Shown here: positions 1-33,280 of the stretch, piece by piece | How positions within the stretch are numbered: position 1 is the first letter of the stretch | Layout of the letters: each line of letters starts with the position of its first letter | Source: Mycoplasmatota bacterium | Lineage (GTDB): Bacteria; Bacillota_I; Bacilli_A; Izemoplasmatales; Izemoplasmataceae | Assembly (NCBI GenBank): GCA_030600605.1 | Contig: JAUVLT010000014.1 | Location: 1 to 33,280, forward strand | DNA: 33,280 bases | Reading direction: 5' to 3' | The notes under the pieces: generated by a model | The model's input: only the letters and a program-made list of their open reading frames with translations | What the model was told of the DNA's origin: nothing | Databases searched by the model: none | Position numbers and translations under genes: made by a program

Positions 1-458
1 AAAATAAATAATATCAAATATATAATGTCTGAAAAATACTAAAAATCTACTGAAAATAATTGCCAAGACAAAGAAATTGAACAAACAAATATTGTATAGG
101 TAAATCAAAATTATGAAAAATATAATAGAAAAAGATTCAAAAGATGACAAATATTCGAAAATTGACACATAGAGTGGTCACTAAATTATTAAGGTTTTTT
201 TAAAAATATAACAAAATATATAATAACGAATATTAAGTGTTTTAGTTTAGAGCGAAAACGATATATTTATAACATCGAAAATAAGTTACAAAACACAAAA
301 TATTTTAAGAATCCATACTCTATCTTCTTTGCGAAAATAAATATTACTATATATAGAATCTTCGGTGATCCAGGTGGATGCTTGAAATTTTTACCAAAGT
401 TTTTGATAGTGTTAAAGACATCATGAAATATGTACATATCCTGGCTCTAATTAATTTC

Positions 459-480
459 AATTTGTAAAATTTTACAAATT
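459..480. repeat. 22-bp perfect palindrome
   Basis: Two 11-base half sites (AATTTGTAAAA and its reverse complement) abut with no spacer. The core TGTAAAATTTTACA resembles the symmetric operators bound by dimeric helix-turn-helix repressors. No gene start lies close by, so the regulated gene, if any, is unknown. Confidence 0.5.
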
Positions 481-584
481 ACTAATTGATTTTTAACAAA
501 TGTATCCTTATGTTTTATTGTAAATCATAAAAGCAAGCGTAACGTTAACAGTATCAAAAAGTTTTTCCATCTTATCGCTTAATA

Positions 585-608
585 GTATCAAATATAATCT
601 TTTGATAC
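585..608. repeat. Inverted repeat GTATCAAA / TTTGATAC
   Basis: An 8-base arm GTATCAAA at 585-592 pairs with TTTGATAC at 601-608 across an 8-base loop. A further direct copy of GTATCAAAA lies at 551-559. There is no T run after the stem, so it is not a standard terminator. Function unknown. Confidence 0.4.
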
Positions 609-1126
609 CCCTAAGAATGAATTCATATTTTTACACGCCTTAGTAAAGCGATCTAAAGATTTTGAAATATTTTGAATAAATATTTAGAATATATATATAT
701 TTAAAGTGAATATTTAAGAAAATATACTGGATATTTTTTCGCGGATACTATGCGTACTACAAACATTAATTTGTTGTTAAGTCCATTGTGATTATATAGA
801 TAAATAATTTAGGCCAATAATTTCAAGTGAATTCTAGTTTTCAAAACATAGTGTAAAAGTGGAGATCATTCTCATATATTATAATTTTCCTTTGCAACAT
901 ATATCTAATTTATTTCACACATAAATATATGTTTTCGATAACTCATTTTATGAGTTTTTCATTATTTTCCGCTATATAAGCATTTCCCTAAAGGGCTCTA
1001 AAATATTCGCTAATTATGTAAATGTTTGATGATTTTTTATATAGATTAAGTATATTCGAGTTTTTAATGATATTCATATTTATATTTAAAATATATTGGT
1101 CAAACACATCCTTACCTTCCGAAGCA

Positions 1127-2617
1127 CTATTGAGCAAGATTAGCTAATAGTTTTTCTATAAATTTATTGAACTGCATTTTTCCTTTTTTCGTTTGCTTAA
1201 ATACTCCTGAATCTTCTATACATTTTACGAACTTTAAAGTGACTTGCTCATTAATAAAATGATCAATCGGTTCATCGTTATATATACTTACTAGATATTC
1301 CACCCATTCCTTGTGAACAATATCTTCTTCTCCTTGAACTTTATGTTTTGTTAAAACTTGTTTAATAATCTCCAATTCATTTTGAAGTCTACCAGGAAGA
1401 ACCGCAAGACCCATTACTTCTATAAGTCCAATATTTTCCTTTTTTATATGGTGATTTTCAGGATGCGGATGAAATATTCCAAGTGGATATTTATCGCTAG
1501 TAAGATTGTTTCTAAGAGCAATATCCAATACATACAAGTTATTTTTCTTTCTTGCAATAGGAGTTATGGCATTATGTGGCGCTTTTGTGAAAGAATATAT
1601 GCCAGCTTCGATATCATTATAATTAACCCAAAAATTAAATAATTTATCAGCCATTTGAATTAATAATTCTCTATTTTTAGATTCAAGTCTAACAACACTT
1701 AACGGCCAATAAAGCTGCTTAATTGATACATCTAATATAGTATGTTCTGAAATAACCTTTGCATCTTCAATAGGAAATCTATATCTTCCTCCTTGATAAT
1801 GCTCATGAGATAGGATAGATCCCCCAACTATTGGAAGTCCAGCGTTAGAACCAAGAAAGTAATGAGGCAGTAAATCTACAAAGTCGAATAACCTCTTAAA
1901 CGTCTCTATTGTCACCTTCATAGGTTCATGTTCTCTCTTAAGAACAATAGAATGCTCGTTGTAATATACATAAGGAGAATACTGAAAATAAAAGTCTTCA
2001 TTATTTAGTTTCATATGAATAATTCTATGATTAGTTCTTCCAGGACTAGAGTCTCTACCATAGAAACCCACTTGTTCTTTGCATAACAAGCACTTTGGAT
2101 ACGATATCGAGTTGTCCTTTCCTTGTAAAACAATGTCCCTTGGGTCCTTTTCGGGTTTACTTAGATTGATTGTCACATCTAAAAGTCCATAAGGAGTGAT
2201 GGATTTCCATTTTATATTCTTTGAAATTCTAGAAGTTTTTATGTAATTACTCTTTTTTGATAACGAATAAAAATAATCTGTTGCATATATAGGACTTTGT
2301 ATAAGTAATTGATTAAAAACTTCATTAAGACAAGAAGGTCTTTGCAAAAATAAGTCCATAATTTGGGCCTCAAATTGATCTCGTTTGGAGATTGTATTGG
2401 GAGAAAATAATCCAAGTCCAAATGCATAATCTAGAATTGGGTCTAATAGCACTGAAGGTTCTTTAACGTCTTTATACTGGACTTCTATGTCAAAATAGTC
2501 GTTAATTTGAAGCAAGTTGGTCAATCGATTAATTGCATAATCATAGTCTTCAATATCAATTAGTTTTTTAAAAAGAGCGTAAGTACAAAGCAACTTAATA
2601 TCCTTATATATTTTCAT
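1127..2617 (-). CDS. galT: UDP-glucose--hexose-1-phosphate uridylyltransferase (GalT, class II)
   Basis: Leloir-pathway enzyme that exchanges UMP between UDP-glucose and galactose 1-phosphate in the cytoplasm. The 496-residue length and overall sequence match the Firmicutes-type (class II) family, which is longer than the E. coli enzyme. The histidine motif HEHYQ at residues 271-275 corresponds to the nucleotidylated histidine region, and a CxxC pair (residues 176 and 179) is present. The ATG has an AAAGGATGG ribosome binding site about 7 bases upstream. galK and galE are not in the window; the nearest upstream gene is a LacI-family regulator 1.1 kb away that could control it, which is inference. 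No clear terminator follows. The family assignment is secure. Confidence 0.93.
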   Translation of the reverse strand: MKIYKDIKLLCTYALFKKLIDIEDYDYAINRLTNLLQINDYFDIEVQYKDVKEPSVLLDPILDYAFGLGLFSPNTISKRDQFEAQIMDLFLQRPSCLNEVFNQLLIQSPIYATDYFYSLSKKSNYIKTSRISKNIKWKSITPYGLLDVTINLSKPEKDPRDIVLQGKDNSISYPKCLLCKEQVGFYGRDSSPGRTNHRIIHMKLNNEDFYFQYSPYVYYNEHSIVLKREHEPMKVTIETFKRLFDFVDLLPHYFLGSNAGLPIVGGSILSHEHYQGGRYRFPIEDAKVISEHTILDVSIKQLYWPLSVVRLESKNRELLIQMADKLFNFWVNYNDIEAGIYSFTKAPHNAITPIARKKNNLYVLDIALRNNLTSDKYPLGIFHPHPENHHIKKENIGLIEVMGLAVLPGRLQNELEIIKQVLTKHKVQGEEDIVHKEWVEYLVSIYNDEPIDHFINEQVTLKFVKCIEDSGVFKQTKKGKMQFNKFIEKLLANLAQ

Positions 2618-3757
2618 TTTTAAACCATCCTTTTTATATTATTAAATCTCTATATGCCAGAGAAAAGAAGTAAAAATACCACTAAACATACTGATAATAC
2701 ATAGTCAAAAATACTATTAAAACCATAAAATAAGTATCTAGATTAAGAAGAAAAATGATCTAAAATAGATTACAAAATAGTAGTATTAAATGATGATAAT
2801 CAACTATTAAAACAGCTAATAATTGCATATATTAATCGAAACATTTGACAAATTTTTTCACAAAATATGTAGAAAATCGTATATACTTTTATGAAGGATT
2901 ACCAACTTTTTTTAGCTCGAACCCTAAAATAATGAAAGGAAATATATGAAAAATAATGAATAGTGAATAAACTACATAAAACAAGAAAATTAAAATATGT
3001 GAAATAGCAATACAGCACTCTCGAATAATAATAATAATTTAATTCGTTTACATATACAACATAATAAATACAAATGCATATCCTGCTTACATGCATAATT
3101 CCCTTATTTTAGCCGTTATCCCTTATACAATTCTTAGTGAAATTAGAATAACAAGTTTAATCTCTCAATACACTTTGCAAAATTCAATCATTATCTCGGA
3201 GGATACTGCCATAGCAATTATTAATAACTATCCTCAATTTAATACTACAGTTACTTTTGAAATATATATATTTATGTCTATTCATAAATATTATTGTATC
3301 CTGAAAACCCATGTTTGAAAATCCTTTCCAGGATAAAAATAATTTTCAATATAATTTCTCTCAACTATTTATCATGATCATAAAGTTTCTTCCCGAATTA
3401 TTATATTGATAATATCAGAATAATGTCATGAAATTTTGATTCAAAAACAAAATCTATATACTTTTTTTAAAATGCGTTCAATTTATATGTAACTCGGCTA
3501 CAAATAATTTTTATAACCACAATTACATTTTTCGGTAGATTTTAGAATTATTTACATTTATAATATTCGAAAATTTCAAATTGGCAATAATTGTGTCAAA
3601 TATCTAGAAAATTAATAAATTTCTAGTATCCATTTTTAAAATGACTTTCACTATTACCCATGATCACTAATATTCAATTGAAATTAGAGCCCGATGTTTT
3701 AGCACATAATTTAAAATAAAATCATAAGATATATTCAGTAAACATTTTAGTAAAGTT
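2618..3757. other. Second gene-poor AT-rich gap
   Basis: No supportable gene. Short open frames at 2899-3096 (minus) and 3091-3318 (plus) overlap each other, have no Shine-Dalgarno sequence, and have unbiased AT-rich composition. The stretch holds small hairpins, for example CTAGAAA / TTTCTAG at 3604-3626, and a symmetric AGTAAA / TTTACT element at 3749-3762 at the end of the LacI-family gene. It may hold decayed sequence, but nothing can be named. Confidence 0.6.
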
Positions 3758-3762
3758 TTACT
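3749..3762. promoter_or_regulatory. Candidate LacI-type operator half-site pair
   Basis: AGTAAA and TTTACT flank a 2-base centre, giving a 14-base near-palindrome at the stop codon of the LacI-family gene. LacI/GalR-family operators are typically symmetric sites of this size, and the same AGTAAA/TTTACT words recur over the promoter of that gene at 4781-4805. Binding is inferred from these patterns only. Confidence 0.3.
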
Positions 3763-4756
3763 TTAATGTTTCCCTAAATACTAATTTAGTAGGCACTATT
3801 TTCTTTATTGGTATGTCTCTACCCTCTATTCTTTCCACTAGAGATTTTAGAGATTGTTCTCCCATAAACTTAGTATATACATGAACCGAACTTAAAGGAG
3901 GAGATGTATAACTAGATGTAGGATTATCATTGAATCCTATAATCGCAATATCTTTCGGAACATTTAAGCCTTTCTCATTTATTGCTCTTAAAGCTCCTAG
4001 AGCAATTGCATCATTAGCACAAAAATATACTTGAGCTTTCGAGCTTTTTTCCAATGCTTCTTTCATTAGTCTATATCCCGAAGCGCTTGTAAAAGATCCT
4101 ATATGAATATATTGTGTTTTTAACATGTTTTTTTGATATAGATAATCTCTAAATACTAATTCCCTTCGCTCTCCAAGGCTCAAACTACTACCAATATATT
4201 CACTACCTCCTATATATCCAATTGTTCTATACTTCTTTTTTATCAAGGCAACTAAAACACTTTTAACGGCATTATTAAAGTCTATAACCACACTATCATA
4301 TATATCTTCGTTTGGACTCGAATCAACAAAAACAATATTTCTAGTAAGCTTTTTGAACCTTTTAATATGAAATGAAAGAAATTTACCAATACATATAATT
4401 CCATCAAGTTTGTCAGACTCTAAAACACGATAATTACCATCATTTTTGTATATTAAAACAGTCTCAAAGTTAGACTTTTGAGCTAGTTCCTGGATACCCC
4501 TTCTCATTTGAACATAATAAGGATCATCATTTTCTTGTTTTAAATCATACCAGTGAATAATGGCAATTTTGTATTTATTGTTTGAGTTAATTTTCACCCT
4601 ATTTCTAGGAGTTTTATAGTTCATTTTTGATGCTTGATTAATGATTCGTTTTCTAAGAACATCACTAACACTTAGTGACTTATCGTAGTTTAAAACTCTT
4701 GAAACAGTTGTAATAGAAACGCCCAATTTATCCGCAATATTTTTTAGCGTTGTCAT
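3758..4756 (-). CDS. LacI/GalR-family transcriptional regulator
   Basis: Sugar-responsive DNA-binding repressor of 332 residues, the usual length for the family. The N-terminal helix-turn-helix occupies about residues 4-25 (LKNIADKLGVSITTVSRVLN), followed by the hinge and a periplasmic-binding-protein-like effector domain containing the typical IIGFNDNPTSSYTSPPLSSV segment near residues 273-292. The ATG has a GAGGTGA ribosome binding site 6-7 bases upstream. Proximity to galT suggests a role in galactose or other sugar metabolism, but the effector cannot be told from sequence. An inverted repeat overlapping its own -10 box suggests autoregulation. Confidence 0.9.
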   Translation of the reverse strand: MTTLKNIADKLGVSITTVSRVLNYDKSLSVSDVLRKRIINQASKMNYKTPRNRVKINSNNKYKIAIIHWYDLKQENDDPYYVQMRRGIQELAQKSNFETVLIYKNDGNYRVLESDKLDGIICIGKFLSFHIKRFKKLTRNIVFVDSSPNEDIYDSVVIDFNNAVKSVLVALIKKKYRTIGYIGGSEYIGSSLSLGERRELVFRDYLYQKNMLKTQYIHIGSFTSASGYRLMKEALEKSSKAQVYFCANDAIALGALRAINEKGLNVPKDIAIIGFNDNPTSSYTSPPLSSVHVYTKFMGEQSLKSLVERIEGRDIPIKKIVPTKLVFRETLK

Positions 4757-4780
4757 GAAATCACCTCATATTTATACCTC

Positions 4781-4815
4781 AGTAAAATTATACCATATTT
4801 TTACTAAAGATTAAA
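4781..4815 (-). promoter_or_regulatory. Promoter and inverted repeat upstream of the LacI-family gene
   Basis: A minus-strand -10 box TATAAT (4787-4792) lies between and partly over two 7-base arms, AGTAAAA (4781-4787) and TTTTACT (4799-4805). The best -35 at the correct spacing (4810-4815, TTTAAT) is weak. Arms bracketing the -10 box are what an autorepressed promoter would show. Confidence 0.5.
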
Positions 4816-4820
4816 GTATT

Positions 4821-5702
4821 TTATCTATAACCATTTAAATCAATTGAAATTTCATTGTTCAAAACTCTTTTAAATCCTTGAAAAATTTCGCAGGTTGCAA
4901 CTGCATCTTCTAAAGCATTATGCATTTGTTGCCCATTTGGCTTAGAATAGAGCTTTAGAGCATTAAAAAGCCCTAGATCGTTTTTCAGATTAAAGTAATT
5001 TTTATGCATTTTTAACAAATTAATGTATCTTGTCTTCCTTTTAAGTGAAGGAACTTTGTTAATTTTGTATGATTCTCTCAATGCAAGAAAATCATTTCTG
5101 CCCCAAACTATAATAGCGGGCGTGTATTTCTCAACCACTTGCTTAAAATGGACGTAAAAATCTTGATAATTTAGCCCGTTATCCACGTTCTCTTGCGTTA
5201 TCTCGAGAAACTTTAGCGTTCTTTTTGTTAACTTTTTGTGTATTGTAGGCCTAATTATTTCGGAGTATTCTTCAATTAAAGTGTTATTATCGTCTACTAA
5301 ATGATATCCTACTTGTATTATTTCTTGAGTAAAATTCTTATCCTGTTTGTAAGGATGCATAGACATTTCTAAATCTAAAAACATTTTAGTATTTAAACTG
5401 TTGATTAAATCTTTTGTTCCTCTTTTTATATTCATTACATCGTAATATATTATGTTTTTCCTATATCTAATCTCCATAATTTTTACAACGTAGTCAATAT
5501 TGAATACTTTTCTACCTTTATAGACTCTACTGTCATCTTCAACGATAAATTGAATGAATCTTAAGATAGATAGATATTTCCCTATTTTGTTAACCATAGA
5601 TCTTTGCAAATAGAAAAAAGATATCCGATTTGATACTCTTAAAGAGATAATTCTGTTTTCCTCATCAATACATACAATTCTTCCGCTTATTAGTTTTTTC
5701 AT
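4821..5702 (-). CDS. DEDDh 3'-5' exonuclease with extra N-terminal domain
   Basis: Predicted exonuclease of the RNase T/DnaQ superfamily, 293 residues. The catalytic domain spans about residues 105-280 and shows the whole DEDDh set: D110 and E112 in FLDLEMS, D204 in WGRND, and H261 and D266 in HNALEDA. It resembles the KapD/sporulation-inhibitor type of stand-alone exonuclease. The first ~105 residues are beta-rich and basic, resemble no domain I recognise, and could form an OB-like nucleic-acid-binding module (inference). It starts 29 bases after uvrC on the same strand; a TATAAT at 5718-5723 in that gap could give it its own promoter, though its -35 is poor. The substrate, DNA or RNA, is not determined. 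Confidence 0.82.
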   Translation of the reverse strand: MKKLISGRIVCIDEENRIISLRVSNRISFFYLQRSMVNKIGKYLSILRFIQFIVEDDSRVYKGRKVFNIDYVVKIMEIRYRKNIIYYDVMNIKRGTKDLINSLNTKMFLDLEMSMHPYKQDKNFTQEIIQVGYHLVDDNNTLIEEYSEIIRPTIHKKLTKRTLKFLEITQENVDNGLNYQDFYVHFKQVVEKYTPAIIVWGRNDFLALRESYKINKVPSLKRKTRYINLLKMHKNYFNLKNDLGLFNALKLYSKPNGQQMHNALEDAVATCEIFQGFKRVLNNEISIDLNGYR

Positions 5703-5731
5703 TTAACCACCTATCATATTATAACACATAT

Positions 5732-7489
5732 TTAATCCTCTTTTAATCTTTCAATTAAATTATGTGCAGCTGTTTTTGTTATACCTAGTTCCATCAATTC
5801 TTCTATTGATGCAAGTTTTATGATATTTACTGATTTATACTTCATTAAAAGTTTTTCTTTTGTTTTTGGACCCACGCTCTCGATGTTATCTAATAGTGAA
5901 TTAAATACACCTTTGCTCCTTACTTGTCTATGGTAATTAACCGCAAAACGATGGGCTTCATCTTGAATTCTTGTAATAAAATGAAAGACATTTGTTTTTT
6001 TGTCTATTTCAATTTTTTCTAGGTTCTCATTTAATAAATAACTAGTTTTGTGTTTATCACTTTTTACAAGTCCAACAATTGGAACCTTCATCTCGAGGCT
6101 ATCTAAAATTTCCTTTGCAGCATTAATTTGTTGGATACCTCCATCGACAACAATAAGATTTGGAAGCCTTAAATTTTCTATTAATACTTTATAGTATCTT
6201 CTATAAATTACTTCCTTAAATGTGTGATAATCAGAAGCTTTTTCATCTAAAGATTTTATTTTATACTTTCGATAGTCTTTTTTAGCTGGTTTCCCGTTAA
6301 TGAACACAACCATACTACTTACAGCATCGGTTCCAAAAAGATTTGAATTATCAAATGCTTCAATGACATATGGTGCAGGTATATGTAATAATTCACCTAA
6401 TGAGTCAACTGATTTTATTGTTCTATCTTGTTCTCTTCTTACTATTTCGGTTTTTTGAATTAAAGCTTCCTTAGCATTTATAATTGCTAAACTCAATAAT
6501 TTGTATTTATCACCTTTTTGTGGTTTAAAAAATTTTGATTTAAGAAAAGCTTCTAATGCACTAGTATCAAAGTCCTTTTGAACAAATATTTCTTTAGGAA
6601 CAATATTTTTTTCATAAAATTGTGCTATATAATCCTCAATTGATTTAAAGGGATCAGAATAATACTCAAATAGAATTTGATGTCTTGCAGATATTTTCCC
6701 ATTTCTAATAAAGAATATTTCTATTGATATTAAATCCTTATTATAATAATACCCTATAACATCTCTATCCTTCAAATCATTTAAGTTTATCCTTTGCCTT
6801 TTAGTTGTTGTTTTTATGTTATTAATTGTACTTTTATATTCTTGCGCTTTTTCATATTCCAATTTATCACTTGCTTCATTCATAAGATGTTCTAGATTAT
6901 GAACAACTTCTTTGATGTTTCCTTTTAAAAATCTCTTTATACTATCAATAATTTGTTGATATTCTTCAACACTAATACTCTTTATACAAGGGGCTAAACA
7001 CTGTCCCATATGATAATATAGACATTCTTGTTTTGGTAATTTTACACATTTTCTTAATGGGTATATCTTATTAAGTAATCTAACCGTATCTCGAGCTGCT
7101 TTCACATTTGGATATGGTCCAAAGAAATTATTAGACTTCTTAGTAATCCTTCTAGTTACAATAAGTTTAGGGTCTTTTTCATTTGTTATTTCAATATATG
7201 GATATGTTTTATCATCTGTCAGCATAATATTATATCTTGGATTGTATTTTTTAATTAGATTAAGTTCCAATAAAAGAGCATCAAGTTCTGTATGAGTTAC
7301 AATATACTCAAAATCATCTATTTCTAGAACAAGACGGCTTGTCTTAGTATTATGATTTCCGGTAAAATAAGAAGCTATACGCTTCTTTAGATTCTTAGCT
7401 TTACCAACATACATGATAACGCCATCTTTATTTTTAAATTGATATGATCCAGGAAGTTCTGGAACGGTTTTTATTTTTTCTTTAAGCAT
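5732..7489 (-). CDS. uvrC: Excinuclease ABC subunit C
   Basis: Nucleotide excision repair endonuclease that cuts the damaged strand on both sides of a lesion once UvrA and UvrB have marked it. At 585 residues it has full family length. The order is the N-terminal GIY-YIG nuclease (about residues 10-90, with YVGKAKNLKKR), four cysteines at 148, 156, 164 and 168 matching the known UvrC iron-sulfur cluster spacing, the UVR coiled coil (about 195-230), the RNase H-like nuclease (about 370-540), and the tandem helix-hairpin-helix at the C-terminus. The ATG has AGGTGAT upstream, overlapping the end of the TetR-type gene 8 bases away, so the two are probably cotranscribed. Confidence 0.96.
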   Translation of the reverse strand: MLKEKIKTVPELPGSYQFKNKDGVIMYVGKAKNLKKRIASYFTGNHNTKTSRLVLEIDDFEYIVTHTELDALLLELNLIKKYNPRYNIMLTDDKTYPYIEITNEKDPKLIVTRRITKKSNNFFGPYPNVKAARDTVRLLNKIYPLRKCVKLPKQECLYYHMGQCLAPCIKSISVEEYQQIIDSIKRFLKGNIKEVVHNLEHLMNEASDKLEYEKAQEYKSTINNIKTTTKRQRINLNDLKDRDVIGYYYNKDLISIEIFFIRNGKISARHQILFEYYSDPFKSIEDYIAQFYEKNIVPKEIFVQKDFDTSALEAFLKSKFFKPQKGDKYKLLSLAIINAKEALIQKTEIVRREQDRTIKSVDSLGELLHIPAPYVIEAFDNSNLFGTDAVSSMVVFINGKPAKKDYRKYKIKSLDEKASDYHTFKEVIYRRYYKVLIENLRLPNLIVVDGGIQQINAAKEILDSLEMKVPIVGLVKSDKHKTSYLLNENLEKIEIDKKTNVFHFITRIQDEAHRFAVNYHRQVRSKGVFNSLLDNIESVGPKTKEKLLMKYKSVNIIKLASIEELMELGITKTAAHNLIERLKED

Positions 7490-7497
7490 ACTATCAC

Positions 7498-8094
7498 CTA
7501 TTTATTTAATTCTGATTTATCTCCAAATAAAGCTATATAAACACTCTTAAAAGCAGAAGAGTAAATATTTGATAACTCTTGTGGTGACTCTTCCTTACCG
7601 CTACGATGCCATCTAGATAATAATGTCCAAGCAGAAGAAGCAACAATTTCCATTGTATAATTCTCTGCCTTTTTGTTTATTTTCACAATAGAATAAAATT
7701 GTTCTCTACGATGATTTATTATTTTTAATATACCAGCTACCATTAAATATTCTAACTTTGTTTTTATCACTGTGTCAACAAGTTTATCTTCTTCATCAAT
7801 TCTTTTGAAAAACCTTTGAATCAAAAATATTTCATCTTCAGGCTCCTCATTTAAAAAATATTCATAAATCGAAACAAAAAAATCCTCAAAAAACATTTTA
7901 ACCTTTAGTTTTACAATATCATCTTTAGTACTAAAGTTACGATAAAATGTTGCTCTTGATATTCCGGCCTTTGTAATTATTTCAGATATTTTAATATTTT
8001 CATATTTTTTCATCTCTAATAATCTGTATAATGCTTCAAAAGTCCATTCTCTGGTATACTTAACTCTCATATCTATCTTCTCATTTTGATACAT
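7498..8094 (-). CDS. TetR/AcrR-family transcriptional repressor
   Basis: Ligand-responsive repressor of 198 residues with the N-terminal TetR helix-turn-helix at about residues 28-62 (core ISEIITKAGISRATFYRNFS). The C-terminal part is the helical ligand-binding region. It has an AAGGAGG ribosome binding site at 8101-8107, 6 bases before the ATG. The gene is divergent from an RND transporter gene, the classical layout for a local efflux repressor, and inverted repeats occupy the shared promoter region. Control of the RND gene and of itself is therefore likely, and uvrC downstream may be cotranscribed. The inducing ligand is unknown. Confidence 0.88.
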   Translation of the reverse strand: MYQNEKIDMRVKYTREWTFEALYRLLEMKKYENIKISEIITKAGISRATFYRNFSTKDDIVKLKVKMFFEDFFVSIYEYFLNEEPEDEIFLIQRFFKRIDEEDKLVDTVIKTKLEYLMVAGILKIINHRREQFYSIVKINKKAENYTMEIVASSAWTLLSRWHRSGKEESPQELSNIYSSAFKSVYIALFGDKSELNK

Positions 8095-8147
8095 AATGTG
8101 CCTCCTTGTTTCATAGAATTTTTATTAATTGAAATCAAGTTGATCCT

Positions 8148-8176
8148 ATTATATCATAACAATAGATATGATACAA
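8148..8176 (-). promoter_or_regulatory. Promoter of the TetR-family gene
   Basis: On the minus strand TTGTAT (8171-8176) and TATAAT (8148-8153) are separated by exactly 17 bases. Both boxes are overlapped by the inverted repeats described separately, which supports autoregulation. Confidence 0.6.
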
Positions 8177-8202
8177 ATGTTGCATTATTGTTTTTTTGTA
8201 TC
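8152..8202. promoter_or_regulatory. Inverted repeats between tetR-type and RND genes (candidate operators)
   Basis: Two perfect inverted repeats overlap here. TATCATA (8152-8158) pairs with TATGATA (8167-8173), and GATACAAA (8170-8177) pairs with TTTGTATC (8195-8202). TetR-family dimers bind symmetric sites in such divergent intergenic regions. Which repeat is the true operator cannot be decided from sequence; the shared bases 8170-8173 make joint or competing use possible. Confidence 0.5.
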
Positions 8203-8218
8203 GGAAGGAGCGTTATGT

Positions 8219-11200
8219 ATGAAAAGATGGATTAATCTAATGTTTAACAGAAGAAAAATTGTTATATTACTATTTACAATACTTTTTGGCTATGGTATCT
8301 ACAGTTACTTCGTAATACCAAAACAAGAAATGCCTGAAATTGATACCACATTTATTGTGTTAACCATCGTTGCTCCTAGTGTTAGCGCTAGTGATATTGA
8401 AGAAACTATTGTTAAGGACATCGAAAAATTGATATTAACTTATGAAGATGTAGCTACTGTAAACAGCACTATTTATGACAATTATGCAGTCATTGTTGCC
8501 CTATATAACTATAGTGTAATTGATTCTGATAAACTCAGTTTAGAAATTTATGAAAAAGTAAACGATTTGGAATTAAATGATAATATAAGTGATATATTAT
8601 TTAGTTCTAGTTATGAGGATCCTCATGTAATTTTCGCAGTTCATTCAAGTTCTTTATCCGAAGAAGAACTTATCAATTGCGGAGAATCCTTTAAAAATGA
8701 ATTAATGCTTATTGAAGAAATTAAGAGTGTAGAAATTGAAAGTGTTTTTGATAATGAAGTGGTAATAACTCTTAATACTGATTTAATTGATATGTATGGA
8801 CTAGATATATTTGAAATATATCAGATATTATACGCCAATTCCCTAAATATTCCTCTTGGGGGCATAAACACTATCTATGGTACCATTAGTATCTCCGGAA
8901 ACTATGAAATTAATGACTTAGAGACTTTAGAAAATATGATAATCATTCCAGAAATAGTCGGAATATCACCACTAGTAACTTTAGGGGATGTTTCTACAAT
9001 AGAACTTAAAAATATTAGTTCTAAAGCTTATGAATTTAACGAAGATAAAACAATCTTTTTAAGTTTATATTTTAGAAATGATGTTGATTTTACAAAAATG
9101 GGAGATGAAGTAATACAATCTAAAAATGATTATCTAATTGAAAAAGATAATAGTAATTTAAAGATAGATGAAGTGCTATTTTTACCCGATTATGTTGATA
9201 AACAAATAAATAATGTTTTCTATAGCTTATTAATTTGTATTGTTATCGTAATGATAATTGTGCTTTTAGGTATTGGAGTAAGAAATAGTATATTAATTAT
9301 CATTACAATACCATTGATTATCTTTGCTACAATTGCAATTCTTTATATTAGTAATTATGAACTACATAAACTAACAATTGTAGGACTTATTATTTCAATT
9401 GGAATATTAGTCGATAACTCAATTGTAATAACTGAGGCTATTCAAGTAAATCTAGATAAAGGAATAGCTCGAATTGAAAGTGCTAAAAAAGCAATACATG
9501 ATAATTTTGCTCCTGTGCTCACATCAACATTGACAACTATAGCTGCCTTCATTGTTTTAGTAATGTTACCAGGGTTTTTAGGAGAAATAGTTAGTACGTT
9601 TCCGTTAACTGTAATAATTTCAATATCTCTTAGTTATATTGTGAGTATGGTATTAAGTCCAGTGCTTGCCACTTTATTCTTAAAACAAAGTAAAAAAGCA
9701 AAAATAAATAAGTTATCAGTACATGAAAAGAATATTAAAAAAATGATTGGTGTTACAGTTAAGTTTCCTTTGATTTGGATATTTGCAGGTATCTTATTAC
9801 TAGTTGGAAGTGTCTATTTCGCTTTTACAAATCAGCCAATCGATTTATATCCAAATGATGAAAGAGCAGTACTCTACATTGACTTTGAAAACGAGGTTTT
9901 AGGTGATTTAGAATCTACTGACATCCTCGGGAACACTATCAAAGATGTTTTTAAAGATAACGAACACGTTTTAAATTACACAAGTAGTATTGGAGGAAAT
10001 CTACCAACTTTCCATTTTAGTGCTACTATGATTAATGAGCGTTGCCATATCGGAAGAATATATATCAACTTTGATTATACTGAAGAAGACCTTCTTGATT
10101 ATAAGAAAGTACTCGAGCAAGAACTTAGTGAAATCGACAATGCGAAAATAACTGTAAACATATTAGAACTAAGTCCCCCTATTGCTCCAATAAGATTAAC
10201 TTTAAGAAGTGATAATCTATCTCAATTAGATACCCTTAGCAGTGATATCTTTACCGAAATTATTGCTCTTGATAATGTTAAGAGTTATTCAACTACTACG
10301 AATGTAGAATCTGAGAAATATCTTATTACATATAATTATGAAGAAATAAGTAATCACTTTTTAACAAAGGCACAAGTTGATACCGTTATTGCTTTAAATC
10401 TAAATGGATTCGATTTGAATATCTTTAACTATAATGATGAAACAATCAATGTTAGTTTAAATAGTGATGTAACGTTAGTTGAAGATTTACTATCTTTAAA
10501 GATATACAGTGAAATCCTTGATGCTTCGTTTACTCTCGACAACTTCATATCAATTGAATCAGTTGTTGGGTACAGTATAATAAATAGACTCGACAATAAA
10601 GGTTTTACTTCTATTGATTTGTATTTTACTGATGATTCAAGTTTAAATGAATTAGAAAATGATATTGAAAATATTGTTAATGAGTATGATTTAGGAAATA
10701 TAGTTGTAGATTATGGCGGAGAAAATGAAATGTTTGAAGAAATAAGTGGTGACTTGATAAGTGCAAGTATTATCGCTTTAATCCTAATATATATAATTAT
10801 GTTCATCCAATTTAATAATTTCGTTAAACCTTTAATTGTCTACTTAACAATTCCTTTAAGCTTTAGTGGAAGTTTCCTATTTCTTATAATTTTCAATAGT
10901 CCAATAACAGCTACTAGTTTAATTGGAATGGTTAGTTTGATAGGTGTAACAGTTAACACCGGTATCTTACTAGTTGAGTATATTAGTAGGAATCATCATA
11001 ACGGAAGTGATGTTACTCAAGCTTGTATTGACGCAGTTTATATAAGATTTAGACCGATTATGCTAACAAGTTTTACAACTATTTTGGGACTTATCCCATT
11101 ATTAATAACTGGTGGAAATTTCTTTAGACCTTTAGCTATTTCATTTATGGGTGGAATGGTAACTAGTACAATCTTAACAATATTCTTAGTACCAAGTGTC

Positions 11201-11266
11201 TATTATATGATTTATCACAGACATGACAAAAAAAATAAAATTCTAATTAAAAAAACAACTTCTTAA
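8219..11266 (+). CDS. RND-family efflux transporter (HAE1/AcrB-like permease)
   Basis: Inner-membrane secondary transporter of the resistance-nodulation-division superfamily, expected to use the proton gradient to export lipophilic compounds. The start is placed at 8219 because AAGGAG lies at 8205-8210, 8 bases before this ATG; an earlier in-frame ATG at 8168 has no such site and lies inside the operators. The protein has 1015 residues: TM1 near residues 12-30, a large extracellular loop, a block of membrane segments, a second loop and a second block. In TM4 the acidic pair of AcrB reads D-N (ILVDNSIVITE), and the TM10 lysine is replaced by N (TVNTGILLVEY), as in many non-proteobacterial homologues. 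No membrane fusion protein gene is adjacent. Control by the divergent TetR-type repressor is likely. Confidence 0.9.
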   Translation: MKRWINLMFNRRKIVILLFTILFGYGIYSYFVIPKQEMPEIDTTFIVLTIVAPSVSASDIEETIVKDIEKLILTYEDVATVNSTIYDNYAVIVALYNYSVIDSDKLSLEIYEKVNDLELNDNISDILFSSSYEDPHVIFAVHSSSLSEEELINCGESFKNELMLIEEIKSVEIESVFDNEVVITLNTDLIDMYGLDIFEIYQILYANSLNIPLGGINTIYGTISISGNYEINDLETLENMIIIPEIVGISPLVTLGDVSTIELKNISSKAYEFNEDKTIFLSLYFRNDVDFTKMGDEVIQSKNDYLIEKDNSNLKIDEVLFLPDYVDKQINNVFYSLLICIVIVMIIVLLGIGVRNSILIIITIPLIIFATIAILYISNYELHKLTIVGLIISIGILVDNSIVITEAIQVNLDKGIARIESAKKAIHDNFAPVLTSTLTTIAAFIVLVMLPGFLGEIVSTFPLTVIISISLSYIVSMVLSPVLATLFLKQSKKAKINKLSVHEKNIKKMIGVTVKFPLIWIFAGILLLVGSVYFAFTNQPIDLYPNDERAVLYIDFENEVLGDLESTDILGNTIKDVFKDNEHVLNYTSSIGGNLPTFHFSATMINERCHIGRIYINFDYTEEDLLDYKKVLEQELSEIDNAKITVNILELSPPIAPIRLTLRSDNLSQLDTLSSDIFTEIIALDNVKSYSTTTNVESEKYLITYNYEEISNHFLTKAQVDTVIALNLNGFDLNIFNYNDETINVSLNSDVTLVEDLLSLKIYSEILDASFTLDNFISIESVVGYSIINRLDNKGFTSIDLYFTDDSSLNELENDIENIVNEYDLGNIVVDYGGENEMFEEISGDLISASIIALILIYIIMFIQFNNFVKPLIVYLTIPLSFSGSFLFLIIFNSPITATSLIGMVSLIGVTVNTGILLVEYISRNHHNGSDVTQACIDAVYIRFRPIMLTSFTTILGLIPLLITGGNFFRPLAISFMGGMVTSTILTIFLVPSVYYMIYHRHDKKNKILIKKTTS

Positions 11267-11284
11267 GAAAGGAGTTGTTTTTTT
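11251..11284 (+). terminator. Intrinsic terminator after the RND gene
   Basis: A 10-bp perfect stem (AAAAACAACT at 11251-11260 with its complement at 11273-11282) runs into a T tract. The upstream arm lies inside the last codons of the transporter gene and the stop codon falls in the loop. Confidence 0.8.
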
Positions 11285-11324
11285 CTATTTTATAAAGAAA
11301 TTAATAAGTAATAATCACTAAATA

Positions 11325-11696
11325 TTATTGAACATAATATATTCCAAGTAGAATAAACATTACCGCTATATTTGAACCCCCAATTATAAACATAAATAAA
11401 TATGAATATGGAGGCACAATATTTCTCATAGCTTGATAAATATAAAAATTCATTTCATGTCTTTTTGGATGTCTAATTAATATTAGTATTCCTTTTTGAA
11501 CAAAGAAAGTAATCGTTCCAAGAGCACCAGAATTTGCCACAAATATCAATAATCCTGGGCCTAAAATAAACGCCCCAGTAAAAAATGTTGAGTTAATCCA
11601 AGCAAGTAAATCATAACTTTCTTGATACCATAGTATTATATAGTTCACAACAGTACTAACAAATAATAAAAGTAAGAAATATCTAAATTTACTCAT
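11325..11696 (-). CDS. Small integral membrane protein (DUF3899-like)
   Basis: A 123-residue protein with about four hydrophobic segments (near residues 4-23, 36-56, 60-75 and 98-122). The central stretch, with FILGPGLLIFVANSGALG, resembles the small DUF3899 membrane proteins of Firmicutes; that match is from memory and tentative. It is the last gene of the nusA-infB operon, 18 bases after rbfA, where many Bacilli have truB. A good AAGGAG ribosome binding site precedes the ATG. The function is unknown. Confidence 0.7.
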   Translation of the reverse strand: MSKFRYFLLLLFVSTVVNYIILWYQESYDLLAWINSTFFTGAFILGPGLLIFVANSGALGTITFFVQKGILILIRHPKRHEMNFYIYQAMRNIVPPYSYLFMFIIGGSNIAVMFILLGIYYVQ

Positions 11697-11714
11697 AATG
11701 GCTCCTTCTTAGTA

Positions 11715-12056
11715 CTATTTTTTTGGCAGGACTTTTTTTAATCCTTGTTCAATTCTATTTCCATAATCTAATGATTCATCATATTTAAATATTAAAACAG
11801 GACTTTTTCGCATTTGAACACGATGAGCTAATGTTGCTCTAATAAATGCTTTAGATCTATCTAGAGCTTTCTTAGCTGCTTCTTTTTTTGCATCTTGTCC
11901 AAGTATCGTATAAAAAACCGTCAAATAGCTTAAATCTTTAGTAAGTCTAACTTCAGTAATTGTGATAAATCCTATTGATTTATCTTTTACTTCTCGCATC
12001 AATATTTCGGATAAACTTCTTTGAATTGTGGATTCAAGTCTTAAATGTTTTGACAC
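11715..12056 (-). CDS. rbfA: Ribosome-binding factor A
   Basis: Small KH-fold factor that binds the 30S subunit and helps mature the 5' end of 16S rRNA, needed especially in the cold. The 113 residues are the family's usual size and include the typical IGFITITEVRLTKDLSYLTV and ALDRSKAFIRATLAHRVQMR segments. The start codon is GTG, and it overlaps the infB stop codon (TAGTG), so translation is probably coupled to infB. This is the conserved infB-rbfA gene order. Confidence 0.95.
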   Translation of the reverse strand: MSKHLRLESTIQRSLSEILMREVKDKSIGFITITEVRLTKDLSYLTVFYTILGQDAKKEAAKKALDRSKAFIRATLAHRVQMRKSPVLIFKYDESLDYGNRIEQGLKKVLPKK

Positions 12057-12859
12057 TATCTTTTCACTTCTCTTTCAACTGATGCTTCAATAACATCTCC
12101 ATTTTTAATATCATTAAATTTTTCAACCATAATTCCACATTCAAAGCCTTCACGTACTTCTTTTACATCATCTTTAAATCTTTTTAAAGATACCATTTTA
12201 CCTTCATAAATAACAATTCCTTCTCGAAGTATTCTAACCAAGCTGTTTCTTTCGATTGTTCCATCAGTTACATAGCATCCCGCTATTGTTCCAACTTTAG
12301 ATATTTTGAAAGTATCCCTAACTTCTGCTTGTCCAGTAACAATTTCTTCATATATTGGATCAAGCATACCTGTTAATGCTAATTCAATTTCTTCTAATGC
12401 TTTGTAAATAATATTATATAAACGAATTTCAACCTTTTTCTCTTTAGCATGGTTTCTAATTTCAGCCATTGGTCTTACATTAAATCCAATGATTATAGCT
12501 TGTGAAGCCAGTGCTAAAATTACGTCTGTTTCAGTAATAGTACCAACACTAGCACGAATAATATCAATTTTAGTACCTTCAATATCAATCTTTTCTAAAG
12601 ATGCTTTCAATGCTTCAATTGAACCGTGTGTATCACCTTTAATAATAATACGTAATTCTTTTTTCTCTCCTTCAGTCATCTGACTGAATAATTCATCAAG
12701 AGAAACTGATTTGCCTACTCCTCTTTCTTCTTTCCAAAAACGATGAGTTCTTTCTTCAGATATTAGTCTAGCTTTTCTTTCTTCAGTGAAGACCATAAAT
12801 GCGTCTCCTGCTTGAGGAACATCATTTAATCCAGTAACTTCGACTGCCAAACTAGGCAA
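12056..12859 (-). CDS. infB: Translation initiation factor IF-2, C-terminal part (downstream of a frameshift)
   Basis: This frame encodes the C-terminal half of IF-2: the end of domain II ([13 protein letters not shown]), domain III and the C-terminal domain that binds fMet-tRNA ([24 protein letters not shown]). It begins in the -1 frame relative to the upstream part, with only a TTG at 12859 as a possible start and no ribosome binding site, so it is unlikely to be an independent gene. Restoring one base near 12860-12876 joins both parts into a continuous IF-2 of about 610 residues with the family's spacing between VRAM and [16 protein letters not shown]-2 is essential, so a sequencing or assembly error is the simplest explanation. 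Confidence 0.88.
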
Positions 12860-13884
12860 TGCACTAATAAGTTTTTATTATTATCATCAACCATAGCACG
12901 TACTTTACCGAATGTGTTTCCAGCGACTAACACATCTCCAATTTTCAAAGTTCCATTAGCAACTAATAATGTTGCAATTGGTCCCTTTCCTTTGTCTAGT
13001 CTAGATTCAATAACAGTACCTGTAGCTAATCTATTTGGATTTGCTTTATATTCATTCATTTCAGCAGTAAGTTGAATCATTTCTAGTAAATTATCAACTC
13101 CATCACCTTTAAGAGCTGACACTTCACAAAAAATTGTATCTCCTCCCCATTCTTCGGGAATTAATTCAAATTCTGTAAGTTCTTGTTTTACTCTATCAGG
13201 GTTAACTCCATCTTTATCAATTTTGTTAACTGCGACAATAATTGGAACACCCGCAGCTTTAGAATGATCAATTGCTTCTTTGGTTTGAGGCATTACACCA
13301 TCATCTGCAGCTACAACTAAAATAGTAATATCAGTTACTTTTGCACCTCTAGCACGCATTTCAGTAAATGCTGCATGTCCAGGTGTATCAATAAAAGTAA
13401 TTAATTTCCCATTTTTCTCAACTTGATAAGCACCTATATGTTGAGTAATACCTCCAGCTTCTCCTTCAGTTACACGTGTATTTCTAATCGTATCTAAAAG
13501 AGTTGTTTTACCATGGTCTACATGTCCCATAATTGTAACAACAGGAGGTCTTTCAACTAAGTCATCTAAGTTATCTACGATTTCCATTTCCTCAAATCTT
13601 GTTAAATCTGTTTTAACTTTATCTTCTAAAGTGTATCCAAATTCCATTGCGATAACTTCAATAGTCTCGCGATCAACACTTTGATTTTGAGCCGCCATAA
13701 TTCCTAGTACCATTAGTTTTTTTATTACCGCAGCTGAACTAACATTTAATCCTTCTGCAACTTCTGCTACTGTCATATCATTAAAGAAATATAATACCCC
13801 TTCAATGTTCGTCTCTTGTATTTGAGGAATGTTTGCTTTTCTTGTATCAATTTTTTTAGTTTTTTTGATGTTTTTCTTAGCCAT
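12826..13884 (-). CDS. infB: Translation initiation factor IF-2, N-terminal and GTPase part (ends at a frameshift)
   Basis: GTPase that delivers initiator tRNA to the 30S subunit. This part holds the short N-terminal IF2_N domain (about residues 25-80), the G domain with GHVDHGKTT (P loop), DTPGHAAF (G3) and NKID (G4), and the start of domain II. The ATG at 13884 is chosen because GAGGTGA precedes it by 6 bases; the TTG one codon earlier is not needed. After [11 protein letters not shown] the frame runs into about a dozen unrelated residues and a TAA, while the true continuation lies in the -1 frame. The gene sits in the standard nusA operon between ylxQ and rbfA. Confidence 0.9.
12860..12876 (-). 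other. infB: Frameshift site in infB
   Basis: The IF-2 frame changes here. On the coding strand the sequence is AATAAAAACTTATTAGTGCA; adding one base after AAAAAC restores the expected protein. The A5 tract suggests a homopolymer read error or true polymerase slippage. The heptamer T AAA AAC is not a canonical -1 recoding site, because re-pairing of the P-site lysine tRNA on TAA would fail. Confidence 0.75.
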
Positions 13885-13902
13885 CAAAAATCACCTCTTT
13901 CT

Positions 13903-14208
13903 TTAGGAATCTAGATATTCTATAAATTTATCAATAAATCCCTTATCCGAAACTAATATTACTTTGCGATTGTCTTTTCCAATTGCATTTGATAATTCAA
14001 ATGTTGTTAGTAAATCAATCAACTTAACATCATAATAATTAGTTTTCTTTATAATTTTATTTTTTATATTCTCACCAGCATCACTTGCCAAAAACACTAA
14101 GTTATACTCGTTTTTAGAAAGTGCATTTAAGACAAATTCTTCACCTAACACTATTTTTCTAGCTCGATATGCTAATCCTAATAAATTAAGTATCTTTTGT
14201 TTATTCAT
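13903..14208 (-). CDS. ylxQ: L7Ae/YlxQ-family RNA-binding protein
   Basis: A small protein of the L7Ae/L30e/S12e fold (101 residues from the ATG at 14208), related to kink-turn binding proteins. The family core is visible (LLGLAYRARKIVLGEE, YNLVFLASDAGENIKNKI, and a central IGK). The start overlaps the end of ylxR (ATGAATAA), indicating coupled translation; a TTG two codons upstream is less likely. It lies in the conserved position between ylxR and infB. Its exact RNA target in bacteria is not settled. Confidence 0.9.
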   Translation of the reverse strand: MNKQKILNLLGLAYRARKIVLGEEFVLNALSKNEYNLVFLASDAGENIKNKIIKKTNYYDVKLIDLLTTFELSNAIGKDNRKVILVSDKGFIDKFIEYLDS

Positions 14209-14467
14209 TTTCAAAAAGATTTAGTAAATCTGTATAGATTGTTTCTGGAATAGAAACTTCTAAATGACGATCAAGTTTTTTTGACTTTTGAGCCTTTAAG
14301 ATAACTTTCTTATCTTTTTTTAGATAGGCACCTCGTCCATTTAGTTTCCCAGATAAATCAACACTTACAAGACCCTCTTTATTTTTTACAACTCTAATCA
14401 ATTCTTTTTTAGGAAGTTTCTCATTTGTAATTATGCATTTTCTTAAAGGGATTTTATGTTGTTTCAC
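14201..14467 (-). CDS. ylxR: YlxR-family RNA-binding/nucleoid-associated protein
   Basis: 88-residue YlxR (DUF448) protein with the family core RKCIITNEKLPKKELIRVV and GRGAYL. Homologues bind RNA and have been linked to transcriptional control in Bacillus. The start appears to be GTG, overlapping the 3' end of nusA by 14 bases, and the 3' end overlaps ylxQ, so the three genes are tightly coupled. Confidence 0.92.
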   Translation of the reverse strand: MKQHKIPLRKCIITNEKLPKKELIRVVKNKEGLVSVDLSGKLNGRGAYLKKDKKVILKAQKSKKLDRHLEVSIPETIYTDLLNLFENE

Positions 14468-15533
14468 TATCTAACCTGCGGTATCTAATTCCTTCTTCTT
14501 TTGCTTGAGAAATTGATTTAATTTCAATCTTCCATCCACTTGATTGAGCTGCCAATTTTGCATTTTGACCTCTGACACCAATTGCTGCGGTTAAGTCTTT
14601 GTCCTTTACAATTACGAGAGCTTGCTTTTTCTTTTTATCAGGATTAATAGCAATTATTCTTGCTGGTTCCATTGCACTTGTAATTAATTCGATAGGCTTA
14701 GCAGACCATCTATAAATATCAATTCTTTCACCTTGTAAGGCTTCTAAAACCTCTAAAATTCTAGAACCTTTATATCCGACTACTGCTCCAACAGGATCAA
14801 CATTTGAATCGTGTGAGTAAACTGCGACTTTCGATCTATCTCCTGGGTCTCTTGCGATTCCCATTATTTCAACTGTTCCATCAGCAATTTCAGGACATAC
14901 TTGTTCAATTAGTCTTTTAACTAAATTTTTATCTGTTCTAGAAACAAATACTTTTGGTCCTTTGGTAGTCATCTCTACTTTTGTTATATACACTTTTAGA
15001 CGTGCATCAATACGAGTATCATCACTTTTAAGTAATTCTTTTCTTGGTAAACTAGTTTCTAGGTTTTGCCCTAAATCAAGTGTTACGAAATCTTTATTCA
15101 AAGCAACGATTTGGGTTGTAATCATTTCGTTTTCTTTTTCTTTGAAAACATCATATGCTTTTTCTCTTTCAAGTTGTTTTAATCCTTGAGTTAAAATTTG
15201 CTTAGCAGATGAAGCTGCGATTCTACCAAAATCTTTGATTTTTTCTTTTATTGTAATAACATCTCCTAGTTTTGCGCTCTTTCTTCTCTTTTTAGCCATA
15301 GCTAATGATATTTCACCAGGATTTAAAACTTCTTCTACAACTACATATTCAGCTGAAAGCATGATTTCATTTTTGTCTTCATTAAAATCAATACGAGCAT
15401 TTTCAGATGTGTTATGCACTTTTTTATAAGCATTCAATATCCCTCTACCCATTATTTCTAAAATCTTTTCTTTTTCAAGTCCTCTATCTAAAGCAATTAA
15501 ATCTAATGCTTTAAAGAAATCTTTACTAATCAT
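14454..15533 (-). CDS. nusA: Transcription termination/antitermination factor NusA
   Basis: RNA polymerase-binding factor that promotes pausing and intrinsic termination. The 359 residues contain the N-terminal polymerase-binding domain (about 1-125), an S1 domain (about 130-200), and two KH domains (about 230-345, with GDRSKVAVYS and AIGVRGQNAKLAA). As in other Firmicutes, the C-terminal acidic repeats of E. coli NusA are missing. A strong AGGAGG lies before the ATG. The operon leader carries an intrinsic terminator that could let NusA control its own synthesis. Confidence 0.96.
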   Translation of the reverse strand: MISKDFFKALDLIALDRGLEKEKILEIMGRGILNAYKKVHNTSENARIDFNEDKNEIMLSAEYVVVEEVLNPGEISLAMAKKRRKSAKLGDVITIKEKIKDFGRIAASSAKQILTQGLKQLEREKAYDVFKEKENEMITTQIVALNKDFVTLDLGQNLETSLPRKELLKSDDTRIDARLKVYITKVEMTTKGPKVFVSRTDKNLVKRLIEQVCPEIADGTVEIMGIARDPGDRSKVAVYSHDSNVDPVGAVVGYKGSRILEVLEALQGERIDIYRWSAKPIELITSAMEPARIIAINPDKKKKQALVIVKDKDLTAAIGVRGQNAKLAAQSSGWKIEIKSISQAKEEGIRYRRLDSETT

Positions 15534-15544
15534 TTTTGTTCCTC

Positions 15545-15973
15545 CTAAAAGATGATAGTTAGTCTTATATAAGACACATCAATATAATTAATTTTTATTG
15601 TTTTATTTCTAAATGTAATTTCAATAACATTATCAACAAAAGATACTAATGTACCTTCTAAAGCTTGTTCTATTGTTTTGACAAAAACTGTTTTACCAAT
15701 CGCTCTTTTTATTTCTTCACTGTTTCTAAGTTCTCTCTCAGCACCAGATGAAGAAACTTCTAAATTATAAGCATCTGTAAAAGGATCTAATATATCAAGT
15801 TCTTCACTTAAAACATGTGATACTTTTACACAGTCATCAATATCAATAAATGTGTTATTCTCAATAAAAACTTTTAACACATAATCGCCATTCTCTTTTT
15901 CATAAATTACATCATATAAGTAGTATCCTAAATCTTCAATAAGTTCTTTAAATCTTATTTTTAGTTTCTCCAT
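15545..15973 (-). CDS. rimP: Ribosome maturation factor RimP
   Basis: 30S assembly factor needed for binding of S12 and neighbours to 16S rRNA. The protein has 142 residues, slightly short for the family (about 150), with the typical YLYDVIYEKENGDYVLKVFIE and EVSSSGAERELR segments. AAGGAGA lies 7-8 bases before the ATG. It is the first gene of the nusA-infB operon, and a terminator lies immediately upstream of its ribosome binding site. Confidence 0.94.
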   Translation of the reverse strand: MEKLKIRFKELIEDLGYYLYDVIYEKENGDYVLKVFIENNTFIDIDDCVKVSHVLSEELDILDPFTDAYNLEVSSSGAERELRNSEEIKRAIGKTVFVKTIEQALEGTLVSFVDNVIEITFRNKTIKINYIDVSYIRLTIIF

Positions 15974-15990
15974 ATAATCATCTCCTTTTA

Positions 15991-16022
15991 AATAAAAAAA
16001 GGGTGGGTTTGACCCACTCTCT
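15991..16022 (-). terminator. Leader terminator (attenuator) of the rimP-nusA operon
   Basis: On the minus strand GTGGGT CAA ACCCAC forms a 6-bp GC-rich stem, extended by further pairs after one mismatch, and is followed by a run of seven T (15994-16000). It lies between a good promoter (16040-16068) and the rimP ribosome binding site (15982-15986), with no room for another promoter in between. All operon transcription from that promoter must therefore read through it. Such leader terminators mediate NusA autoregulation in Bacillus. Confidence 0.75.
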
Positions 16023-16039
16023 AACTCATATGCATTAGT

Positions 16040-16068
16040 ATTTTATCACAATAAAAACTAAAAATCAA
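16040..16068 (-). promoter_or_regulatory. Promoter of the rimP-nusA-infB operon
   Basis: On the minus strand TTGATT (16063-16068) and TAAAAT (16040-16045) are exactly 17 bases apart. Transcription would start near 16033, giving a leader of about 60 nucleotides that contains the terminator at 15991-16022. Confidence 0.7.
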
Positions 16069-16145
16069 GCAACTTAAATAATTATATATCTACTAAATAA
16101 TTATATATTATATTTATTAATACCCTTTTGTGAAAATTGGATAAT

Positions 16146-16859
16146 TTAAAAAGGTAATCGACTCACATAATGCATGATTATACTTCCAGCAACCCCGACA
16201 TTTAAACTATCAACATCGTTCGTTCTAATTGTAATATTATTAGTTGTTTTATTAAGTATTTTTGATGTTAAACCTTGTCCTTCATTTCCTAAAATAATCG
16301 CAAGCTCTTTTTGAATTCTAATTTTTTCTAAAGGTATTCCGTCTAATGCCGTCCCATAGACTATATATTCTGGATACTCATTAATAAAATCAACTGCCTT
16401 CATTTCTAAAATATTTAAATAAAACATTGCACCTTGGGTACCTCTAATAACTTTATCATTATATAGATCAACTGTATTATCTAAAATTACAGTATTAAAT
16501 TCAAAAGCAAGTGCACTTCTTAGAAGTGTACCTAAATTGCCAGGATCTTGAATTCCTGCAAGTATCAAAACTTTATTAGTAATATCTTTGTTCTTTAATT
16601 TATGACAAACACATAAAACTTTTTGGGGACTCTTTGTTTTAGCAAGTTTAGTTAAAACCTGGTTTGTAACGTAAAAAACATTATCACCCTTAATTGATTT
16701 ATCTGTTGTGAAAATGTATTTAATAATATCAAATTTACTTGCTTCTTCAAACAAATGATATCCTTCAACTATAAAGAGATTAAACATATCACGATATTTT
16801 TTCTGATGTAATTTTAAAGCATCTTTAACTAAAGGATTATTAACGCTAGTGATTTCCAT
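16146..16859 (-). CDS. SpoU/TrmH-family RNA 2'-O-methyltransferase
   Basis: S-adenosylmethionine-dependent rRNA or tRNA ribose methyltransferase with the SPOUT trefoil knot. The N-terminal substrate-binding part (MEITSVNNPLVKDALKLHQKK) is followed by the three SpoU motifs: GIQDPGNLGTLLRSA, AIILGNEGQGL and SLNVGVAGSIIMHY. The start is placed at 16859 because AAGGAGGTGAG lies just upstream; longer frames ignore it. The protein then has 237 residues. It resembles RlmB/YsgA-type enzymes, but the target nucleotide cannot be told. A TATAAT at 16878-16883 could be its -10 box. Confidence 0.9.
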   Translation of the reverse strand: MEITSVNNPLVKDALKLHQKKYRDMFNLFIVEGYHLFEEASKFDIIKYIFTTDKSIKGDNVFYVTNQVLTKLAKTKSPQKVLCVCHKLKNKDITNKVLILAGIQDPGNLGTLLRSALAFEFNTVILDNTVDLYNDKVIRGTQGAMFYLNILEMKAVDFINEYPEYIVYGTALDGIPLEKIRIQKELAIILGNEGQGLTSKILNKTTNNITIRTNDVDSLNVGVAGSIIMHYVSRLPF

Positions 16860-16887
16860 AAACTCACCTCCTTTTTTATTATACCAT

Positions 16888-16912
16888 AAAAAAAGAGCCA
16901 AATTAATGACTC
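16888..16912 (-). terminator. Terminator after the rhodanese lipoprotein gene
   Basis: Minus-strand stem GAGTCA / TGGCTC (with one G-T pair) around a 6-base loop, followed by seven T. It starts 5 bases after the rhodanese stop codon and separates that gene from the methyltransferase gene. Confidence 0.7.
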
Positions 16913-16917
16913 AATTA

Positions 16918-17298
16918 TTATTCTGTATTTCCGTCCCAACCTTCAATTCCATTTTTAAGATTATACACTTCAAATCCTTCATCTACAAGGATTTTAGAAG
17001 CATCTACGCTCCTATTACCGCTATTGCACATAATTACAACTGGAATTGTTTTATCAAGTCTATCAAGTAATGAATAATCATCTTCTAAAATATAATAATC
17101 AATATTAATAATAAATCCGGGAATTTTTTCATCATAGAATTCAGTGCTCGTTCTTACATCAACAAACTGATAACTATCAATATCTTCTAACATATCTTTT
17201 AATTCATCATTAGAAATATTTGTATAGCCTGTTGAACAAGCTGATAAACTAAATACTAAAACTAAGGATACAAGTAAAACTATAATCTTCTTCATCAT
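16918..17298 (-). CDS. Rhodanese-domain lipoprotein
   Basis: A 126-residue exported sulfurtransferase-like protein. The N-terminus is a lipoprotein signal with lipobox LSAC (cysteine at residue 21 from the first Met). The rhodanese domain follows with VDVRTSTEF and an active-site loop CNSGNRS starting at Cys91. The cysteine is present, so it may be catalytically active on the outer face of the membrane. Two adjacent ATGs exist; the first has GAGGTG about 8 bases upstream. It has its own promoter and terminator and so appears monocistronic. The physiological sulfur donor and acceptor are unknown. Confidence 0.88.
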   Translation of the reverse strand: MMKKIIVLLVSLVLVFSLSACSTGYTNISNDELKDMLEDIDSYQFVDVRTSTEFYDEKIPGFIINIDYYILEDDYSLLDRLDKTIPVVIMCNSGNRSVDASKILVDEGFEVYNLKNGIEGWDGNTE

Positions 17299-17318
17299 AT
17301 TATAAACACCTCAAAAAT

Positions 17319-17347
17319 ATTATAATTAAAATTTAGTTCGTTTGCAA
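17319..17347 (-). promoter_or_regulatory. Promoter of the rhodanese lipoprotein gene
   Basis: TTGCAA (17342-17347) and TATAAT (17319-17324) on the minus strand with a 17-base spacer, about 20 bases upstream of the gene. Confidence 0.7.
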
Positions 17348-17363
17348 ATGATATAACAAAATA

Positions 17364-19118
17364 TTATTTAGTAAGTTCTAAGAATAGTTCAATGTCCTCT
17401 TTAATTACATCAAGTGATGTTCTCCAAAAATCTTTTGTTGATAAATCAATATTAGCTAATTTAGCTACATCTTCAACACTCATTTTTCCAGTAGCCTTTA
17501 ATAAATTATCATATTTTTTTGTGAATGATTGCCCTTCTTTTTGATAAATCCCATAAAGTCCTTTAGCAAATAGTAACCCAAAAGCATAAGGCCAATTATA
17601 AAAACTTAATGACCCACTATAGTAGTGAGGCTTCCATAGCCACATATATGGATGTAAATATTCTGGATCAAGTCCATCACCATAGGCTTCTTTTTGAGCT
17701 GAAAGCATTAGTTCTTTTAAATTGTTTTCATCTAAGAAATTTGTTTTTTGATTATCAAAAACACTTGATTCAAAAATATATCTTGATAGAATATCTACTA
17801 CTACAGCCGTTGAACCTTGTAAACTTGATTCTAGTAAATAAATTTTCTCTTCTTTGGAAGCATCTTTTAGAGCTGCTTTAAGCACAATTGTTTCACAAAA
17901 TGTTGAAGCTGTTTCAGCAACAGGCATTGTATACTCAGCGTTTAAAAGAGATTCACTAAAAATATTATCTCCATGATAAGCATGCCCAAGTTCATGAGCT
18001 AATGTAATTACATCTCCAAATGCACCATTGAAATTAGTTAAAACTCTAGATTCTTTGAGAGGATGAATGTTAGCACAAAAAGCTCCTCCAACTTTTCCTT
18101 TATAAGGTAAATAATCAACCCAGTTTTCAGCAAAAGCTCTTTTAGCAAGATTTTCTAAATTAGGACTAAAAGTAGCAAAGTTTTTTAATATGAAATCTTG
18201 AGCATCTTGAATACTAAACTCTTTTGAACTTTCACCAATAGGAGCATATAAATCATACCATGGTAATCCATTTTTATGATTTAACAATTCTCCTTTTCTT
18301 TTTAAGTAACTACGAAAAACAGGAAGGTATTCTTTCATTGAATCAATCATTGAGTTCAATGTCTCTTCATTCATTCTAGAATTAATTAATGCTTTATCTA
18401 ATGCTGATCTATATCCTCTAAACTCTGTTAGAGTATTTACTTCTCCTTTAATACCATTCATCGCAAATGCAATTGATTGAGATATTTTATCATAAGCCTT
18501 TAATTCAACCTCATAAGCACTTTTACGGATTTCAGGGTTAGAATCCTCTGATTTCCCAATAATCTCTGGTAGAGTCAATATTTCTCCATTAAACTCTACT
18601 TCAAGAGTTGAAGTTAAAACTCCTTGGAGTCTCGACCAAAGACTTGAAGAGGATTGTGATAATTTAGATAATAATCCTTCTGTTTTTTCATCTAAATTAT
18701 ATTTGTTATATTTGATAATCTCTTTTATAACAAATGCGTGTTCTTTTAAGAAATCACTAGAGTTTGTTACTTCATCAATATTTTGAATATTGCTGACATA
18801 ACTAGAAAACAATGTATTAACCTCCGTGAATTCTGTAAATTTCTTTTGAAGGATTACATTAAATCTAGCACTTTCTTGATCAGTAGTTTTAGTTGCACTA
18901 TTTAAAGATACAAAACTAAATAATCTAGTTGCTAAATCAATAATCTCAATTTTTAATAATAAGAAGTCTGTCAAAACCACTTTTGAATCAGTATCACCTT
19001 TAAACAATTTTTTAAATTCATTTGCTTTTTCAATTAGTAAATCCACTTTCTTTAAATCATTTTGAAACTCATTTGATTCATATGATTCGTATAGTTTACT
19101 TAAATCCCAATTATTCAT
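17364..19118 (-). CDS. pepF: Oligoendopeptidase F (M3 family metallopeptidase)
   Basis: Cytoplasmic zinc endopeptidase that cleaves oligopeptides. From the ATG at 19118 it has 584 residues, the normal length, with the zinc motif HELGH starting at residue 375 and the distal SETASTFCET-type helix (VAETASTFCETIV) that supplies the third zinc ligand. The C-terminal substrate-binding region (HPYMWLWKPHYYSGSLSFYNWPY) is also typical. The start is chosen by an AAAGGTGAT site, and its A is shared with the stop codon of the preceding gene (TAATG). It is the last gene of the thiI-MBL-pepF unit; no clear terminator is seen. Confidence 0.95.
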   Translation of the reverse strand: MNNWDLSKLYESYESNEFQNDLKKVDLLIEKANEFKKLFKGDTDSKVVLTDFLLLKIEIIDLATRLFSFVSLNSATKTTDQESARFNVILQKKFTEFTEVNTLFSSYVSNIQNIDEVTNSSDFLKEHAFVIKEIIKYNKYNLDEKTEGLLSKLSQSSSSLWSRLQGVLTSTLEVEFNGEILTLPEIIGKSEDSNPEIRKSAYEVELKAYDKISQSIAFAMNGIKGEVNTLTEFRGYRSALDKALINSRMNEETLNSMIDSMKEYLPVFRSYLKRKGELLNHKNGLPWYDLYAPIGESSKEFSIQDAQDFILKNFATFSPNLENLAKRAFAENWVDYLPYKGKVGGAFCANIHPLKESRVLTNFNGAFGDVITLAHELGHAYHGDNIFSESLLNAEYTMPVAETASTFCETIVLKAALKDASKEEKIYLLESSLQGSTAVVVDILSRYIFESSVFDNQKTNFLDENNLKELMLSAQKEAYGDGLDPEYLHPYMWLWKPHYYSGSLSFYNWPYAFGLLFAKGLYGIYQKEGQSFTKKYDNLLKATGKMSVEDVAKLANIDLSTKDFWRTSLDVIKEDIELFLELTK

Positions 19119-19873
19119 TATATCACCTTTCTTATTTGATTTAGAACGTGCCAATCACGTCCTAAAAAACTTATTTTTGTTTCCTGATAAAAATCATCAT
19201 AAGTAGCATTTCTATTTTCGTTTATAAAATGAAGATATGTTAGTCTTTTAATTAAATCTTTAACAATATCATCTCTATTATCTAGCATTTTCCCATGTGT
19301 TGGAAGAATTATCTTTTCAGATGATTTTGAGATAATCATATTTATTGATGAGATATGTGCTAATGTATCTTTTTCAGAACAAAATGGAATACTCGGATTA
19401 CCATGATAATCCGATATTACATCATCTCCAACAAACATATATTTATTGTTTAATGTTATTAATAAGCCATCTTTAGAATGCCCCTTATTTATTTCCATCT
19501 CAATAGTATGTCTTCCAAAAATAATAGTGTCTTTATCAACTACTACTTTTGTTGGTAAATACTTTTGATAGTTTTCTACATATCTTTTAAGAGTATCTTG
19601 AGCAAAAATACTCCCGATTATATCAGCATCTTTTACTTTTAGTAATCCTCCAATATGATCAGGATGAAAATGTGTCAAAATAAACTTTGATACTTTTAAT
19701 CCTTTATCGTTTAAATCTTTGAGCACCTGAACGAAATGTCTTCGATATCCTGTATCAATGATAATACATTCATTACCATGTTGAATCATAAAAATATTAA
19801 TTCCAATATAACTCCCTTTTGCTGGTTCAAACTGATAAATAAAGATATCTTTTTCTAAGCTTATAATTTTCAT
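19118..19873 (-). CDS. Metallo-beta-lactamase-fold hydrolase
   Basis: A 251-residue protein with the MBL metal-binding motif THFHPDHIGG (H68, H70, D72, H73), a GHSKDGL motif and the later GDDVI aspartate. These support a two-metal hydrolase of the glyoxalase II-like branch. The C-terminal helical part resembles that of MBL proteins acting on small organic substrates. Both ends overlap neighbours by one base (TAATG), so it is translationally coupled to thiI and pepF. The substrate is unknown; the operon does not point clearly to one. Confidence 0.88.
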   Translation of the reverse strand: MKIISLEKDIFIYQFEPAKGSYIGINIFMIQHGNECIIIDTGYRRHFVQVLKDLNDKGLKVSKFILTHFHPDHIGGLLKVKDADIIGSIFAQDTLKRYVENYQKYLPTKVVVDKDTIIFGRHTIEMEINKGHSKDGLLITLNNKYMFVGDDVISDYHGNPSIPFCSEKDTLAHISSINMIISKSSEKIILPTHGKMLDNRDDIVKDLIKRLTYLHFINENRNATYDDFYQETKISFLGRDWHVLNQIRKVI

Positions 19874-21096
19874 TATAATACCTCACTAACAACCAGTCCA
19901 AGCATTGTAATATCAAGTTTCTCCTTATAAGAAATAGCAATTGTCTTAGTTTTTTCTACGCAGCGATCAACAAGAGAATCAAAATCATATTTACTTTCAT
20001 AATAAATACATCTATCTAGTTTTGGAGCTGTCGTTGGTTTTTTTGGAACATAAACTGTGCAACAGTCTTCAAATGGTCTAATTGAAATATTATAACAATC
20101 AATCTTTCTTGAAATTCCAATTATATCTAATTTATCGTATGTTGCGAGTGGTCTAATAACGGGCATTCTAACAACCTCGTTAATAACACTCATACTTTTC
20201 AATGTTTGAGAAGCTACTTGCCCAACACTCTCACCATTAATTAAAATAATACAATTATTCTTTAAAGCAATCTTTTCAGAAATTCGATACATCATTCTTC
20301 TCATAATAGTAATATTATATGCTTCAGGAATATTATCAATTAAAGCACTATGTAATTCCATAAATGGAACCATATGAAGTCTTATTCTAGAATGAGGAGC
20401 ATAAATAGCCAACTTCTTCGTTAAATCAATAACCTTTTGGGCTGATTCAATTGAAGTTAACGGTGTTGATTCAAAGTGAATTCCTTCAATTTCAACTCCT
20501 TGTTTCATTGATAAAAAGCCTGCGACAGGAGAATCTATTCCCCCGCTTAACATTAATAATCCTTTACCAGCAACACCAACAGGAAAGCCTCCCATGCCCT
20601 TAATCTTCTTACAGTAAATAAAAGCAGCATCATGTCTTACTTCAACACTTAATGTTAGCTCAGGATTATGAACATCAACCACTAACATACTAGTATTCTT
20701 TAGTACATATGAAGCAACTATTTGAGTAATTTCAGGACTCTGAATCGGGTACTGTTTATCACTTCTTTTTGATTCTACTTTAAATTTAATTACTTTTTGG
20801 CCAATTTCTCCATTTATAACTTTTAAAGCATTTTCTTTAATCGATTCAATATCTCTTTCTGATTTTGAAACTAAACTATAACTTGAAAGACCTGATACTT
20901 TATCAAGTCCTTTTATTACTTTATTATGATCTTCTCCATTTAATAAAATGTAAAGGCGATCATGTTTCTTTTCATAAACTACATTGGGATTACTTACTTT
21001 CTCCCTTATTAAAGAATTAACTTTATCAACAAATATTTTTTTATTTTTACCTTTTAAAGTTAAATCTCCATACCTTACAAGTATTCTTTCATACAT
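19873..21096 (-). CDS. thiI: tRNA 4-thiouridine synthetase ThiI (no rhodanese domain)
   Basis: Adenylates uridine 8 of tRNA and inserts sulfur to make 4-thiouridine; in some bacteria the protein also serves thiazole synthesis. The order is an N-terminal ferredoxin-like domain (MYERILVRYGDLTLKGKNKKIF), a THUMP domain (about 60-165), and the PP-loop ATPase with SGGIDSP at residues 184-190. At 407 residues it lacks the C-terminal rhodanese domain of the E. coli enzyme, as in Bacillus ThiI. Sulfur must come directly from a cysteine desulfurase; the only one in the window is SufS. AAGGAG lies upstream of the ATG. Confidence 0.95.
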   Translation of the reverse strand: MYERILVRYGDLTLKGKNKKIFVDKVNSLIREKVSNPNVVYEKKHDRLYILLNGEDHNKVIKGLDKVSGLSSYSLVSKSERDIESIKENALKVINGEIGQKVIKFKVESKRSDKQYPIQSPEITQIVASYVLKNTSMLVVDVHNPELTLSVEVRHDAAFIYCKKIKGMGGFPVGVAGKGLLMLSGGIDSPVAGFLSMKQGVEIEGIHFESTPLTSIESAQKVIDLTKKLAIYAPHSRIRLHMVPFMELHSALIDNIPEAYNITIMRRMMYRISEKIALKNNCIILINGESVGQVASQTLKSMSVINEVVRMPVIRPLATYDKLDIIGISRKIDCYNISIRPFEDCCTVYVPKKPTTAPKLDRCIYYESKYDFDSLVDRCVEKTKTIAISYKEKLDITMLGLVVSEVL

Positions 21097-21137
21097 ATTA
21101 TCTACTCCTTTTAAATCATAATAATTCTATCATAATA

Positions 21138-21182
21138 AGTTACCTTTTTATATTAATTTAATTAAAATCTTTATAGGTAACT
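21138..21182. repeat. 8-bp inverted repeat upstream of thiI
   Basis: AGTTACCT (21138-21145) and AGGTAACT (21175-21182) are perfect complements separated by 29 AT-only or nearly AT-only bases. It lies 40-85 bases upstream of thiI, where its promoter or leader should be, so an operator or leader stem is possible. Confidence 0.4.
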
Positions 21183-21275
21183 AAAATGTTTAGAAATATT
21201 AATCGGTGCTTTAGATATAGATAGTAAACTGTTTTCATGCTTTAATAATACTGGTGAATTTTACCTTGAAAAAAT

Positions 21276-21320
21276 AATAAACATAATGGTTGACATTATA
21301 TAATACCTTCTATATACTAT
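21276..21320 (+). promoter_or_regulatory. Strong promoter, copy A (upstream of the 59-codon ORF)
   Basis: TTGACA (21290-21295), 17 bases, TATACT (21313-21318). The 45-base segment matches the rpsD promoter segment 21698-21742 at 37 positions, including AATAAACA upstream of the -35 box and most of the spacer, which indicates a shared origin. Transcription would start near 21325. Confidence 0.75.
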
Positions 21321-21416
21321 GGGTGCATGAGCAAAAAATATGGAAATTATTAATGAAATATTTAATGATTATCAGACTCAGTTTCATGCGAATATAGAAG
21401 CTTAGGAGGTGTTAAT

Positions 21417-21596
21417 ATGGCACTTTTAACAGTAATTGGTCTTAAGTCTTTAAAAGCGATAAAACACATGTCATTAAAAAACAATTTAATTTCAAATTTC
21501 ACTAATCTATCGTTAAGACAAAAAAGATCTAAACTACTTAATGAATCAAATCAACTTCATGATTTTAGAATGACAGTATTCACTGGACTTTTCTAA
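21417..21596 (+). CDS. Small basic protein of 59 residues, possible truncated S4 duplicate
   Basis: An ORF of 59 codons with a strong AGGAGGTG at 21404-21411, 5 bases before the ATG, and the strong promoter copy A about 100 bases upstream, so it is very likely transcribed and translated. I do not recognise the protein. It starts MALLT (S4 starts MARYT), and 14 of its first 18 bases match the start of rpsD. Aligned with a gap of three residues it shares L12-K13, K21, Q35-x-R37-x-K39 and Q46-L47 with S4, and the bases from 21519 on match rpsD at about 64 percent over 47 positions. It could be a decayed duplicate of the rpsD 5' end, or a new short gene grown from it. It lacks the S4 motif PGQHG. 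Confidence 0.55.
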   Translation: MALLTVIGLKSLKAIKHMSLKNNLISNFTNLSLRQKRSKLLNESNQLHDFRMTVFTGLF

Positions 21597-21608
21597 CTTA
21601 CTAATCAT

Positions 21609-21640
21609 TAAAGAATAGTAATATCTTTATTATTTTTTCT
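21609..21640 (+). terminator. Weak AT-rich terminator-like hairpin after the 59-codon ORF
   Basis: TAAAGA (21609-21614) pairs with TCTTTA (21624-21629), followed by TTATTTTTT. The stem is short and nearly all A-T, so efficiency would be low. Confidence 0.35.
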
Positions 21641-21697
21641 AAGAGCAGTACCTCTCATTTTTATTTTCCGAGATTCTAGGCTGCCTTTAGAAAAGGT

Positions 21698-21742
21698 AAT
21701 AAACAATTTGATTGACATTTTATAATACATTATATATAATAT
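21698..21742 (+). promoter_or_regulatory. rpsD promoter (copy B)
   Basis: TTGACA (21712-21717), 17 bases, TATAAT (21735-21740): both boxes match the consensus perfectly. Transcription would start near 21747, giving a leader of about 165 nucleotides before the rpsD ATG. The leader contains possible pairing segments such as GCAG near 21764 and CTGC near 21792. Confidence 0.85.
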
Positions 21743-21912
21743 ATGTTGCGCATGTGTAATAAAGGCAGCTAAATAATGAATTTTATTAACTGCTGAATGT
21801 TCCAAAAAGGTTTGATAGTAATCTCTGCTGACGAGGTGAAATCATTAAAACATTCTGACTAATGAATCGTTATTACTCTTTACGCAAAAATAAAATAAAG
21901 GAGGAATACAAT

Positions 21913-22512
21913 ATGGCACGTTATACAGGACCAAGTTGGAAAATTGCAAGACGTTTAAAATATTCAATTACTGAAACCGGAAAAGAACTAGCTAGACGCC
22001 CTTACTCTCCAGGACAACACGGACAAAGAAGAACAAAAATAAGTGAGTACGGAGTGCAACTTCAAGAAAAACAAAAAGTTAGATACACTTACGGATTAAA
22101 CGAAAAGCAATTTAAGAAAACTTTTAACGAAGCAAAGAAAATGCATGGTAAACAAGGTGAAAGTTTCTTAATATTACTTGAATCAAGATTAGATAACTTA
22201 GTTTACAGAGCAGGATTTGCTAAAACTCGTCGTCAAGCAAGACAACTTGTAAATCATGGACATGTTTATGTTGAAGGAAGAAGAGTTGATATTCCATCAT
22301 ACAGAGTAGTTCCAGGACAAACTTTCACACTCAGTGAAAAAGCAAGAAAATTCGATATCGTATTAAACAGCTTAGAAGCTGTCGTTACGAGATTAGAATT
22401 TGTTAGCTTCGATGAAAACAAGTTTGAAGTTACTTACATAAGATTCCCTGAAAGACAAGAAGTCTTAACGGAAATCAAAGAAAACCTAATCGTAGAATAT
22501 TACAACAGATAA
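21913..22512 (+). CDS. rpsD: 30S ribosomal protein S4
   Basis: Primary 16S rRNA-binding protein that nucleates 30S assembly. From the ATG at 21913 it has 199 residues, the normal size, with the N-terminal MARYTGPSWKIARRL, the YSPGQHGQ loop and the S4 RNA-binding domain (LESRLDNLVYRAGFAKTRRQARQLVNHGHV, about residues 88-117). AAAGGAGG at 21897-21904 fixes this start; a longer frame from 21862 is not needed. It is monocistronic, with a perfect consensus promoter and a strong terminator. The leader of about 165 bases is long enough for the autogenous S4-mRNA control known for Bacillus rpsD, but I could not establish the fold. Confidence 0.97.
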   Translation: MARYTGPSWKIARRLKYSITETGKELARRPYSPGQHGQRRTKISEYGVQLQEKQKVRYTYGLNEKQFKKTFNEAKKMHGKQGESFLILLESRLDNLVYRAGFAKTRRQARQLVNHGHVYVEGRRVDIPSYRVVPGQTFTLSEKARKFDIVLNSLEAVVTRLEFVSFDENKFEVTYIRFPERQEVLTEIKENLIVEYYNR

Positions 22513-22518
22513 CATAAT

Positions 22519-22548
22519 AAAGCCACTCAGGTGAGTGGCTTTTTTTGT
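22519..22548 (+). terminator. rpsD terminator
   Basis: GC-containing 8-bp stem AGCCACTC (22521-22528) / GAGTGGCT (22533-22540) with a 4-base loop and a T run to 22547. Confidence 0.92.
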
Positions 22549-22551
22549 ATA

Positions 22552-22579
22552 AAAAATACTTCATTTCTGAAGTATTTTT
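22552..22579 (-). terminator. Terminator after tpiA, usable on both strands
   Basis: A 12-bp perfect stem (22552-22563 with 22568-22579) around a 4-base loop, with A runs on one side and T runs on the other. It can serve the leftward pgk-tpiA transcript and back up the rightward rpsD terminator. Confidence 0.85.
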
Positions 22580-22587
22580 ATTATTTC

Positions 22588-23343
22588 TTATTTCACAGCA
22601 GCATTTACTAATTCTAAGAAGGAAGCTGGATCTAAACTCGCTCCTCCTACTAAAGCACCATCAATGTCAGACATTGACAATAGCTCTTCAATATTAGCGG
22701 GTTTAACTGAACCACCATATTGAATTCTTACACTTTCTGCTGTTTCTTCATCAAATAAATCTCTAACTACTTCTCTAATAGCTTTGATAGTATCATTAGC
22801 CATTTCTGCTGTAGCTGTTTTACCGGTTCCAATAGCCCAGATTGGTTCATAAGCTAAAACTAATTCTTTTATTTGTTCAGTTCCAAGTCCTTTTAAAGCA
22901 TTGACAACTTGTACTTTTATAAATTCGTTAGTTTTTTCTGTTTCTCTTATTTCTAAACTTTCCCCAACACAAAGAATTGGAGTTAATCCATATCTGAAAG
23001 CTTGGTGAACTTTTTTATTTACACTAGAATCAGTTTCATTATAATATGCTCTTCTTTCGCTATGTCCAATGACAACATACTCTACACCAATATCTTCTAA
23101 TAACAATACACTTACTTCTCCTGTATAAGCACCGCTATCTAAGTAATGCATATTTTGAGCACCGACTCTTAAGTTGTCTCCTTGTCTTTTTACAAGATCT
23201 CTTAAGATTGGAGCTTGGGCACATATCACACTTTCTACTAAGCTTTTTGATGGTAATTTCATATTTATGTTATAAACAAATTGTAATGCTTCGTCTCTTG
23301 TTTTGAACATTTTCCAGTTTCCTGCAATAATTGGTTTTCTCAT
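22588..23343 (-). CDS. tpiA: Triosephosphate isomerase
   Basis: Glycolytic enzyme interconverting dihydroxyacetone phosphate and glyceraldehyde 3-phosphate. The 251 residues give a complete TIM barrel with AGNWKM at residues 7-12 (catalytic lysine 11), VIGHSERR (catalytic histidine), AYEPIWAIGTG (catalytic glutamate) and IQYGGSV near the C-terminus. It follows pgk by 34 bases and shares its transcript; AGGATG precedes the ATG. Confidence 0.97.
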   Translation of the reverse strand: MRKPIIAGNWKMFKTRDEALQFVYNINMKLPSKSLVESVICAQAPILRDLVKRQGDNLRVGAQNMHYLDSGAYTGEVSVLLLEDIGVEYVVIGHSERRAYYNETDSSVNKKVHQAFRYGLTPILCVGESLEIRETEKTNEFIKVQVVNALKGLGTEQIKELVLAYEPIWAIGTGKTATAEMANDTIKAIREVVRDLFDEETAESVRIQYGGSVKPANIEELLSMSDIDGALVGGASLDPASFLELVNAAVK

Positions 23344-23377
23344 TTTCTTTCATCCTAACTCATATTTTATCTTATTT

Positions 23378-24571
23378 TTATAAATCGTCTACGCAAGCTA
23401 CTCCCGGTAATGTTTTACCTTCTAAATATTCAAGTGAAGCTCCCCCACCTGTAGATATATGTGTAACTTTATCTGCATATCCATTTTGAATTACAGCAGC
23501 AGCACTATCTCCACCACCAATAATTGTTTTTGCATCTTTTAAACTACTCAGTACTTTACAAATACCGATAGTACCTCCTGCGAAGTTGCTAAATTCAAAT
23601 ACTCCTACCGGACCATTCCAAACAACAGTTTTAGCGTCTTTTAAAATTTCAGCATAATTTTCTAAAGTTTTTGGCCCAATATCTAATCCCATTTCATCCG
23701 GTTGAACATCATCAAATGAAGCAATTCTAGCATCAGATTCATTACTAAATTCTTTAGTAACTTTAAGATCGATAGGAAATACTAACTTACCAGCTGCTTC
23801 ATCTATTAATTCCTGAGCTAAATCAAGTTTATCATTTTCACAAATCGATGTACCTATCTCTAGTCCTTGTGATTTCATGAAAGTATAACTCATTCCACCA
23901 CCAATTAATATCTTATCAGCTTTTTTAAGTAAGTTTTTAATAACACCAATTTTATCTCCTACTTTTGCACCACCTAAAATTGCAATAAATGGTCTGTCAG
24001 GATTATCAACTGCACCACCAATAAAATTAATTTCTTTTTCAAGTAAGAATCCAGCAGCTACTTCATCAATATTAGCAGCTATTCCAACATTTGATGCATG
24101 ACTACGATGGGCTGTACCAAATGCGTCATTTACAAATAAATCACCAAGTGATGCCCAATATTTCCCTAATTCAGGATCATTCTTAGATTCTTTCTTACCA
24201 TCAATATCTTCAAAGCGAGTATTTTCAAACATCAATACTTCACCTGGAAGTAATGCTTTAACAGCATCTTCTAAAATCTTTCCTCTAGTATGGGGAATAA
24301 ATTTAACTTTTTGTCCTAAATATTCTTCAAGTTTTTTTGCGATTGGTTCTAAACTTTTACCAGCTTTATCTTCTTCTTTTTTCACACGTCCTAAATGAGA
24401 AAATAAAACAACTTTTGCCTTATTCTCAATTACATATTTTATTGTTGGTAAAGCTTGAATAATTCTATTATCATCTGTGATAACTGAATCTTTCATAGGA
24501 ACATTGAAATCTACTCTAATAAGTACAGTCTTCCCATTAACATTTAAATCACTTACTATTTTTTTTGCCAT
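23378..24571 (-). CDS. pgk: Phosphoglycerate kinase
   Basis: Transfers phosphate from 1,3-bisphosphoglycerate to ADP. The start is set at 24571 by AGGAGG at 24579-24584, giving 397 residues from [10 protein letters not shown]; an upstream in-frame ATG adds 16 unlikely residues. The family motifs are present: [11 protein letters not shown] near the start, [20 protein letters not shown], and GGGDSAAA with [13 protein letters not shown] at the C-terminus. The usual partner gap is not adjacent. A TATAAT at 24603-24608 is the probable -10 box, with a poor -35. Confidence 0.97.
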
Positions 24572-24666
24572 ATTTTTGCCTCCTATTTGTTTCTTCACAT
24601 ACATTATACTAGATATCATATGTAAAATCTATTACTAAAAGAAATGTAAACCCTTTCTTTTTAAAA

Positions 24667-25074
24667 CTAATTAATATTTTTGAAATAATGAATAATTAAT
24701 TCAATTCTTTTATGTTGTTTCATTACCTTTCTAATACTTATATTAACAATCAATTCCTCTAGATTCTTAAAAATAATTAGAGTATTCTTTGAATCAATTC
24801 TTTTAGTCGAAAGAATCGCATAGTAATTAATAAACAACATATCGTATTCCCTTAAGGATTTTGTTGGATATAAGAATATCTCGTTATCAATGTAGATAGG
24901 GATATTGTTTTTTTGCTTGAGCAAATTACTCACAGCTTTTTTTCGTCCTTCAAATGTTGAAAGGTTATTCATACATAAGTTGTTTATGTATTGTTTAATT
25001 CCTGTATTTACAAGATATTCTTTTTCTTCATCTTTGATAAATACTCCGTAATCATCTCTTCTTATGTAGTACAT
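24667..25074 (-). CDS. comK: ComK-family competence transcription factor homologue (short)
   Basis: A 135-residue protein resembling ComK, the master regulator of genetic competence in Bacillus. The best stretch is residues 34-73: C34, then STFEGRKKAVSNLL, IPIYIDNEIFLYPTKS, then INYYAI. This parallels the ComK core CRFFGSSYAGRK, PPIMVD, IFLFPTLS and WISH, including the FEGRK/YAGRK and FLYPT/FLFPT words. It is shorter than Bacillus ComK (about 190 residues), lacking the N-terminal extension and part of the C-terminus. AGGTGAT lies before the ATG and a TATAAT about 20 bases further up. It is flanked by metabolic genes and appears monocistronic. Whether the cell becomes competent is unknown; DNA-uptake genes are not in the window. 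Confidence 0.75.
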   Translation of the reverse strand: MYYIRRDDYGVFIKDEEKEYLVNTGIKQYINNLCMNNLSTFEGRKKAVSNLLKQKNNIPIYIDNEIFLYPTKSLREYDMLFINYYAILSTKRIDSKNTLIIFKNLEELIVNISIRKVMKQHKRIELIIHYFKNIN

Positions 25075-25154
25075 TGTATCACCTACTATTATAGTACTGA
25101 TATCTGTGCATATTTCAATTATTTTTGATTGAAAAATATTAAGTAAATATTAAC

Positions 25155-25182
25155 AAAAAAAAGACAAACCGAAGTTTGTCTT
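25155..25182 (-). terminator. Terminator after the MsmK-like ATPase gene
   Basis: Minus-strand 9-bp stem AAGACAAAC / GTTTGTCTT closed by a UUCG loop on a C-G pair, followed by eight T. Confidence 0.92.
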
Positions 25183-25192
25183 AAAATATATT

Positions 25193-26290
25193 TTATTTAA
25201 GTCGTAATTCTGTTTCAAGATCAAAGAAATGAACTTTACTCATATCTAGTGCAAGTTCAATATTATCACCAATATGAATATCTGTACGAGCATTTACTTT
25301 TGCGATTAAATCATTTCCACCAAGTCCGGTATGAATATATGTCTCAGCACCAAGTAATTCAGCTACATCTACTTTAAATTTTACAATTGAATCTTTTAGT
25401 ATTGTTTTCATTTCCGTATTATCATAAATTTCTTCAGGTCTAATTCCTAAAATTAAATCTTTTGAAAAAGCATTATTAGCTTTTATGATGGCTAATTTCT
25501 CTTTTGGAACTAAAACTTTGATTCCTTCACCAATAAAATATTCTTTTTCAACTCTACCATTTATAAAGTTCATTGGAGGAGTACCAATAAATCCACCAAC
25601 AAACAAGTTATTAGGATAATCATAAATATCTTTTGGAGCTCCTACTTGTTGAATATATCCATCTTTCATAACAACAATTCTTGAAGCCATTGTCATTGCT
25701 TCAATTTGATCATGTGTTACATAGATAGTTGTTGTCCCTAATCTTTCATGAAGTTTAATAATTTCAGCACGCATTTGAACACGTAATTTAGCGTCTAAAT
25801 TAGATAGTGGTTCATCCATCAAAAACACTTTTGCGTCTCTTACAATTGCTCGTCCTAATGCTACTCGTTGTCGTTGTCCACCTGACAATGCTTTAGGCTT
25901 ACGATCTAAATAAGGAACTAATCCTAAAACATCAGCTGTGTTTTTTACTCTTTTTTCAATTTCTTGTTTTGGCATTTTTCTAAGTTTTAATCCAAATGCC
26001 ATATTATCATAAACAGTCATATGAGGATATAATGCATAAGATTGAAATACCATTGCGATATTTCTATCTTTAGGTGCAACATCATTTACTAACATATCAT
26101 CAATATATAACTCTCCAGCGGTAATTTCTTCAAGTCCAGCAACCATTCTTAATGTAGTAGATTTACCACAACCTGATGGTCCAACAAATACGATAAATTC
26201 TTTATCTACAACTTTTAATGTAAAATCAAATACAGCTTGAACGTTATTATCATATACTTTGTCAAGCCCTTTAAATTTTAATGTAGCCAT
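25193..26290 (-). CDS. msmK: Sugar ABC transporter ATP-binding protein (MsmK/UgpC type)
   Basis: ATPase that energises carbohydrate importers. It has 365 residues with Walker A GPSGCGKST (about 37-45), the Q loop in VFQSYALYP, the signature LSGGQRQRVALGRA, Walker B VFLMDEPLSNLDAKLR, the H loop in YVTHDQ, and C-terminal TOBE/OB domains. No permease or binding-protein genes adjoin it. In streptococci one MsmK serves several distant sugar transporters, so this is probably a shared ATPase (inference). A good AAGGAGATG site precedes the ATG. It lies 87 bases after a PucR-type helix-turn-helix gene and is separated from it by a nested inverted repeat. Confidence 0.92.
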   Translation of the reverse strand: MATLKFKGLDKVYDNNVQAVFDFTLKVVDKEFIVFVGPSGCGKSTTLRMVAGLEEITAGELYIDDMLVNDVAPKDRNIAMVFQSYALYPHMTVYDNMAFGLKLRKMPKQEIEKRVKNTADVLGLVPYLDRKPKALSGGQRQRVALGRAIVRDAKVFLMDEPLSNLDAKLRVQMRAEIIKLHERLGTTTIYVTHDQIEAMTMASRIVVMKDGYIQQVGAPKDIYDYPNNLFVGGFIGTPPMNFINGRVEKEYFIGEGIKVLVPKEKLAIIKANNAFSKDLILGIRPEEIYDNTEMKTILKDSIVKFKVDVAELLGAETYIHTGLGGNDLIAKVNARTDIHIGDNIELALDMSKVHFFDLETELRLK

Positions 26291-26331
26291 TATTTCATCT
26301 CCTTATATTTTTCACTAATATAATTATACAA

Positions 26332-26379
26332 AAAACAATGATTTTTTAATATGTGCAAATTGCACAAAATCATTGTTTT
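26332..26379 (-). terminator. Nested inverted repeat between the PucR-type gene and msmK (terminator and/or operator)
   Basis: A 14-bp perfect outer stem (26332-26345 with 26366-26379) encloses a 20-base loop that contains the palindrome GTGCAA-A-TTGCAC (26353-26365). The outer stem starts at the stop codon of the upstream gene and is followed on the minus strand by five T, so it can terminate that transcript. The -10-like TATAAT of msmK (26323-26328) follows directly, so the same DNA may be regulatory. Confidence 0.6.
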
Positions 26380-26944
26380 AAAACTTATACAACATATAAA
26401 TAGCATTTGCTCCTTTAAAAGTTTTAACATTTATTTTAGTTAATTCAATAAAATTATCAATCCGATAATTTAAAGTGTTTCGATGCATAAATAATTTTTT
26501 CGAAGTAGAACTAGAATTCATATTGTTTTCAATAAATTTTCGAACTGTGTATAATACCTCATTACTCACTTGTTTAGAAATATAATTAGAAATTTTTTTC
26601 TTAAGTGGTTCCTTGTTTTTCACAACTGAGTAAGTAATGATATCCTCAAAATAGTATATTCCACAAGGTAAATCATTAATAAAACAATGTATATTATCTT
26701 TTAATATAAAATCTTCTTCTAAATAAGGTTCGATAAACATGGTAATATCTTTATCAAAATCTTGAATAATAAGATCTCTAAAGGATTCTAAATCAATTGG
26801 CTCAGGATTATAATAATCTTTATCTATAATTGTTAAAATATCATTTTCAAATTTTTCAACTTCAAAATTAGATCCAATCATACTGAATAGATCAATAATT
26901 TCTTCATTCATTTTTTCTTGATAGATAGAAATTCTTCTTTTCAT
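26378..26944 (-). CDS. PucR/CdaR-type helix-turn-helix protein
   Basis: A 188-residue protein from the ATG at 26944 (AGGTGG at 26950-26955). The C-terminal ~55 residues form the PucR-type DNA-binding domain: the segment from FIENNMNSSSTSKKLFMHRN to YRIDNFIELT matches the usual Lx..N...TA..L..HRNTL.YRL pattern. The N-terminal ~130 residues are acidic and not recognisable as a GAF or CdaR sensor domain. It probably regulates transcription, perhaps of msmK or sugar uptake, since a nested palindrome lies between the two genes. The effector is unknown. Confidence 0.78.
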   Translation of the reverse strand: MKRRISIYQEKMNEEIIDLFSMIGSNFEVEKFENDILTIIDKDYYNPEPIDLESFRDLIIQDFDKDITMFIEPYLEEDFILKDNIHCFINDLPCGIYYFEDIITYSVVKNKEPLKKKISNYISKQVSNEVLYTVRKFIENNMNSSSTSKKLFMHRNTLNYRIDNFIELTKINVKTFKGANAIYMLYKF

Positions 26945-26972
26945 TATTACCACCTAATCCCTATTATAACAC

Positions 26973-26999
26973 AAAAAAAGGCAGTTCAACTGCCTTTTT
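26973..26999 (-). terminator. Terminator after transketolase gene
   Basis: Minus-strand stem with GGCAGT / ACTGCC core, flanked by A5/T5 pairs and ending in a T run. It begins right after the tkt stop codon. Confidence 0.9.
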
Positions 27000-27000
27000 A

Positions 27001-28944
27001 CTATAGTTTTTTATAAATGTCTTTAATATTTTCTTTTGTAAATCCAAAGAATTTAATTGCTTCAGAACCCGGAGCACTAACTCCAAAACGATCAATTCCA
27101 TGTACATTACTTGAAAATCTATACCATAAATCTGGATTACCCATTTCTAAGGCTAAACGTTTAGTACATGAACTAGGCAATATTTCTTCTTGATATTCTT
27201 TCGGCATATATTTAAATATATCCATTGAAGGCATCGATACAACTCTTACGTTTATTCCTTCTTTTGCAAGCAGTTCTTGAGTATCTAAAGCTAGTCCTAC
27301 CTCACTACCTGCGGCTAATAATATTCCTTCAAAGTTTTCTTTATCACTTATTACATAAGCACCTTTTTTAAAATCTTCATAATTTATTACTTTTTTTACT
27401 TCTAAGTTTTGTCTTGATAAAGCAATAACTGTTGGAGTTTTTTTAGATTCAAGTGCATATCTAAAACTATAAGCTGTTTCATTTGCATCACATGGTCTTA
27501 AAACATTTACATTTGGAGTTGTTCTAAACATTGATAATTGTTCGATAGGTTCATGAGTTGGTCCGTCTTCTCCAACAGCTACACTATCATGTGTGAATAC
27601 ATAAAGTGAAGGAATACTCATAATAGCAGCCATTCTAACTGCTGGTTTCATGTAATCAGCAAATACGAAGAATCCTCCGCTAAAGCCTCTTAAATGATGA
27701 AGTGTTAATCCATTTACTATCGCTGCCATTGCATGTTCTCTAACACCAAAGCTTATATTTCTACCTAATCTATTTTCTTTAGTGAAATCACCATTTATTC
27801 CTTTAGCTTTTGTTGATTTAGTAAGATCAGCACTACCACCTATTAATTCAATTGTATTCTCAGATAGTTTAGTAATTACTTTTCCACCACTAACACGAGT
27901 TGCTTCAGTAGTTCCTAATGCTGCTTTTGGTAATATTTTGTCATAATTTATATCTAATTTTCCGTTAATTATATTTTCAAGTTTTGAACCTAATTCAGGA
28001 TATTTAACTTTATAGTCCTCAAATAAATTTTCCCAATCATTAAAAGCTGTTTCACCTCTTTGGACAGTATTCACAAAGAAATCTTGATAAACTTCTTCAG
28101 GAGCTTCGAACTCGCCGTAATTATAATTTAGAGTTTTTCTCATATTATTAGTTTCTTCTTTTCCAATTGGAGATCCGTGCGTTGCACTTTGTCCGGCCAG
28201 GGAACTTCCATACCCAATAATTGATTTCACCTCAATAATCGAAGGTTTATCAGTAAGTTTTGCTTTTTCAATCGCTTTATTTAATTCATCAAGGTCATTT
28301 GCATCTTCAACTCTCTGATAATCCCAGTTCATTGATTCATATTTCATTTTTACATTTTCAGTATTAGCCCATTTGAGTGGCCCATCTAACTGAATATCAT
28401 TTGAATCATACAAAACAATCAACTTTTCTAACTCTAAGTGACCAGCAAGGCTAATAGCCTCTTGAGTCACTCCTTCTTGAAGGTCTCCATCACCACAAAT
28501 TACATATGTATAATGATCAATAATATTAAAATTTTCTTTATTAAAAGTAGCAGCTAAATAACTTTCAGCAATTGCCATCCCAGCTGCCATTGCAATACCT
28601 TGTCCAAGTGGTCCACTAGTAGTATCTATCCCATCAGTGTGAAGATATTCAGGATGACCAGGAGTCAGTGAGTTAAGCTGTCTAAATTGTTTTAAATCCT
28701 CCATAGAAATATTAAATCCACTAAGATGTAACAATGGGTATAACATTCCTGAAGCATGTCCTGCGGCAAGCACAAAACGATCTCTATTAAACCATAATGA
28801 TTTATTTGGAGTTACTCTCATATGTTTTGTATATAATGAGTAAATCATTGGTGCAGCCCCTAAAACTATCCCAGGATGACCACTGTTTGCTTTATTGATT
28901 GCATCCATACCTAAAAAGCGTATTGCATTAATTGATTTTTCCAT
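27001..28944 (-). CDS. tkt: Transketolase
   Basis: Thiamine-diphosphate enzyme of the non-oxidative pentose phosphate pathway, moving two-carbon units between sugar phosphates. The start at 28944 is set by AAGGAG upstream and gives 647 residues, usual for the family. Visible motifs are NKANSGHPG near residue 20, the TPP-binding GDGDLQEGVTQEA near 150, and the second-domain segments FGVREHAMAAI and HDSVAVGEDGPTHEPIEQL. It is monocistronic with its own promoter and terminator. Confidence 0.97.
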   Translation of the reverse strand: MEKSINAIRFLGMDAINKANSGHPGIVLGAAPMIYSLYTKHMRVTPNKSLWFNRDRFVLAAGHASGMLYPLLHLSGFNISMEDLKQFRQLNSLTPGHPEYLHTDGIDTTSGPLGQGIAMAAGMAIAESYLAATFNKENFNIIDHYTYVICGDGDLQEGVTQEAISLAGHLELEKLIVLYDSNDIQLDGPLKWANTENVKMKYESMNWDYQRVEDANDLDELNKAIEKAKLTDKPSIIEVKSIIGYGSSLAGQSATHGSPIGKEETNNMRKTLNYNYGEFEAPEEVYQDFFVNTVQRGETAFNDWENLFEDYKVKYPELGSKLENIINGKLDINYDKILPKAALGTTEATRVSGGKVITKLSENTIELIGGSADLTKSTKAKGINGDFTKENRLGRNISFGVREHAMAAIVNGLTLHHLRGFSGGFFVFADYMKPAVRMAAIMSIPSLYVFTHDSVAVGEDGPTHEPIEQLSMFRTTPNVNVLRPCDANETAYSFRYALESKKTPTVIALSRQNLEVKKVINYEDFKKGAYVISDKENFEGILLAAGSEVGLALDTQELLAKEGINVRVVSMPSMDIFKYMPKEYQEEILPSSCTKRLALEMGNPDLWYRFSSNVHGIDRFGVSAPGSEAIKFFGFTKENIKDIYKKL

Positions 28945-29004
28945 ATTACTTCTCCTTTTTATTAACATTTTTCTATCTATTCATAAAAATGTATCTCGAT
29001 AAAT

Positions 29005-29033
29005 ATTATACAACAAACTGCCATATATTCCAA
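29005..29033 (-). promoter_or_regulatory. tkt promoter
   Basis: Minus-strand TTGGAA (29028-29033), 17 bases, TATAAT (29005-29010). It lies between the sufB terminator and tkt. Confidence 0.75.
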
Positions 29034-29043
29034 CATTTCACAT

Positions 29044-29078
29044 AAAAATGAACTTTTTTTGATAAAAAGTTCATTTAT
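29044..29078 (-). terminator. Terminator of the suf operon
   Basis: Minus-strand 13-bp stem (29064-29076 with 29046-29058) with the core AAATGAAC / GTTCATTT, a short loop, and T-rich flanks. It begins within 10 bases of the sufB stop codon. Confidence 0.8.
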
Positions 29079-29083
29079 TTTTT

Positions 29084-30496
29084 TTATCCTATTGAACCTT
29101 CCATTTCTAACTTTATCAACTGATTTAACTCAACAGCATATTCCATTGGCAATTCTTTTGCGAACGGTTCAATAAATCCCATAATAATCATCTCAGTTGC
29201 TTGTTCTTTTGTAAGACCTCTACTCATTAAATAGAACAACTGTTCTTCACTTACTTTTGAAACAGTAGCTTCATGTTGAACTTGAGCTTGATTATTCTTA
29301 ACAATATTATAAGGCAAAGTATCAGATTCTGAAATATCATCCATAATAATAGTATCACATTCAACATTACTCTTAGCGCCAATCGCTTTCTTATCATGTC
29401 TAATCAATCCACGATAATTTACTTTTCCTCCGCGAGCACTTATTGATTTACTAATTATTTTTGAAGTCGTATTTTTACCAATATGAATCATTTTAGCTCC
29501 TGTATCTTGAATCATTCCTTCACCAGCAAAGGCTATCGAAATTGTTGTTCCTTTTGCGCGATCTCCCTTTAAAATACAGGCAGGATATTTCATATTTATT
29601 TTACTTCCAATATTTCCATCAATCCATTCCATATGAGCATCCTCTTCAACCAATGCTCTTTTTGTTACTAGATTAATGATATTATTCGCCCAATTCTGAA
29701 CTGTTGAATATCGACAATGTCCACCTTTTTTAACAAAGATTTCGACAATCGCAACATGCAAACTTGCTTTAGTATAAATAGGAGCTGTACATCCTTCAAC
29801 ATAATTAAGACTTGCTCCTTCATCAACGATTATTAATGTTCTTTCAAACTGTCCCATTTGTTCACTGTTGATTCTAAAATATGACTGAAGTGGTTTCTTA
29901 ACGGTAACACCTTTAGGTACATATATAAATGATCCACCACTCCATACAGCGCTATTTAAAGCAGCATATTTGTTATCAGTATAAGAAACAATTTTTGAAA
30001 AATATTCTTTAAACAATTCTGGATATTTTTTTAAGGCGGTATCTGTATCAGTAAAAATAACACCTAATTCTTCTAGTTCTTTAAGCGTAGAGTGGTACAC
30101 TACTTCACTATCAAACTGTGTTGATACTCCAGCTAGGAACTTCTGTTCAGCTTCAGGTATTCCTAATTTTTCAAATGTTTCTTTTATTTCACTAGGAACT
30201 TCTTCCCAACTAGTTTCAGTTTTCTCTGATGGCTTTATATAATATGTTATTTGATCAAAATCAATGCTTGATAAATCAGGTCCCCATGTTGGATTGGGTC
30301 TATCTATAAATCGATGATAACTCTTTATTCTAAAATCTGTCATCCACAATGGTTCACCTTTTATTTTTGATATTTTTTTAACAACTTCTTCATTTATTCC
30401 CTTACCTGTATCTAAAACACTTTCAATATTTGTTTTAAATCCATATTTGTAATCCCCAATTATGCTTTTTATTTCATCTTTAACTTTGTAACTCAT
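29084..30496 (-). CDS. sufB: Fe-S cluster assembly protein SufB
   Basis: Scaffold subunit of the SufBC2D complex on which iron-sulfur clusters are built. The 470 residues match the family in length and carry the typical [37 protein letters not shown] and the shared SufB/D tail ([27 protein letters not shown]). It is the last gene of the operon. No clear Shine-Dalgarno sequence precedes it; the ATG comes three codons after the in-frame TGA of sufU, which suggests reinitiation or coupling. Confidence 0.97.
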
Positions 30497-30502
30497 AAGA
30501 GA

Positions 30503-30934
30503 TCACTCACTTTCTTCAATAGTTCCTTCAAATGCTTTCCAAGCAATAGAAGCACATTTGATTCTGGCCGGAAACTTATTAACTCCTCGATAAACTATTG
30601 CTTCTTCTAAATCAACATTAGTATCAAATTCTTTATTTGTTAACATATTTAAATAAGTTTCTGTAATAGTCATTGCGTCTTCTTTTAATTTTCCTATTAA
30701 CGTTTCACTCATAACACTTGCACTACTGCAGCAAATACTACATCCAGTTCCGTCATATCTAATATCTTTTATTACTCCATTTTCAACTTTAGTTTGAACA
30801 GTAATATCATCACCACAAGAAGGATTTTTTATTCTCACAGCTTTATATGTAGGATCGTCTAAAAGTCCTTTATTTCGAGGATTTTTATAATGTTCCATAA
30901 TTACTTGTCGATATAATAATTCTAAATCATTCAT
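30503..30934 (-). CDS. sufU: SufU sulfur-transfer/scaffold protein
   Basis: Zinc-containing partner that takes persulfide sulfur from SufS in Gram-positive SUF systems. The 143 residues carry the ligand set C40, D42, C65 and C127, at nearly the same positions as in Bacillus SufU, and the ~20-residue insertion that separates SufU from IscU. It is the only gene in the window whose stop codon I read as TGA, and that stop is in frame with the sufB start. It sits 9 bases after sufS in the standard gene order. Confidence 0.96.
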   Translation of the reverse strand: MNDLELLYRQVIMEHYKNPRNKGLLDDPTYKAVRIKNPSCGDDITVQTKVENGVIKDIRYDGTGCSICCSSASVMSETLIGKLKEDAMTITETYLNMLTNKEFDTNVDLEEAIVYRGVNKFPARIKCASIAWKAFEGTIEESE

Positions 30935-30943
30935 CTTGTCCTC

Positions 30944-32152
30944 CTAAAACCCAGCACTTTTAAAAAAGTCTCTAGCATTTTTTACTGATTCAATAAATCT
31001 ATCACAATCTTCAATTGTATTATATAAATAAAACGATACACGTAATGTAGCAACAACTTTAAGCCACTTAATAATTAGCTGAGCACAGTGATGTCCAGCA
31101 CGCATGCAAATATTATCACCATCAAAAAAAGTTACTGCGTCATGCGGATGAACACTATTAATGTTAAATGATATTATCCCTGTTTCTGCGTCTTTATTAT
31201 AGATAACAACATCTTCGATTTCTAATAATTTACTTACTGTATAATCTTTTAATTTCTTTTCGTGAATAGCAATATTTTCTATTCCAATATCGTTTATATA
31301 ATCCATTGCTGCTCCTAGACCAATTGCTCCAGCAATTGGTGGAGTACCAGCTTCAAATTTGTATGGTGAATCTTTCCAGGTTGCATCATACAAATTAACA
31401 TTGTCATTCATATCTCCACCAAACTCTATTGGTGGCATTTCTTTCAGCAATTCTTTTTTCCCAAATAATACTCCAATTCCTGTTGGTCCTAGCATCTTAT
31501 GCCCAGAAAAAGCTAAAAAATCACAATCTATATCCTTAACATCAATTTTTTTGTGTGGTGCAGCTTGAGCTGCATCAACACAAACAATTGCGCCTACATT
31601 GTGAGACAATTTTATTATTTCCTTAATAGGCGTTACATACCCCATGACATTCGATACATAATTCAAGGCCACTACCTTTGTCTTATTATTTAAAACTTTC
31701 TTAAAGTTTTCAATTGTAATTCTTCCTTCTTTATTAAGAGGAACATAAACAAGTTTTGCTTTTGTAATATTACTAACATTTTGCCAAGGCAAGACTTGTG
31801 AATGATGTTCTAACTCACTCACAATAATTTCATCATCACTTGTCAAATTATTCAATCCATAACTAGAAGCAACAATATTTAAAGCACTACTTGCTCCTCT
31901 TGTAAAAACAATCTCATCAAAATCAGCATTAATAAATTCACAAGCTTTTCTTCTTGATTGTTCATACATTTCAGTCGCAACATAACTTAAGTTATATACT
32001 CCTCGATGAACATTAGTACTATATTTTTCATAGTATTCCTCAAGTTTATTAATAACTTGTTTTGGTTTCAAACTTGAAGCTGCGGTATCAAGATAAATAA
32101 GTGTCTTATCATCTAAGATTGGAAAGTCTTTCTTTAGAATATATGGATCCAT
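30944..32152 (-). CDS. sufS: Cysteine desulfurase SufS
   Basis: PLP enzyme that converts cysteine to alanine and delivers sulfur to SufU. The 402 residues show the PLP lysine K219 in SGHKML, the histidine of SELEHHSQVLPW, and the persulfide cysteine C356 in MRAGHHCAQ, as in group II desulfurases. It follows sufD by 8 bases with AGGTGAT as ribosome binding site. It could also supply sulfur to ThiI, since no other desulfurase is visible here (inference). Confidence 0.97.
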   Translation of the reverse strand: MDPYILKKDFPILDDKTLIYLDTAASSLKPKQVINKLEEYYEKYSTNVHRGVYNLSYVATEMYEQSRRKACEFINADFDEIVFTRGASSALNIVASSYGLNNLTSDDEIIVSELEHHSQVLPWQNVSNITKAKLVYVPLNKEGRITIENFKKVLNNKTKVVALNYVSNVMGYVTPIKEIIKLSHNVGAIVCVDAAQAAPHKKIDVKDIDCDFLAFSGHKMLGPTGIGVLFGKKELLKEMPPIEFGGDMNDNVNLYDATWKDSPYKFEAGTPPIAGAIGLGAAMDYINDIGIENIAIHEKKLKDYTVSKLLEIEDVVIYNKDAETGIISFNINSVHPHDAVTFFDGDNICMRAGHHCAQLIIKWLKVVATLRVSFYLYNTIEDCDRFIESVKNARDFFKSAGF

Positions 32153-32160
32153 ATTATCAC

Positions 32161-33222
32161 CTACAATGTTTTTCTTTCAACTATTGAAACAAAATTCTCA
32201 ATTAATTTTTCTGTTGTTAACATTTCTATTACTGGGCTTAAAAACCCTGATATAATTAATCTTTCAGCATTTTTTAAAGTTAATCCTCTACTCATTAAAT
32301 AGTATAACTGTTCTTCATCTATTTTTCCAATAGCTGCTCCATGTGCTGCTTCAACATCATACTCATCAATTAAAAGTAATGGATTAGCATCTAGTCTAGC
32401 AAATTCCCCTAAAACTATTCCTTTATTTTGCTGTCTAGCCACGCTTCTTTTCATGTTTTTATTAATCTTCCCAACACCTTCAAACATTAATGAACTTTGG
32501 TTATTGGCAACTCCATAGTTTTCAATAAATCCTTCTGTATCGGGTGAGTTATGTTCTAATAATTGTCTGAATTTTGCCTTCTGATTATTTGACGTAATTG
32601 CTACTACTTTAGACGTTGCACTAGCATATTTATCATTTAAAAAGATATTTGTGTTAGACTCAATATTTGCATCATTTATTTCTGCGATACTATAAAGGCT
32701 TTTGCCATATCTTGATATATAGCTGTTTCTTGTAACACAAGCATTTGCCTTTTCATTAAAATTAGAAATCCCAACATACTTTAACCTAGCATTTTCTTTA
32801 ACAATTGAATTTGATACAAAGTTAATATGTGTTTGTGATTTATTATATAAATACTCAAAATAATTAAATTCAGCGTTTTGATTTAGAATGATTAAGGTAT
32901 TAATATCTAAATCTTTATCCTCTTGAACATAGAAAATATGTAATGTTGAATCTTCACTATAATTTCTTGGGGCCTCAATAAAAAGTCCATTATTAACTGA
33001 TTTTAAATCAGTTAATGCAGGGTATTGCTCAAAAAGCTTATTATTACTAATTGTTGCCTCTTTAATATTACTAATTGTTAGTTTTTTTAAATTCTTCTCT
33101 AATTTTGTAAAGACTATTTTCCCATCGTATATTACTAGGTAATTAGCTAGTTCTTTAGTGAAAAGCATTGTTATTTCACTTGGTATATTTTTTAGTAACT
33201 CAATATCGTTTAATTTTCCCAT
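32161..33222 (-). CDS. sufD: Fe-S cluster assembly protein SufD
   Basis: SufB paralogue that completes the SufBC2D scaffold and contributes to iron acquisition. It has 353 residues, somewhat short compared with about 430 for Bacillus SufD. The short form mainly lacks N-terminal sequence; the beta-helix core and the C-terminal [28 protein letters not shown] are intact. Its ATG shares a base with the sufC stop codon (TAATG), so the two are coupled. Confidence 0.9.
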   Translation of the reverse strand: MGKLNDIELLKNIPSEITMLFTKELANYLVIYDGKIVFTKLEKNLKKLTISNIKEATISNNKLFEQYPALTDLKSVNNGLFIEAPRNYSEDSTLHIFYVQEDKDLDINTLIILNQNAEFNYFEYLYNKSQTHINFVSNSIVKENARLKYVGISNFNEKANACVTRNSYISRYGKSLYSIAEINDANIESNTNIFLNDKYASATSKVVAITSNNQKAKFRQLLEHNSPDTEGFIENYGVANNQSSLMFEGVGKINKNMKRSVARQQNKGIVLGEFARLDANPLLLIDEYDVEAAHGAAIGKIDEEQLYYLMSRGLTLKNAERLIISGFLSPVIEMLTTEKLIENFVSIVERKTL

Positions 33223-33280
33223 TATAGTTTTAATGCTTCTTTAGTAGCACAAGTTCCAAGAATAATTCTTTCTTCCTCTT
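33222..33280 (-). CDS. sufC: SufC ATPase, C-terminal end only (cut by window edge)
   Basis: Only the last 18 codons are inside the window, reading EEERIILGTCATKEALKL and then TAA. The sequence alone is too short to prove the family. Position immediately before sufD with a one-base stop/start overlap is the standard place for sufC, the ABC-type ATPase of the SUF complex. Confidence 0.6.
   Translation of the reverse strand, partial: EEERIILGTCATKEALKL

Follow-up and report, generated by a model that had tools for sequence, protein, structure and literature searches.

The rimP-nusA-ylxR-L7Ae-infB-rbfA operon of this Mycoplasmatota bacterium is probably controlled by an attenuator that lies close to its promoter and belongs to the published rimP-leader group, and at which NusA most likely raises termination. 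The leader comprises a promoter, a hairpin and a T tract, lies on the operon's own transcript, is conserved among relatives in a single copy per genome, and has been retained with nusA in genomes from which rimP is missing. It had originally been predicted from the window (the whole stretch of DNA analysed, 33,280 nucleotides of contig JAUVLT010000014.1), and that prediction had missed that the leader already has a name, occurs widely and is not peculiar to this genome. Taken singly, the finding is ordinary, since it confirms, in a low-GC lineage not studied before, a leader that was already known. More is gained from the comparison, in which genomes where rimP and nusA lie apart test the conservation-based idea that NusA is the effector.

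Anatomy of the leader and proposed mechanism

All the parts named in the original prediction were found on the minus strand within 15982-16068 (Table 1), in the order promoter, GAGUGGGUCAAACCCACCC-U7 and rimP ribosome-binding site. The TTGATT-17-TAAAAT promoter was recovered, with an extended -10. A hairpin with a T7 tract does follow it, but the expected spacing of about 15 nt did not hold: the hairpin begins 20 nt past the -10, or about 14 nt past the predicted +1. The T7 tract ends at 15994, 20 nt from the rimP ATG, and AAAAGGAG begins soon after it, at 15989, as anticipated. The predicted leader length of 60 nt agrees with the earlier estimate. A sequence scan for promoter-like sites between the hairpin and the rimP start codon returned none, in line with the earlier claim that no promoter separates the terminator from rimP. 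Together with its flanking pairs, the hairpin had a computed folding energy of -9.8 kcal/mol. Terminator-like sites numbered 5 in 8 kb, compared with 1.8 +/- 1.3 in shuffles.

Table 1. Parts of the leader and genes of the operon in the window
Feature	Position	Strand	Details
Promoter	16040..16068	-	TTGATT starting 16068, spacer 17 nt, extended -10 TGaTAAAAT
Extended -10 TGATAAAAT	16048-16040	-	
Predicted +1 (G)	16033	-	7 nt past -10
Conserved 5′ box GCAUAUGAGUUAG (also written GCATATGAGTTAG)	16021..16033	-	predicted +1 to +13
Terminator hairpin GAGTGGGTCAAACCCACCC	16001..16019	-	GAGUGGG-UCAAA-CCCACCC, 7-bp stem, one A.C mismatch
T7 tract	15994..16000	-	directly after hairpin; predicted release point about 34-40 nt past +1
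rimP ribosome-binding site AAAAGGAG	15982..15989	-	
rimP start codon (ATG)	15973	-	
rimP (ribosome maturation factor, first gene of the operon)	15545..15973	-	Pfam RimP_N 6.6e-22
nusA	14454..15533	-	Pfam NusA_N 2.2e-27, KH_5 1.9e-23
ylxR	14201..14467	-	Pfam YlxR 1.6e-27
L7Ae-family (ylxQ-like) gene	13903..14214	-	Pfam Ribosomal_L7Ae 9.4e-8
infB (IF2)	12056..13887	-	Pfam IF2_N, GTP_EFTU, IF-2 on 12826-13887 + 12056-12859
rbfA	11715..12056	-	Pfam RBFA 1.5e-32

A second candidate promoter, TTCACA-16-TATAAT (11/12 match), was identified further upstream at 16134-16107. Since it also precedes the hairpin, its transcripts would cross the terminator too. No counterpart of this promoter was seen by eye in the listed relatives' leaders. 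The gene preceding the leader encodes a SpoU-type methyltransferase (Pfam) and is read in the same direction. Within the operon, the essential infB is split over two overlapping frames (overlap near 12826-12859, minus strand), as if by a small indel, and a sequencing error in the draft genome is the likeliest cause.

The start site, the actual termination and its control by NusA are inferred. RNA polymerase would start at about 16033 and make a 13-nt single-stranded stretch, then the GC-rich hairpin and U7. Some polymerases would stop after about 40 nt, while the remainder would read on into rimP and nusA. NusA, bound near the RNA exit channel, would most likely raise the stopped fraction, such that high NusA would lower the expression of its own operon. 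Terminators dependent on NusA and NusG have suboptimal hairpins and interrupted U tracts, according to the available part of PMC8060035. As the stem in the window is mismatched but its U7 is uninterrupted, neither efficiency nor NusA dependence can be read from the sequence.

Conservation and wider occurrence of the leader

Conservation of the hairpin upstream of rimP in relatives, which the original prediction had proposed as a check, was assessed with a covariance model built from 26 of 34 family leaders (those with a 6-nt loop), with the window's own leader not among the 26 rows. The model had one strong match per genome in 42 of the 49 family genomes (E <= 0.0011; next-best match E 0.046). 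These were the same 42 genomes in which rimP was found, and the 7 negative genomes were the 7 without a rimP. All but one of the 42 matches were just upstream of rimP; the remaining match (G033) was on another contig, and the rimP of this genome starts at contig base 4. The window's leader scored 50.4 bits (E 3.9e-8 for the genome) and was the only match there at E <= 1. Searches with the Rfam cis-regulatory families gave no gathering-score match in the window, and the matches at 15900-16200 all fell below the cut-off. Among same-class rimP loci with upstream DNA, all 51 had a terminator within 220 nt upstream.

The promoter, hairpin and U tract are visible by eye at the same place in the relatives' leaders. 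The promoter layout (a 17-nt spacer and TG before the -10) was recovered automatically in 26 of the 34 family leaders; in the other 8 the automatic search chose another site, and by eye these appear to share the common layout. The terminator lies on the operon's own leader, as predicted, in the window and in 44 aligned relatives, given the predicted start site. Of the 44 leaders, one that duplicated another over the aligned region was omitted from the alignment, and L027, which has no upstream DNA, was excluded from later counts. The upstream gene varies among the relatives (SpoU-type, acetyltransferase-like or a polC-like end, from protein ends read by eye), and the leader persists.

In all 44 family and order leaders the 5′ arm reads GAG(U/A)(G/C)GG and the loop begins with UC or CC. 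The 7-bp stem was fully paired in 40 of them, the four exceptions, each with a single A.C mismatch, being those of the window's species and of three sister species. Pairing-preserving changes were detected at pair 4 (U-A in 19 leaders, U-G in 15, A-U in 10) and pair 5 (G-C in 43, C-G in 1). Covariation within the family is thin, with two-sided changes at 1 of 8 pairs, a level reached by 21 of 500 shuffles. The arms are nearly invariant within the family, and support for the pairing therefore comes mainly from comparison across families. The consensus fold of 31 of the 34 family leaders (L007, L024 and L038 were left out) contained the terminator helix only, and no antiterminator or competing helix. 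The four leaders with the A.C mismatch (window 16001-16019, L002, L003 and L004) also have a longer U tract than other family members, possibly a compensated change.

Across all the sets of loci combined, 165 had rimP adjacent to nusA, and in 162 of these a terminator was found in the 220 nt before rimP. Control windows taken from these loci had one in 49 of 748 cases. The finder accepts any terminator within that distance, and some of the 162 may be hairpins of another kind. Among these 165 loci, 92 had the GTGGG-type arm and 104 the strict GGG..CCC core. Among the 80 named loci located through NusA, a rimP ORF was recognisable in 73; 71 of these had a terminator within the same 220-nt stretch and 45 a GTGGG-type arm. 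The other seven comprised five verrucomicrobial loci, which were assigned to the group without rimP, L114, which was assigned to the adjacent group, and L089, which lies at a contig start and was dropped. L155, which has a fragmentary nusA and a rimP-like ORF upstream, was left out of the counts. The loci missed by the terminator rule were L125, L128, L170, L175 and L129; a hairpin with a poor U tract is present in L125, and a hairpin is discernible by eye in L175. In lactobacilli-type leaders, GAGTGAGC..GCTCACTC takes the place of the GTGGG-type arm. Taxon names of relatives beyond those given in record titles are inferred. In family f13 (L134, L135, L137 and L139-L145) rimP appears to encode an N-terminal domain alone (about 75-90 aa), and the leader terminator is kept.

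A search for further sites with the pattern GAGTGGGN{3,10}CCCRCTCTTT returned 40 matches in 35 of 198 class genomes, four of them the opposite strand of palindromes. Of the 36 distinct sites, 35 were rimP leaders, an assignment made mostly by coordinates (one contig end by eye, G183 via its nusA locus, and three sites checked individually), and one was a 3′ terminator. No regulon sharing the hairpin motif was thus found among the 198 class genomes. The window's own genome was missed by this pattern because of its CCCACCC arm. The exceptional site (G077:C59, L210 at about 1501-1522) is an ordinary 3′ terminator following an infC-rpmI-rplT-like operon, whose genes were identified by eye.

Genomes in which rimP and nusA lie apart

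Were rimP the controlled gene, or RimP the regulator, one would expect the leader to travel with rimP. A terminator was found at 14 of the 16 nusA genes without an adjacent rimP, but at none of the six relocated rimP genes. The latter come from six genomes of a single genus (f6; mollicute-like, with TGA inside frames), where rimP is far from nusA, and they may represent one event. Five of the six nusA genes in this genus have the terminator upstream, and the sixth (L175) has a weaker hairpin recognised by eye. The 14 also include two f18 and three f17 genomes, in which rimP was not found, and four of the five verrucomicrobial loci. Because these genomes are interrelated, the counts represent few independent events, with the Verrucomicrobia, the f6 genus and the f17/f18 cases as a minimum.

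The verrucomicrobial case was extended to 57 genomes (G233 and G238-G293) of the class around the verrucomicrobial MAG behind L097. None of the 57 had a RimP_N match over the cut-off in a profile search that was positive in 10 of 14 control genomes. Six of the 57 had sub-cut-off matches, each of them within a frame 309 to 1138 aa long. These profile results suggest that RimP has been lost across the entire class. Loci were available and scored in 30 of the 57 genomes: 28 nusA leaders had a terminator (L247 and L257 did not) and 14 had the GTGGG-type arm, compared with 12 of 120 control windows. Right after a simple deletion of rimP the promoter and leader would still be in place, and the weight is therefore on this long, class-wide retention and not on single losses.

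The gene infB follows nusA in 155 of the 158 loci with enough sequence. In L120, one apparent exception, an IF2-like start runs into what seems to be a chimeric contig. Since infB is nearly always found after nusA, the comparison parts nusA-infB from rimP, not nusA from infB. The gene distribution supports nusA, or nusA-infB, as the controlled gene rather than rimP. In the available parts of the literature searched, which included few subscription papers, we saw no mention of a leader retained with nusA in genomes that lack rimP.

Published leaders and alternative explanations

The window's leader belongs to a kind already described, and its short length is not new either. The rimP-leader was named by Naville & Gautheret in 2010, with NusA proposed as the effector (PMC2965389). 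As described in the available text of that paper, it is a short terminator with a G-rich 5′ arm, a C-rich 3′ arm and a T stretch, placed directly upstream of rimP-nusA-infB, and neither it nor the window's leader has a visible antiterminator or a larger riboswitch-like fold (PMC2965389). The gap of 20 nt in the window falls within the 4 to 130 nt given there between terminator and gene. The GGG...CCC core with its T stretch, part of the published description (PMC2965389), is present as GAGTGGG..CCCACCC-T7, and rimP is the first gene of the window's rimP-nusA-infB operon by Pfam and coordinates. The motif is printed as GGGc...gCCC (PMC2965389), whereas the window has GGGU...ACCC, with U-A in place of the lower-case pair, and the family has GGGU or GGGC and a variable loop. 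We read the lower-case letters as not strictly defining, a reading of our own that the available text of PMC2965389 does not state. The window also differs from the published leader in that its hairpin starts only about 14 nt past the predicted +1 and in its 13-nt 5′ box, which is conserved in the window's family and absent from the published motif.

The window (with its predicted start site) shares with the B. subtilis type a terminator that follows the operon promoter and is part of the operon's leader. The primary paper on NusA autoregulation in B. subtilis is reportedly Mondal et al. 2016. In a review, of which part was available, NusA-stimulated termination in the leader of its own operon in B. 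subtilis is stated to have been experimentally shown (PMC12288461). The B. subtilis leader is longer, 180 nt according to the available text of PMC2965389, compared with the 60 nt predicted here. In the gbs0413-gbs0418 leader of Streptococcus agalactiae, as far as the accessible part of PMC4448216 describes it, termination occurs 31 nt past the start site (mapped ends) and NusA feedback has been proposed. Both leaders precede a rimP-nusA-infB-rbfA operon and terminate, or are predicted to terminate, very near the start site; the S. agalactiae short RNA was detected by RNA-seq (PMC4448216), whereas that of the window is predicted from sequence. NusA represses its own operon in E. coli (PMC2965389), where the available text of PMC6511841 places terminators t1/t2 upstream of rimP in the metY-rimP-nusA-infB operon. 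The position of terminators between promoter and rimP is shared with the window, and the E. coli operon differs in its tRNA gene, several promoters and RNase III sites (PMC6511841). For the present organism, NusA feedback would follow by analogy from the published explanation for the element.

The hairpin could instead be an ordinary 3′ terminator of the SpoU-type methyltransferase gene, with the operon promoter overlapping it by chance or lying elsewhere. This gene is codirectional and ends 125 nt before the hairpin, and its read-through would stop there too. We nevertheless consider this origin improbable, as a well-formed, conserved promoter lies between the gene and the hairpin and none lies past it, and as the same hairpin and spacing occur behind different upstream genes in relatives. 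The leader terminator, 26 nt before rimP, is moreover the sole intergenic minus-strand terminator in the window that has no same-strand stop codon in the roughly 50 nt before it; the others range from 4 nt inside to 47 nt after such a stop. Still less credible, to the point of being nearly dismissed, is a leader micro-ORF (AUG NGU UAG) or a fold masking the Shine-Dalgarno sequence as the true switch, with the hairpin merely assisting. The box pattern [GA]CA[TA]ATGnGTTAG was present at the predicted +1 in 31 of the 34 family leaders (L001-L043 set), each of which accordingly contains AUG-nGU-UAG. However, the AUG is too near the predicted 5′ end to leave space for a ribosome-binding site before it, the box varies at a single base, which falls on a first codon position (S, C or G), unlike the pattern of coding sequence, and the frame is lost in the related family f3. 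The micro-ORF was ruled out on the variable first codon position and its absence in f3. When the window's leader is folded alone, CCUUUU pairs with the AAAAGG of the ribosome-binding site, but this masking or antiterminator fold, confined to the single-sequence fold, was also rejected because its pairs are gone from the 31-leader consensus fold.

An attenuator governed by RimP, the L7Ae-family protein, IF2 or transcription speed (NusG, nucleotides) in place of NusA is unlikely, if somewhat less so than the upstream-gene origin. The sequence of the 5′ arm and the loop start is conserved beyond the needs of pairing, a pattern compatible with any RNA-binding protein; infB nearly always comes after nusA; and NusG also drives weak terminators in B. 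subtilis, as reported in the available text of PMC8060035. As a general regulator RimP is an improbable choice, given the 57 class genomes without a RimP_N match over the cut-off and a leader that does not move with rimP. NusA autoregulation through leader termination is, by contrast, stated as established in B. subtilis (available part of PMC12288461). We favour NusA as the protein acting on this attenuator.

A further reading, which we hold less likely than not, is that the rimP-leader is an ancient nusA element independent of rimP. It would then serve NusA homeostasis wherever it persists, both in the verrucomicrobial genomes that have no recognisable RimP and in the mollicute-like ones with a moved rimP, and in the window's family the 13-nt box would be RNA read by NusA or by NusA-loaded polymerase as the hairpin forms. 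If so, termination within 40 nt would report the speed of NusA loading after promoter escape. What deserves following up is the 5′ box peculiar to the family, together with the rimP-free leaders, and leaders as compact as about 40 nt would allow NusA action at a promoter-proximal terminator to be studied on very short templates. Elsewhere in the window, a perfect TTGACA-17-TATAAT promoter was present on the plus strand at 21712-21740, about 120 nt upstream of the plus-strand ORF 21862-22512, and another strong promoter was located at 21290-21318.

Follow-up and report, generated by a model that had tools for sequence, protein, structure and literature searches.

Four species of Candidatus Izemoplasma carry, upstream of rpsD, a short open reading frame (ORF) that we interpret as a young, translated small gene derived from a partial tandem duplication of rpsD and not as a dying pseudogene (probability of about 0.6). 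The tandem duplication itself is established by comparison of the rpsD loci of relatives, and sequence features found in all four species give good support to the view that an expressed, translated unit is maintained. The duplication took place in the ancestor of these species; the segment involved started in the 3′ end of a GAF-domain gene, took in the rpsD promoter and the S4 leader and ended approximately 50–60 codons into rpsD. The downstream copy retained the S4 leader and rpsD. The upstream copy shed the S4-binding leader core and the remainder of rpsD and, in the scenario that we propose, became a small transcription unit of its own, in which a promoter (P1) is followed by a short 5′ stem, then by a strong Shine–Dalgarno sequence (SD), an ORF of 39–62 codons and a long 3′ hairpin before the rpsD promoter proper (P2). 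Transcription of this unit would be constitutive, from a promoter of the ribosomal-protein type and outside S4 feedback, and its ORF would be translated, with selection keeping a small basic protein while the sequence changes fast.

Organization of the locus

The window analysed here is a stretch of 33,280 nucleotides of contig JAUVLT010000014.1 (contig 92 of 115 in a 1.5-Mb Candidatus Izemoplasma MAG, labelled G000), and all positions refer to it. The nearest relatives of its rpsD are those of Candidatus Izemoplasma and other Mycoplasmatota MAGs; the congeners compared below are labelled G001, G003, G004, G005, G006 and G007.

The features described here lie on the + strand. Ribosomal protein S4 (199 amino acids) is encoded by rpsD at 21913–22512; the true start is at 21913, and an in-frame ATG at 21862, the start given in the ORF list, falls at the end of the leader. 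P2 (21712–21740; TTGACA, 17 nt, TATAAT) precedes an intact S4 leader RNA (21746–21862), which is present at P2 only and is conserved across the family. Further upstream, P1 (21290–21318; TTGACA, 17 nt, TATACT), which occurs in all four species, is held within the 3′ end and stop codon of a GAF-domain gene remnant (21186–21303), in which an internal deletion has joined the start of the gene to its C terminus. Positions 21199–21294 align with residues 126–157 of the intact GAF protein of G001 (E 1.3e-4; GAF assigned by Pfam), and thiI lies beyond the GAF gene on the opposite strand. P1 is followed by the remains of an S4 leader (21324–21390), of which the predicted fold retains only the terminal 5′ stem (21324–21330 with 21384–21390), the S4-binding core being gone. 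Next come an SD (AGGAGG, 21404–21409), with comparable SDs in G003, G005 and G007, and the 59-codon ORF (21417–21596), a diverged copy of the 5′ end of rpsD. A long hairpin (21626–21703) separates this ORF from P2. The ORF and its SD are present as the earlier note on this window described them; the GAF-gene remnant containing P1 and the long hairpin between the units had been overlooked.

Two further observations concern the annotation of the window. A 21-codon ORF (MEIINEIFNDYQTQFHANIEA) at 21340–21405, which has no clear SD, terminates within the SD of the small ORF. Elsewhere, infB (IF-2; 12056–13887, − strand) appears as two overlapping ORFs through a frameshift (overlap 12826–12859), and in most congeners it occupies a single frame of 611–628 codons. 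As IF-2 is essential, we read the frameshift as a probable indel error, introduced into the MAG by sequencing or assembly.

Evidence for a tandem duplication

From the window alone, the earlier note had proposed a duplication of the promoter, leader and N-terminal codons of rpsD. This proposal holds, mainly on the evidence of relatives: three congeners carry the same P1–ORF–P2 unit, and the ORF of one of them, G003, is S4-like. Within the window, the promoter segments 21276–21320 and 21698–21742 are identical at 37 of 45 positions, as previously counted, far above the best 45-mer pair in 300 dinucleotide shuffles (31; mean 26.9, s.d. 1.0), so that shuffled sequence does not score as high as the observed pair. 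P2 (12/12) and P1 (11/12), both with a spacer of 17, are the top two matches of a promoter scan in 19000–26000. The 14 of 18 matching bases reported between the starts of the ORF (21417–21434) and of rpsD (21913–21930) were recovered, and the 22 other gene starts of the window reach at most 11 of 18. A second block (21519 versus 22024) had been put at 64% identity and is in fact 28/47 (60%); the best 47-mer pair between the ORF and rpsD (30/47) is matched by about 1% of shuffles and is thus marginal on its own.

A single rpsD promoter lies about 195–200 bases upstream of rpsD in G001, G004 and G006, and also near −200 in the other loci of the family with a readable upstream region. In the genus this ancestral promoter occupies the 3′ end of the GAF-domain gene, whose last codons contain the −35 element TTGACA. 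A single rpsD promoter over the 3′ end of the GAF gene is, judged from these comparisons, the ancestral state. A second promoter, at −566 to −623 from rpsD, is found in G000, G003, G005 and G007, and an SD-led ORF (59, 62, 39 and 58 codons, respectively) lies between the two promoters. These four species form a clade (support on branches that set it apart, 0.975 in FastTree and 91 in IQ-TREE); the derived arrangement is known from them only, all MAGs. In each, P1 is at the end of the GAF gene, which carries an internal deletion in G000 and G003 and is intact in G005 and G007, as it is in the single-promoter congeners G001 and G006. Another copy of the GAF 3′ end, which would read LEKVINNLIDIL in G003, stands before P2; the duplicated stretch therefore started in that part of the GAF gene and extended through promoter and leader into rpsD.

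Loss of the GAF gene beside rpsD has occurred repeatedly, by deletion in G000 and G003 (locus L046) and by decay in G004 (locus L057), and a GAF 3′ end with an rpsD-type promoter has been retained in each case.

Orthologues of the small ORF were located by synteny; relatives picked up by its protein sequence alone were chance matches. Comparison with S4 relied on start-anchored protein scores, as AT-rich sequence made generic local DNA alignment of the two segments too permissive. The G003 ORF scores 42, whereas the best unrelated gene start has 23 and shuffles average 10, and an S4 profile places its residues 9–49 on S4 residues 10–53, in register (p = 0.0017); by these sequence measures it is clearly S4-like, a copy of the start of rpsD. 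The window ORF is marginal: its residues 35–51 fall on S4 residues 38–54, nearly in register (p = 0.018), and its start-anchored S4 score is equalled by other gene starts. The profile detects no significant resemblance in the ORFs of G005 and G007, for which homology is presumed from synteny and from the promoter, the leader ends and the position of the start. Profile searches of Pfam, PHROGs and NCBIfam gave no family for the small ORF, and the S4 RNA-binding domain (PF01479) is not found in it, as there is no Pfam match and the ORF stops before that region. An AlphaFold model of the peptide, one lone long helix with a pTM of 0.30, was uninformative and was set aside.

Maintenance and translation of the small ORF

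Within the clade, identity at the fourfold-degenerate sites of thiI, rpsD, tpiA and pgk is mostly 54–68%; random third positions give 40%, and neutral DNA is thus near saturation. At the P1 unit, TTGACA, the 17-base spacer, TATA(A/C)T, the SD and the ATG are intact in all four species. In three close relatives, G003, G005 and G007, the ORF is neither absent nor stop-ridden and has an open frame at the syntenic place. In simulations of neutral decay of the rpsD 5′ end, all four such frames stayed open with a probability near 1e-6 when divergence was 0.3 substitutions per site and near 1e-8 or lower at ≥1 substitutions per site (overall range, 1e-6 to 1e-9), figures that are product probabilities assuming independent lineages and simple substitution. 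The GAF genes of G000 and G003 were deleted between different breakpoints, and the 3′ end that contains P1 survived in both, which we count in favour of a maintained unit.

Codon usage fits frame 0 of the ORF in all four species (p ≤ 0.004 each, against random stop-free codons). Against the stricter null of a decay that only excludes stops, at one substitution per site, the corresponding p values are 0.07 (G000), 0.003 (G003), 0.07 (G007) and 0.005 (G005). These results favour real translation, with some codon constraint. What is conserved between the species is the promoter, the SD, the start codon, an open frame and a codon usage that fits this frame. Alignment of the four peptides goes no further than a few residues of a K-rich N-terminal stretch, and no peptide sequence is conserved among them; no pair of the species is close enough for a dN/dS comparison. 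The peptide had been described as basic, and the net charge over the four ORFs is indeed +3 to +10, but no more than composition predicts; basic charge was therefore rejected as a sign of function.

Leader RNA and intergenic hairpin

The S4 protein of Bacillus subtilis binds the leader of rpsD and is a repressor of its own translation (PMC10931766). With a covariance model of the S4 leader of Izemoplasma, the P2 leaders of the genus score 134–146 bits and more distant relatives 74–90 bits. The model also gives a weak match of 25 bits at the same place before rpsD in Halalkalibacter (locus L065, 3801–3936), and no match was reported in two Bacillaceae loci (L066 and L110). Rfam 15 has no match at the rpsD leader locus; the Izemoplasma leader (21746–21862) nevertheless appears to be homologous to the Bacilli S4 leader. 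On the + strand of the P1 copy, the model does not exceed 4.2 bits. The leader core has been deleted or lost from this copy in all four species; what is left is a short hairpin in G003 and only the terminal 5′ stem in each of the other three (G000, G005 and G007), and the small gene should consequently escape S4 feedback.

A long hairpin lies roughly 13–43 bases past the ORF stop in all four species (−17 to −30 kcal/mol; z, −3.1 to −4.5). The window segment is at −29.5 kcal/mol with a z of −4.5, and the relatives have z values of −3.1 to −3.4. In every case the 3′ arm is the GAF-derived segment that directly adjoins P2. The hairpin alignment has 95.6% of its cells paired and two pairs changed on both sides, a covariation that is suggestive only (73 of 500 shuffles were as high) and, given this frequency and the ancestral 3′ arm, not decisive by itself. 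An intrinsic terminator was rejected, as the strong stem has no U-tract and is not called by a terminator scan, and a search of the genome rejected a dispersed repeat. No Rho passed the cut-off in the genus, where sub-threshold matches alone were found (probably F-type ATPase subunits), and Rho-related explanations were dropped for this reason. The hairpins probably stabilize or bound the short mRNA, or separate the two units.

Alternative explanations

The main rival is that P1 serves as a second promoter of rpsD: its transcripts would pass the hairpin and P2 and continue into the S4 leader and rpsD, supplying more S4 mRNA under S4 control, and the ORF would be a translated leader that protects the message, the peptide itself being irrelevant. 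P1 and P2 both point towards rpsD, the hairpin without a U-tract is not scored as a terminator, the genus offers only sub-threshold matches to Rho and the peptide sequence is not conserved, all of which fit such readthrough. It predicts neither the in-frame codon bias nor a strong hairpin between the units, however, and we regard it as unlikely. A dying pseudogene, one of the outcomes offered in the earlier note, would be a neutral leftover of the duplication with frame and promoter still open by chance. The fading of S4 resemblance from G003 through G000 to G005 and G007, the internal deletions in the leader and the truncation of the ORF relative to rpsD are what decay would produce; retention of frames, SDs and promoters in four species near saturation, and survival of P1 through two different GAF deletions, speak against it and make it rather improbable.

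The note had also suggested a decoy, or titrant, for S4 autoregulation. The source segment did include the S4-binding leader, but with the leader core deleted or lost in all four species (at most 4.2 bits on the + strand of the copy, against 134–146 bits for the P2 leaders) this suggestion finds no support and is very improbable. Chance, in the form of two unrelated strong AT-rich promoters with a random ORF, gains some credit from the ease with which weak alignments arise in AT-rich sequence and from the marginal similarity of the ORF to rpsD in the window genome alone. The promoter identity far above shuffles, the GAF-derived flanks and synteny common to four species and the clearly S4-like ORF of G003 run against it; the relatives refute this reading, and we give it almost no weight. 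The variation in ORF length (39–62 codons) counts against a small gene. The third outcome that the note had offered, a new small protein, is nonetheless favoured by the four open frames, the SDs and promoters kept near saturation and the codon usage in frame. More tentatively, and with considerable doubt, the small gene may represent a new small-protein family that arose when a ribosomal-protein gene had its control region and first codons copied. Released from S4 feedback, such a gene would be expressed at the level of a ribosomal protein and would have taken on a rapidly evolving role (for example, as a ribosome- or RNA-binding micro-protein), with sister proteins that have drifted past recognition.

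Significance and comparison with known systems

In this streamlined, wall-less lineage the birth of a gene can be traced stepwise: the source gene, the flanks of the duplication and the ancestral state can be seen, as can four diverged descendants. A small gene with conserved expression signals and an unconserved peptide is missed by conservation-based annotation. If the peptide is functional, the locus would exemplify recruitment of a ribosomal-protein control region for another use; if it is not, the locus would gauge how long an expressed partial duplicate survives.

The closest known element is rpsD (uS4) itself, the ancestral source of the promoter, leader ends, SD and start region of the small unit, with the G003 ORF still aligning with S4 residues 10–53. 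Unlike S4, the small ORF lacks the RNA-binding domain, most of the N-terminal domain and any Pfam match, and three of the four ORFs are no longer convincingly S4-like. The Bacilli rpsD leader of the B. subtilis type (PMC10931766) has its counterpart in the conserved leader at the same place downstream of P2, with the weak Halalkalibacter match; the P1 copy differs in having lost the leader except for the terminal stem. A short SD-led ORF before a gene, followed by a hairpin, recalls attenuator leader peptides and upstream ORFs. However, this ORF has its own promoter, a second promoter stands between it and rpsD, and the unit has neither a terminator U-tract nor an obvious run of regulatory codons. 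A limited literature search found no described case of a ribosomal-protein-derived small gene of this kind. The locus most resembles young small genes that arise by partial duplication, sharing with them a partial tandem copy, separate expression signals, fast evolution and a narrow taxonomic range; it departs from them in that the source is a ribosomal-protein gene and that the copied unit included both the promoter and an autoregulatory leader, the latter subsequently lost.
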